Part shown: positions 1 to 43,048 of the stretch, piece after piece
Numbering within the stretch: the stretch's first letter is position 1
Layout of the letters: each line of letters starts with the position of its first letter
Assembly (NCBI GenBank): GCA_013314755.1
Contig: JABUFA010000033.1
Location: 1-43,048, forward strand
DNA length: 43,048 bases
Reading direction: 5' to 3'
Source: Chthonomonadia bacterium
Lineage (GTDB): Bacteria > Armatimonadota > HRBIN16
Position numbers and translations under genes: made by a program
Notes under the pieces: model-generated
Database searches by the model: none
Told to the model about the DNA's origin: nothing
The model's input: only the letters and a program-made list of their open reading frames with translations

Positions 1-85
1 AATCAAACCTGCGGGAATGGGTTAGGCTCCGCGGGAGGCTTTGTCTTGGGTAACCTGCAACTTCCTGTTGCTTGGATGCCTCTAC
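1..85. repeat. Composite hairpin repeat at the left edge
   Basis: This non-coding stretch aligns by eye with 33404-33452. Both have a CTCCGC-GGAGGCTT block, then about 17 bases ending in GTAGCC or GTAACC, then CGCAACT or TGCAACT, a short loop, GTTGC and a GGATGCCTC tail. Here the hairpin is GCAAC at 57-61 and GTTGC at 67-71. It belongs to the modular repeat family also seen at 26460-26588, 32470-32535 and 33361-33503. The rest of 86-137 holds nothing recognisable. Confidence 0.6.
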
Positions 86-137
86 CCGATTGTCCGCCCT
101 TTGTCTTAACTTAAGTCCTGACCTCAGTTTTATCCTC

Positions 138-167
138 TTGGCGAGCGACCATCAGTTATGCTATCAT
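138..167 (+). promoter_or_regulatory. Possible promoter of the yjbQ-like gene
   Basis: A TTGGCG box at 138-143 is followed 18 bases later by TATCAT at 162-167. Transcription would begin near 174. An upstream in-frame ATG at 166 would then lie inside the -10 box, which supports the start at 196. Confidence 0.4.
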
Positions 168-195
168 GAGAGAGGAACGGATTGAGGAGGAGAGG

Positions 196-609
196 ATGAA
201 ATCGGCAACTAAATACCTCTGGTTCAATACCGCCAAACGGCGCGAATATATCAACATCACGGACGAAGTGGAGCAGTTCGTGCGGGAGAGCGGCATTCAG
301 GAGGGCTTTGTGCTGGTCAGCGCGATGCATATCACCGCGGGCGTATATGTCAACGACGCCGAGAGCGGATTGATTGCCGACATTGACGAGTGGCTGGAGA
401 AACTTGCTCCTTATCGCCCGGATTACCGTCATCACCGCACGGGAGAGGACAACGGCGACGCGCATCTCAAAAGCCTGCTCATCCACCATGAAGTTATCGT
501 GCCCATCACGAACGGCAGGTTGGACCTCGGTCCGTGGCAGCAGATATACTACGCAGAGTTTGACGGACAGCGACGGAAACGAGTAATATTAAAGGCGATA
601 GGAGAATAG
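196..609 (+). CDS. YjbQ family protein (UPF0047, secondary thiamine-phosphate synthase type)
   Basis: This 137-residue protein matches the single-domain YjbQ/UPF0047 family along its whole length. It has the MHITAG segment near residue 40, a [14 protein letters not shown] stretch in the middle and the closing [20 protein letters not shown] block. Family members form small trimeric metal-binding barrels. Thiamine-phosphate synthase activity has been reported for E. coli YjbQ, but the true role is uncertain. I chose the ATG at 196 because AGGAGG (185-190) sits five bases upstream, whereas the earlier in-frame ATG at 166 falls in a likely promoter. The gene appears to stand alone. A structured leader separates it from the acyl-CoA synthetase gene downstream. 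Confidence 0.85.
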
Positions 610-672
610 AGCCGGTCTCTACCCTGGTGGGGAGGTGTCCTCACCACGGGCAAGGGAGGCTTGCCTGTATCG

Positions 673-690
673 GACAGCCGAGGGGCTGTC
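673..690 (+). other. Leader hairpin before the acyl-CoA synthetase gene
   Basis: GACAGCC (673-679) and GGCTGTC (684-690) form a seven-base-pair stem closed by the tetraloop GAGG. A second, imperfect stem (GTGG-GAGG against CCTC-CCAC) lies just upstream near 628-655. Neither is followed by a T tract. The leader could hold an intergenic terminator remnant or a regulatory structure; I recognise no known riboswitch. Confidence 0.35.
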
Positions 691-721
691 ATAGCAACGA
701 TGGGGTAGGAGGTTTTTGAGA

Positions 722-2506
722 ATGTACCGTAACCTCTGCACCGTGCTCGCGGAGGTCGCCGACAGGCAACCCCAGCATCTGGCACTGGTGCGTATCCTCA
801 AAGCGCAGACCTATCCCCTCACCTACGGGGAGTATCTGCGCCGGGTGATCCACCTCAGTGCAGGTCTGGAGGCAACGGGCGTCTCGTTCGGGGATCGCGT
901 GCTCCTGCTTTCGGAAAACCGTCCCGAGTGGGCAATTGCCGACTATGCCCTGCTCTCGCTCGGAGCGATTGTTGTGCCCGTTTACCCGTCTCTGCCCGCT
1001 GGACAGATAGAGTATCTCGCGCGGGACAGCGGTGCCCGGGTGATTATCGTCTCCGATGAGAAGCAGTATCGGAAGGCGGTGGAGGTCAGCCGTGCGGTGC
1101 CGCAACTGGAAACGATTGTGGTGATGGATCCGCCTGCGCAGCTCGCCAGCAACGCCATCAGCTTCGCCGATATCGAACGGCGCGGCGCAGAAGACGCTGA
1201 GACGGAAAACCGATTCCGCGAACGCATCGCGCAGATACCGCCCGACCATGTTGCTACCTTTATCTATACCAGCGGCACCACGGGCGAACCCAAGGGCGCC
1301 ATGCTCACGCACGGAAACCTGCTATCCAACGTGGAAGCCAGCCTGCAGATTATCGACGCCGGACCGGACGATGTGTTTCTCTCCTTCCTGCCCCTCAGCC
1401 ACGTCTTCGAGCGAATGGGCGGACACTTCACCGCCGTCGCCTGCGGCGCGACCGTATACTACTGCGAGACGCTGTTCACCATCGCGCGCGACATGCAGAT
1501 TGCCCGCCCGACGGTGATGCTGGCAGTGCCGCGCCTGTTCCAGAGCATGCGCGACCGTATTATGGAAACAGTGACCAAACAGCCTCCCCTCCGACGGCGA
1601 ATTTTCCACTGGGCTTTCCGCAACGCCTCCAAAGCGGCGCAGGCGGTGCGCGGCGAACGACGCTGGACACCCTGGCTCCGCTTCAAGCACCGCCTCGCCG
1701 ACCGGCTGGTTCTGCAGAAGATACGCGCCCTCACCGGGGGGAGATTGCGCTTCTTCGTCTCTGGCGGCGCGGCGCTGGGCAGAAGCACCGCCGAGTTTTT
1801 CCACGCCTTTGGCATCCTGATTCTGGAAGGCTATGGGCTGACCGAGACCTCGCCGGTGGTGGCGGTCAACCGCCCGCATGACTACCGCTTCGGCACGGTG
1901 GGCAAACCCATCCCGGGTGTTCAGGTGCGCATCGCCGAAGACGGCGAGATACTGGTGCGCGGACCCAACGTAATGCAGGGCTATTACAACAAACCCGCCG
2001 AAACCGCTGAAGTGATTGATCCCGATGGCTGGTTCCATACAGGCGACCTGGGCAGTATAGACTCCGACGGTTTCCTGAGCATCACGGGGCGCAAGAAGGA
2101 CATCATCGTGCTGGCGAACGGCAAGAACGTCTCACCCGTGCCGATTGAAGAGCAGCTGAAAACCAGCCCGTACATTTCCGAAGCGGTGCTGTTCGGTGAT
2201 GAGCAGGACGTTATCACCGCGCTGATTGTGCCGCAGTTCGAGCGTCTGCGCGAGTGGGCGAACCTGCAGGGCTTGACCTTCGGGAACGACGCCGATCTAG
2301 TTGCCCTACCCGAAGTCAAACAGTTCATCAAGCAGGAGATAGAGAGGCTCTCGACAAACCTCGCCGAGTTTGAAAAGGTGCGCCGCTTCACCCTGCTGGA
2401 CCATCCCTTCAGCATTGAGACGGGCGAGCTGACTCCCACGCTGAAGGTGCGCAGGCACTTCATCAAACAGCGTTACGCGAAGGAGCTGGAGGCGATGGCG
2501 CGATAA
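722..2506 (+). CDS. Long-chain acyl-CoA synthetase (AMP-forming)
   Basis: This enzyme activates fatty acids to acyl-CoA through an acyl-adenylate at the cytoplasmic face of the membrane. The 594-residue length fits the long-chain FadD15/ACSL-like branch. The adenylate-forming signatures are in order: the P-loop YTSGTTGEPKGAM from about residue 182, GYGLTETSP near 372, GWFHTGDLG near 435 and the hinge GRKKDIIVLANGKN near 456. I chose the ATG at 722 because AGGAGG (707-712) is nine bases away. An in-frame TTG at 716 would be only three bases from it. The last 44 bases overlap the end of the lipid kinase gene on the other strand. Together these two genes suggest membrane lipid turnover. Confidence 0.93.
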   Translation: MYRNLCTVLAEVADRQPQHLALVRILKAQTYPLTYGEYLRRVIHLSAGLEATGVSFGDRVLLLSENRPEWAIADYALLSLGAIVVPVYPSLPAGQIEYLARDSGARVIIVSDEKQYRKAVEVSRAVPQLETIVVMDPPAQLASNAISFADIERRGAEDAETENRFRERIAQIPPDHVATFIYTSGTTGEPKGAMLTHGNLLSNVEASLQIIDAGPDDVFLSFLPLSHVFERMGGHFTAVACGATVYYCETLFTIARDMQIARPTVMLAVPRLFQSMRDRIMETVTKQPPLRRRIFHWAFRNASKAAQAVRGERRWTPWLRFKHRLADRLVLQKIRALTGGRLRFFVSGGAALGRSTAEFFHAFGILILEGYGLTETSPVVAVNRPHDYRFGTVGKPIPGVQVRIAEDGEILVRGPNVMQGYYNKPAETAEVIDPDGWFHTGDLGSIDSDGFLSITGRKKDIIVLANGKNVSPVPIEEQLKTSPYISEAVLFGDEQDVITALIVPQFERLREWANLQGLTFGNDADLVALPEVKQFIKQEIERLSTNLAEFEKVRRFTLLDHPFSIETGELTPTLKVRRHFIKQRYAKELEAMAR

Positions 2507-3392
2507 CACGCAGGGCGCCCGGCAGAATGCCGACAGACAGAGGTGTCTCGCCAGCAGGTTCTCCGTCACACTGCGCAGGCTGTGTGGGGAACGCTTCGAC
2601 GCGCACCGTCGTTGCCCGCTCATAACGCAGGTATGGGCACTTCCCTGCCCTTCCGGTCATGACGTCCACCAGCACACGCCAGATAGCTCTGCGCCACGTC
2701 CTGACCGCAGACATCCACACCACGTCCAGCATCCCGTCGTCCATCCGGGCGTGCGGCGCGATGGTGGTGAACCAGCCGTAACGGGAGGTGTTGGTAACTA
2801 CCAGTATCACCGCCTCTTCCTCCAGCTCCCTGTCCGGCAGGGCGAGGCGATACCGCGCCGGCTGATAACGCCTGAGCTCCTGCAACCCCGTCCACAGGAA
2901 AGCGTACACGCCCAAGCGCTTCTTCAGCGGCTCCGGCACATGGCGCACCACATGCGCATCAAAGCCCGCACTGACCATCAGCGCGAACGGTCGCCCCCGA
3001 AGCGTTCCGACGTCTACCTGCCGGACCTGACCTGCACGCATCGCAGAGACACAGCCATCCAGCGCACGCCGCCCCAGAGGATAACCCAGCTCTCGCGCCA
3101 GCACATTGCTGGTGCCAAGAGGACACAACGCCAGCGCAGTCGGCGATCCCACCAGTGCGGGGAGCACCGTATGCACTGTGCCATCGCCGCCCGCCACCAC
3201 CAGCACCTCACCGCCCGACTGGCAAAATTGTGTGGCAAGGTAAAGCGCATCCTCCGGCGTGGGCGCGACCTCCACCTGCCAGTCAACGGACAGAGGCTCA
3301 AACGCTCGTCGCCAGTCCACACGCCCCGCCCTGCCCCCGCCCGCGAACGGATTGACCAGTACCAGCACCTGCCTGCGTTCCATCTGTGCCAT
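2463..3392 (-). CDS. Diacylglycerol kinase family lipid kinase (YegS/BmrU-like)
   Basis: This 309-residue protein has the catalytic-domain signatures of the DAGK/sphingosine kinase family: NPFAGGG at residues 14-20, AGGDGT near 67-72, which binds nucleotide, and PLGTSN at 91-96. Such enzymes phosphorylate diacylglycerol or a related lipid at the inner membrane. The exact lipid cannot be read from sequence. The ATG at 3392 has only a weak GGCGGG ribosome site; a second ATG nine bases later is possible. Its 3' end overlaps the acyl-CoA synthetase gene convergently by 44 bases, so the two C-termini are encoded on opposite strands of the same DNA. Confidence 0.9.
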   Translation of the reverse strand: MAQMERRQVLVLVNPFAGGGRAGRVDWRRAFEPLSVDWQVEVAPTPEDALYLATQFCQSGGEVLVVAGGDGTVHTVLPALVGSPTALALCPLGTSNVLARELGYPLGRRALDGCVSAMRAGQVRQVDVGTLRGRPFALMVSAGFDAHVVRHVPEPLKKRLGVYAFLWTGLQELRRYQPARYRLALPDRELEEEAVILVVTNTSRYGWFTTIAPHARMDDGMLDVVWMSAVRTWRRAIWRVLVDVMTGRAGKCPYLRYERATTVRVEAFPTQPAQCDGEPAGETPLSVGILPGALRVIAPSPPAPSRNAV

Positions 3393-3483
3393 CCCGCCGC
3401 AAATCGCACGCTATATGCAGGATTCCAGCCCGCGATGTGCAACCCTTTTACAAATAGCATATTTCTGGACAGGAGTGTATCCA

Positions 3484-4326
3484 ATGCGCTTGGGAGCACC
3501 GATTTTTGCCAGATGGGAAACCCCGGACGAGTGGGCAAACCTTGCCCGAAAGGCAGGCTACACTGCGGTGTACTGCCCAGTAGACCATCGCGCCGACCCG
3601 GAAACCGTTCGCGCCTATGCCGAATCTGCCCGCAAAGCCGACCTAATCATCGCCGAGGTTGGAGCGTGGAGCAACCCGCTCGCCCCCGATGAGCGAACCC
3701 GCAAAGAGGCTATCACCTATTGCCAGAAGCAGCTGGCTCTCGCCGACGAGATTGGCGCGCTGTGCTGTGTGAACATCGCCGGCTCGCGAGGCGAGCAGTG
3801 GGACGGTCCACATCCTGATAACTTCACACCCGAAACCTTCGACCTGATTGTCGAGACGGTGCGCCAGATTATCGACGCCGTCCAGCCCAAACGCACCTTC
3901 TACACGCTGGAGACCATGCCCTGGATGTATCCCGATTCGCCAGACAGTTATGTACAACTGATTCATGCCATTGACCGTCCCGCCTTCGCCGTTCACCTGG
4001 ACCCCGTGAACCTCATCTGCAGTCCCCAGCGTTACTATGCGAACGGTGCGCTCATCCGTGAATGTTTCCAGAAACTCGGTGCACACATCAAGAGCTGTCA
4101 CGCCAAAGACATCGTTCTGGAGCCTCGCCTGACCACGCACCTGAACGAGTGCGCCCCTGGCACTGGCGGATTGGACTACCGCACCTACCTGCTGGAGCTC
4201 AGCAAACTGCCTGAGGACGTGCCGCTGATGTTGGAACACATGAGCACGGAGCAGGAGTACATCGACGCTATGCGCTACATTCAAACTGTCGCACAGGAGG
4301 TGGGCGTACGATTCTATTCAGCCTGA
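3484..4326 (+). CDS. Sugar phosphate isomerase/epimerase (xylose isomerase-like TIM barrel)
   Basis: This 280-residue protein has the AP-endonuclease-2/xylose-isomerase-like barrel. The expected metal quartet can be traced as Glu in LETMP, Asp in HLDPVN, His in KSCHAKD and the final Glu in LMLEHM. Such proteins isomerise or epimerise keto-sugars and inositol derivatives, but the substrate here is unknown. AGGAG at 3471-3475 fixes the ATG at 3484; the frame is open further upstream without a comparable site. The gene is divergent from the lipid kinase and heads a run of co-directional sugar genes, though the repeat-filled gap after it (4327-4532) may make it a separate transcript. Confidence 0.85.
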   Translation: MRLGAPIFARWETPDEWANLARKAGYTAVYCPVDHRADPETVRAYAESARKADLIIAEVGAWSNPLAPDERTRKEAITYCQKQLALADEIGALCCVNIAGSRGEQWDGPHPDNFTPETFDLIVETVRQIIDAVQPKRTFYTLETMPWMYPDSPDSYVQLIHAIDRPAFAVHLDPVNLICSPQRYYANGALIRECFQKLGAHIKSCHAKDIVLEPRLTTHLNECAPGTGGLDYRTYLLELSKLPEDVPLMLEHMSTEQEYIDAMRYIQTVAQEVGVRFYSA

Positions 4327-4331
4327 GCCAT

Positions 4332-4440
4332 GGCGAAGCATCTCGTTTTTGAGACCCTTCGCTCCGTTCAGAGTGACATACCTTCACTGCGTTCAGGGTG
4401 ACAAATATAGCCGGACCCCTTCGCTGTGCTCTTGCTGACA
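4332..4440. repeat. Clustered TGTCA-CTGA-CG-GAAG-TCTC repeats
   Basis: At least two clear copies lie side by side: 4351-4378 (GAGACCCTTCGCTCC, then GTTCAGAGTGACA) and 4381-4403 (CCTTCACTGCG, then TTCAGGGTGACA). A degenerate third copy spans 4414-4440, and a fragment in the opposite orientation lies at 4332-4344. The same element forms an inverted pair at 9179-9250 and a cluster at 16080-16200. Nothing else is visible in the gap between the isomerase and the ROK-like gene except the latter's ribosome site. Confidence 0.7.
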
Positions 4441-4532
4441 AGGGGCAGCTACAGGCTCCAGCAGGATACACTCCGCTACAGGTAGAAAATAGTAAACAAA
4501 GCACAAGACAGACGGAAAGGGGAAGGAGAACG

Positions 4533-5930
4533 ATGGAACTGGTGAAGCCTCGTGTGGTGCCTCCGCTGGATGAGTCGTTCCGTCCGGCTGTGCTGGCGAA
4601 CCGTGCTTTCCGCGAGAAGGTCAAAGCCTCCGGGCAGGGCGTGCCGATGGTGATTGCCGTCGAACGCGCCGATGGAACCCGCTCGGTCTACCGTACCGAG
4701 GTATTTGCGCCCGGCTCGCCGGATTTCGAACAGAACTTCCAGTATGTAGAGCGCATCGTCAAGTTTCTGCTGTGGCAGAAAGGCGGCTTCCGAGTCTATC
4801 TTGGTGGTCCCTCGCAGATTGGTGAATACATCCAGCAGGTCTACTCTCCGCAGGGTGAACGTGCGTTTGATTACGACTTCATGGGCGAGACCGTCTACGA
4901 ACGTCCCTTTGAAGTGGTCATCACCGATGCGGACAAGGTTCCCCCGGCGAACGAGACGGCGAAGTCGCTGGGCAGGCATTTAGACGGCTGCCGAATTGGT
5001 CTGGACCTGGGCGCCAGCGACCGCAAGGTGTCGGCAGTTATAGAAGGCAAAGACATCTTCAGTGAAGAGGTGGTGTGGGACCCCCGTCCGCAGACTGACC
5101 CCAATTACCACTATCACGAGATTATGTCTGCCCTGCACCGTGCCGCGGCACGAATGCCCCGTGTGGATGCGATTGGCGTCAGCTCGGCGGGCGTGTGGAT
5201 TAACAACCGCGTGATGGTGGCATCGCTGTTCCGCGGCGTGCCCAGAGATGTGTTCAACGCAAAGGCGAAAGACATCTTTCTGCGCGTGCAGAAGGAGTGG
5301 GGCGTGCCGCTGGAAGTCGCCAACGACGGCGAAGTGACCGCGCTGGCAGGTTCCATGAGCCTGGGGGTAAACGCTATTCTTGGTGTGGCGATGGGCTCCA
5401 GCGAGGCGGCGGGATATGTTACCCCGGAGGGCAACATCACGAACTGGCTGAACGAGCTGGCTTTCGCACCGGTGGACTACGCCCCCGATGCACCGGTAGA
5501 CGAGTGGTCAGGTGACAGAGGCGTGGGCGCGCTCTATTTCTCCCAGCAGGCGATTTTCCGTCTGGCTCCGGTAGCAGGTATCTCCCTGGACGAAAGCCTG
5601 GGGCTGGCGGAGCGACTGAAGAGCTTCCAGGACCTTCATGCCGCTGGCGATCCACGCACGCGCCCTGTGTACGAGACCATTGGCGTGTATCTGGGCTATG
5701 GCATCGCCCACTATGCCGATTTCTATGACCTCCAGCACGTGCTGGTGCTGGGGCGTGTGACCTCCGGTGAAGGTGGGCACATCATTCTGGACAAAGCGCG
5801 AGAAGTTCTGCAGACGGAGTTCCCCGAGCTGTCTGCAAAGATACAGATTAATCTGCCGGACGAGAAAGCGCGGCGCGTGGGGCAGTCCATCGCCGCGGCA
5901 AGCTTGCCGGAAATCAAGAAGGAGGGTTAG
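4533..5930 (+). CDS. ROK-like protein with degenerate kinase motifs and a long N-terminal region
   Basis: This 465-residue protein carries an actin-like ROK fold after an unusual N-terminal region of about 150 residues. The phosphate-1 motif reads IGLDLGASDRK (about 155-165). GVSSAGVW (about 214) replaces the usual G-I-G-x-P-G, VANDGEVTALAGS (about 261) retains the Asn-Asp pair, and MGSSEAAGYV (about 286) replaces the glycine-rich TLGTGIGGG loop. The EGGH/EIGH metal motif and the Cys-x-Cys-Gly zinc cluster of active ROK kinases are absent, with LNELAF in the expected position. I infer a pseudokinase or sugar sensor, or a kinase with divergent chemistry. GGAAGGAG upstream supports the ATG at 4533. 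The PIG-L gene begins four bases after its stop. Confidence 0.75.
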   Translation: MELVKPRVVPPLDESFRPAVLANRAFREKVKASGQGVPMVIAVERADGTRSVYRTEVFAPGSPDFEQNFQYVERIVKFLLWQKGGFRVYLGGPSQIGEYIQQVYSPQGERAFDYDFMGETVYERPFEVVITDADKVPPANETAKSLGRHLDGCRIGLDLGASDRKVSAVIEGKDIFSEEVVWDPRPQTDPNYHYHEIMSALHRAAARMPRVDAIGVSSAGVWINNRVMVASLFRGVPRDVFNAKAKDIFLRVQKEWGVPLEVANDGEVTALAGSMSLGVNAILGVAMGSSEAAGYVTPEGNITNWLNELAFAPVDYAPDAPVDEWSGDRGVGALYFSQQAIFRLAPVAGISLDESLGLAERLKSFQDLHAAGDPRTRPVYETIGVYLGYGIAHYADFYDLQHVLVLGRVTSGEGGHIILDKAREVLQTEFPELSAKIQINLPDEKARRVGQSIAAASLPEIKKEG

Positions 5931-5934
5931 ACAG

Positions 5935-6783
5935 ATGCAGTTGAACAACCCAGGTGCGGAGATTTTCGTGCCCGATGGTACTCCTGTCGAGCAGGCACTG
6001 GCGCGAACCACACACCTCGCGGTCGGCGCACATCAGGACGACCTGGAAATTATGGCATATCGCGGCATCCTGGAGTGCTTCCAGCGCGAGGACAAGTGGT
6101 TCTGTGGGGTCAACGTGACCAACGGCGCGGGAAGCCCACGGGATGATTTGTATAAAGACTACACCGACGAAATGATGCAGGTGGTGCGTCGCAAGGAGCA
6201 GAAAAAGGCAGCGATAGTGGGCGAATACACCGCGCAGATTTTTCTGGACTACTCCAGCGCTGCCACCAAAGATGGCAAGAACGAGGCAGTCAAGGAGGAC
6301 CTGAAGAAAGTCTTTCTCGCCACCCGACCACAGATTGTGTACACGCACAACCTGGCAGATAAGCACGACACCCACGTGGCGGTGACCCTGCGCGTCATTG
6401 CTGCCCTGCGCGAACTGCCCGACGACGCGAAGCCTCAGCAGGTGCTGGGCTGTGAGGTGTGGCGCGACCTGGACTGGATGGCAGACAGCGACAAGGTGCA
6501 GATGGACGTATCGCCACACGAGAATCTCGCGGCGTCACTGCTGGGAGTGTTCGACTCGCAGATTTGCGGTGGCAAACGGTACGACCTTGCCACGATGGGG
6601 CGACGTCGGGCACATGCTACCTATGCCGAGTCGCATGGCGTGGACATCTCCACCAGCCTGATTTACGCCATGGACCTGACGCCGTTGATTAAGGACCCCT
6701 CCTTAGACATCGCAGAGTACGTGCAGGGGTTCATTGACCGCTTTGCGCAGGATGTGCAGGCGCGCATCGCAAAGGTGAGATAA
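5935..6783 (+). CDS. PIG-L family deacetylase
   Basis: This 282-residue protein has the LmbE/PIG-L motif as AHQDDLE at residues 32-38, a variant of the common AHPDDE. The second metal motif is HDTH, with His147. These enzymes are zinc-dependent N-deacetylases of GlcNAc-type sugars such as GlcNAc-PI, bacillithiol or mycothiol precursors and chito-oligosaccharides. AAGGAGGG lies inside the last codons of the ROK-like gene, and the two genes are only four bases apart, so translation is probably coupled. Placed between two ROK-fold proteins, it suggests a pathway that deacetylates and then phosphorylates an amino sugar. The substrate is inferred. Confidence 0.88.
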   Translation: MQLNNPGAEIFVPDGTPVEQALARTTHLAVGAHQDDLEIMAYRGILECFQREDKWFCGVNVTNGAGSPRDDLYKDYTDEMMQVVRRKEQKKAAIVGEYTAQIFLDYSSAATKDGKNEAVKEDLKKVFLATRPQIVYTHNLADKHDTHVAVTLRVIAALRELPDDAKPQQVLGCEVWRDLDWMADSDKVQMDVSPHENLAASLLGVFDSQICGGKRYDLATMGRRRAHATYAESHGVDISTSLIYAMDLTPLIKDPSLDIAEYVQGFIDRFAQDVQARIAKVR

Positions 6784-6796
6784 GTTTTCTCGGTTG

Positions 6797-6824
6797 CCCC
6801 TCTCCCGCGCTGTCGGGGGAGGGG
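6797..6824. repeat. CCCCTCTCCC hairpin within the sugar cluster
   Basis: CCCCTCTCCC (6797-6806) pairs with GGGGGAGGGG (6815-6824), giving ten pairs with one G-T wobble. No T tract follows. An exact version of the stem is found at 37397-37425, so this is a dispersed hairpin element and may attenuate transcription between the deacetylase and the ROK kinase. Confidence 0.6.
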
Positions 6825-6860
6825 AATCGCTACAAACGGCGGATGTAACAGGAGGTAGCC

Positions 6861-7706
6861 ATGAGCGTAGCTGAATACGAGGGGTATGCAGGTATTGACA
6901 TCGGCGGACAGTCTATCAAGGTGGGCACGATTCGCAACGGGGAGCTGGTCACGCGAGACATCGAGACTCCGCCGGACTATGCCGTTGCCCGCGAACTGAT
7001 GCTTTCAGCGGTAACCGAGCTGGTTGGCGGCAAGCCGAAGGGACTGGGCATCGGCACGCCTGGACCGATAGACTGGCGCACGGGGTTCCTGCAATGGACT
7101 CCGAATATACCGTGGAAGAACGTCTCGTATCCCGAACTGGGCGAAGCACTGGGTTGTTCGGTGTATGTGGACAACGATGCCAACGTCGCCGGGCTGGCGG
7201 AGGCGGTGCTGGGTGCTGGTAAGGACTACCGCATTGTGGCGGGCTTTACGCTGGGCACGGGCATCGGCTATTTCGTGGTGATGGATGGTCTTATCTATCA
7301 CGGCAAGCTGGACGTGGAAGGTGGTCACCAGGTGCTGAATCCCGAGGGACCGCTGTGTGGATGCGGCGCGCGGGGGTGTCTGGAGGCTTATGCATCCGCC
7401 ACCGCGATTGAGGCACGCACGGGTAAGGAGCCAGAGGACATCGACGACCCCGAGTTCTGGGCGGAGATTGCGGGATACCTTGCCTGGGGCATTACCAACG
7501 TCACGACGCTGGTCTGTCCCGAGGTGTTTGTGCTGGCTGGAGGGATGATTAAGCGTGGGGAGACGCTGTTTGCTCCTCTGCGCGAGAAGCTGGCGCAGAT
7601 GCTGAAGATTGTGCCGCCGCCTCCGGTCAAGCCGGCAGAGCTGGGACACCGTGCGGGCGTGTACGGCGCAATTGTACTGGCGAAACGGGGGCATCGTGTG
7701 GAATGA
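6861..7706 (+). CDS. ROK family sugar kinase
   Basis: This 281-residue protein is a complete ROK kinase: the phosphate loop GIDIGGQSIKVG from residue 11, GIGTPGPIDW near 63, the catalytic Asp106 in VDNDAN and the adenosine loop LGTGIG at 131-136. The zinc site is His156 of EGGH with the CGCGARGCLEAY cluster at 166-177. It should phosphorylate a hexose or amino-sugar at C6, or C1 in some members. AGGAGG sits six bases before the ATG at 6861. Its TGA overlaps the ATG of a 50-residue gene. All the motifs missing from the ROK-like protein two genes upstream are intact here. Confidence 0.92.
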   Translation: MSVAEYEGYAGIDIGGQSIKVGTIRNGELVTRDIETPPDYAVARELMLSAVTELVGGKPKGLGIGTPGPIDWRTGFLQWTPNIPWKNVSYPELGEALGCSVYVDNDANVAGLAEAVLGAGKDYRIVAGFTLGTGIGYFVVMDGLIYHGKLDVEGGHQVLNPEGPLCGCGARGCLEAYASATAIEARTGKEPEDIDDPEFWAEIAGYLAWGITNVTTLVCPEVFVLAGGMIKRGETLFAPLREKLAQMLKIVPPPPVKPAELGHRAGVYGAIVLAKRGHRVE

Positions 7707-7855
7707 AACGCTTTCGCATGAAGAAGCAAAAGATAGTCAAGCCCGACGGGCGCTGGATGTACATGTATACCTTTGAAGAGGTGCAGGAACAACATCCGGC
7801 GGAGAAAACGGAACAGCCGGCGCCACAGACGTCCTCGCAAAGCGACGCTCGCTGA
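7703..7855 (+). CDS. Small basic protein of unknown function (50 residues)
   Basis: An ATG overlaps the ROK kinase stop as ATGA (7703-7706), a classic sign of translational coupling, and opens a 50-codon frame ending at TGA 7853-7855. The product starts MKRFRMKKQKIVKPDGRWMY, so it has a strongly basic head, an aromatic middle (MYTFEEVQEQ) and a polar, Ala/Gln/Ser-rich tail. It ends one base before the convergent DUF418 gene. I do not recognise the family. It could be a real small protein or a chance frame; the exact overlap and coding-like start favour the former. Confidence 0.6.
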   Translation: MKRFRMKKQKIVKPDGRWMYMYTFEEVQEQHPAEKTEQPAPQTSSQSDAR

Positions 7856-7856
7856 A

Positions 7857-9131
7857 TCAAGCCTGCAGGCGCATGGGCTGGCGGCGACCATAGGTCAATG
7901 TGCGCCAGAGCCACTCTGCGGGACCGAAGCGGTAACGCTGTGTCCACCAGACGCTGAACATCGCCTGCAGGCTGAATATCCCCACCGCCAATACCGCACC
8001 TGCAGCTGCCCCCACTTTTCCATAAAGACCGAGTCCGTAGTTGTAAAAGATGAGCGTGCACACGATGGATTGAAGCAGGTAATTCGTGAGCGCCAGTCGC
8101 CCCACCGACGCCAGCCATTGCAGACGCTTCTGTAGCTCCTCGGAACGCAACATCAGGGCAAACAGCGCAATGTATCCCACGCTCAGCACTGGACCGAACG
8201 CCATAAACAACCACATCGCCGCGAATAGAGCCGTCAGGTTCTCTCTCACACCGCCAGCCGTTACCGTGTAGGCGTAAAGGGCGTTGGTCGCCAGCCCCAC
8301 GGGCACGAGCGCCAGAGCCAGCTTGCCCCACAGCTGCCTGCTGTTTTCCAGATTGTGGAGCAGGCCGGTCCGAGCAACATACATACCCAGCAGGAATATC
8401 GAGGCGATGTTGAGCAAGAACGCCATGTATCCAAATACCACAATCTGCAACCACTCTACCACGCGGTAGCGTAGAGCATCCAGATAGCTGCCCTGCGCGT
8501 AGGCACGCTTTGCGCTTTCTGAGATTTGCTGGAACGCTTCCGCGAGCATTTGATTTGCAGGCTGGAGAGACTTCTGCATCTCTGCATCCATACTCAGTGC
8601 CCAGAAAACACCCGCGGGCGCACCACAGCATACCAGCTGCAGGCTCCACAGCACAATGGCAAGCGTCAACAGGGTCTTGGGCTGGGCGGAATAGAACAGC
8701 AGGAGCACCAAACCCGCTAATGCATACATGGCGAGAATGTCGCCGCTCCATATCAGCACGGCATGGGTGACGCCTATGACCAACAGCGCCAACAACCGCC
8801 GAGCGAGGAAGCGTTTGGGGCGGATTCCTCGTGCTTCGACGCGCATACCTTGCAGAGCCATTCCCATCCCGAAAAGAAAGACGAAGATGGGATAGAACTT
8901 GCCCTCCACCAGCAGGCTGACCAGAGCATCTACCCAGCGGTCAAGAGTCGAACCACTCGCGGGCATAAAGGGCATAGTTGAGGATTTGAAATTGGAGATG
9001 TTTACCAGCAGGATGCCCAGCAGGGCAAACCCGCGCAGAATGTCTACGTGCACCAGACGTTCCGACGCCTCAGCTGGTGCAGGCTCCACAGCAGGAGGAA
9101 CCGGTGTGGGCGGTGCTCCCTCGTCTTCCAT
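7857..9131 (-). CDS. DUF418 domain membrane protein (YeiB-like)
   Basis: The 424-residue protein begins with a proline-rich cytosolic segment, then VDILRGFALLGILLVN, the signature start of this acyltransferase-3/DUF418-like group. Multiple hydrophobic helices follow. The C-terminal DUF418 ends with a YRFGPAEWLWRTLTYG-type motif. The function of the family is not established; it is an inner-membrane protein sometimes linked to acyl transfer. GAGGTG lies about ten bases before the ATG at 9131. It is transcribed alone, with the inverted repeat 9179-9250 immediately upstream. Confidence 0.88.
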   Translation of the reverse strand: MEDEGAPPTPVPPAVEPAPAEASERLVHVDILRGFALLGILLVNISNFKSSTMPFMPASGSTLDRWVDALVSLLVEGKFYPIFVFLFGMGMALQGMRVEARGIRPKRFLARRLLALLVIGVTHAVLIWSGDILAMYALAGLVLLLFYSAQPKTLLTLAIVLWSLQLVCCGAPAGVFWALSMDAEMQKSLQPANQMLAEAFQQISESAKRAYAQGSYLDALRYRVVEWLQIVVFGYMAFLLNIASIFLLGMYVARTGLLHNLENSRQLWGKLALALVPVGLATNALYAYTVTAGGVRENLTALFAAMWLFMAFGPVLSVGYIALFALMLRSEELQKRLQWLASVGRLALTNYLLQSIVCTLIFYNYGLGLYGKVGAAAGAVLAVGIFSLQAMFSVWWTQRYRFGPAEWLWRTLTYGRRQPMRLQA

Positions 9132-9178
9132 GTTGCACCATCACCTCGCAATTATCTTCTCACACGAAGCATCTTCTT

Positions 9179-9250
9179 TGTCATGCTGAACGGAGTGAAG
9201 CATCTCATAGTTTAGAAAGGATCGAGATTCTTCGCCCGCTCAGAATGACA
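9179..9250. repeat. Inverted pair of TGTCAT-CTGA-CG elements
   Basis: The left arm 9179-9206 reads TGTCATGCTGAACGGAGTGA, then AGCATCTC. The right arm 9224-9250 is its approximate reverse complement, ending CTCAGAATGACA. The spacer is 17 bases. The pair could fold into a long hairpin between the orphan antitoxin gene and the DUF418 gene. It belongs to the same family as the copies at 4332-4440 and 16080-16200. Confidence 0.75.
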
Positions 9251-9285
9251 AGGATACATATTTTTGATGACAATAAAAACCATAT

Positions 9286-9507
9286 TCAACGTTGACGAAG
9301 TATCCCTCCCCGCCCGCGGGATACCCATTCCTGAGCATCTTCTCCGTTCAGCAGGTCGGGCGCAATGCCCCGAACGGACACCCAGTCGTAGCGTGGTTGC
9401 GCTTCCGCGAGGTCATGGGCAATCATCTCCACCAGCTTCAATCGCTGTTCGGGAGAGAGGGGCTTGATGTACTGTTCGTAAACCTCTTGCAGGATATCGG
9501 TCGCCAT
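9286..9507 (-). CDS. Antitoxin-like small protein (putative addiction module component)
   Basis: This 73-residue protein has a helical N-terminal half (LQEVYEQYIKPLSPEQRLKL, then VEMIAHDLAE) and a Trp-containing linker. It resembles short antitoxin-like proteins found with PIN toxins in many environmental genomes. GGAGGTGA precedes the ATG at 9507, and a TATAAT box lies at 9528-9533 on the same strand. No toxin follows: the next 150 bases hold only the inverted repeat. It may be an orphan antitoxin, the remainder of a broken pair, or an unrelated regulator. Confidence 0.55.
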   Translation of the reverse strand: MATDILQEVYEQYIKPLSPEQRLKLVEMIAHDLAEAQPRYDWVSVRGIAPDLLNGEDAQEWVSRGRGGILRQR

Positions 9508-9537
9508 GCGGATTCACCTCCGCCACTATTATACAAA

Positions 9538-9558
9538 GGGGCAGGCGGTGTGCCTGCC
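9538..9558 (-). terminator. Hairpin after the oxidoreductase gene
   Basis: GGGCAGGC (9538-9545) pairs with GCCTGCCC (9551-9558), an eight-base-pair stem with a five-base loop. On the minus strand it is followed by CTTTGT. It lies just past the oxidoreductase stop and just before the -10 box of the antitoxin-like gene, so it probably separates the two transcripts. Confidence 0.55.
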
Positions 9559-9567
9559 CGCTATTCG

Positions 9568-10869
9568 TTACAACGACCAGCCCTTGCGGTATTCCCGGCG
9601 GATGTACTTTTCGGCTTCGGCGCAGTTCGTGACCTTCATGCGTCGGGCGTCGTAGTATATCTTGTGCCCTACGCGGAAAGCCACGTTGCCCAGAAGGACC
9701 ATCTCGGTCAGCGCCGCCGCATACTCGAAGTTGCTCCACGCCTTACTTCCCGTCTTAATGGCGTCGATCCATTCCTGATGATGTCCTCTGGGCGCACGGG
9801 GGATGGTGGGCTGTGGCGGCTGGTAATCGGCGAACTTCTCACGAGGAAGCAGTATCGGCTCGCCACCGTGCGGTACCCATGCTTTGCCCTTTTCACCGAT
9901 GAACAGGGTGGCGTTGGGATGGACGTCAATACCTTCTGCCAGCTCTTTGGGGGGCAGTTTGCCACCGTCGTACCAGTAGAGGGTTACGGGCGGTTTGCCC
10001 TTGCGAGCGGGGAACTCGTAGCGGACGATGCTCCACTTGGGTCCTGTCTCGCGGTGATGTGGTTCGCCTTCTGCCTCTACGCTGATGGGTGCGCCCAGCT
10101 CCAGCGCCCAGAATGCGGTGTCCAGGATGTGACAGCCCATATCTCCCAGTGCGCCGGTGCCGAAATCCCACCAGCCGCGCCAGTTGAAGGGGTGATATGC
10201 GGGATGGTACGGTCGTTCCGGCGCGGGACCGAGCCAGAGGTCCCAGTGCAGGTTGCGCGGTACAGGTGGGGTGTCGGCTGGGCGGTCAATGCCCTGGGGC
10301 CAGATGGGGCGGTCGGTACTGGCATGCACTTCACGGATGGCGCCAATGGCGCCCGACTGGAGTATCTCCACCGCGCGGCGCAATCCATCGCTGGCGTGCC
10401 CGTTATTGCCCATCTGCGTGACCACGCGATAACGCTTCGCCGCCTCCGCCAGCTTGCGCGCCTCGTACACCGAGTGAGTCAGCGGTTTCTCGCAGTAGAC
10501 GTGCTTGCCCAGCTGCATCGCAGCCATCGCGGCGACGGCGTGCGTGTGGTCGGGCGTGCTAATCACCACTGCGTCAATCTCCCGATGTCGCTCGTCCAGC
10601 ATCTGGCGGAAGTCCACGTACCGATAGGCGCGTGGGAAGCGTTTAGCCGCCTCGCCCAGCGGGTTTTCGTCCACGTCACACAGCGCCACGATGTTCTCAT
10701 GCGCCACGCCGTCAATGTTTCCCCAGCCTCGCCCTCCGCAGGCGATGATGCCGATGTTCAGCTTTTCGTTCTGGGCGTAGGTAGGGGTCCAGCTGTGCGC
10801 GACCAGCCACAACCCCATGCCATACTGTGCGCTCCTTTTGATAAATTCCCGGCGTGTGGTCTTCTCCAT
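9568..10869 (-). CDS. Gfo/Idh/MocA family oxidoreductase, Tat-exported
   Basis: The 433-residue protein starts MEKTTRREFIKRSAQYG, a twin-arginine signal, so it is probably folded with its cofactor and exported. After it come the nucleotide-binding IGIIACGGRG (39-48), the ALCDVD strand end, and CEKPLTH, whose Lys is the usual catalytic residue. The C-terminal part has the long bacterial-type substrate domain (DFGTGALGDMGCH). Such enzymes oxidise sugar hydroxyls with NAD(P), often a bound cofactor when secreted. The ATG at 10869 is nine bases from AAGGAGG; a GTG at 10878 would abut it. It follows the arabinofuranosidase gene by 14 bases and is probably in the same operon. Confidence 0.9.
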   Translation of the reverse strand: MEKTTRREFIKRSAQYGMGLWLVAHSWTPTYAQNEKLNIGIIACGGRGWGNIDGVAHENIVALCDVDENPLGEAAKRFPRAYRYVDFRQMLDERHREIDAVVISTPDHTHAVAAMAAMQLGKHVYCEKPLTHSVYEARKLAEAAKRYRVVTQMGNNGHASDGLRRAVEILQSGAIGAIREVHASTDRPIWPQGIDRPADTPPVPRNLHWDLWLGPAPERPYHPAYHPFNWRGWWDFGTGALGDMGCHILDTAFWALELGAPISVEAEGEPHHRETGPKWSIVRYEFPARKGKPPVTLYWYDGGKLPPKELAEGIDVHPNATLFIGEKGKAWVPHGGEPILLPREKFADYQPPQPTIPRAPRGHHQEWIDAIKTGSKAWSNFEYAAALTEMVLLGNVAFRVGHKIYYDARRMKVTNCAEAEKYIRREYRKGWSL

Positions 10870-10883
10870 CACAGTCACCCTCC

Positions 10884-12422
10884 TTATGACGGCAGTTTGC
10901 CCAAAATGCGCACGACCGAACCGGCTGGAGCGGTGATGTAGAGGCGGTCACCCTCCACGCGCACCGGCTGAGGAGCGGAAGGCTTCACCCGCTCGGGCTG
11001 TTCGAAGGTATTGTGCGCGTGAATGTCGTCGGCACTCAGCACGACCGCTTCCGCTTCCTGCACCGTTGCGCCCATGACCAGCACCTCCACTTCCGCCGGC
11101 TGTTCGGGGTGCGTGTTGCAGAACGTGATACATAAGGTGTTCTCGCGCACCGAAGCGGAACCCTCTATGACCTGCAGGCTGAATGGCTCTCTTTGCAGAT
11201 ACTGCTGGCGGCAGAAGTCGCGAACTGCGCCTCCATCGGACAGGGTATCCGACAGCGTCTCGAAGCGCACCGCCTGGGCGCCTTTATGCGGGGCATACAT
11301 GTGCCAGACGTGGTAAGTTGGCGTCTTGATACACCTGTCTTCCTGTACCAGCAGGAGCGACTGCAGGACGTTAATCAGCTGTGCCAGGTTGCCCATAAAA
11401 ATCTGGTGGCAGTGGCGATGGAAGATGTCTAACGTCAGCGCAGCGACCAGGGCGTCGCGGATGGTGTTCTGCTGATACAGTCCCCAGCCGGGCTTGTCGG
11501 GTTCCGCTGGATGCCATGCGCCCCATTCGTCGATAATGAGGTTAATCTTTTGCTCGGGGTCCAGCTCGTCCATCACCGTGCGGTGTCCGATGATAATGCC
11601 TTCGATGGCTTTTGCCCGGCACAGCAACTCCGTCCACTGCTCGGTGGTGTATTGCGTGGCGGTGCCGGCGGTGCCGCAGTAGTAGTGCGCTGCCAGCGAG
11701 TTCACCAGATGCCTTCGGCTCCACCCCTTGCGCTTCAGGGCGTTGAGAAACTTCCATGTCCAGTCCCAATCGCTGCCCGCCGCACCGCAGGCGATAGCGT
11801 GTATCGGCGTATCCGAGTAGTTGAACAGGAAGGTGCGGTAACGACAGAACAGCTCGGCGTAGTACTCGGGGTGCATGTTGCCTCCACAGCCCCAGTTTTC
11901 GTTGCCCACGCCCCAGAAGCGCACTCGGAAAGGTTCATCCGCACCGTTTGCCCTGCGCTCGTTCGCCAGCGCGGAGTCGCCCGCGAAGTTGCAGTATTCC
12001 ACCCAGTCGCGCAGTTCCGCCGGTGTGCCAGAACCAACATTGCCCACGATATACGGCTCGGCGCCGATTAGCCGGCAGAAGGTGATAAACTCGTGTGTGC
12101 CGAAGTGGTTGGGTTCTGGCGCCATACCCCAGTGGTAGTTCACACGCAGGGGGCGTTTGTTGCGCGGACCAATGCCGTCGCGCCAGTGGTAAGCATCCGC
12201 AAAACAACCACCAGGCCAGCGCAGTACCGGTATGCCCAGCGGGTGCAGGGCATCTACCACATCCCGGCGGATGCCGCCAATGTTGGGGATGGGTGAATCC
12301 TCCCCAACCCAGATACCCGGATAGATACACTCACCCAGATGCTCGGCAAACTCGCCGTGCAGGTAAGGACTGATTGTACCAATCGTCTCGTTGAGTAGAA
12401 CTGCTATCCGTTGTCGCGACAT
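10884..12422 (-). CDS. Alpha-L-arabinofuranosidase (GH51)
   Basis: This 512-residue TIM-barrel glycosidase removes arabinofuranose from hemicellulose or arabinan oligomers. The acid/base is Glu175 in WGVGNENWG and the nucleophile is Glu299 in IIDEWGAWH, both at positions usual for GH51. The early segment LRWPGGCFADAYHWRDGIGP is typical. A C-terminal beta-sandwich is expected. The ATG at 12422 has a GAGGGAGAG site; the frame extends 16 codons upstream to a TTG without one. There is no signal peptide, so it probably acts on imported oligosaccharides. Downstream lies the exported oxidoreductase; a GH38 mannosidase diverges upstream. Confidence 0.95.
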   Translation of the reverse strand: MSRQRIAVLLNETIGTISPYLHGEFAEHLGECIYPGIWVGEDSPIPNIGGIRRDVVDALHPLGIPVLRWPGGCFADAYHWRDGIGPRNKRPLRVNYHWGMAPEPNHFGTHEFITFCRLIGAEPYIVGNVGSGTPAELRDWVEYCNFAGDSALANERRANGADEPFRVRFWGVGNENWGCGGNMHPEYYAELFCRYRTFLFNYSDTPIHAIACGAAGSDWDWTWKFLNALKRKGWSRRHLVNSLAAHYYCGTAGTATQYTTEQWTELLCRAKAIEGIIIGHRTVMDELDPEQKINLIIDEWGAWHPAEPDKPGWGLYQQNTIRDALVAALTLDIFHRHCHQIFMGNLAQLINVLQSLLLVQEDRCIKTPTYHVWHMYAPHKGAQAVRFETLSDTLSDGGAVRDFCRQQYLQREPFSLQVIEGSASVRENTLCITFCNTHPEQPAEVEVLVMGATVQEAEAVVLSADDIHAHNTFEQPERVKPSAPQPVRVEGDRLYITAPAGSVVRILGKLPS

Positions 12423-12601
12423 CTTCTCTCCCTCAGCAAGGCTTTTGAAGTGTACTTTCGGCAAGGGCAAGGAGATTCCTATTTCGTATGGGCGCGCTCG
12501 ACGTAGTTAAGGCATTTTTCCATTGTTAGGCAGGCATTCGCCTATGGTTCAGCGAACAATTACCTTAAACGATTGATAGCATGGAACAGGAGGGGGGAAC
12601 A

Positions 12602-15481
12602 ATGGCACTTGAGGAGCAGCTCGACGCAATATGGCAATCTTTGCGCCGAATGGAACGTGATGCCCAGCGCTGGGTGGAGCGATTACAGGCGGAGATAGAT
12701 TTCGCACGCCGGCTGGCAGAGGCAAACCCGTCCAATCGGGCAGAGTGGGAAGATTTGATCCTGCGCGCCGGGCAGACGTTCGCGCAGGCTGTGGCAGAGG
12801 GGAAACCGGTAGCTGATGCAGTCAAAGCGGCGGAGGAGATACTGCGCCCCATCGAACCCGTCGCCAAGCAGTACACCATCCACTGCGTGGGACACGCGCA
12901 TATCGATATGAACTGGATGTGGAACTGGGCGGAGACCGTAGCCACCACGAACGATACCTTTACGACCGTGAATCGCCTGTTTGGGGAGTTTCCGCAGTTT
13001 CGCTTTTCGCAGGATCAGACGTCCGTCTACCAGATTATGAAGGACTATCTGCCCGAGCTGTGGCAGGCGGTGAAAGAGCATATACGCGCCGGCAGGTGGG
13101 AGGTGACCGCCAGCCACTGGGTGGAAGCGGATAAGAACATGGCTTCGGGTGAAATACTGTGCCGGCATTTGCTGTACACCAAACGGTTCCTCCAGCGGGA
13201 GTTCGGTCTGCCCTATGATGCCGTTCGGATTGATTATGAACCCGATACTTTCGGACATGCGCACACTGTGCCGACTATCCTGACGCGAGCCGGCATCCGC
13301 TACTACTACTTCTGCCGAACGGGCAAGGGACCGTTCCTGTTCTGGTGGCAGGGCAGGGATGGCTCGCGCGTGCTGGCGTTTGACGACCGTCGGGAGTGGT
13401 ATCTGGGACCGATTACTCCCCGTATCGCCCAGCATGTGCTGGAGTTCGAGAAGCAGACGGGCTTGAAAGACATGCTGTTTGTGTATGGGGTCGGGGACCA
13501 CGGTGGTGGACCGACCCGGCGCGACCTGCGTCTGGCACATGAGATGATGGAGTGGCCCATCTTTCCCCGAATAAAGTTCAGCACCTATCATGAGTTCTTC
13601 GCCATCGCCGAGCGCGAGGCAAAGGACCTGCCCGTGATAGATAGCGATCTGAACTTCATCTTTGAAGGATGCTACTCGTCGCAGAGTAACATCAAGTATG
13701 CCAACCGGCGAAGCGAGAACACGCTGATAGAGGCGGAAATCTGCGCCCTGCTCGCGAAGGGCATTACCGGTCAGGCGTATCCCACAGAGCAACTGCAAAT
13801 CGCCTGGCGACACGCGATGTTCAACCAATTCCACGACATCCTGCCCGGGTCAGGGGTGCATGCTACCTATGAGCACGCACAGGGGCTATTCCAGGAGATC
13901 CTGGCACATACGTCCATGATAAAGACCCGCAGCCTGCGTGCGGTAGCATCCAGGGTGAACACCAGAGCACTGGCGCCACAGGACGCCACACCAGCTGATT
14001 ACGGCGATGGGTTGGGTGCAGGACAGGGAGACCTGCCCGCAGATGGCGTTCTCAGTCGCTACGGAGCAGGCGGTATCGGCGCCGACCCCTTTGTGGTGTT
14101 CAACCCGTCGCCCTGGACGCGCAGTGAGGTGGTAACCGCTCGCATCTGGGACCGCGATATCGAGACGCCCTTCGTGGCGGTGCAGGATGACAGCGGCAAC
14201 GTGGTGCAGGCGCAGGTGCTGAACAGAGGGCAATACTGGGCGCACAACTTCATCGAGCTGGCTTTCCCGGCGCATGAGGTGCCGCCGCTGGGCTATCGCA
14301 CCTACAGCGTGCATCGAGCGGTTGGCGCAAAGGCGGGAACGGGCTGCACCAGCGATGGCAAGGGCACGATTGAGAACGAGTATCTGCGCGTGACGGTGGA
14401 ACAGCAGTCGGGTGCGATTATCAGCCTGGTAGACAAGCGTACGGGCGCCGAGCTCGTTCCGCCCGGCGAGCGCATCGGCTTGCTGGAGTACCTCTTGGAG
14501 GCGCCGCACGGCATGACCGCGTGGGTGCTGGGACAGATTAAGCAATACGTTCCATTTACGGAAGGAGCCACCCTCTCGTTCCCGCACAGGGGACCCTATA
14601 TCGCCAGCGTGCAGGCGCATCATCGGTTCAACGATAGCCGCTTTACCGTCACCGTCAGCCTGCTGGCAGGCGTGCCACGGGTAGAGTTTACGGTGGATGT
14701 GGACTGGCTGGAGCGCGGTTCGCCCGAGGTGGGCGTACCTGCCCTGCGGATGCAGTTCCCGCTGGCGATTGACGAGCCGAAGTGCAGGATGGAGTGCCCG
14801 AATGGCTGGGTGGAGCGACCGACCCTTGGTTATGCGGAGCCGTCGGAGACGTTTGTGCATGTTGGCGGACCGGGAGTCGCCATGTATCCGATGGACATGC
14901 CCGCCCAGCGGTGGGTAGAGCTATCGGGCGTGCACCCCGATACGGGCAAGCCAGCAGGCGCGGTGCTGGTAAATGACCGGGTGTATGCGCACAGCGTCTG
15001 CGATAACACGCTGGGGGTGACTCTCCTGCGCAGTTCCTATGACCCTGATCCTCTGCCAGAGATGGGACGTCGCACCTTCCGCTTTGCGCTGGTGCCTTTT
15101 GGCGAGGGGTGGTCACCCGCATCCTCCGCCCGCGTGGGTTACGACTTCAACCTGCCCTTCAACGTGGTCAGCACGGACGTGCATGAAGGCAGTCTGCCGT
15201 TGTCGCAGGCTTTTGCCGAGGTGCTGACGCCCAATGTGATGCTGAGCGGGCTGAAGAAGGCGGAGGACTCGGACGCGCTCATCATCCGTCTCTACGAGGT
15301 GGATGGCAAGCCGACGACGGCGGAGGTGCGTCTGAGCGATGTGCTTGCCCGCCCGAATTCGCCGGCGGTGGAGACGGACATTCTGGAACAGCCTCTGACC
15401 ACGAGCACTGCCCGGATGAACGGTGACGTGTTGAGCGTGCAGATACCTGCCTTCGGAATCGCCACAGTAAAGGTGGGATAA
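12602..15481 (+). CDS. Alpha-mannosidase (GH38)
   Basis: This 959-residue retaining alpha-mannosidase has the zinc-binding HAHIDMNW motif (His98, His100, Asp102). The nucleophile is Asp215 in YEPDTFGHAHTVP. The family's further landmarks HWVEADKNM and FHDILPGSG follow, and the large C-terminal beta domain (from about 480) is complete. It cleaves alpha-mannosides and lacks a signal peptide. AGGAGG at 12588-12593 sits eight bases before the ATG at 12602; an ATG at 12581 precedes that site and is not the start. It diverges from the GH51 gene across 179 bases, which hold no clear sigma-70 promoter but could be a shared control region. Confidence 0.95.
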   Translation: MALEEQLDAIWQSLRRMERDAQRWVERLQAEIDFARRLAEANPSNRAEWEDLILRAGQTFAQAVAEGKPVADAVKAAEEILRPIEPVAKQYTIHCVGHAHIDMNWMWNWAETVATTNDTFTTVNRLFGEFPQFRFSQDQTSVYQIMKDYLPELWQAVKEHIRAGRWEVTASHWVEADKNMASGEILCRHLLYTKRFLQREFGLPYDAVRIDYEPDTFGHAHTVPTILTRAGIRYYYFCRTGKGPFLFWWQGRDGSRVLAFDDRREWYLGPITPRIAQHVLEFEKQTGLKDMLFVYGVGDHGGGPTRRDLRLAHEMMEWPIFPRIKFSTYHEFFAIAEREAKDLPVIDSDLNFIFEGCYSSQSNIKYANRRSENTLIEAEICALLAKGITGQAYPTEQLQIAWRHAMFNQFHDILPGSGVHATYEHAQGLFQEILAHTSMIKTRSLRAVASRVNTRALAPQDATPADYGDGLGAGQGDLPADGVLSRYGAGGIGADPFVVFNPSPWTRSEVVTARIWDRDIETPFVAVQDDSGNVVQAQVLNRGQYWAHNFIELAFPAHEVPPLGYRTYSVHRAVGAKAGTGCTSDGKGTIENEYLRVTVEQQSGAIISLVDKRTGAELVPPGERIGLLEYLLEAPHGMTAWVLGQIKQYVPFTEGATLSFPHRGPYIASVQAHHRFNDSRFTVTVSLLAGVPRVEFTVDVDWLERGSPEVGVPALRMQFPLAIDEPKCRMECPNGWVERPTLGYAEPSETFVHVGGPGVAMYPMDMPAQRWVELSGVHPDTGKPAGAVLVNDRVYAHSVCDNTLGVTLLRSSYDPDPLPEMGRRTFRFALVPFGEGWSPASSARVGYDFNLPFNVVSTDVHEGSLPLSQAFAEVLTPNVMLSGLKKAEDSDALIIRLYEVDGKPTTAEVRLSDVLARPNSPAVETDILEQPLTTSTARMNGDVLSVQIPAFGIATVKVG

Positions 15482-15488
15482 GCAAGAA

Positions 15489-15512
15489 GGAGGGGGCTTC
15501 AAAGCCCCCTCC
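15489..15512 (+). terminator. Hairpin after the alpha-mannosidase gene
   Basis: GGAGGGGGCT (15489-15498) and AGCCCCCTCC (15503-15512) form a perfect ten-base-pair stem with loop TCAA directly after the mannosidase stop. There is no T tract. The only good ribosome-site sequence ahead of the PAP2 gene, GGAGG, lies within the left arm, so folding would hide it. Confidence 0.65.
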
Positions 15513-15524
15513 GTGCCCGCAGCG

Positions 15525-16076
15525 ATGGACGCTCTTCACCGTCTGGATACCTCTCTCTTCTTTCTGGCTAATGGGGCACATCATCCCCTGCTGGATGCGC
15601 TCATGCTGTTTGTGACCGACATCAAGCGCACGGGGATTCTTCTGCTTGCAGTGTGGATAGGGCTGATGTGGAAAGGTGGTGCGAAGGGCAGGACGGTTGC
15701 ACTCCTGCTAATACCGCTGATTCTAATCACCGACCAGCTGAGCAGTCATGTATTGAAGGACGTCTTTGACCGGGTGCGCCCGTGCGAGGCGTTACAGGGA
15801 GTACGGGCGATAGACGGCTGTCGGCACAGCCTGTCGTTTCCCTCCTCTCACGCGGTAAACACGTTTGCAGCGGCGACCCTGTTCAGCCTCTTCTACCGCC
15901 GATGGGTGCCGTGGGTGGCGTTTGGGCTGGCTGGACTTGTCTCGTATTCGCGCATCTATCTGGGGCTTCACTACCCATCCGATGTGCTGGGCGGCGCCGT
16001 GATTGGGATTGCCTGCGCGCTGGCGGTGGTGGGGCTGTATCGCAGGATACGCCAAAGGGTGGGAACCTCCGCTTAG
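15525..16076 (+). CDS. PAP2 family membrane phosphatase
   Basis: This 183-residue integral membrane protein has the three acid-phosphatase motifs: Lys78 to Arg85-Pro86 (KDVFDRVRP), FPSSHA (105-110), and SRIYLGLHYPSD (142-153) with the catalytic His149. Hydrophobic helices lie near residues 25-50, 55-75, 115-140 and 155-172. Family members dephosphorylate undecaprenyl pyrophosphate, phosphatidate or related lipids at the outer face of the inner membrane. No Shine-Dalgarno stands at a normal distance before the ATG at 15525; a GTG at 15513 is the alternative. It may depend on read-through from the mannosidase gene. Confidence 0.85.
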   Translation: MDALHRLDTSLFFLANGAHHPLLDALMLFVTDIKRTGILLLAVWIGLMWKGGAKGRTVALLLIPLILITDQLSSHVLKDVFDRVRPCEALQGVRAIDGCRHSLSFPSSHAVNTFAAATLFSLFYRRWVPWVAFGLAGLVSYSRIYLGLHYPSDVLGGAVIGIACALAVVGLYRRIRQRVGTSA

Positions 16077-16079
16077 CCG

Positions 16080-16200
16080 TCATGCTGAGCGGATCGAAGG
16101 GTCTCAAAAACGCCCCCTCACTTCGTTCATCATGACAACAAAGGTGCTCAGCATGACAGGGACGCCGCTAAGACGCCCCGATCACGCTGAGCGAAGCAAA
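16080..16200. repeat. Cluster of TGTCAT-CTGAGCG elements
   Basis: TCATGCTGAGCGGATCGAAG followed by GGTCTC (16080-16105) is a near-complete copy. Inverted partial copies follow: CACTTCGTTCATCATGACA (16119-16137) and GTGCTCAGCATGACA (16144-16158). Another partial copy in direct orientation lies at 16182-16199. The cluster fills the gap between the convergent PAP2 and thrS genes. Confidence 0.7.
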
Positions 16201-16207
16201 GGCGAAA

Positions 16208-17953
16208 TCAATAAACCTTCCCGCCCATCTCTTCGCGCAAACGGGCGATGAAAGCGTCCAGCGTGGTTGCGCCCTGGTCACCGGCACTGCGCTTGCGCAC
16301 GGACACTGTGCCGTTTTGCATATCGCGGTCGCCCACCACCAGCATGTAGGGGATTTTCTGCAGTTCCGCCTCGCGCACCTTGAAGCCGGTCTTCTCGTTG
16401 CGGGAGTCCACCTCCACACGGAAGCCCTGCTCCTCCAGCCTCTGGCGAATCTGCTGGGCGTATGGCACATGCCGGTCGGCAATCGGCAGGACGATGACCT
16501 GCACGGGCGCCAGCCACAGCGGGAACGCGCCAGCGTAATGCTCGATCAGGATGCCAATCAGCCGCTCCAGCGAGCCGAACGGTGCACGGTGTATCATTAC
16601 CGGGCGATGCGGCTGACCATCGGGACCGATATACTCGAGGTCAAACCGTTCGGGCAGGGTATAATCCACCTGCACCGTGCCCAGCTGCCACATCCTGCCG
16701 AGGCAGTCTTTGGCGAGGAAGTCCAGCTTGGGTCCGTAGAAAGCGGCTTCCCCTTCTGCGACGGTGTACTGGATGCCCATGTGCTCCACCGCCTGCAAGA
16801 TAGCCCGCTGTGCCTGCTCCCATGCCTCATCGCTACCCACGTACTTGTCGCTCTTGGGGTCGCGCAAGCCCACACGCGCGTGGTACTCCTCCAGACCCAG
16901 CCTCTCGAAAACGTAGAGCACCAGCTCCACCACGTTCTTGAACTCATCTTCCAGCTGGTCGGGGGTGACGAAGATGTGCGAATCGTCCACCGTGAAGCCG
17001 CGCACGCGCGTCAATCCGCCCAGTTCACCGCTCTGTTCGTAGCGGTATACCGTGCCGAACTCCGCCAGCCTCAGAGGCAGGTCGCGGTAACTGCGCGTCT
17101 CCGATTTGTAAATCTGGATGTGGTGCGGGCAGTTCATCGGTTTGAGCATGTACTCCTCATTCTCCACCTGGATGGGATGGAACATGCTCTCCTGATACTT
17201 ATACCAGTGCCCGCTGGTCTTGTACAGGTCGAGTTTCCCGATGTGCGGCGTGACCACCGGCAGATAACCGCGCTTCAGCTGCTCCTTTTTCAGGAAGGTT
17301 TCCAGCGTGTCGCGCAGGATGGCTCCTTTGGGAAGCCACAGGGGCAGACCACTGCCCACCTCCGGGCTGATGAGGAAGATTCCCAGCTCCCTGCCCAGTT
17401 TGCGATGGTCGCGTCGCTTCGCCTCCTCCATGCGCTGCAGGTAATCCTGCAGTTCCTCTTCGGTGAACCATGCGGTACCGTAGAGCCGGGTCAGCATCTT
17501 ATTACGGGCGTCGCCGCGCCAGTATGCCCCCGCGATGGAGAGCAGTTTGAAGTGTTGGATCTGGCTAGTGCGCTCCACGTGGGGTCCGCGGCACAGGTCG
17601 ATGAAGTCGCCCTGCCGGTAGAAACTGATGGTCTCTTCTTCCGGGATTTCTTCGATAATCTCCACTTTGTAGTCCTGTCCCAGTTCGCGCACCAGTTTGA
17701 GCGCCTCGATGCGTGGCAGTTCGATGCGCTCGATGGGCAGGTCGCGCTGGGCAATCTCGCGCATCCGCTCCTCAATGCGGGGCAGGTCTTCGCCCGTTAT
17801 CGGCTGTGGGGGGTCTACATCGTAATAGAAGCCGTCTTCAATGGGCGGACCGATTGCCAGTTTCGTGCCCGGGAAGAGTTCACATACCGCCTGAGCCATC
17901 AGATGCGCCGTACTGTGGCGCAACGTTTCCAGGTCCGTCATCGTTTGAGCCAT
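16208..17953 (-). CDS. thrS: Threonyl-tRNA synthetase lacking the TGS domain
   Basis: The enzyme charges tRNA-Thr. The 581 residues begin almost directly with the editing (SAD) domain: HSTAH is at residues 13-17, and the editing-site DLCRGPHV lies further in. The class II core follows with the zinc-binding Cys of MLKPMNCPHH, FGTVYRYEQSGELGGLTRVRG and HRAPFGSLERL, then the anticodon-binding domain. Bacterial ThrRS is usually about 640 residues because of an N-terminal TGS domain; it is missing here. AAGGAGC lies eight bases before the ATG, and an extended -10 box at 18009-18014 leaves no room for a longer protein. The short form is therefore real, not a mis-called start. Confidence 0.96.
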   Translation of the reverse strand: MAQTMTDLETLRHSTAHLMAQAVCELFPGTKLAIGPPIEDGFYYDVDPPQPITGEDLPRIEERMREIAQRDLPIERIELPRIEALKLVRELGQDYKVEIIEEIPEEETISFYRQGDFIDLCRGPHVERTSQIQHFKLLSIAGAYWRGDARNKMLTRLYGTAWFTEEELQDYLQRMEEAKRRDHRKLGRELGIFLISPEVGSGLPLWLPKGAILRDTLETFLKKEQLKRGYLPVVTPHIGKLDLYKTSGHWYKYQESMFHPIQVENEEYMLKPMNCPHHIQIYKSETRSYRDLPLRLAEFGTVYRYEQSGELGGLTRVRGFTVDDSHIFVTPDQLEDEFKNVVELVLYVFERLGLEEYHARVGLRDPKSDKYVGSDEAWEQAQRAILQAVEHMGIQYTVAEGEAAFYGPKLDFLAKDCLGRMWQLGTVQVDYTLPERFDLEYIGPDGQPHRPVMIHRAPFGSLERLIGILIEHYAGAFPLWLAPVQVIVLPIADRHVPYAQQIRQRLEEQGFRVEVDSRNEKTGFKVREAELQKIPYMLVVGDRDMQNGTVSVRKRSAGDQGATTLDAFIARLREEMGGKVY

Positions 17954-18008
17954 CTGCAGTGCTCCTTGCAGGTGAAGTCAACGCCTTTACGAACGGCGCT
18001 GCAGGAGA

Positions 18009-18017
18009 ATTATACCA
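18009..18017 (-). promoter_or_regulatory. Extended -10 promoter of thrS
   Basis: On the minus strand TGG-TATAAT occupies 18017-18009, a perfect -10 hexamer with the TGn extension. No good -35 hexamer is visible 17-18 bases upstream, as expected for extended -10 promoters. Transcription would start near 18002, giving a leader of about 50 bases. Confidence 0.6.
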
Positions 18018-18059
18018 TATACGCCTCGCATGAAAAATCCGCCCACTGCGAGACATCAG

Positions 18060-18089
18060 TTGACGTCTCCGTCTCTCCAGTGATATACT
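18060..18089 (+). promoter_or_regulatory. Promoter of the methyltransferase gene
   Basis: TTGACG (18060-18065) and TATACT (18084-18089) are separated by 18 bases. Transcription would begin near 18096, about 24 bases before the chosen ATG. It faces away from the thrS promoter. Confidence 0.75.
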
Positions 18090-18119
18090 CCTCATGCAAG
18101 CAAATGGTCGGAGATGGCT

Positions 18120-19655
18120 ATGAGGATTTCTCTGCAGTCAGCGGTCAGGTGTCCGGTATGCCAAGAGGACGTTGAGGGCAATCTAGGAAAGCACATCCAG
18201 CAGGTACACGGTGAGCAGGCGTATACCAGAGCAGTACTGGACGCCAGGCAGGCTGGCATGTCAGATGCCGAAATTGGAGCGCGTTTCGGGATCACGCTCA
18301 AACAGCTGGAGCGGCTCGTGTTACAAGCGCACGGCATTAACGTTTCCCCACTCCCCCAGCAGGCGCAAGTCAAATCGTGGTTTCCCAAAGATTTTAAGCC
18401 AGAGACAACGACGGTCTGGAGCTACAAACAGCGAGGTAATTGGGCAACACACAACGGCAGGTATCGCGGGAACTGGTCCCCCTATATTCCGCGCAACCTG
18501 ATCCTGCGATACAGCCAGCCCGGCGAGGTCGTGCTGGATCCCTTCGTGGGAGGAGGTACCACGGCGGTAGAAGCCAAACTGCTGGGGCGCAAATGCATAG
18601 CGGTAGACGTCAACCCGGCGTGCGTGGAGTTAACCCGACAGAGCCTGCGGTTTAATCCGCCCAAAACGCTTTTCAGTGAACTTCCCCTCTACGAGCCAAT
18701 GGTTCAGGTCGGGGATGCCAGGAACCTTGAGAGCATCGCCAGCGATAGCATTGACCTCATCTGTGCACATCCCCCCTATGCTGGCATTATTGAGTACAGC
18801 CCGCAGATAGAGGGCGACTTATCGCAGCTTGGGGTAGACGAGTACGTGCACCAGATGCAGATGGTAGCGGAGGAGTGTTACAGAGTGCTGAAACCGGGGC
18901 GATACTGCGCCGTGCTTATCGGTGATACCAGAAAGCACAAGCACGTAGTGCCGATCGGCTTTCGCGTGATTGATGCCTTCCTGCGCGCCGGGTTTCGCCT
19001 GAAGGAACTGGTCATCAAGAGACAGCACAACTGCAAAACCACAGGGTTCTGGAGAGAGAGGAGTATCCAGCACAACTTTCTTCTGTTAGCACACGAGTAT
19101 CTGCCCGTCTTCGAAAAACCTGCGGATGTTGATCTTGCCGGGGAGGCGCAAACACTATTCGGTTTCTCGCGGGTCCAATCCCTCGATTCAGCGCCTGCCA
19201 CAGAAGACATGGAGACTACCACTGTATGGGTGCTGCCATCTGAGGGATTCGAGAGGCACATCGCTTCCAACGTAACGAGCCGGTATGGTACGGACATTCT
19301 GTTTGTACAAGCCGAACTGCGCAATATCGCCGCAAACCGAATAACAGGTGTGGACAACTCTGTGCGGGACATTGCGGAAACTGTAGATGCATGGCTATCT
19401 CGTCCTGAACACGGAAAATTCGTTGTCATCCAAACAAAAGATGTCCGAACGGGCAGATATCTGTTACCCATGGGCAAGATACTGACCGATGCATTCCAGC
19501 ACGATAAACGCCTGTGGCTCAAGGAGATCGTCATTGCGGTACCTGATAATCCAGCGCTACCTGCTGACGAATCACCAGATAATCTGGCTATTGTCCACAA
19601 GTACATTCTGGTTTACGAGGTGAGAGATGATGAGAAAGATTATCGCATTCGTTAA
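18120..19655 (+). CDS. DNA methyltransferase with N-terminal zinc finger and degenerate second half
   Basis: The 511-residue protein starts with a C2H2-type finger (Cys11, Cys14, His25, His30), followed by a helix-turn-helix-like MSDAEIGARFGITLKQLE. A complete amino-methyltransferase core comes next: TTTVW (96-100), the SAM-binding DPFVGGGTT (140-148) and the catalytic-loop HPPY (217-220), where His replaces the usual Asp/Asn/Ser. Residues 365-511 repeat part of this layout: TTTVW, then a G-x-F...D-V-R...LPMG...DAF...LKEIVI tail, without the SAM and catalytic motifs. It probably methylates adenine-N6 or cytosine-N4. The ATG at 18120 has GGAG six bases upstream; an ATG at 18114 abuts that site. 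The next gene overlaps its end. Confidence 0.85.
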   Translation: MRISLQSAVRCPVCQEDVEGNLGKHIQQVHGEQAYTRAVLDARQAGMSDAEIGARFGITLKQLERLVLQAHGINVSPLPQQAQVKSWFPKDFKPETTTVWSYKQRGNWATHNGRYRGNWSPYIPRNLILRYSQPGEVVLDPFVGGGTTAVEAKLLGRKCIAVDVNPACVELTRQSLRFNPPKTLFSELPLYEPMVQVGDARNLESIASDSIDLICAHPPYAGIIEYSPQIEGDLSQLGVDEYVHQMQMVAEECYRVLKPGRYCAVLIGDTRKHKHVVPIGFRVIDAFLRAGFRLKELVIKRQHNCKTTGFWRERSIQHNFLLLAHEYLPVFEKPADVDLAGEAQTLFGFSRVQSLDSAPATEDMETTTVWVLPSEGFERHIASNVTSRYGTDILFVQAELRNIAANRITGVDNSVRDIAETVDAWLSRPEHGKFVVIQTKDVRTGRYLLPMGKILTDAFQHDKRLWLKEIVIAVPDNPALPADESPDNLAIVHKYILVYEVRDDEKDYRIR

Positions 19656-20181
19656 AGCTATCCATTACCACATCTACTGCTCGTACAGACTCTGGCAATT
19701 TAGACGTAAACTCGTAGATGACGTTATTTACACCACAGAAAGAAATGTCAGAATATGCGTTTACCCTGGCAAGAAAACGCAATCTCCCTTCGATTTTATT
19801 GTCAGATATACGGAGTCCGGCAAACGCGAGCGCACACCCAAACATGTTCACCTGATTGTAGAGATGTATGTGAAACACGCTTTCAATCCGGAGCTAACCA
19901 TGAAGCTGCGAGACCATATACTGACCATGCTCGATAACATCCATCCTGTCAATACGTTCCCGCCCCAACTGCAATATTTCCGCCCCGAGCACATAGAGGA
20001 TTTCCGAGAACTGGATCATGTGGGCGAGTTTACTGTAGAGTTCTTGCTCGTCGTTAGTGAATTGATAGGAATACAGGAGAAGACAAACTACCCGAAAGGC
20101 TCGCTTACCCAAAGCCTGTACGCAGACTTCGGCGTTAAAGACCGCTTTTCAGTGATACAAAAAGCTGTATGGAGAGGATGA
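19627..20181 (+). CDS. Unknown protein overlapping the methyltransferase gene; candidate cognate partner
   Basis: This 184-residue protein starts inside the methyltransferase gene (overlap 29 bases) with GAGG six bases before the ATG at 19627; an ATG at 19630 is an alternative. It has a basic, aromatic N-terminal helix and a central RTPKHVHLIVEMYVK segment. Alternating strands and helices follow; there is no signal peptide or membrane segment. I cannot see a clear PD-(D/E)xK or HNH nuclease motif. Context suggests a restriction enzyme, a specificity subunit or another partner, but this is inference. DNA here is AT-rich: 19681-19800 is 39% GC by hand count, against about 72% at 14701-14760, which suggests recent transfer. 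Confidence 0.7.
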   Translation: MMRKIIAFVKAIHYHIYCSYRLWQFRRKLVDDVIYTTERNVRICVYPGKKTQSPFDFIVRYTESGKRERTPKHVHLIVEMYVKHAFNPELTMKLRDHILTMLDNIHPVNTFPPQLQYFRPEHIEDFRELDHVGEFTVEFLLVVSELIGIQEKTNYPKGSLTQSLYADFGVKDRFSVIQKAVWRG

Positions 20182-20349
20182 GATGAGTTTGGACAAGATT
20201 TAACATTGTGCTTCGCTCTGCCTTCTCTGTTCTGTCACGGTTGAACCCACACTGTAAACGGTGCGGCCATCTACCATGTCCGCGCACCTGTCGAGCCGGA
20301 CCCAGATGGTTCACTGTAAGGCTTACCTCCGCTTAAGGCGTATTCCCCC

Positions 20350-20378
20350 TTGCACGTGTCCTGCGACTCTGGTAAACT
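20350..20378 (+). promoter_or_regulatory. Promoter of the CAU tRNA gene
   Basis: TTGCAC (20350-20355) and TAAACT (20373-20378) are 17 bases apart. The predicted start near 20385 is about 13 bases before the mature tRNA. The remaining 20182-20349 holds no gene I can recognise. Confidence 0.65.
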
Positions 20379-20397
20379 ATATCTGCCACATGCAAGG

Positions 20398-20472
20398 GGG
20401 CCCGTAGCTCAAAGGCAGAGCGGCCGGCTCATAACTGGTTGGTTGCAGGTTCGAGTCCTGCCGGGCCCACCA
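20398..20472 (+). tRNA. tRNA with CAU anticodon (Met, or Ile2 if modified)
   Basis: All arms fold: acceptor GGGCCCG with CGGGCCC (20398-20404 and 20462-20468), D arm GCTC/GAGC, anticodon stem GCCGG/CTGGT with loop CTCATAA (CAT at 20430-20432), and T arm GCAGG-TTCGAGT-CCTGC. Discriminator A20469 precedes an encoded CCA. The acceptor stem starts with a paired G1-C72, so it is not an initiator. C4-G69 and C5-G68 match features used by TilS to recognise tRNA-Ile2 in E. coli, so the tRNA could read AUA after lysidine modification. Elongator Met remains possible. Confidence 0.93.
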
Positions 20473-20474
20473 GT

Positions 20475-21314
20475 TTACCCAAACGCCCTCTGCCACACGG
20501 CATCGTACGCCTGCTTTGCCTTCGCCACCGCGTCGTCGGGCGACATCTGCTTCAGCTCCTCATTGAACACCTCAATCGCGATGCCGCCGTCGTAACCCAC
20601 CTTCTTCAGCGCACGCAGGAAGCCCACCAGGTCGATAATCCCCTCGCCCGGAAGCAGTCGCTGGGAATCGATCTGCTCCTTTGGTGGCTTGTTGGGCGCA
20701 TCGTTGATATGCACGTGCACAATCTGCTCCTTGCTCAGCCGCTCCAGGTCCTCCACCGTGCCCTCCATGCAGAACCAGTGGAAGCTATCCACCAGCAATC
20801 CCAGGTTGGGCGCACCAATCTCCGCCTCAAAGTCCAGCAGCTGGTGCATGGTGTGTATCCACTCGTATTTGCCCGTGCGTGCGGTGGCAGGACCGACCCA
20901 CTCTAGCCCCAGCGCGATATCAAAATCCGCCAGCACCCGCGCGATTTCGCGGAAACGCTCCGCCATGCGCACCGAATACGCCGCGGGGAACTCGTTGATG
21001 CTGGGCGGAAGCCACGTAGCCGTACGTTTACAGCCAATCGCCTGCGCCGCCCGTGCCAGCCGCGGAAGATCCCGCAAGCCCTCCTTGAGTGTCTCGTGGT
21101 CCTTACGCCATTCCACCGGTAACCCAAAGCACACCGGCTCTATTCCTGACTCCGCAAATATCGCGCGGGCGGCGTTGACCCCATCGCGCTGGATGATGTC
21201 CGCTATCTCGCCGGCGCTGAACTCCACCGCCTGATAGCCATGACGCTTCGCCCGTGCCACAAACTCATGGATGTTTCCGTATCCGCCAATGGTTGGATTC
21301 AAACAGAGCTTCAT
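20475..21314 (-). CDS. Sugar phosphate isomerase/epimerase (xylose isomerase-like)
   Basis: The 279-residue TIM barrel shows the expected metal-binding quartet: Glu in ALGLEWVGP, Asp in LLVDSFHW, His in VHVHINDAP and Glu in AIEVFNEE. It probably isomerises or epimerises a keto-sugar or inosose; the substrate is unknown. GGAGGT sits seven bases before the ATG at 21314, and the PfkB kinase gene ends 13 bases upstream, so the two are one operon. Its TAA stop ends two bases from the 3' end of the convergent tRNA gene. Confidence 0.85.
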   Translation of the reverse strand: MKLCLNPTIGGYGNIHEFVARAKRHGYQAVEFSAGEIADIIQRDGVNAARAIFAESGIEPVCFGLPVEWRKDHETLKEGLRDLPRLARAAQAIGCKRTATWLPPSINEFPAAYSVRMAERFREIARVLADFDIALGLEWVGPATARTGKYEWIHTMHQLLDFEAEIGAPNLGLLVDSFHWFCMEGTVEDLERLSKEQIVHVHINDAPNKPPKEQIDSQRLLPGEGIIDLVGFLRALKKVGYDGGIAIEVFNEELKQMSPDDAVAKAKQAYDAVWQRAFG

Positions 21315-21327
21315 CAGGTAACCTCCT

Positions 21328-22236
21328 TCATATCGTCGGTTGTGTGTTCATGAAACGCTCGATCTCTTCCGCGGGATGCACTCCGGCGCACGCACCCACC
21401 GCCCCTGCGTTCAGCGCAGCCGCCGCCGAGCCGAAGCGTATCGCCCACTCCAGCTCGCGCCCAAGCACATATCGCCCGTAAATCAGCCCGGCGCGAAACA
21501 CATCGCCGGAACCAGTGGTATCCACGATGGCAGGCGCGCGATACGCCGGTAGATGCACCACCTGTTGACGTTCGCGCTCGGCCAGCACACATCCTTTCGC
21601 CCCCGCGGTGAGGATAACCGTACAGCCGTATCGCTCGCGGTATTGATCAGCCACGCGCCGGAGGTAATCTATGCTATCATCGCGCCCCACCCACTCGTAG
21701 GAGGTCAGCAGGATATCCGCCGCCCGCGCCGCTCGCTCGGAACCGTGCAGGTCCATCGCCACCACGGGCACGCCTGCCCTCGCCGCCTGCTCACATGCGC
21801 GCACCGAAGCCTCGCCGGGATTGGCGTCGGCGGTCAACACCTTTACCTCCCTCAGCACCTCGCTCGGCACGGCGTCGCTGGAAATGTGCGCAAAGCCCAT
21901 GCCGAACATGGTGCGGTGACCGTCGGGAGTGACGTAAACGTCGCAGGTGGGCGTCTGCACATCCTTGCGCCTGCGCAGGAAACGCAGGTCTAACGAAGGA
22001 TACCCCTTCAGCATCTGCAGGAGATGCTCGGCAAGTTCGTCTTCCCCAATCGCGTTGGGAACCAGCGCAACCCGTACGTTCCACGTCGCCAGCGCAAGGG
22101 CGGTGTTCAGCGCCTCGCCGCCGGGCATCCATCGCTCTTCCAGAACCTCCACGTAACCGCCCGGCGGGGGCAGCTGCGCAACTTTTCGGATGCGGTCTAC
22201 ACAGGTCGTGCCGTAAACGCACACATCGTAGCTCAT
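21328..22236 (-). CDS. PfkB family carbohydrate kinase
   Basis: This 302-residue ribokinase-like enzyme has the substrate-binding PGGEALNTA motif (38-46) and the ATP/anion-hole motif DTTGSGDVFRAG (239-250) with catalytic Asp245. It phosphorylates a sugar or sugar acid, and the identity cannot be read from sequence. It shares an operon with the sugar isomerase 13 bases downstream, so the pair probably handles one sugar. The start ATG at 22236 is preceded by AGGAGATAAGGGA, in which AAGGG has the better spacing. A strong terminator lies just upstream for the unknown gene beyond it, so this pair needs its own promoter, which I could not identify in the short gap. Confidence 0.88.
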   Translation of the reverse strand: MSYDVCVYGTTCVDRIRKVAQLPPPGGYVEVLEERWMPGGEALNTALALATWNVRVALVPNAIGEDELAEHLLQMLKGYPSLDLRFLRRRKDVQTPTCDVYVTPDGHRTMFGMGFAHISSDAVPSEVLREVKVLTADANPGEASVRACEQAARAGVPVVAMDLHGSERAARAADILLTSYEWVGRDDSIDYLRRVADQYRERYGCTVILTAGAKGCVLAERERQQVVHLPAYRAPAIVDTTGSGDVFRAGLIYGRYVLGRELEWAIRFGSAAAALNAGAVGACAGVHPAEEIERFMNTQPTI

Positions 22237-22271
22237 CGCGTCCCTTATCTCCTCTTCATGGTCAGGTTACA

Positions 22272-22303
22272 GAAAAAGCCGCAGGGCGACACGCCTTGCG
22301 GCT
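22272..22303 (-). terminator. Rho-independent terminator after the unknown gene
   Basis: On the minus strand a twelve-pair stem (AGCCGCAAGGCG against CGCCCTGCGGCT, one wobble) with loop TGT is followed directly by TTTTTCTG. It is the best terminator in the window. It ends the transcript of the gene at 22324-22950 before the PfkB gene. Confidence 0.9.
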
Positions 22304-22323
22304 GTGCAGAGAGAGCACATCGG

Positions 22324-22950
22324 TCACCGCTTTGCCTCGCGCAGGCGGAAGAGCTCGTAAGCGACCATAGCGGGCGGCGCGCCGATGTTGTTGGCGATGC
22401 GGTCAATGACCCGGGCGAGGTTGCGTTCGGTCAGGTCATCTACCTCATCGTTCTTCGGGTACAGCTCGTCCATCGCCTCCAGCACCATCTGCAGAGCCTT
22501 CTGCAGGTAGATTGCCTTCCCCTGCGGCAGCTGGCGATAGGGCTGTTCGGAATAGGCGCGCACGATGCGGTCGTAGAGCGTATCCCACGACTGCTCTATC
22601 TCCTCCTGCTTGCGTCGCTGGGCGTATTCCTGCTCGCGGCTGGCTGCGGCAAGCGCCTCACGCTGTTTGGTGCGCTCCCAGTCGGCAAGAGTTGTGCCCT
22701 CGATAATACGCAGCTGCACCTCTTCGCCCGCCAGTTCCGAAAGAATCACCTCAATCGTGCGCCGATAGCCCGGGTTGCGCAGATGCCCGGACAGACTGAA
22801 CCGCTGGGAAGGCAACCCCACCACAAACTCGCCGTTCTCTATGGTGATGGGCACTACGTGGTCAAGCGCCTCCCACATGCTGGGCAGGACAATCTTGTCC
22901 TTCATGCGGTCGACGCCCTGCGCCCATATCTCCCGAACCGACAATGCCAT
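22324..22950 (-). CDS. Unknown protein with a possible DnaA N-terminal-like domain
   Basis: The 208-residue protein has three visible parts. The first 90 residues follow a pattern like the DnaA N-terminal domain: an amphipathic helix, IENGEFVVGLPSQRF, GHLRNPGYRRTIEVILSELA, and EEVQLRI. A charged helix around residues 90-125 (REQEYAQRRKQEEIEQ) is probably coiled. The C-terminal half is helical and contains VIDRIANNIGAPPAMVAYEL. There is no ATPase motif. The resemblance is weak and rests on hydrophobic pattern only. It has its own near-consensus promoter and a strong terminator, so it is a single-gene unit. Confidence 0.65.
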   Translation of the reverse strand: MALSVREIWAQGVDRMKDKIVLPSMWEALDHVVPITIENGEFVVGLPSQRFSLSGHLRNPGYRRTIEVILSELAGEEVQLRIIEGTTLADWERTKQREALAAASREQEYAQRRKQEEIEQSWDTLYDRIVRAYSEQPYRQLPQGKAIYLQKALQMVLEAMDELYPKNDEVDDLTERNLARVIDRIANNIGAPPAMVAYELFRLREAKR

Positions 22951-22986
22951 CTCCTGTTCTCCTTACCTGTTAATGCTGACAGGTAC

Positions 22987-23015
22987 ATTATAGGCACGAA
23001 GAGGCGTGTGGTCAA
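22987..23015 (-). promoter_or_regulatory. Promoter of the unknown gene
   Basis: On the minus strand TTGACC (23015-23010) and TATAAT (22992-22987) are separated by 17 bases. It lies back to back with the carB2 promoter; the two -35 boxes are 20 bases apart. Confidence 0.85.
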
Positions 23016-23035
23016 GGCAGGGCGACCACCGGGCT

Positions 23036-23064
23036 TTGACAACACCGTCTCCCTTCGGTATAAT
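23036..23064 (+). promoter_or_regulatory. Consensus promoter of carB2
   Basis: TTGACA (23036-23041), 17 bases, TATAAT (23059-23064): a perfect sigma-70 consensus. Transcription should start near 23071, leaving a leader of about 19 bases that contains AGGAGG. This shows that the downstream gene is meant to start at 23090 and is not a truncated larger gene. Confidence 0.92.
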
Positions 23065-23089
23065 ACATGCGACACAACAGGAGGGAGGC

Positions 23090-24682
23090 ATGAACCACAC
23101 AACAAAAGGCACGGTCGTGGTTATCGGCTCGGGCCCGATTCGGATTGGACAGGGGATCGAGTTTGACTACTGCACGGTACACTGCGTCTGGGCATTACAG
23201 GAGGCAGGCTACCGTGCAGTTGTTGTAAACAACAACCCCGAAACGGTATCTACCGACTTCGACACGTCTGACTGCCTTTACTTCGAGCCGCTAACGCTGG
23301 AAGACGTGCTCAACGTCATCGAGCGCGAAAACGCCGACGGGGTTATCGTGCAGTTCGGCGGACAGACCGCCATCAACCTGGCGTTGCCCCTTCGGCGGGC
23401 GGGAGTAAAGATATTCGGCACGTCGGCGGAATCCATAGAGATTGCCGAGGACCGCGACAAGTTTGAACGCATCCTGCGTGAACTGGGCATTCCCAAACCG
23501 CCCGGGCGTGCGGTGGTGTCGGTAGAACAGGCGATACAGGTGGCGGACGAGATTGGCTATCCGGTGCTGGTGCGTCCCTCTTTTGTGCTGGGTGGCCGTG
23601 CGATGGAGATAGTGTACAGCGAAGCGGAACTGCGCGACTATATGCACTACGCAGTGGACGTTTCGCCCAAAGCGCCCATCCTGGTGGACAAGTATATCGT
23701 GGGCAAAGAGGCAGAGGTGGACGTCATCGCCGATGGTGTGGACTGCCTGGTGCCCGGAATCATGGAGCATATCGAGCGAGCAGGCGTGCACTCCGGCGAC
23801 AGCATGGCAGTGTACCCTCCGCAAACGCTTTCCGAACACGTACAACAACAGATTGTGGATACCGCGATAGCTCTGGCGCGTGCGCTGGACGTACACGGCA
23901 TTATGAACATCCAGTTCGTGGTGGAGAATGAAACGGCGTACGTGCTGGAAGCGAACCCCCGCGCCAGCCGAACCGTGCCCTATCTCTCCAAAATCACCAA
24001 CATCCCCATGGTTCAGCTGGCGACGCGCGTGACGATGGGCGAAACCCTGCGCGAACTGGGCTACCAATCCGGTCTGGCGGAACCCACCCCACTCATCGCC
24101 GTCAAAGCACCGGTCTTCTCCTTCCTGAAGCTGACCCAGGTAGACCCCATACTCGGTCCCGAGATGAAGTCCACCGGCGAGGTAATGGGTGTGGACACCG
24201 ACTACTCCCGCGCTCTGTATAAGGCAATGGTCGCCGCGGGCATCCACTGTCCAGCACGAGGCAACCTGCTGGTGACCATTGCCGACCCGGACAAGGCTGA
24301 GGCGCTGCCCATTGTGGAGGAGTTCATCGGTCTTGGCTTCAGGGTGTTTGCCACGCGCGGCACCGCTCGCTTCCTGCAGGAGCACGGTCTGGAGGCAACG
24401 CCAGTGTACAAAATCAGCGAGGGCGGCTCACCCAACCTGCTGGATCTTATCCGGGGTAAGAAGGTGGACCTGCTCATCAACACGCTTACCCGCGACCGCC
24501 AGATCGAGCGCGAGGGGCTGATTATCCGCCGCGCCAGTGTGGAGCAGGGCATCCCCTGCCTGACCTCGCTGGACACCGCTCGCGCTCTGCTGAAAGCGCT
24601 GGAGTCTCTGCATCGTGGCGACGAGTTCAGCGTGCGCACCGTTGACGAATACGCCTACGGCATGGAGCTGACGCCCGCATAG
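23090..24682 (+). CDS. carB2: Carbamoyl-phosphate synthase large subunit, C-terminal half (split CarB)
   Basis: The 530 residues correspond to the second half of CarB: the entry motif [31 protein letters not shown], the second ATP-grasp domain with [15 protein letters not shown] and [13 protein letters not shown], and a C-terminal MGS-like allosteric domain ([15 protein letters not shown], then the DLLINTLTR segment). This half makes carbamoyl phosphate from carbamate and ATP. Normal CarB has about 1,070 residues; the amination half and carA are not in the window. Split CarB is known in Aquifex and Methanocaldococcus. AGGAGG at 23079-23084 sits before the ATG. It precedes argS. Confidence 0.95.
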
Positions 24683-24757
24683 CCCGTTTTGCTCTCCCGA
24701 CAGGTTTGTGGTATCATGCAAACATCCAGCAAGAAGAGGTGAAAGGGGTATCGAGGC

Positions 24758-26428
24758 GTGGCAAAGGAGCGCGTGGTTGCACTTCTGGAACAGGCTTTGC
24801 AAAAGGCGAAAGAGGCAGGCGACCTGCCCATAACCCAGATGCCCGAAATCACGGTGGAACCGCCGCGCGTGAAGGAGTTCGGCGATTTCGCCAGCAACGT
24901 GGCGATGCTTCTCACGCGCGAGTTGAAGAAACCACCACAGCAGATTGCTGCCACCATCGTGAAACATCTGCCCGAAGACCCGCTGGTTTCAAAGGTGGAG
25001 GTGGCGGGCAATGGCTTCATCAACTTTACCCTGCATCCCGACTGGCTGTATGATGTGCTGCGCGACATCCAGCAAAAGGGCGACGCCTACGGCAGGTGGA
25101 ACGTCGGGCAGGGCAAGCGCGTGAACGTGGAGTTCGTGAGTGCAAACCCCAACGGTCCCATCACCGTAGCGCACGGGCGTGGGGGCGCCATCGGCGATGT
25201 GCTGGCGAACCTGCTGGAAGCCGTTGGGTATCAGGTGACGAGAGAGTTCTACGTGAACGACGCCACGAACTCCCTGCAGATGCAGCATTTTGCCCGCTCC
25301 TTAGTGGTGCGCTACCGGCAACTCTTAGGCGAGGACGTGGAACTGCCGGAGGACGGCTACGCAGGCGAGTATCTGGTGGACATCGCGCGCGACCTGCTGG
25401 AGAAGGAAGGAAAACACCTCGCCGAGGGTGATGAGGATACAGTCATTGAGCGGTTCCGCGCGTATGCCGAAGACGCCATGAAACGCCAGCAACAGCAGGA
25501 CCTCGCCGACTTCGGCATTGTGTTCGACGTGTGGTTCAGCGAAAACAGCCTGCATACGGGCGGTCAGGTGGCACAGGCGATTGAGGAGCTGAAGGCGCGA
25601 GGCTACGCTTACGAACACGACGGGGCGCTGTGGCTTCGCTCCACCGCTTTCGGAGATGACAAGGACCGCGTGCTGGTGCGCAACAACGGTCAACCCACCT
25701 ACATCGCCGCCGATGCCGCCTACCACAAGAACAAGTTCGAGCGCGGATTTGACTACCTGATAGACATCTGGGGTCCCGACCATCACGGCTACGTGGCGCG
25801 AACGAAGGCGGCAGTGGCGGCGCTGGGCTACCCGGTGGAGAACTTCGAGGTGCTCATCTACCAGATTGTGCGCCTGTTCAAGGGCGGCGACCTGGTGCGC
25901 ATGTCCAAGCGGGCAGGCAACGTGGTCACCCTGCGCGATGTGCTCGAAGAAGTGGGCAAAGACGCCGCGCGCTTCTTCTTCCTGATGCGCTCGCACGATA
26001 GCCCGCTGGACTTCGACCTGGAGCTGGCGAAGAAGGAGAGCAGTGAGAACCCCGTGTACTACGTGCAGTACGCACACGCCCGTATCTGCAGTATCCTCCG
26101 GGTAGCTGGGGAGCAGGGCTGGACAGTGCCCGCAGCAGCCGAAACCGACCTGTCGGTGCTGAGAGAGGAGCAGGAGCTGGCTCTGATGAAGAAGCTGGAC
26201 GAGTTCCCCGAAGAGGTGCTGACCTCTGCCACCGAGCGGGCGCCCCACCGGCTGACGCGCTACAGCATGGAGGTCGCCGACGCCTTCCACAAGTTCTATG
26301 ACACCTGTCGGGTGGTGAGCGATGACCGGTCGCTAACTCAGGCGCGGCTGGTGCTGGTAGACGCCACACGCATTGTGCTCAAGAACGTGCTGGGGCTACT
26401 GGGGGTGACCGCTCCTGAGCGGATGTGA
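24758..26428 (+). CDS. argS: Arginyl-tRNA synthetase
   Basis: The 556-residue class I enzyme charges tRNA-Arg. It begins with the Add-1 domain. The core holds SANPNGPITVAHGRGGAIGD, in which the usual HVGH signature reads TVAH, and the KMSKS-like VRMSKRAGNVVTL. It ends with a DALR-type anticodon-binding helical domain (SENPVYYVQYAHARI, then RVVSD). The GTG at 24758 has AAAGGGG nine bases upstream. The gene follows carB2 by 75 bases and may be co-transcribed, linking carbamoyl-phosphate supply for arginine with arginine use. Confidence 0.96.
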   Translation: MAKERVVALLEQALQKAKEAGDLPITQMPEITVEPPRVKEFGDFASNVAMLLTRELKKPPQQIAATIVKHLPEDPLVSKVEVAGNGFINFTLHPDWLYDVLRDIQQKGDAYGRWNVGQGKRVNVEFVSANPNGPITVAHGRGGAIGDVLANLLEAVGYQVTREFYVNDATNSLQMQHFARSLVVRYRQLLGEDVELPEDGYAGEYLVDIARDLLEKEGKHLAEGDEDTVIERFRAYAEDAMKRQQQQDLADFGIVFDVWFSENSLHTGGQVAQAIEELKARGYAYEHDGALWLRSTAFGDDKDRVLVRNNGQPTYIAADAAYHKNKFERGFDYLIDIWGPDHHGYVARTKAAVAALGYPVENFEVLIYQIVRLFKGGDLVRMSKRAGNVVTLRDVLEEVGKDAARFFFLMRSHDSPLDFDLELAKKESSENPVYYVQYAHARICSILRVAGEQGWTVPAAAETDLSVLREEQELALMKKLDEFPEEVLTSATERAPHRLTRYSMEVADAFHKFYDTCRVVSDDRSLTQARLVLVDATRIVLKNVLGLLGVTAPERM

Positions 26429-26459
26429 GGAGGGGGATTGTCTCGCCCTCGTTACTCTG

Positions 26460-26588
26460 TCCTTGCGACTGGAAGTCGCAGGCTACATGTGGATTTGCTT
26501 TCGCAGAAATATGGAGTGCTGAAGCCATGCTTCAGCACTCCTTTCCGCTTCTCTATCCCGTCCTTGCGATTGGAAATCGCAGGCTACA
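26460..26588. repeat. Three hairpin repeats, the middle one a likely terminator
   Basis: Two near-identical units, 26460-26487 and 26561-26588, share TCCTTGCGA-TGGAA-TCGC, then AGGCTACA. Their stems read GCGACT/AGTCGC and GCGATT/AATCGC, a compensated change. Between them GGAGTGCTGAAGC (26513-26525) and GCTTCAGCACTCC (26529-26541) form a perfect 13-pair hairpin, then TTTCC. The rest of the gap to 26641 has no recognisable gene. Confidence 0.75.
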
Positions 26589-26641
26589 CAAGACAAAACC
26601 TGCTGACGCAGGTTACAACGTCCGCAGCTGTAACTGCTCCG

Positions 26642-27022
26642 TTATGGTAGATTCAAAATGTTGCGCACAAGCCGGCGCACTTCCCCTGCTATATGCAGTG
26701 CGTCATCTGCTATCTGTTCATCAGCATCTGCGCCGGGATAGCGTGCTGCAATGCCAAATGTGCTCAGGTAGGCAAGATCTGCTCGGAGTGGCTCCAGCGA
26801 AGCGAATAGACCGGCGCCGCTCTGCATCAAATAGACAAGATCGTGTGTTTTGCCGAAAGGAATGTTGTGCTCCTCAAGCACAGCCTTCATATATTTTTCA
26901 GCGCATTGCTGAGCATGAAAACATATCCCGTCCCATACTGGAGAAGGTGCTTCCCGCTCTCTCTGAGCAATAGCCCAGTCGCCTTCCGCTTTGGCTATCC
27001 ACTCAAGCGTTCTCTGCTTCAT
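26642..27022 (-). CDS. HEPN domain protein (partner of an MNT nucleotidyltransferase)
   Basis: This 126-residue helical protein has the HEPN signature FHAQQCAEKYMKAVL followed by GKTHDLVYL. The C-terminal RYPGADADEQIADDAL is typical of the PF05168 group. In HEPN/MNT pairs the HEPN protein is usually an RNase toxin that the MNT partner neutralises, in characterised HepT/MntA by adenylylation. I see no canonical Arg-x4-6-His motif in its C-terminal part, so toxicity is uncertain. The ATG at 27022 lies inside the end of the MNT gene (overlap 20 bases), so the two are translationally coupled. Confidence 0.8.
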   Translation of the reverse strand: MKQRTLEWIAKAEGDWAIAQREREAPSPVWDGICFHAQQCAEKYMKAVLEEHNIPFGKTHDLVYLMQSGAGLFASLEPLRADLAYLSTFGIAARYPGADADEQIADDALHIAGEVRRLVRNILNLP

Positions 27023-27332
27023 AGAGAAGGATACCTCTGCGGAGAATGTCACACTCAAACTGGTTACCCTGCTCGAGGGCGTGCTCCAGTTGATGAGGCG
27101 TCAACACCAGTATGTCCAGCGGAAAAGAATGGCTCACCGACGCAGCGATGCGCGCCGCCATCCGCAGAGGAGGCAGGTCGGTATCTAAGACAACAAGAAG
27201 GTCTGCATCACTATCTGGCGTCGGTTCACCCCACACACGTGAACCAAAGAGAATAACCTTTTCGGGGTGGAACTGCCGAACAATCTGTTCCACCACTTCC
27301 TCAAGGGCTGGATGTATAGCTGTCGTCTTCAC
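27003..27332 (-). CDS. MNT-type nucleotidyltransferase (antitoxin-like partner of the HEPN protein)
   Basis: The 109-residue protein has the minimal nucleotidyltransferase motif FGSRVWGEPTPDSDADLLVV, matching G-S-x10-D-x-D, and a third acidic residue in PLDILVL. In this class MNT proteins modify HEPN toxins with AMP. I place the start at the GTG 27332, which has GAGGG ten bases upstream. The frame extends to a TTG at 27395, but that TTG is part of the -35 box of a good promoter and the -10 box lies inside the extended frame. The gene pair stands immediately downstream of the nucleotide-sugar operon with its own promoter. Confidence 0.82.
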   Translation of the reverse strand: MKTTAIHPALEEVVEQIVRQFHPEKVILFGSRVWGEPTPDSDADLLVVLDTDLPPLRMAARIAASVSHSFPLDILVLTPHQLEHALEQGNQFECDILRRGILLYEAENA

Positions 27333-27366
27333 GTTGAGAGCACCCTCACGATAACCCGTCCGGCTT

Positions 27367-27395
27367 ATTGTAGCACGTATTCTCCTGTTTCTCAA
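27367..27395 (-). promoter_or_regulatory. Promoter of the MNT/HEPN pair
   Basis: On the minus strand TTGAGA (27395-27390) and TACAAT (27372-27367) are separated by 17 bases; the start would be near 27360. The -35 overlaps the TGA stop of the Dph6-like gene. An eight-pair hairpin (CTCCTGTT/AACAGGAG) spans the same stop codon and might end the upstream transcript. Confidence 0.75.
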
Positions 27396-28075
27396 CAGGA
27401 GCTGGAACCCAGCAGAGGCATGACGTCCACATACACAAACCCATCCCGCTCCACCACCTCACCTGTCTGGATGGGGATGGGCGATGAGAAGCAGGGCGCG
27501 GCATAGCAGAAGGTGTGAAACTCGCCATTTTCGCCGCAGGGGTCGGCAGAGGTAGGCAGTCGGCGCAGGAGACGCTCGTCATACTCCTGCCCCGCCAGCG
27601 ATGCGGGTATCTGGCGTGTGTCCACGCAGGTCAGCACCGCTCGCAAGCCGCCCGCAATCATCTCTTTGGCAAGCGCATGGGTGTCTGCGCCCCACAGGGG
27701 GAAAACAGGCGCGATGCCTGTGCCCGCCAGCTGCCTCTCGCGGTAAGCGCGGACGTCCTGAAGATACAGGTCACCGAAAGCGAAATGGGTGACGCCAGCT
27801 TCCTTCGCGCGGGCAATCAGGTCGCGCATGGCAGATTCGTAGGTCTCGTTCGGGCAGGGATAGGGAATGGGCACCTGCCAGATGGGCAGTCCTGCCGCCT
27901 TCGCCTGTGCTTCCAGCAGTTCGGTGCGCACCCCGTGCATAGAGACGCGGTTGAAAGCGGTATTGACCGTGCTCACCAGCCCCACAATCTCGTAGCGACC
28001 CTCCTGCCGGAGCACGTGCAGTGTCCACGCACTATCTTTGCCTGTGGACCACGAAAGCAATAATCTGGGCTTCAT
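27392..28075 (-). CDS. Dph6-like ATP pyrophosphatase (diphthine--ammonia ligase family)
   Basis: The 227-residue protein starts with a PP-loop, SWSTGKDSAW (8-17), that binds ATP for adenylation. FGDLYLQDVRAYRE and FPLWG follow, the hallmark of the MJ0570/Dph6 family. The C-terminal CGENGEFHTF segment is also typical. In eukaryotes and archaea Dph6 amidates diphthine, but bacteria lack diphthamide, so here the substrate must be different and is unknown. GGAGGT lies before the ATG at 28075, which overlaps the GalU stop as ATGA. It is the last gene of the operon. Confidence 0.85.
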   Translation of the reverse strand: MKPRLLLSWSTGKDSAWTLHVLRQEGRYEIVGLVSTVNTAFNRVSMHGVRTELLEAQAKAAGLPIWQVPIPYPCPNETYESAMRDLIARAKEAGVTHFAFGDLYLQDVRAYRERQLAGTGIAPVFPLWGADTHALAKEMIAGGLRAVLTCVDTRQIPASLAGQEYDERLLRRLPTSADPCGENGEFHTFCYAAPCFSSPIPIQTGEVVERDGFVYVDVMPLLGSSSC

Positions 28076-29013
28076 TCGCAACCTCCGCGCCCCTGTATCC
28101 ACCGCTTCAATGCCTCACCATATTGACCTGCCAGCCCCAGAGCCACCTGCGCCTCCAGATAGCCCTGCGGGATGCCGATGTCCAGCGCCTCGCCCTGAAT
28201 CTCACAGGCGTAATACTCGCCCTCCTCTACCAGCATCTGCTGGGCGGTGGTGAGCTGGTATTCGCCCTTCATGGTGCGCCCTTCGGTGATGGTGCGTTCC
28301 AGACAGTCGAAGATGCGTGGGGTGAACACGTTGATGCCGAAGAAGCAGTAGTAAATCCCTTCAGGCAGGCTTTTCATGCACAGCCGCAGGCGCGCTTCCT
28401 CTACGCTCGGCTTTTCAATCATGGTATGCACATGCAGGGTATGGGAAAGGTGGGTTAACGGTTCGCCGGACAGCGTGCCGTACAGGGAAACGCGCTCCTC
28501 TGGCGTCCGACGCACCGCTGAGAGCGTGCCTCCCGTGTGCTGATATATCGCCAGCACCTGCTGGGTGCAGTTCTGCGCGGTGTGCGAAAGCAACACATGG
28601 TCGCCCAGGTACATCACAAACGGCTCATCGCCCACAAACTCTTTTGCCAGATACACCGCGTGCCCAAGCCCCAGCGGTTGCCTCTGCACGATGGTGACAA
28701 TGCGCTCGCCCAGCGATTGTAGCCGTTCCGCCTGCTCGTAAAGCAGCTGTTTGTCGCTTTCCCAGCTGGCTTCCTCGTCGGTGATTGCACCGAAGTACGC
28801 GCGTACTCCCGCCTCCGATTCGGGGTTGACCACGATACCTATCTGCTCAATGCCTGCCTCTACTGCCTCTTCCACCAGCAGTTGCAGGGCAGGTTTGGTG
28901 ATACCGTCGCGGTCTACCAGCGGAAGCATCTCCTTTTGCAGGGTGCGCGTGGCGGGAAACTGGCGCGTGCCCCTTCCCGCGGCGGTAATCACGGCTTTGC
29001 GAATAGTCCTCAT
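28072..29013 (-). CDS. galU: UTP--glucose-1-phosphate uridylyltransferase (GalU-like)
   Basis: This 313-residue enzyme makes UDP-glucose from glucose-1-phosphate and UTP. It has the nucleotide-binding ITAAGRGTRQFPAT with KEMLPLVDRDGITKPALQ, the QRQPLGLGHAV stretch, the YLGDHVLL metal-binding segment and MIEKPSVEEA. These motifs and the length match GalU rather than the glucose-1-phosphate thymidylyltransferases. The ATG at 29013 comes three bases after the stop of the phosphatase gene; AAGG is the likely ribosome site. Its place in a run with a sugar kinase and another nucleotidyltransferase points to activated-sugar supply for glycans. Confidence 0.92.
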   Translation of the reverse strand: MRTIRKAVITAAGRGTRQFPATRTLQKEMLPLVDRDGITKPALQLLVEEAVEAGIEQIGIVVNPESEAGVRAYFGAITDEEASWESDKQLLYEQAERLQSLGERIVTIVQRQPLGLGHAVYLAKEFVGDEPFVMYLGDHVLLSHTAQNCTQQVLAIYQHTGGTLSAVRRTPEERVSLYGTLSGEPLTHLSHTLHVHTMIEKPSVEEARLRLCMKSLPEGIYYCFFGINVFTPRIFDCLERTITEGRTMKGEYQLTTAQQMLVEEGEYYACEIQGEALDIGIPQGYLEAQVALGLAGQYGEALKRWIQGRGGCE

Positions 29014-29016
29014 CTC

Positions 29017-30018
29017 CTAACCTTCCCATAAAAGCTGTTGAAGCACTGGCTCAATCAGCCGACGCAGGTCAGCGTTTGCATAACCGACCCACGCGACGGG
29101 TTCCCGAATGTCCAGCGGGGTTTGCAGGGGGTTGCCTCGCTCATCGGTGATGATGGCTCCCGCTTCAAGGGCAATCAGCTCGGTGCAGATATCGTATGGG
29201 TGTGCACACAGGGGAGGTTGCGCATAGCCCAGCCGCTGAAACGCCACAGGACGAAGGTCGGCGACAAAACGGTCATGTCCGACGGTCAGCTCGTATATCT
29301 GCCCGCCGGTGCTCAGGTACTGGTCGGCGAAAACGAGCGGGTTGCCGCCAGCGTCCGTACTGCCCAGCCTGCGATACAATTGCTCCTCCAGCCCCGCTAA
29401 CCAGCCTTTGCCATCGGGAAAGAAGTTGGCGATACAGGCGAAGCCGTAGCGCAGGTCGGTGCTCCGGGATGGTATGGGGCGGAAGGGGGTGATTGTGCCG
29501 TCCAGCAGATTCACGCGCTCTCCATACGTCCCCTGTCCCCCGACTGCCCAAAGGGTATCGGCAAGATGCTGGCGGGTGGTGGGCAGTTCGGTCTGCACCG
29601 CGATTTGGATGTCGGCAAGCGTGGTCTGTCGCCCGCGGTTGGGAGCAATGCCCGTCAGACACCACGCGCTGCGCTTGTCGTACATAATCATGCGCGTGCC
29701 GTCGATGGGGTCGGCGATGAGGATAAACTGCGCATCGGCAGGGTCTGTGCCCTCGGGCAGGACGAGCCAGCCATCCTCGGCGATGCCCTCCGCTACCAGC
29801 ACAAACGGCACTTCCTGCGCCCATTCCCTGCAGAACTGAAGCAGGAGCTCTTCCACGCGCAGGTCGATGCGGAATTGCGTATCACCGTCGGTGCTCTCCG
29901 TCGCCTGCGCCAGCCACTCGGAAGAATGGTGCAAGAGCTGGGCGCGCACCTCCGCGCGGATATGCTCGTGGAGGGTACGCACCCGGCTTATCAGATGGTC
30001 GGACGGAAGGGGAAGCAC
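29017..30018 (-). CDS. Inositol monophosphatase family protein
   Basis: The 333-residue protein has the lithium-sensitive phosphatase motif as ADPIDGTRM (102-110), the earlier metal ligand Glu77 in LVAEG and a C-terminal HPYDICTELIALEAGA in place of the usual W-D-x-A. It is longer than typical IMPases (about 260-270) owing to insertions in the middle. It may dephosphorylate an inositol, a heptose-like sugar or a sugar bisphosphate. The GTG at 30018 directly follows the bacterioferritin stop, and the GGAGG is 13 bases away, so it probably relies on coupling. Confidence 0.85.
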   Translation of the reverse strand: MLPLPSDHLISRVRTLHEHIRAEVRAQLLHHSSEWLAQATESTDGDTQFRIDLRVEELLLQFCREWAQEVPFVLVAEGIAEDGWLVLPEGTDPADAQFILIADPIDGTRMIMYDKRSAWCLTGIAPNRGRQTTLADIQIAVQTELPTTRQHLADTLWAVGGQGTYGERVNLLDGTITPFRPIPSRSTDLRYGFACIANFFPDGKGWLAGLEEQLYRRLGSTDAGGNPLVFADQYLSTGGQIYELTVGHDRFVADLRPVAFQRLGYAQPPLCAHPYDICTELIALEAGAIITDERGNPLQTPLDIREPVAWVGYANADLRRLIEPVLQQLLWEG

Positions 30019-30495
30019 TTACTCGCTGGCACCCTCCGATTGCATGCTCAGATAGTTGGCAAGCCCCATGTGTTCAATCTGGTCAAGCTGTGCCTCTGCC
30101 CAGTCGATGTGTCCTTCTTCCATGGCGAGTATCTTCCTGAGCAGGTCTGCCGTCCCTTCGTCCTTGACCTCCTGAGCCAGAGCGATGCCCCTGTTGTACG
30201 CCTCTACCGCACTTGCTTCCGAGGTGGTGACACTCTTAATCATGTCGGGCACAGTGGCACCTATCAGCAGCTCGTTCAGTTTGATGGTGGGCTTGCCCTC
30301 CAGAAAGAGGATGCGCTGGATCAGCCATTCCGCATGGTGCATCTCGTCGATGGAGATTTTATGGAACGCCTTGTGCAGTTTATCGTAGCCCCAGTTCTCG
30401 CACATCTCGGCTTCCACGATGTACTGGTTGATGGCGGTGAGTTCATCGGCAAGGAGCTGGTTCAGCACATCGAGGATTTGCGGGTTGCCCTTCAT
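30019..30495 (-). CDS. bfr: Bacterioferritin
   Basis: The 158-residue four-helix protein stores iron in a 24-subunit shell. Ferroxidase ligands are at the standard positions: Glu18 in ADELTA, Glu51 and His54 in SIDEMHHAEW, and Glu/His of AMEEGHIDW near 126-129. Met52, the haem ligand between subunits, is present, so it is a true haem bacterioferritin. AGGAGGTGA precedes the ATG. Its position inside an operon of sugar-nucleotide genes is odd; the gap to the upstream gene is only 24 bases. Confidence 0.95.
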   Translation of the reverse strand: MKGNPQILDVLNQLLADELTAINQYIVEAEMCENWGYDKLHKAFHKISIDEMHHAEWLIQRILFLEGKPTIKLNELLIGATVPDMIKSVTTSEASAVEAYNRGIALAQEVKDEGTADLLRKILAMEEGHIDWAEAQLDQIEHMGLANYLSMQSEGASE

Positions 30496-30519
30496 GGTTC
30501 ACCTCCTGTTGGGATACTA

Positions 30520-31278
30520 CTACTCGGATTCGTGTTGGAAGCGATTTTCTCCTGCCAGATACTGCTCGGCGTTTTGAAGTCGCTCCGGCGTGCCCACGTC
30601 GTTCCAGTAGCCTTCAAAGCGTACCGCACGCACCGCGTCGGGTGATTGGTGGAGAAGGCTCTGGATGGCGTCGGTCAGCTCATATTCCCCACGTGGAGAG
30701 GGCGAAAGAGTTTGAAGCACCGGGACGATGGCTGGCGAAAAGATATGTACGCCGGCGAGGTTCCAGTTGGTATCGGCGTTGCGCGGCTTCTCCTGCAGTC
30801 GGAGCACCCGGTCCCCGTCCAGCCATACGCCGCCACCTTCCGACACATCAGGGAGCCAGTTGACGCCCAGCAGGGCAGAGATTCCAGGGCGATAGGCTTC
30901 CAGCAGTTTCCGATAGTTCGCCGGGTCGGTCAGGATGTCTCCAAAGCTCATCAGGAAGGGTTCAGGTGGCATCTGGGTTATTCCTGCAAGCACCGCGCCG
31001 CCGGTGCCCGGCTGGTCATCTGGCTGGTAGGCGTAGCGGATTTGCACCCGCAGGTCACTGCCATCGCCAAAGTGCTGGATGATGGTCTCCGCCCGATAGC
31101 GCACCACCATCACAAAGTTTCGGATGGGTGTGGAATCGCGGATGCGCAGGAGGATATACTCCAGCAGGGGTCTCCTGGCGACGGGCACCATCGGCTTGGG
31201 CACGTGCTGGGTAAGCGCCGCCAGTCGCGTTCCTCGCCCCGCCGCCAGCAGAACACACCAGCGCACGGCGTCGCTCAT
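30520..31278 (-). CDS. Sugar-phosphate nucleotidyltransferase
   Basis: The 252-residue protein has the pyrophosphorylase start VLLAAGRGTRLAALT with VPKPMVPVARRPLLEY, the QPGTGGAVL loop and FGDILTD as the metal-binding D-x-D-like site. The closing segment GYWNDVGTPE is typical of mannose-1-phosphate guanylyltransferase and HddC-like enzymes. It transfers a nucleotide to a sugar-1-phosphate; the sugar and base are not readable. Its ATG overlaps the TGA of the GHMP kinase gene (ATGA at 31275-31278). The natural reading is that the kinase makes the sugar-1-phosphate used here. Confidence 0.88.
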   Translation of the reverse strand: MSDAVRWCVLLAAGRGTRLAALTQHVPKPMVPVARRPLLEYILLRIRDSTPIRNFVMVVRYRAETIIQHFGDGSDLRVQIRYAYQPDDQPGTGGAVLAGITQMPPEPFLMSFGDILTDPANYRKLLEAYRPGISALLGVNWLPDVSEGGGVWLDGDRVLRLQEKPRNADTNWNLAGVHIFSPAIVPVLQTLSPSPRGEYELTDAIQSLLHQSPDAVRAVRFEGYWNDVGTPERLQNAEQYLAGENRFQHESE

Positions 31279-32354
31279 GACACCGATACTCCCGTATCAA
31301 CCCGCACGCGCCACGCCTCTCCGCCCGCGCTCTTGAAGGCTTCGACCACCTCTTCCTCGTGTCCGGGCGCGTAGGCGAACAGACAGCCTCCCCCACCTGA
31401 GCCGTTCACCTTGCCTCCCAGCGCACCTGCCCGCAGGGCAGATTCCAGCATCTTTTCGATCTTCGGTGTGGAGACGCCGACGCCATCGCGCAGCTGGGTG
31501 TGGTGCGCCAGCAGGAGGTCGCCCAGAGCCTGCGGCGTCCATGAGTCGTTTTTGAGCATCTGGTAGGCGCGGCGGGTCAGGTCGCGGTTAATCAGGTTGG
31601 CGCGCACGCGGCGGGCGTTGCGTTCGGGAATGCGCTTGAGAGCCTCTTCCGCTTCCTCTAAAGGCGTGGTATGCAGGTCAAAATGGGGCATTATCTCCTT
31701 GAGCCTCTGCACGCCTTCCGTCACGTCGCGCCGTGAGGCGGCAAGCACCTCCACCGTGGCTTTGGGCTGAAGCGAGTCCGCCAGCACCAGTCCCGTCAGC
31801 GCAACGGGGAGTCGTTCGGCGTGGAAAGGCGGCTGGGTGTCGATGAAGAGCACTCCACCGAGCGCGGCGCAGAAGTGGTCCATCATGCCGCCCGGCTCGT
31901 GAAACTCCAGCACCTCGGTCTGGTGTCCCCAGCGTGCCAGCGTTTCCGCGTCCGGGGTTAGCGGCGGCTCGGCAAGCTGACACAGCAGACGCAGCCACAT
32001 AATCACCATTGCCGACGAGCTGGCAACGCCCGCCTGCATGGGGATGTTGCCGGTGATGCGGATGTTTGCGCCCGTCGTGAAGTTTGCCCCCTGCCGGCGC
32101 AGGACGTTAACGCCCGCCCGCAGATAGTCGCGCGGCTGCTGGTAAACCTGCTCCTGCGACGGGTCGATGGTCATCTGCTCGCCGATGTCGGGCATATCCA
32201 GCCGCCAAAGTGCGTCAGATTGGCTCAGGTTGACTTCCGCTCGAATGCGCCGGTTGATGGCGGCGGCGATGACAGGCAATCCAAGGTAGTCCTGATGCTC
32301 TCCAAAAAGACAGATTCGTCCGGGTGCGGATACACTGAAGGTTTGTGCTTTCAT
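31275..32354 (-). CDS. GHMP family sugar kinase (galactokinase-like)
   Basis: The 359-residue protein has a galactokinase-type start: SAPGRICLFGEHQDYLG near residues 9-25, the ATP loop GVASSSAM, and the C-terminal GKVNGSGGGGC motif 3. It should phosphorylate a sugar at C1. The frame is open 44 codons upstream, but a TTGACT/TATACT promoter ends eight bases before the ATG at 32354, so translation begins here, apparently on a leaderless message. The next gene, a sugar nucleotidyltransferase, overlaps its stop. Together they look like a salvage route to an NDP-sugar. Confidence 0.88.
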   Translation of the reverse strand: MKAQTFSVSAPGRICLFGEHQDYLGLPVIAAAINRRIRAEVNLSQSDALWRLDMPDIGEQMTIDPSQEQVYQQPRDYLRAGVNVLRRQGANFTTGANIRITGNIPMQAGVASSSAMVIMWLRLLCQLAEPPLTPDAETLARWGHQTEVLEFHEPGGMMDHFCAALGGVLFIDTQPPFHAERLPVALTGLVLADSLQPKATVEVLAASRRDVTEGVQRLKEIMPHFDLHTTPLEEAEEALKRIPERNARRVRANLINRDLTRRAYQMLKNDSWTPQALGDLLLAHHTQLRDGVGVSTPKIEKMLESALRAGALGGKVNGSGGGGCLFAYAPGHEEEVVEAFKSAGGEAWRVRVDTGVSVS

Positions 32355-32361
32355 GCCTTTT

Positions 32362-32390
32362 AGTATAGGCAAAGAGGGGGCGTAAGTCAA
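32362..32390 (-). promoter_or_regulatory. Leaderless-type promoter of the nucleotide-sugar operon
   Basis: On the minus strand TTGACT (32390-32385), 17 bases, TATACT (32367-32362). Seven bases (AAAAGGC) separate the -10 box from the ATG at 32354, so the transcript should start at or within a base or two of the start codon. Confidence 0.82.
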
Positions 32391-32469
32391 GCGGTTGGAG
32401 CTGGAGGTCAGGGCATCTTCCGACGACCAAAAACCGCAGGAAATATGCGGGCTATCGCCTCCGCAAATA

Positions 32470-32535
32470 TGGAATGCTGAAGCCAAGCTTCAGCATTCCA
32501 AAATAGCCCGCAGCTTCTAGTTGCGGGAGTGTCTC
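32470..32535. repeat. Hairpin repeats between the operon and the VapBC pair
   Basis: TGGAATGCTGAAGC (32470-32483) and GCTTCAGCATTCCA (32487-32500) form a perfect 14-pair hairpin. Compared with the copy at 26513-26541, one G-C pair has become A-T. A second hairpin follows: CCCGCAGCT (32507-32515) with AGTTGCGGG (32519-32527). Beyond it the gap has only the vapBC promoter and a CTTCCCCC/GGGGGAAG stem (32634-32641 and 32667-32674) in the leader. Confidence 0.75.
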
Positions 32536-32588
32536 TAAAGATTGTCCGCCTCCTATCCCAACCGGGTGCTGACCTTTGTGCAGAAATA

Positions 32589-32617
32589 TCGACAATCTGC
32601 AAAAGATGAGATACAAT
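32589..32617 (+). promoter_or_regulatory. Promoter of the VapBC-like pair
   Basis: TCGACA (32589-32594), 17 bases, TACAAT (32612-32617). Transcription would begin near 32624, giving a leader of about 85 bases that contains a hairpin. Confidence 0.7.
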
Positions 32618-32708
32618 TAGGATAGATTTGCTTCTTCCCCCTCGTTTGCCTTCTCATCCAGAGCGTGGGGGAAGGTGCAAAAGCTTCTACAGCACGGAGG
32701 TATAGTCT

Positions 32709-32939
32709 TTGGAGACTATCACTGTGGAACGCATACGCGAAGTCGTGGCAAGTTTGCCTGAACCCCTTCAGGAGCAGGTGCTGGAGTACGTGCGCCAGCT
32801 GAGTCAAAGTACGGCACTGCGAGGTATTCCACTCAAAGACTTGCAGGAAAGGGTAGAACCGCTCACCGATGAAGAGGCTGAAGCCATCCTGCACGCCATC
32901 GAGTTGGGCTGCGAGCAGGTAAACCCCGATGAATGGTAA
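32709..32939 (+). CDS. Antitoxin of a VapBC-type pair
   Basis: The 76-residue protein has a helical head (VERIREVVASLPEPLQEQVL, then EYVRQL) and an acidic tail (LTDEEAEAILHAIELGCEQV). It resembles DUF2281-like antitoxins that precede PIN toxins. The start is a TTG at 32709: GGAGGT (32696-32701) lies seven bases upstream, and no in-frame ATG is near. The toxin gene begins within its last codons (overlap 11 bases). It should bind and silence the PIN RNase, and probably repress its own promoter. Confidence 0.75.
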   Translation: METITVERIREVVASLPEPLQEQVLEYVRQLSQSTALRGIPLKDLQERVEPLTDEEAEAILHAIELGCEQVNPDEW

Positions 32940-33318
32940 GTATTTGGTGGACACGAGCGTGCTTGTGGATCTGCTTCGGGGAACCCGGGCGGTTGCTCTT
33001 CCCGACCAAAGCGAGTTGATTGTTTGCGTCATTGCGGTCGGGGAACTCTACTACGGAGCGCTCATTGCAAATCGCTCGGGTCACAGAGTGCAGCAGTTAA
33101 TGCAGTTTCTGTCGCGCTACTCTATCCTGCACACCAGCGACGGTGTATCAGCTGCCTATGCGGAACTCAAATGCGCTCTTAAGGAACGCGGAACACCGAT
33201 ACCTGAAAACGATGTGTGGATCGCTGCGTTTGCAAAGACCTACCAGCTGCCGTTGCTGACGCGCGACTCCCACTTCCAGCACATCGCCGCGCTGGGCGTA
33301 GAGGTCATTTATGTTTGA
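32929..33318 (+). CDS. vapC: PIN domain RNase toxin (VapC-like)
   Basis: The 129-residue protein is a complete PIN domain. The acidic residues that hold Mg2+ are all present: Asp8 in LVDTSVLVDLL, Glu39 in AVGELYYGA, Asp95 in PENDVWIAAFA and Asp113 in LLTRDSHF. VapC toxins cut specific tRNAs or rRNA. The ATG lies inside the antitoxin gene, and the pair is a compact toxin-antitoxin unit flanked on both sides by hairpin repeats. Confidence 0.92.
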   Translation: MNGKYLVDTSVLVDLLRGTRAVALPDQSELIVCVIAVGELYYGALIANRSGHRVQQLMQFLSRYSILHTSDGVSAAYAELKCALKERGTPIPENDVWIAAFAKTYQLPLLTRDSHFQHIAALGVEVIYV

Positions 33319-33360
33319 GGATATTGTTTTGTGGTTTGCAGTTGGGCAGGCGAGTCAGGG

Positions 33361-33503
33361 TTGCTGAAGCAAGCTTCAGCACTCCAAAGAGGTCAGCCTC
33401 CGCAGGAGGCTTCGCTGTGAGTAGCCCGCAACTTCCAGTTGCAGGGATGCCTCCCGGCACAGTTTAGCCTCTGCAGACATGCCCTGCTGAAGCAAGATTC
33501 AGC
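33361..33503. repeat. Composite hairpin repeat cluster
   Basis: Four modules lie in a row: GCTGAAGC/GCTTCAGC (33363-33380), CCTCCGCAGGAGG (33404-33416), GCAACT/AGTTGC (33428-33442) followed by AGGGATGCCTC, and a degenerate GCTGAA/TTCAGC (33486-33503). The second and third together match positions 28-85 at the window's left end. The cluster fills the gap between vapC and the convergent UROD-family gene. Confidence 0.72.
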
Positions 33504-33517
33504 GGTCCAAAGCCTCC

Positions 33518-34576
33518 CTACTCCAGCCTGCCGTACTCCTCCACCGCCTCGAAGAAAGCCAGAATGTTCTCCCAGGGCACGTCAGGCTCGATGACGTGCG
33601 TCGGTGCCAGCACCAGACCGGGCGCGAAACGCTCGATCATCTCTTTCACGGCACGCTTCACGTCCTCCGGCTTGCCGAAGGGCATCACCGTCTGCGTGCC
33701 GACCGTTCCCCAGAAGGCGAGCCGGTCGCCGAACTCGCGCTTGACCCAGTCCATATCCAGGCACTCCGGCTGGACGGGGTTCAGCACGGTGACACCCACC
33801 TCAATCAGGTCCTCGATGATGTCGGCGATGTTGCCGTCGCTGTGATACCATACTGGGATGTCGGGGCGCACGGCACGTGCGGCGGCAATCTCGCGGGCAA
33901 GGCGAGGTTTCAGAAAACGTCGCCATATCTCGGGGCGCATCATCAGCCTGTCCTGCATGCCCACGTCGTCGCCGAACTGCACCATATCCACGCCCGCTTC
34001 GGCAAGGCGGCGCGCCTTGAAGCAGTTATCCTGCGTAATCTTCTCCAGCACCCACTCCACAAACTCGGGGTTCTCGATGAAATCGCGGAAGATGCGCTCG
34101 AAACCGATGATCTGCCACGCGGTTTCAAAGATGTGCCCCGCAAAACCGGTCACGAAATAGCCCCGCTCATGCCACTGCCTGACCTCCTCCTCCAGATGCT
34201 CATGGCGGTACGAGGGGGTGAAGTCGGGCCAGGGGTACTCTTCCAGCTCGCGGATGGTGGTTGCGTGTTCCAGCGGGAACACGTAGCGGGAAAAGTGGTA
34301 AAACGTGCCCGGAATATGCGCGGTGCCGTACTCACTGCTGATGCGACTGCCCGGTGGCAGCTTCTCCAGGTAGGGAGTGAAATCGGGCAGATCGCGCGGC
34401 GGGCGGAAACCCACGTAACGGATTTCCATGCCAAAGTATTCCGCCGGGTCGGTATGACCGGTCTCTTTCACAAAGCGGTCGTAGGCGGCGGGAGTAAACC
34501 CCATCTCTTTGGGGACCCTGTCGGGCTTTTGCCGGCGTACCGCCCGCAGAACGCGCTCTCTTGGCGTCAGCGACAT
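33518..34576 (-). CDS. UROD superfamily protein (methyltransferase-like)
   Basis: The 352-residue protein starts MSLTPRERVLRAVRRQKPDR, the usual opening of uroporphyrinogen-decarboxylase-like proteins of the MtaA/CmuA type. The centre has VDMVQFGDDVGMQDRLMM, WYHSDGNIADIIEDLIEVGV with the conserved His, and NPVQPE. The haem-pathway signatures of real HemE are not visible. I infer a corrinoid-dependent methyl transferase acting on a methylated small molecule; the substrate is unknown. GGAG lies six bases before the ATG at 34576. A corrinoid protein gene lies about 3 kb away. Confidence 0.82.
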   Translation of the reverse strand: MSLTPRERVLRAVRRQKPDRVPKEMGFTPAAYDRFVKETGHTDPAEYFGMEIRYVGFRPPRDLPDFTPYLEKLPPGSRISSEYGTAHIPGTFYHFSRYVFPLEHATTIRELEEYPWPDFTPSYRHEHLEEEVRQWHERGYFVTGFAGHIFETAWQIIGFERIFRDFIENPEFVEWVLEKITQDNCFKARRLAEAGVDMVQFGDDVGMQDRLMMRPEIWRRFLKPRLAREIAAARAVRPDIPVWYHSDGNIADIIEDLIEVGVTVLNPVQPECLDMDWVKREFGDRLAFWGTVGTQTVMPFGKPEDVKRAVKEMIERFAPGLVLAPTHVIEPDVPWENILAFFEAVEEYGRLE

Positions 34577-34647
34577 GTTTTCTCCTCTTTGCGCAAACAA
34601 GATGTTTGAACAGCAGTTCTATCGGTCAGCAGACAATTCCTGCGCGC

Positions 34648-34944
34648 TCAAGGGTTCCTCGCCAGCGTTTCCAGTATCCGGTTCAGCACCCCTTGCTGCT
34701 TCCACTCCAGAAAACGGCGGTGACAGGTCTGGTAGGAAGGATATTCACTCGGAAGGTTCTTCCATGGTTCGCCAGTGCGTAACACCCACAGGATACCGTT
34801 AAGCACCTGTCGGTCGTCTTGTCGGCGTCTGCCTCGCCTGTTCTGTCGGGGTATTAACGCCTCGACCAGTTGCCATTGCCTATCCGTCATGTCCAATTGG
34901 GGTGACCTCCCACCGCGTCTCGGCGTGTAATCAGAATATACCAC
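34648..34944 (-). pseudogene. IS5-family (DUF4096) transposase remnant
   Basis: The 98-codon frame encodes only the N-terminal domain of an IS5/IS427-type transposase: MTDRQWQLVEALIP, NGILWVLRTGEPWKNLP, YQTCHRRFLEW. It stops at LARNP. No DDE catalytic part follows in any frame before the adjacent gene at 34576, so this is a fragment rather than the first of two frameshifted frames. The natural start is probably the ATG at 34890 or a TTG at 34896. I see no intact terminal repeats. Confidence 0.8.
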
Positions 34945-34948
34945 ATTT

Positions 34949-34978
34949 TTGAGATAGATTCTACGCTTTTTCTAAAAT
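34949..34978 (+). promoter_or_regulatory. Possible promoter and inverted repeat of the PEP-CTERM gene
   Basis: TTGAGA (34949-34954) and TAAAAT (34973-34978) are 18 bases apart. Just downstream TTGCTC (34981-34986) and GAGCAA (35003-35008) form an inverted repeat around an AT-rich centre, possibly an operator in the leader. Confidence 0.4.
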
Positions 34979-35060
34979 AATTGCTCAGTATGTATAAAAA
35001 CAGAGCAAGTGGAACGCTTTGTGCACTATATCAGATTACCGCTAATGGAGGTGATTCGTC

Positions 35061-36284
35061 ATGGGTTTCCCGCGGTTCGCAGTCGCGCTAAGCTGTCTTT
35101 TTGTCGTGGTGACGATGGTTCCTGTGTTCGCCGGTATCAATGATACCTGGGACTGGAAGGACGGCAAGCGCAATTTGAAAGTGTACGTCAATGCCGCCGA
35201 CGCCAACAAGGAGTTCGGTGGCAAGAAGCTCAAGGACATCGTGAAGGAGGCGATGGACAACTGGAACAGTGTCAAAGGCGACACCGGCTGGGAGTTTGAG
35301 GAGGGCACGGCCGACTCCCATGACATTGAAATCAAGACCGGCGGCTCAGGTGGTGGAGGCGCGCATACCACCTTTGACAACATCGACAAAGACCGCAGGG
35401 TCAGCAAACGCACAGTAGTGATGGACCCCAACTTCAAGAAAGGGTGGGGCTTCAACGACGATGCCAAGAAAAACCCTGTTAGCACGATGAAGCATGAGCT
35501 GAGCCATACACTGCGCCTGACCCACCAGGGCGGGACACGCAGTAAGACGGGCAAAATCAAAGACCCGCAGGGCAGCGACACCAAAGACGATGACGTCACA
35601 ACTATCTCTGCCGATGACAAAAATGAGGCGAAGAAGTCCTCCACCGCGCCTATCCGCAAGGCGGAAGCACAGGTTGGTCCGGGCAAAGACGCTCATCTGG
35701 AGGTGCTGGGGTTCCCCGATGAGTTACCGTTCATACCGAATACCCTGAACGCTACGATAGACATTCCCGACAACCTGTTTACGGCGGATAACACTCTCGT
35801 TTTCAGCGCAACGGAGTTTCACTCCATGCCCGAGCCGCTGAACGTTCCTGCAGGGGTGGAACGGATGGTCAAAGGGGTGCATATCAGCACCGATCAGACA
35901 CCCTCTCTCTCCTTCTTTGACGTGTTTGTGGAGCTGAACATCCCCTACGAGGACGGACTGGAAGGGGAAGGCTGGCTCATCGACATCAACGACCCCAAGT
36001 GGACGCCGATTATCGAACCAACCCTGCGTCCGTTCTACTTTGACCCGTTGCAGGGCTGGCTCGAACTCGGCAACCTGGGCAGTTTCACCCTTGATACGGT
36101 GAACGATGTGATGAGCCTGCGCATCTCTCCACAACTGCTGGCGAATTACGCCGGTCCGGGTTCAGGGCAGAGAGGGCTATTCCTGTCGATGTCGGGTACT
36201 CCTGTGCCCGAGCCTTCCACACTGGTTCTGTTCACGATGGGAATACTGGCTTCGGCGCGAGCACTGCGTCGGCGTCGACATTGA
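35061..36284 (+). CDS. PEP-CTERM surface protein with metzincin-like protease motif
   Basis: The 407-residue protein has a signal peptide (hydrophobic core about 7-23, ending VFAG). A zinc-protease motif HELSHTLRLTH follows at 145-155, which matches H-E-x-x-H-x5-H with Arg in place of the usual Gly. A linker with many Lys and Asp residues comes next. The C-terminus is a PEP-CTERM anchor: PVPEPST near 382, a hydrophobic segment, and a basic tail RALRRRRH. I infer an exported metalloprotease sorted by exosortase. The usual Met-turn is not evident (VTTISADD instead), so it may be inactive or divergent. GGAGGTGA lies before the ATG at 35061. A hairpin terminator follows. Confidence 0.85.
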   Translation: MGFPRFAVALSCLFVVVTMVPVFAGINDTWDWKDGKRNLKVYVNAADANKEFGGKKLKDIVKEAMDNWNSVKGDTGWEFEEGTADSHDIEIKTGGSGGGGAHTTFDNIDKDRRVSKRTVVMDPNFKKGWGFNDDAKKNPVSTMKHELSHTLRLTHQGGTRSKTGKIKDPQGSDTKDDDVTTISADDKNEAKKSSTAPIRKAEAQVGPGKDAHLEVLGFPDELPFIPNTLNATIDIPDNLFTADNTLVFSATEFHSMPEPLNVPAGVERMVKGVHISTDQTPSLSFFDVFVELNIPYEDGLEGEGWLIDINDPKWTPIIEPTLRPFYFDPLQGWLELGNLGSFTLDTVNDVMSLRISPQLLANYAGPGSGQRGLFLSMSGTPVPEPSTLVLFTMGILASARALRRRRH

Positions 36285-36290
36285 TGCGCG

Positions 36291-36313
36291 GGGCGGGGTA
36301 CTCCCCGCCCTTT
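36291..36313. terminator. Terminator between convergent genes
   Basis: GGGCGGGG (36291-36298), loop TACT, CCCCGCCC (36303-36310), then TTT. The eight-pair GC stem directly follows the PEP-CTERM stop and ends at the stop codon of the gene on the other strand. It may serve both directions, though the T tract is short and only on the plus side. Confidence 0.75.
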
Positions 36314-37368
36314 CAAAACTGTGAGGCGACGTATCGGGCGAGCGCGATAAAATTGCGGGCGGCGTGCTCGCCGTATGTACCGGAAGCTGTGCCGCTCAGC
36401 ACAAAGCCGTCGGGACCCGCCTCCTCGATCAGCCTCCTGCCAATGGCGAGTATCTGCTCGGTGCCGAGCTGGTTGATGACTTCCATATCGTCCATGTTGC
36501 CCACGATACACACCCGGCCGCGCAGAATCTCCTTCGCTTTCGGCATGTCACAGTCACCCCAGGGTGGTGCTTCCAGCGGGTCCAGTGCGTCCACCCCGAT
36601 GTCCACAATCGCGTGCAGATAGCGCATGATGGGTCCATGATTGTGAAAATAGGCAATCGCACCGTAGTGGTGTATCAGCGCGACCAGCTCCTTATCATAT
36701 CGGCGCACCAGCCTGTCGTAAGCGACGGGACCCAGCTGAGTGGAAACATATTCGCCACCTACGATGCGGAACGCATCCACCCCTGCCCGGCAGACCCGCT
36801 CCACAAACGCCAGCAACCGCTCATTGCCCACGCGCACCATCTGTTCCATCAGGTCGGGCGCATCCGCCCACAGCAGGCAAAAATCCTGCGGAGACAGCCA
36901 TTCTGCAGGAAAGCATACTGCGTCGGGCAGTTCGAACAGCACCACGCCTTCCTCGCCCAGCCATTCCCTGGTGGTGAAAAAGTGGCGCAGAGCATCCTGC
37001 ACGGCATCTTCGGTGGGTGGCTCGTACGGCGCGGAAAGCAGTTTCTGCACGTCGTCGGCTCCCTTGCAGGGAAACTCCGTGCAGGCAGAGGTAATCGGTG
37101 TGCGCGTGACGACCCGGGTCAGGTTGCCGCCGGGGGTGTGATAGATGGTGCGCGTGATGTTGCCAGCGGTTTCGGTTTCGCGAGGCAGGGCGGAGCCGAT
37201 GAAACAGTCACAAGCCCATCCTGCATACACCATGATGTCCGTTTCGCGCACGAGTTCAGCGGCGAGGTCGCTGTCGCGCGGGATGCGCCCGAAGTGCTGA
37301 GGAGATACAGGGATACGGTCAGGCGTACCCCGTTGAAAAGCACAGAGTAACCGCTGCCTGGATGTCAT
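36313..37368 (-). CDS. UROD superfamily protein (corrinoid methyltransferase-like)
   Basis: The 351-residue protein begins MTSRQRLLCAFQRGTPDRIP, as expected for UROD-like methyltransferases. The middle has DAFRIVGGEYVS and YFHNHGPIMRYL, then ALDPLEAPPWGDCDM, an active-site-like region that contains His and Cys residues suited to zinc. It lies 80 bases downstream of the corrinoid protein gene and is probably in the same operon, so it may transfer a methyl group to or from that protein. The substrate is unknown. GAGGGG lies close to the ATG at 37368. Confidence 0.83.
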   Translation of the reverse strand: MTSRQRLLCAFQRGTPDRIPVSPQHFGRIPRDSDLAAELVRETDIMVYAGWACDCFIGSALPRETETAGNITRTIYHTPGGNLTRVVTRTPITSACTEFPCKGADDVQKLLSAPYEPPTEDAVQDALRHFFTTREWLGEEGVVLFELPDAVCFPAEWLSPQDFCLLWADAPDLMEQMVRVGNERLLAFVERVCRAGVDAFRIVGGEYVSTQLGPVAYDRLVRRYDKELVALIHHYGAIAYFHNHGPIMRYLHAIVDIGVDALDPLEAPPWGDCDMPKAKEILRGRVCIVGNMDDMEVINQLGTEQILAIGRRLIEEAGPDGFVLSGTASGTYGEHAARNFIALARYVASQF

Positions 37369-37396
37369 CTGCCCCTCTGCCGGTCGAGAGATGCAT

Positions 37397-37425
37397 CCCC
37401 TCTCCCACCGAATGCGGGAGAGGGG
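37397..37425. repeat. CCCCTCTCCC hairpin in the corrinoid operon
   Basis: CCCCTCTCCC (37397-37406) and GGGAGAGGGG (37416-37425) form a perfect ten-pair stem with a nine-base loop. It lies between the corrinoid gene and the UROD-family gene and could reduce read-through. It is the same element as 6797-6824. Confidence 0.65.
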
Positions 37426-37448
37426 TCAGATAGCAAGCAGGGCGAGCA

Positions 37449-38090
37449 CTATGCCACGTTCAGCAGCTCTTTGCACTTATCGACGGCGGTAGCTGCGTCG
37501 GGGGCGTAAGCATCGGCGCCAATCTGGTTTGCCCACTCCTGAGTGACCGGTGCGCCGCCCACGATAATCTTCACCTTCGGGCGCAGTCCTTCGGCGTCGA
37601 ACGCCTTGATGACTTCAGGGATATAGGTCATGGTGGTGGTAAGCAGAGCGGACATGCCCACAATCTGAGCGTTGTGCTCTTTGGCTGCGGCAATGAACTT
37701 GTCGGCAGTCACATCCACACCCAGGTCCACCACGCGGAAGCCTGCCCCTTCCACCATCATGGCAACCAGGTTCTTGCCGATGTCGTGCAGGTCGCCGCGC
37801 ACCGTGCCGATAACCATCGTGCCGATGGGCTGGACGTCGGTGGCGACCAGCAGAGGGCGCAGTATCTCCATCGACGCCTTCATGGCACGCGCCGCCACCA
37901 GAATCTCGGGCACAAAATACTCGCCGTTTTTGAACTTTTCACCGGCGACGGACATTCCGGCAATCAGCCCCTCGTCCAGAATCTGTTTGGGGGTGACGCC
38001 GGCACCCACCAGCTTCTGCGTCAGCTCTACGGCGTCGTTGCGTTTGCCTTCCAGAATCGCCTGAGCCAGAGCTTTGAGTTCCTCCTGCAT
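37449..38090 (-). CDS. Corrinoid (B12-binding) methyltransferase protein
   Basis: The 213-residue protein has the two-part layout of MtaC/MtbC-type corrinoid proteins: a helical cap (1-85, with GMSVAGEKFKNGEYFVPEIL), then a B12-binding Rossmann domain with GDLHDIGKN (99-107; His102 is the lower cobalt ligand), the GMSALLTTTM loop and IIVGGAPVT. It carries methyl groups between a substrate methyltransferase and an acceptor. AGGAGG precedes the ATG at 38090. It is the first gene of an operon that continues into the UROD-family gene. No reductive activase is present in the window. Confidence 0.92.
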   Translation of the reverse strand: MQEELKALAQAILEGKRNDAVELTQKLVGAGVTPKQILDEGLIAGMSVAGEKFKNGEYFVPEILVAARAMKASMEILRPLLVATDVQPIGTMVIGTVRGDLHDIGKNLVAMMVEGAGFRVVDLGVDVTADKFIAAAKEHNAQIVGMSALLTTTMTYIPEVIKAFDAEGLRPKVKIIVGGAPVTQEWANQIGADAYAPDAATAVDKCKELLNVA

Positions 38091-38171
38091 CGTGTTCCTC
38101 CTGTGTGCGTTAATGGCGCAACTTCTTTCTATTCTTTGTTCGTAATGGCTGGCGTTCCAGCATCTTCGGTG

Positions 38172-38200
38172 ATTCTATAAAACAAATTTTGCCCTGTCAA
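38172..38200 (-). promoter_or_regulatory. Promoter of the corrinoid operon
   Basis: On the minus strand TTGACA (38200-38195), 17 bases, TAGAAT (38177-38172). The start is near 38165, giving a leader of about 75 bases, too short for a cobalamin riboswitch. Confidence 0.82.
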
Positions 38201-38273
38201 GCCGAACTCCTGCAAGGCTCGAAGATTTTGAAAAGGTTGCGAGGATATGCTTCCTCTCAGCAGCACCACCGGC

Positions 38274-38303
38274 TTGAAGGTCAGTCTTTGCCTGCGATAT
38301 AAT
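38274..38303 (+). promoter_or_regulatory. Promoter of the M29 aminopeptidase gene
   Basis: TTGAAG (38274-38279), 18 bases, TATAAT (38298-38303). Transcription would begin near 38310, 28 bases before the GTG start. Confidence 0.72.
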
Positions 38304-38337
38304 CGCGGACAGAAACGCATCTCACAGGAGGTTTGGA

Positions 38338-39456
38338 GTGAAAGACCCTCGTTTCGAGCAGCTGGCGAAAGTGCTGGTGCATCACAGTACGCGCGTACAG
38401 CCGGGCGACCGGGTGCTGGTGGAAGCCACCGACGTGCCCGAAGAGTTCCTCTGTGTGCTGATAGCGGAAATCACTCAGGCAGGGGGCATTCCGCTGGTGG
38501 ATACCAAACACTCAAAGGTCATGCGCACCCTGCAACTGCACGCTACCGAAGAGCAACTGCAAACCATTGCCGACGTAGAACGATATCGCATGGAAAAGGT
38601 GCAATGCTATATCGGAGTGAGAGGCACGCACAACAGTGCGCAGATGTCGGACGTGCCCATAGAAAAGGTGGAGATGGTGCAGAGGCTGTGGTGGAAGCCG
38701 GTGCACAGCGACCTGCGTGTGCCCAAAACGCGCTGGGTGGTCCTGCGCTGGCCCAACGATAGCATGGCACAGCAGGCGAACATGAGCACCGAAGCGTTCG
38801 AGGACTATTACTTCCGCGTCTGCACGCTGGACTATGGCAGGATGGAGCAGGCGGTCCAACCGCTGGTGGAGATGATGAGCCATACGGACGAGGTGCGCAT
38901 CGTCGGACCAGGTACAGACCTGAAGTTCTCTATCAGGGATATTCCCGTAGTGCCCTGTTACGGTCTGCGCAACATTCCCGACGGCGAATGCTTCACCGCG
39001 CCCGTGCGTGACTCGGTAGAGGGCGAAATCACCTTCAATGTGCCGTCGCTCTTCCATGGCAAGACCTTTGAGAACATCCGACTGGTGTTCCAGAAGGGCA
39101 AAATCGTGGACGCTTCCGCAGGTAAGATGACGGATGAACTCAACCACATTTTGGATTTCGACGAAGGCGCACGCTATGTGGGCGAGTTCTCGCTGGGGTT
39201 CAACCCGCACATCCTGCATCCGATGAAGGATACGCTGTTCGATGAGAAAATCGCCGGTTCCCTGCACTTCACACCCGGCAACGCCTACACCACGGCGGAC
39301 AACGGCAATCGCTCGCAGATACACTGGGACCTGGTACTTATTCAACGTGCCGACTACGGCGGCGGTGAGATATACTTTGACGGGCGTTTAGTGCGCAAGG
39401 ACGGACTGTTCGTGGTGCCTGAGTTAGAGGGCTTGAATCCGGACAGGCTGGCATAA
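38338..39456 (+). CDS. M29 family aminopeptidase
   Basis: The 372-residue protein matches thermophilic aminopeptidases of family M29 (AmpS, aminopeptidase T). Expected metal-ligand regions are visible in order: EGEITFNVPS, VGEFSLGFNP, the His of LHFTPGNAY and the His-x-Asp of QIHWDLVL. It removes N-terminal residues from peptides in the cytosol. The usual family length is 370-410. The start is a GTG at 38338, with AGGAGG seven bases upstream and a good promoter before it. It is a single-gene unit, convergent with the HEAT-repeat gene. Confidence 0.92.
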   Translation: MKDPRFEQLAKVLVHHSTRVQPGDRVLVEATDVPEEFLCVLIAEITQAGGIPLVDTKHSKVMRTLQLHATEEQLQTIADVERYRMEKVQCYIGVRGTHNSAQMSDVPIEKVEMVQRLWWKPVHSDLRVPKTRWVVLRWPNDSMAQQANMSTEAFEDYYFRVCTLDYGRMEQAVQPLVEMMSHTDEVRIVGPGTDLKFSIRDIPVVPCYGLRNIPDGECFTAPVRDSVEGEITFNVPSLFHGKTFENIRLVFQKGKIVDASAGKMTDELNHILDFDEGARYVGEFSLGFNPHILHPMKDTLFDEKIAGSLHFTPGNAYTTADNGNRSQIHWDLVLIQRADYGGGEIYFDGRLVRKDGLFVVPELEGLNPDRLA

Positions 39457-39472
39457 AGCATCGCAGTCCCCT

Positions 39473-39514
39473 CCCCTGCCCCTTTTGCTTCGAGAAGGGC
39501 GGAAGGGACAGGGG
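39473..39514. terminator. Hairpin between convergent genes
   Basis: CCCCTG-CCC-TT (39473-39484) pairs with AA-GGG-CAGGGG (39503-39514) across one mismatch. It occupies the 59-base gap between the M29 gene and the HEAT-repeat gene and could end both transcripts. No T tract is present. Confidence 0.5.
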
Positions 39515-39515
39515 T

Positions 39516-41390
39516 CTACCGTTGCTGTAAGCGCAGCGGCTTGCCGTCCGGTGTGGTGAGGCGCACGGTCAACTGCCAGCCGTCGGAGCCGTTGAGCACC
39601 TTGCACAGAATGCGGTTCCAGCCCGGTTGCAGGGTAGCGGTTGCGGTGTCTTCGTCTACCGTCAGCCCACGGTCGCCGATGAACTCATGCACTTTCCTGC
39701 CGTTGACCCAGCAGGTCACGTCATCGTCGCTGCCGATTTTAAGGGTGACGGTTTGCTCGGTGTCGCTGTACACCTCAGCAAGGGCGTACGCGCCTGTATT
39801 CTCCCGTGGTCCGACAACCGTCCAGAAATCCAGCACGCCCTGCGGGTCGTCCAGTTCAACGCGCTTCCACCCTATCCCGTTCACGCTGGCTTGCAGGTCT
39901 ATCGGCGCTTCGGGGTTCACCAGCTCGCGTGCGCGCATCGCGTCGCGCTCCGCCAGCGGACCGATGACCCACCAGTTCACGATTAGCCCCTGCTGTATAG
40001 CGATGTCTCTGGGGCGAATATCCATTCCCAGCGAGCGCAGCACGCCCACCAGTCGAAGTACATTTTCGCGGTCTCGTGCCTTTTCCAGCGCGGTGCGTGC
40101 TAGTACGGTAGCCTGGTCGGTTCTTCCCGCTTTCTGCAGAGCCAGCACCACGTCGGGTGCCACCTCTATCGCCGCCCCCTGAACCGCGGTATCTCCATTG
40201 GTCAGCGCGGACATCAGTGCAGTGGCGGTCTCAGGATGGCGCAGTCGTCCCATGGCTCTGAGCGCGGCGATTTTCACCTGCGGGTCGTTCTCGCTGAAGG
40301 CTTTGAAGAGAGATGGTAACACCACCTGAGGTGAGCCAGACTGATAGCCCAGCAGGTCAATCAGGCGCAGTCGCCCCTCACCGCGGGCTTTTTGCAGTTG
40401 CACCACCAGCGCCTCGGCGATGCCCGGAATCCTGACCTCCTGCAGAAGCGAGTAAGCGGTGCTGGAGATGGCGGGATTGGGGTGCGCCAGCGCGTTGAGC
40501 AGGGTATTCGCGGTGTTCGCACCTCCCGTCGTTGCCAGCCCAACCAGTCCCGCACTTCGCAGGGCAGGAGTCCTGCCGTTCGTGTAAAGCCACTGGAAGA
40601 GGGCGGCGGCTTGCCCCGCCGCCGCAGAGCGGCGGAGCCGCTCCGCGATACGTGCCAGCGAGTGCTGAGCCGCCTCTTTCTCTCGCTCGCTGCCCTTCTG
40701 GGCGATTTGCTGAAGCGCCTTCTGAATCTCCGGTGTGGGGAAATCGCCCGCTACGGTGATTGCCGTCATGCGCACTTCCGGCTGGGTGCTTTTCAGCGCA
40801 TTCAGCACCAGCTTGGCGGAACGGGTCTGCTTGCGTGCGCCTATCGCCATCAGCAGCGCGCTCTTCCACTGTGGTTCGGTCGCCTGCGCAAAAGCCTTCT
40901 CCAGTGCAGCGGTGGCTTCGTTGCCCGGAATGTGCTGAAGTGCCATGCGCGCCGGCTCACGCAGGGTCTTATCTCCCAGCAGTTTCTGGAGGGTCGGCAC
41001 CGACTGCGAACTGCCCACCACCGTGATCAGCCGAAGCAGGAACCGCTGAAGCGACTCGGGAGCGGGCTTCTGCAGGCGAGCAAGCAATGCCTTCTCCGCC
41101 GCCTTCTGCTCTGCCGAGGCACCCGGTCGGGTGCAGTGGTACACCACTCTCTCCAGCGCGTTGCGTGCTGCCATTGCAGTGCCCGCGTCATCCTGCGCCT
41201 GCGCGGTCTCTATGGTGGACAGCAAAACAGGTATTGCCTGAGCGCCGAACCGCGCCATACTGTCTATCGCCTGGCGGCGGGTGTTGGCATCGGACGACTT
41301 CAGGTTCTGAATCGTCTGCTCCATGTTCTGGCACGCACTGGGCAGAGCCAGCACCGCCAGCGCTACCACGGTCAGCAATGTCTTTTTCAT
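39516..41390 (-). CDS. Exported HEAT-repeat protein
   Basis: The 624-residue protein has a signal peptide (MKKTLLTVVALAVLALPSAC); the Cys could mark a lipoprotein, but the preceding residues are not a good lipobox. Helical HEAT-type repeats run from about 25 to 435, with recurring A-L-x-A-L and D-x-x-x-R-x-x-A patterns. The C-terminal 150 residues form a beta-rich domain (IGSDDDVTCWVNGRKVHE, then TLQPGWNRILCKV) like the carbohydrate-binding jelly-rolls found on glycan-degrading proteins. The ATG at 41390 has GGAGGT ten bases upstream. It follows an exported oxidoreductase gene by about 15 bases. I infer a periplasmic or surface scaffold. Confidence 0.82.
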   Translation of the reverse strand: MKKTLLTVVALAVLALPSACQNMEQTIQNLKSSDANTRRQAIDSMARFGAQAIPVLLSTIETAQAQDDAGTAMAARNALERVVYHCTRPGASAEQKAAEKALLARLQKPAPESLQRFLLRLITVVGSSQSVPTLQKLLGDKTLREPARMALQHIPGNEATAALEKAFAQATEPQWKSALLMAIGARKQTRSAKLVLNALKSTQPEVRMTAITVAGDFPTPEIQKALQQIAQKGSEREKEAAQHSLARIAERLRRSAAAGQAAALFQWLYTNGRTPALRSAGLVGLATTGGANTANTLLNALAHPNPAISSTAYSLLQEVRIPGIAEALVVQLQKARGEGRLRLIDLLGYQSGSPQVVLPSLFKAFSENDPQVKIAALRAMGRLRHPETATALMSALTNGDTAVQGAAIEVAPDVVLALQKAGRTDQATVLARTALEKARDRENVLRLVGVLRSLGMDIRPRDIAIQQGLIVNWWVIGPLAERDAMRARELVNPEAPIDLQASVNGIGWKRVELDDPQGVLDFWTVVGPRENTGAYALAEVYSDTEQTVTLKIGSDDDVTCWVNGRKVHEFIGDRGLTVDEDTATATLQPGWNRILCKVLNGSDGWQLTVRLTTPDGKPLRLQQR

Positions 41391-41405
41391 CGTTGCCTGC
41401 ACCTC

Positions 41406-42695
41406 CTACCTCAAGTACCACGGCGCCCGGTAGGGGCGACTGAGCCAGCGGTTGGCTTCGGGGTCGTCCACGAACTGCTCCTTGACCGGGTCCCAGCGCA
41501 GTTTCCTGCCCAGCCGCATGGCGATGTTGCCGATGTGTGCCACCGTCACCGAACGATGCCCAATCTCCACGTCGCAGATGGGTTTCTTGCGCGTGCGGAT
41601 GCAGTCCAGCCAGTTCTGGTGATGGCTGAGACTGCGGGTGAGCATCACATCGTTGGGACCCCAGGTAATTTGCTGAAGCTCTTTGGGGCTGGTATCAATG
41701 CCGCCGCGCCAGACGTGCACGTAGCCGTCGGTGCCCTCAAAGCGCACGCCTCGCTCGGGGGCGGTGCAAATCATGTGCACCCCGTTGGCATACTCGTAGT
41801 GAATCTCGAAGTCCACGTAGGTCTCACACAGCCCTTTGACGGGAAGCACACCCCTGCCCTCCACGCTCACGGGACCGCTGAGGTCTGTGCCCAGCCCCCA
41901 CTGCGCGATGTCGAAATGATGATGTCCCCAGTCGGTGACCTCCCCGCCGGAGTAGTCCCAGAACCAGCGGAAGTTCCACAGGAAGCGCGCGTAGTTGAAA
42001 GGCACCCACGGCGCAGGTCCCAAATACAGGTTCCAGTCCAGATCAGGGGGCGGTTCCAGGTCGGGCTGGGGGTCCATGTCCGGTCCGTGCGGCAGGTTCA
42101 CCCGAACGGTGTGCACCTTACCGATTTTGCCGTTGCGCACCAGCATACAGGCGAGCCAGAAGTAGTAATCTGACCTTTGCTGGCTGCCGACCTGAAACAC
42201 GCGATTGTACCGCCGCACCGCTCGCACGAGCGCCTTTCCCTCGTCCACAAACAGGGTTAGCGGCTTTTCGCAGTACACGTCCTTGCCCGATTCGCATGCC
42301 ATGATGCTGATGAGCGCGTGCCAGTGGTCTGGCGTGGCAATGACCACCGCATCAATGTCCTTGCGGTCTAACAGATGGCGGAAGTCGGTGTAGGCAGCAC
42401 AGTCCTTGTTGCCATAGCGGTCGTCCACCGCCTTCTTGGAGCGGTCGCGATGGGGCGCGTACACGTCGCACACCGCCAGCACCTGCACCTGCCCGTTGCC
42501 CAGAAAGGCATTGAGATGTCCGGTGCCCATGCCTCCCAGCCCAATGAAACCGAGCGTGATACGGTCACTGGGAGCGGGTCGCTGGGCAGAGCCAAACACG
42601 GAAGCCGGCACCACGGCGGGCATGGCAACGGCAGCTGCGCCAGCTACCGCGCCTTTAAGAAACTGCCTTCGCGTCACACGTTTGCCTGTACTCAT
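41406..42695 (-). CDS. Gfo/Idh/MocA family oxidoreductase, Tat-exported
   Basis: The 429-residue protein starts with a clear Tat signal: RRQFLK near residues 8-13, a long Ala/Val-rich region and ASVFGSA. The nucleotide-binding motif LGFIGLGGMGTGH and the catalytic-type CEKPLTL follow. HHHFDIAQW lies in the substrate domain. It resembles the large planctomycete/armatimonad group of secreted Gfo/Idh proteins. The sugar or glycan substrate is unknown. AAAGGGTGA lies about nine bases before the ATG at 42695. It shares an operon with the HEAT-repeat protein and is related to the oxidoreductase at 9568-10869. Confidence 0.9.
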   Translation of the reverse strand: MSTGKRVTRRQFLKGAVAGAAAVAMPAVVPASVFGSAQRPAPSDRITLGFIGLGGMGTGHLNAFLGNGQVQVLAVCDVYAPHRDRSKKAVDDRYGNKDCAAYTDFRHLLDRKDIDAVVIATPDHWHALISIMACESGKDVYCEKPLTLFVDEGKALVRAVRRYNRVFQVGSQQRSDYYFWLACMLVRNGKIGKVHTVRVNLPHGPDMDPQPDLEPPPDLDWNLYLGPAPWVPFNYARFLWNFRWFWDYSGGEVTDWGHHHFDIAQWGLGTDLSGPVSVEGRGVLPVKGLCETYVDFEIHYEYANGVHMICTAPERGVRFEGTDGYVHVWRGGIDTSPKELQQITWGPNDVMLTRSLSHHQNWLDCIRTRKKPICDVEIGHRSVTVAHIGNIAMRLGRKLRWDPVKEQFVDDPEANRWLSRPYRAPWYLR

Positions 42696-43001
42696 ACCGG
42701 TCACCCTTTCCTGCGGCAAATTGCACTATCTGTTGTGAACTTCTGGGCGCGGAAGAGGGAATCCTGCACTATGGCTACCTCTCGTTGTATAAAGCGGCTG
42801 AGACAGCCCTACCCGACCTCTGTCCCCCTGCTTGCGGGGGGACGACAGGGGGGCTGGCACCTCAAACGGCTCGGCAGGAGCCTCGCCCCTCAGTGCATGA
42901 TGCATCCGTCCAACTTGGAGCGCGAGCCTCCCGGTGAGCCGTCAACTCCCCTGAGCGGAAAGATTTTTCCGAAAAATTGCCTGACAACCCCGTAAAACCC
43001 C
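42696..43001. other. Gap without genes; inverted repeats
   Basis: I see no coding sequence here. GTCCCCC (42822-42828) and GGGGGAC (42837-42843) form a seven-pair hairpin, and an overlapping longer CCCCCTG/CAGGGGG pairing is possible. A TTTTTC-GAAAAA palindrome lies near 42964-42976. The likely promoter for the oxidoreductase operon should be near 42700-42780, but no clear boxes were found. Confidence 0.5.
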
Positions 43002-43030
43002 TTGACAACTCCAAAGAACCTGTGTTATCT
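43002..43030 (+). promoter_or_regulatory. Promoter of a gene beyond the right edge
   Basis: TTGACA (43002-43007), 17 bases, TTATCT (43025-43030). The start would be near 43037. The last eight bases, CCTGCAAC, equal the start of a hairpin repeat at 54-61, so the window may end at a repeat copy. Confidence 0.65.
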
Positions 43031-43048
43031 TTAAATCAAACCTGCAAC

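Follow-up and report, generated by a model that had tools for sequence, protein, structure and literature searches.

A putative DNA amino-methyltransferase carrying a degenerate second copy of its own catalytic domain

Architecture of the locus and the catalytic half

The window (43,048 nucleotides, the whole stretch of DNA that was analyzed) contains, between thrS and a tRNA-Met gene, a gene for a methyltransferase with a long C-terminal tail and, overlapping its 3' end, a conserved smaller gene (Table 1). The surrounding genes are housekeeping ones, with no defense island; the methyltransferase also adjoins thrS in three other members of the genus, and fourteen further amino-methyltransferase-like matches are found in the same genome. 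The reading frame is open from ATG 18114 to 19655 (513 amino acids); because a GGAG at 18110-18113 lies 6 nt before ATG 18120 but 0 nt before ATG 18114, the former is the likelier start. Unless stated otherwise, residues are numbered on the 513-residue translation (P0001), and the numbers of the first-pass annotation, which refer to 511 residues, are lower by 2.

Table 1. Features of the methyltransferase gene and its downstream neighbor (residue numbers as in P0001)
Feature	Residues	Position in the window	Strand	Basis
Whole gene, methyltransferase with pseudo-methyltransferase tail	511 in total	18120..19655	+	Open reading frame, translation, ribosome-binding site
C2H2-type zinc finger (C13, C16, H27, H32)	13-32	18150..18209	+	Motif; AlphaFold2
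Helix-turn-helix segment	34-73	18213..18332	+	Predicted helices 34-46, 51-58, 62-73
Catalytic methyltransferase domain, motif order X-I-IV	86-337	18369..19124	+	PF01555, PADLOC
Motif I, DPFVGGGTT, AdoMet binding	142-150	18537..18563	+	Absent from tail
Motif IV, HPPY, catalytic	219-222	18768..18779	+	Invariant in 71 sequences
Linker between the halves	338-364	19125..19205	+	Low model confidence, poor conservation
Degenerate second methyltransferase copy (pseudo-domain)	365-506	19206..19631	+	hhalign, secondary structure, shared residues
Partner gene, conserved, overlapping downstream	183 in total	19630..20181	+	26 bp overlap with methyltransferase gene

The N-terminal finger recognized in the first-pass annotation (Cys11, Cys14, His25 and His30 in the 511-residue numbering) has the CxxC...HxxxxH pattern, and AlphaFold2 confidently predicts a beta-beta-alpha unit for it (strands 11-12 and 19-20, helix 24-32; pLDDT about 96). 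The best Pfam finger match, zf-Di19, is sub-threshold at 14.6 bits against a cut-off of 27.5, and the CxxC-H-H motif occurs in 30 of the 70 relatives. The adjoining segment, earlier described as helix-turn-helix-like, is indeed predicted to consist of three helices; it matches HTH_23 weakly, below the Pfam cut-off, and is found in all full-length relatives with a complete N-terminus. The support for both elements thus comes from the predicted structure more than from Pfam.

The central part of the protein is an N6/N4 amino-methyltransferase, as had been proposed: PF01555 scores 98.1 bits against a cut-off of 26.7, motifs I and IV are present, and TTVW, DxFxGxGTT and HPPY are conserved across the family. 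The PADLOC profile of Type II methyltransferases (MTase_II, PDLC03376) matches residues 86-335 with an E-value of 1.2e-86 and ends before the tail, so that the pseudo-domain lies outside the profile. The X-like motif TTTVW (98-102) is followed by motifs I and IV, with no target-recognition insert visible. This is not the beta-class order (IV, target-recognition domain, I) but a circular permutation of the one in solved PF01555 relatives, in which motif I lies near the C-terminus. Nor does the enzyme belong with MT-A70 (METTL3/METTL14), which is not among the 13 Pfam families matched up to E = 1.

The tail as a degenerate copy of the catalytic domain

The tail is a degenerate copy of the enzyme's own methyltransferase domain. 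The repeats that had first hinted at a duplication are both located in the translation, TTTVW at 96-100 and 366-370 (511-residue numbering) and the series G-R/K-Y/F...D-x-R...P-x-G...DAF...LKE-x-VI in both halves, as originally placed. The window protein by itself gives a weak self-comparison, with E = 8.6e-5 for tail against catalytic half, so that it is the family alignment that settles the homology. Comparison of the tail profile with the catalytic-half profile by hhalign (72 sequences) produces a single collinear alignment of 167 columns, with a probability of 98.8%, an E-value of 5.9e-17 and a score of 109.5. In the controls, 100 column shuffles peak at a score of 23.4 (lowest E, 0.0089) and the reversed profile reaches 11.3; the two halves accordingly align far better than shuffled profiles. 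The match persists when the TTTVW segment is left out (E = 7.1e-13), sub-regions also match alone, and a tail HMM hits the catalytic half of the same protein, at E-values from 1e-5 to 6e-13, in nearly all genomes searched. Searched against the sequences of solved structures, the tail profile produced chance-level matches only, and in IMG/VR the tail alignment turned up no further tail.

The AlphaFold2 model of the whole chain (pLDDT 88, pTM 0.90) agrees with this relationship. The secondary structures predicted for the two halves coincide at 114 of 144 aligned positions (79%) with zero helix/strand conflicts, compared with a mean of 32% and a maximum of 47% in a circular-shift control. Because of this agreement within the full-chain model, the unrelated fold that had been considered as an alternative for residues 360-511 is not what is predicted. 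The halves themselves appear to be confidently placed relative to each other, whereas pLDDT falls under 50 at linker residues 342-351.

The loss of DPFVGGGTT and HPPY from the second copy, observed initially in the window protein, holds for all 71 family members examined: none of the 71 tails has a GxGTT or xPPY motif. The deletion goes further, as the counterpart of catalytic residues 137-214 is missing, and with it the AdoMet pocket (strands 1-3), motif I and the stretch leading to motif IV. The designation "pseudo-half" in the first-pass annotation is therefore apt for a degenerate methyltransferase copy but too generous in extent, the tail covering no more than a portion of a methyltransferase. 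At ten strongly conserved tail positions, the residue is identical to its catalytic-half counterpart (E367, V371, W372, N386, D443, R445, P452, E471, H495 and Y497), and the conserved R390 aligns opposite K/R132; W372, N386, R390, D443, E471, L491 and Y497 are invariant among tails. Because the residues kept in both halves do not belong to the AdoMet or catalytic motifs, they point to shared packing or backbone contacts. The tail changes faster than the catalytic half (mean identity 35% and 69%, respectively) and yet keeps these ten residues, a combination that fits retained packing rather than catalysis.

Family history and partner genes

A scan of 84,980 species genomes identified 528 relatives of the query protein, of which the best 80 were kept; the family analysis drew on 70 proteins that have the full architecture. 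Nearly all of these best 80 of 528 loci, from many phyla of bacteria and archaea, encode the full architecture, although the best matches to a full-length query favor tail-bearing forms, so that no frequency among all relatives is implied. Members were detected in Chloroflexota, WOR-3, Planctomycetota, Zixibacteria, Thermodesulfovibrio, Archaeoglobus, Methanophagales, Lokiarchaeota and others. In the phylogenetic tree, the 71 tails all group together in a single clade (support 0.998, branch length 1.56), which indicates one duplication that preceded the spread of the family. The distances of tail and catalytic half are correlated (r = 0.74; best of 1000 permutations, 0.25), and the halves have therefore been inherited together. 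The fused arrangement is ancient and common to bacteria and archaea.

Unlike the window enzyme, single-domain relatives lack the finger, the helix-turn-helix and the tail. Three of these amino-methyltransferases (L039 from Fusobacterium vincentii, L149 and L150) belong to the same catalytic subfamily, L039 being about 52% identical to the catalytic half, and adjoin full DpnII endonucleases. At L039:2345-5726 (NZ_CP084075.1, labelled a plasmid yet 2.1 Mb long), an apparent Dam-type methylase, the DpnII endonuclease, another nuclease-like open reading frame and the single-domain relative are encoded in a row. A phage member (L038) possesses the catalytic half and the tail without finger or helix-turn-helix. 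On its viral contig (L038:5013-6264, IMGVR_UViG_3300005573_000104), each half has a gene to itself; the two genes overlap, and GAAGGG precedes the ATG of the second. The split form was rejected as an ancestral two-gene state, given that its catalytic half branches from within the fused family; a one-base shift from the fused frame, arising in sequencing or assembly, could also account for the split. Two other apparent exceptions turned out to be contig ends: a free-standing tail (L141), whose frame opens with the last residues of a catalytic half, and a 62-residue match in another genome (G008) that had been considered as a relic.

The start codon of the 183-residue downstream gene, ATG 19630, is preceded by GAGGTG, and in the genome scan at least 21 loci have a homolog of its product beside the methyltransferase. 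The family has conserved S-x-x-D and TPxHxH motifs, and the protein is modeled by AlphaFold2 with a pLDDT of 92; no family or fold match was obtained with Pfam, PADLOC and other family profiles, or with Foldseek (none below E = 1.6). Its best VIA-align hit, R.CcoLI, has a Z-score of 3.7, within noise, and was not adopted as an indication of a nuclease. We infer that the protein may be the nuclease of the pair or an accessory of that nuclease, and consider the family a candidate new restriction or accessory protein.

In other loci, DpnII-family endonucleases, PDDEXK_11 nucleases, DUF6996/6997 proteins (with a match to a Type II restriction profile) and other types are encoded by the next gene. 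For example, the gene of one tail-bearing member (L132) is paired in a unit of two genes with that of a full-length DpnII-family endonuclease (8.4e-96), and the surrounding 8.5 kb contain no other methyltransferase. A Type III Mod subunit would be accompanied by a Res helicase, and no helicase-sized open reading frame lies next to the window gene. Because the relatives adjoin many unrelated restriction-type partners, the family most likely functions as the modification subunit of Type II-like restriction-modification pairs; for the window gene, this assignment depends on the 183-residue neighbor.

Several further partner families were observed in the scan. Proteins of 402-450 residues with a sub-threshold DUF2400 match (L056:1717-3066, L069:5110-6315 and 11 similar loci) contain the stretch GYGLKKANMLIRDM, which is like that of a helix-hairpin-helix DNA glycosylase. 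Another small family (L057:2022-2558, L094:5023-5565, L135:968-1504) resembles the 183-residue family in its C-terminal part, and partners of these two types occur in tandem in L054 and L094. Proteins of about 190 residues that start with HTTFxxNxxxIL (L099:5029-5604, L105:5024-5590, L135:391-975) have no Pfam match and look DarT-type-like by eye. At L135 (G320:C75), a tail-bearing methyltransferase, an L057-type protein, an HTTF protein and one of the 402-residue type form a four-gene cluster.

Possible roles of the tail

The explanation that best accounts for the whole, and that we hold with somewhat better than even confidence, is that the window gene specifies the modifying member of a small Type II-like restriction-modification pair, an enzyme with a permanently attached inactive partner tail. 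Residues 86-337 would bind AdoMet and methylate a DNA amino group (N6-adenine or N4-cytosine). The tail arose by one duplication of the catalytic domain, after which the AdoMet-binding half and the catalytic loop were lost; it may pack on the catalytic half, and stabilize it, much like the second subunit in an amino-methyltransferase dimer, an arrangement suggested by the pTM of 0.90 and by analogy. Probably, the tail would also add DNA contacts or target recognition, the catalytic core having no inserted recognition domain; the finger and helix-turn-helix could contribute more DNA contacts or expression control.

By analogy, the protein may best be read as a single-chain pseudo-heterodimer, like EcoP15I Mod2 or METTL3-METTL14. 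In EcoP15I, one Mod subunit recognizes DNA and the other methylates it (PMC4490356); METTL14 has a degenerate active site, maintains the integrity of the complex and binds substrate (PMC5023411). The Type III Mod2 pair is thus similar in that one copy of an amino-methyltransferase reads DNA while the other methylates, but its subunits are identical and active, form a homodimer, carry an inserted target-recognition domain and work with a helicase partner; the window enzyme shares none of these features. METTL3-METTL14 shares the combination of a catalytic methyltransferase with a homologous partner whose active site is degenerate; it differs in consisting of two separate MT-A70 proteins with an RNA substrate and in the whole methyltransferase fold of METTL14, whereas the window enzyme is one chain in which the partner half lacks the AdoMet-binding half. 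Both precedents are beta-class, unlike the permuted X-I-IV core described here.

The first-pass annotation had suggested a built-in heterodimer acting on an asymmetric DNA site. With a catalytic half, a pseudo-half and a pTM of 0.90, the heterodimer is a reasonable deduction; the asymmetric site fared worse. DpnII-type enzymes characteristically cut the palindrome GATC. At a palindromic site, one methyltransferase per nuclease suffices, whereas asymmetric sites usually require that both strands be served. The one-to-one pairing of the tail-bearing L132 enzyme with its DpnII-type endonuclease, with no second methyltransferase nearby, lends no support to an asymmetric site.

An unlikely but genuine competitor is a tail that serves mainly as a structural or folding element or as a homodimerization module and does not read DNA, specificity being set by the finger and helix-turn-helix. 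The retention of core-type residues in the tail is compatible with this, as is the fact that all full-length members have the helix-turn-helix along with the tail and single-domain relatives have neither; however, the phage member has both halves without either N-terminal element, and the finger is limited to fewer than half of the members (30 of 70). Quite improbable, in our estimate, is an assembly platform in which the cognate restriction partner, or another accessory protein, attaches to the tail and modification is thereby coupled to restriction. In many loci, the downstream gene directly follows the tail, with apparent translational coupling, and several partner families exist, but with a single tail clade facing many unrelated partners a specific docking surface would need great adaptability.

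An RNA methyltransferase outside restriction-modification is suggested by the fold searches. Foldseek and VIA-align runs with the full AlphaFold2 model probe only about residues 66-339, because the catalytic domain takes up the match list, and the nearest solved folds of the catalytic half are the tRNA methyltransferases Trm11, TrmN and Trm14 of the Trm11 group (Trm11 by VIA-align: Z 20.7, 180 aligned, rmsd 2.5, residues 95-336). Kinship in function with Trm11/TrmN is nevertheless very improbable, considering that there is no THUMP domain among the Pfam matches, that the MTase_II profile matches strongly and that relatives are paired with restriction endonucleases. That the tail is a functionless remnant, as the loss of all catalytic motifs and the faster evolution might suggest, is scarcely credible for a segment of single origin that is intact across many phyla and has invariant residues.

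Returning to the modification enzyme with an attached inactive partner, the division of labor between methyltransferase copies is known already, by position in EcoP15I and by degeneration of one copy in METTL3-METTL14. We found no described pseudo-methyltransferase tail of this kind in the open-access literature, and the family profiles used stop before the tail. The new element is the conserved, half-deleted pseudo-domain: the copies are fused, the inactive one has shrunk to a portion of the fold, and bacteria and archaea alike have retained this design. A broader proposal, namely a widespread prokaryotic class of restriction-modification systems in which the half-deleted copy of a single-chain pseudo-heterodimer reads DNA and the nucleases are exchangeable, including the unrecognized 183-residue family, is possible but rather doubtful. 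The enzyme is a compact system in which to ask which features an inactive methyltransferase copy has to retain in order to be of use; its natural truncation suggests that the AdoMet-binding half is dispensable for such a copy, and the linked partner genes point to restriction-type proteins that the family libraries used do not recognize.

Follow-up and report, generated by a model that had tools for sequence, protein, structure and literature searches.

A small methyltransferase partner protein of a Chthonomonadia bacterium as a candidate restriction arm

Restriction enzymes fall into few folds. Type II restriction-modification (R-M) systems with a DpnII/MboI-like enzyme are the described systems closest to the locus reported here. 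They share its type of DNA methyltransferase (MTase; 85-87% identical core, short form), their restriction gene likewise stands next to or overlaps the MTase gene, and their distribution is also patchy and mobile. Unlike in these systems, the restriction slot here holds a 184-residue protein (the partner) without a PD-(D/E)xK profile match. The HALFPIPE restriction glycosylases R.PabI and R.CcoLI show that a restriction enzyme with an unrelated fold can be discovered by way of the MTase next to it; R.PabI was recognised by co-mobility with an MTase (PMC10273834), and this criterion also counts here for a restriction arm. HARE-HTH plus FEVE nuclease-like proteins, the third comparison, belong to another protein family than the partner, and their solitary copies suggest modification-dependent action, HARE-HTH having been proposed to read modified bases (PMC10853773).

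The partner is encoded in a window of 43,048 nucleotides, which is the whole stretch of DNA analysed (Chthonomonadia bacterium, contig JABUFA010000033.1). In our reading of the sequences, to which we give a probability of roughly 0.55, it would act as the restriction arm in a compact and mobile R-M unit resembling type II systems. A dedicated DNA MTase was found (PF01555, PADLOC MTase_II), and pairing and exclusion were seen for the second gene, whose product is a putative enzyme. By likeness the unit may be placed with type II R-M systems and may work as they do, with cleavage putative. The MTase would methylate its target in host DNA, and the partner would attack the same target when it is unmethylated, using a candidate active site built around D56, H73, K83, and E151; either phosphodiester cleavage or base excision would be allowed.

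The two-gene island and its site in the genus

The MTase belongs to the N6_N4_Mtase family; it scores 98.1 bits against PF01555 (gathering cut-off 26.7) and matches PADLOC MTase_II PDLC03376 at 1.2e-86. Its N-terminus carries a zinc-finger-like/HTH region, motif I precedes the HPPY motif (motif IV-like) in alignment A2, and the C-terminus holds a degenerate second MTase-like lobe (Table 1). From family knowledge we take DPFVGGGTT to be MTase motif I, involved in SAM binding, and HPPY is presumably the catalytic motif. A literature search on HPPY, of limited coverage and no proof of absence in print, gave nothing relevant. Motifs of the catalytic part (ETTTVW...HKYILVYE) recur in the C-terminal lobe (about 19206-19634), which resembles an inactive second MTase half.

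Table 1. Positions of the two genes, their main motifs, and the island boundaries in the window.
Feature	Position	Strand	Basis
thrS, one boundary of the two-gene island	16208-17953	minus	Named from its sequence
DNA MTase, N6_N4_Mtase family, 513 aa	18114..19655	+	PF01555 and PADLOC
Possible C2H2 zinc finger (CPVC...H....H), MTase N-terminus	18150..18209	+	Sequence read; weak Pfam match (zf-Di19, E 0.041)
MTase motif I (DPFVGGGTT)	18537..18563	+	Alignment A2
HPPY motif of MTase	18768..18779	+	H219, P220, P221, and Y222 invariant in 9/9 rows of A2
Ribosome-binding site GAGGTGAG of the partner gene, within the MTase gene	19617..19624	+	Sequence read
Gene of the partner (184 aa; subfamily A of the undescribed superfamily), a candidate restriction arm	19627..20181	+	ATG start
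Codon of D56	19792..19794	+	Conserved in 40/41 rows
Core segment RTPKHVHLIVEMYVK, residues 69-83, with H73, H75, and K83	19831..19875	+	Alignment rows
Codon of E151	20077..20079	+	Conserved in 41/43 rows
tRNA-Met, other boundary of the island	20398..20472	+	Same site in related species

A preliminary description of this DNA had reported a 184-residue gene with its own ribosome site and a 29-base overlap with the MTase gene, and each of these details was confirmed exactly; GAGGTGAG ends two bases before the partner ATG. The same description considered the two genes tightly locked together. Coupling, along with constant pairing in cells, is supported, and the overlap itself is ordinary operon packing and nothing special. 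The commonest junction in relatives is a 4-base ATGA overlap (10 loci among those examined), and the overlap is longer in the window because its MTase extends a few codons further. Since translation of the partner starts inside the MTase gene, its production should be confined to cells that produce the MTase, and by this arrangement the toxic arm would be produced only alongside the protective MTase.

The window genome has a single copy of the partner, and other genera and phyla contain relatives with 60-72% identity. Compared with its G009 relative, the window copy differs at a proportion of 0.19 of non-synonymous sites and 0.91 of synonymous sites (dS saturated), and dN/dS was about 0.05-0.12 for less diverged pairs of relatives. 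The open reading frame is thus a real gene, since it is conserved across genera and phyla with low dN/dS; a chance frame or overlapping-frame artefact was ruled out on these grounds.

Only three of the 10 genomes of the window genus carry the partner, all at one site between thrS and tRNA-Met. The pair at this site is intact in genome G009; in G001 the MTase is accompanied by a broken partner, and in G008 the start of the MTase is visible at a contig end. In G002 and G005, two sister species, a solitary gene for a HARE-HTH plus FEVE nuclease-like protein stands at the site instead (L190:2143-2898 and L192:3438-4193). It evolves under purifying selection (dN/dS 0.06), and the product of L192:3447-4190 scores 26.1 bits against HARE-HTH PF05066 (gathering cut-off 25.9). 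Because HARE-HTH has been proposed to recognise modified bases (PMC10853773), this lone gene may be modification-dependent and not a cognate enzyme. Loci L202-L205, elsewhere in the genus, contain solitary relatives that are more distant. We read the thrS/tRNA-Met site as a probable small hotspot of defence genes.

Site frequencies were counted in stretches of 169-400 kb from seven species of the genus (G000, G009, G001, G002, G005, G003, G004). Two carriers had observed/expected ratios for GATC of 0.19 and 0.18, the species with the broken partner 0.22, a species without the pair 0.20, and the others 0.25, 0.30, and 0.41; carriers are not cleanly separated. In all seven species GGCC (0.06-0.13) and GATC (0.18-0.41) are strikingly rare, as if long restriction pressure had acted on the genus.

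Pairing with methyltransferases and one-sided decay in cells

Searches with the partner gave 41 distinct cellular loci, in which pairing was examined. All 28 intact partners stand beside a DNA MTase, which was seen complete in 22 and runs off the end of the stretch in six. The HPPY type of MTase is present at 25 of the 28 loci, neighbouring the partner in 24 and lying in the same operon in L182; three loci (L137, L140, L225) have one further open reading frame between the two genes. Only other DNA MTase families were seen in the stretches examined of L142, L177, and L179. The same two-gene unit was found across phyla.

The 13 broken partners comprise five with an intact MTase (L009, L187, L176, L224, L227), five with a broken or absent MTase, and three at contig ends (Fisher's exact test, 28/0 vs. 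5/5, p = 0.0005). The reverse, an intact partner with a broken MTase, was never seen among the 41 loci. Locus L149, which came from the MTase search, is a sixth with a broken partner and an intact MTase. Sign tests for this one-sided decay gave 0.031 (five to zero) and 0.016 (six to zero); counts are small, and whole loci can decay too.

Several loci have unusual forms of the partner. Locus L151 encodes two paralogues. A gene at L142:629-1405 (minus strand) fuses tandem copies of the partner domain in a DpnII-type operon; the first copy lacks the core motif, which would fit a protein acting as a dimer. Loci L003, L004, L005, L006, and L139 have partners whose truncation point is roughly shared, immediately before the (R)EPxKRERTP stretch, and D56 is missing from them; pairwise dN/dS among the truncated partners of L003-L006 is still about 0.05-0.12 where computable. 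A small cysteine-rich (zinc-ribbon-like) frame lies between MTase and partner at L225:2043-2243, and similar frames are found upstream of the partner in L003 and L005.

Exchange with type II restriction enzymes

In one phylum the MTase was present in 23 of 147 genomes. The partner, sought with a narrower profile (A3), was present in 12 of the 147, eight of which are among the 23 with the MTase. At the 23 MTase loci, most of which reach only about 1.5 kb past the MTase, we searched for the partner family and for restriction enzymes (relatives of the L162, L142, or L150 enzymes or of the HARE-HTH protein). Twelve loci carry the partner family, nine a restriction enzyme of DpnII-like or L150 type, one both, and three neither (Fisher's exact test, p = 0.0028). 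The frameshifted partner of L149 was counted by hand, and p is 0.0094 without it; collapsing two pairs of sister genomes gave p = 0.020. PADLOC identified type II restriction enzymes (REase_II) in L150, L142, L160, L162, and L027, a family that we take to be DpnII-like, and the other restriction-enzyme calls rest on phmmer matches to PADLOC-identified proteins.

The occupants of the slot behind the MTase are interleaved in the MTase tree. The MTase cores of L173 (subfamily A partner) and L150 (restriction enzyme) are 89% identical, and those of L008 (subfamily B partner) and L162 (DpnII-like enzyme) are 85% identical. The near exclusion, the interleaving behind near-identical MTases, and the divergence pattern given below together indicate that the partner is exchanged, that the MTase apparently works without it, and that the slot is a restriction slot. 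The partner had been suspected to be either a restriction nuclease or a control protein; near mutual exclusion with type II enzymes favours the former, with nuclease activity still putative. At L155:1459-2796 a 446-residue protein without assignment fills the slot behind such an MTase and is another candidate restriction arm.

These loci also bear on whether the partner is an obligate subunit of the MTase, conferring specificity or activity. Translational coupling would fit a subunit, as would the correlated divergence of MTase and partner within subfamily A (Mantel r = 0.854, p = 0.0002, n = 8), but the correlation is lost across subfamilies (r = 0.133, p = 0.11, n = 16). Moreover, no partner was detectable at 11 of the 23 MTase loci, and five genomes with the MTase and a restriction enzyme (G138, G139, G151, G256, G257) are outside the 12 partner-positive genomes. 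We consider a subunit very improbable.

A stronger rival is an accessory or regulatory R-M protein that controls the timing or extent of modification or restriction by binding the MTase, its DNA site, or the product; the nuclease, where present, would be a separate, variable gene. In three loci a partner relative and a DpnII-like enzyme are both present: the relative belongs to subfamily B in L142, to subfamily E in L160, and to subfamily F in L182, whose enzyme was judged from sequence only. These dual loci and the paralogues of L151 count for such a protein and against a restriction arm, and pairing with several MTase types would also suit an accessory role. In L003 and L005 a HARE-HTH nuclease-like gene separates MTase and partner remnants, and in L006 one adjoins the partner remnant; these genes were likewise counted against a restriction arm. 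However, an accessory protein would be expected to accompany complete systems, not to replace the nuclease, and because of the near exclusion among the 23 genomes, behind MTases that are 85-89% identical, we lowered our estimate of this explanation and regard it as doubtful.

The partner superfamily and its phage relatives

Searches of the partner against Pfam, PADLOC, NCBIfam, and PHROGs profiles gave no match up to E 10, and the family is undescribed in these libraries. This agrees with the initial impression of a protein of no nameable family and without a standard nuclease motif, because nuclease profiles, including PD-(D/E)xK, HNH, GIY-YIG, and PLD, are among those that gave no match. Helix-turn-helix profiles in the four libraries also gave no match; controller (C) proteins of R-M systems are helix-turn-helix proteins. 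The best PDB sequence match, a chloramphenicol acetyltransferase (E 0.0078), was not reproduced with profiles and was rejected. Among plasmids and named phages there was no match for the window protein or subfamily B, nor among named phages for the L017 phage protein; two weak rows from Synechococcus phage S-WAM1 (E 0.7) were taken as noise. Nothing relevant on such a partner was found in the literature searched, which does not prove absence in print.

A scan of 84,980 species genomes yielded 10 partner loci, from a planctomycete, KSB1, Dehalococcoidia, Cloacimonadota, Aerophobetes, Aminicenantes, Micrarchaeota, Nanoarchaeota, and two unclassified bacteria. Whole-genome searches found matches in 5 of 101 relatives, in the 12 of 147 genomes given above, and in 5 of 301, 3 of 124, and 4 of 396 genomes; within the phylum of the window, 11 of 291 genomes matched. 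The superfamily ranges over diverse bacteria, archaea, and large phages, and is divided into subfamilies A (window), B, C, E, F, G, and phage D. Profile comparisons linked A with D (3e-25), A with C (8e-8), A with F (7e-9), C with F (2e-7), and C with E (6e-10), the control MTase profile giving E 0.13; subfamily B was aligned with A from the outset. The only link to subfamily G is one profile match (E 1e-10), and the evidence for including a Streptomyces phage protein is weaker still. The best fold match in BFVD was a protein of Streptomyces phage BillNye (E 0.03); a 198-residue gene of that protein's length has the D, H, and E pattern, yet its hhalign E is only 0.02.

Besides profile-profile similarity, members share a D-[FYI]..V motif, H73, K83, and E151. 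The alignment of 43 rows spans seven subfamilies and a phage outlier, and RTPKHVHLIVEMYVK, already suspected to be the conserved core, is its most conserved segment (H73 in 43/43 rows, K83 in 42/43, P71 in 39/43, H75 in 36/43). This near-invariant D/H/K/E pattern looks catalytic, which argues against an accessory protein, and the superfamily is probably a new enzyme family.

Structure predictions were confident for the window protein (pLDDT 89.3, pTM 0.80) and a phage member (pLDDT 93.3, pTM 0.89). Both models have a few predicted strands followed by a helical domain, with H73 and K83 placed on the first helix after the strands. Foldseek found nothing in the PDB at E 0.001 or better for either model (best E 1.4 and 1.5), and the best VIA-align Z scores, 3.6 and 4.2, are at noise level. 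Between the partner and R.PabI or R.CcoLI no sequence similarity was detected, and the fold comparison with R.CcoLI (Z 3.6, rmsd 3.9, 91 residues aligned) is tied with unrelated rows at noise level. Thus, neither profiles nor fold comparisons linked the partner to PD-(D/E)xK, HNH, GIY-YIG, PLD, or any other listed nuclease family above noise. A relation may still exist, and the missing match was counted against a restriction arm.

Relatives of the partner are encoded in 195 stretches of viral contigs, 80 of which were kept. An MTase was detected immediately beside the gene in three of 53 distinct phage loci (L053, L057, L079), although some may be missed because detection used eight query MTases. 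Constant pairing with an MTase, which had been proposed as a mark of a functional unit, therefore holds for intact cellular copies, although not with one MTase type, and does not extend to the phage loci, which in part match what the preliminary description had named as refuting its proposal. Gene orders vary, with redox, sigma-factor, or virion-like genes (names judged from sequence) beside the partner relative. In one phage lineage (L017, L039, L041, L044, L054, L102) it follows thioredoxin/glutaredoxin-like genes, and the first five of these have a gene for a D12-type DNA MTase no more than about 6 kb away. Phage subfamily D (e.g., L057) is homologous to the window partner by profile and has the same key residues, but it mostly lacks an adjacent MTase and has no N-terminal helix; the L057 protein is acidic (pI 6.2), whereas the window partner has a pI of 9.3.

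The phage copies, mostly without an adjacent MTase, count against a restriction arm and would suit an accessory protein. Their number and varied gene orders could also point to an enzyme of large phages, used in DNA metabolism or host takeover, that some R-M loci captured as cargo. Cellular copies are tied to MTase loci and exchanged with restriction enzymes, and we think such an origin unlikely. If the partner is instead a restriction arm, a bolder proposal, which we offer tentatively as a possibility, is that the superfamily would form a class of restriction enzymes with a new structure, a D/H/K/E site, and no relation to PD-(D/E)xK, HNH, GIY-YIG, PLD, or HALFPIPE, serving as the restriction arm of minimal two-gene systems in cells and used by large phages against host or rival DNA.

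Because it swaps with DpnII-type enzymes behind near-identical MTases without matching any known nuclease profile, the family is a candidate, open to direct testing, for a further class of restriction enzyme. By the same token, the orphan label that many MTases now bear may be wrong. Through its members in large phages, the family would connect R-M restriction arms with phage DNA warfare, and the partner may represent a novel type of bacterial weapon against viruses, one also carried by large phages.
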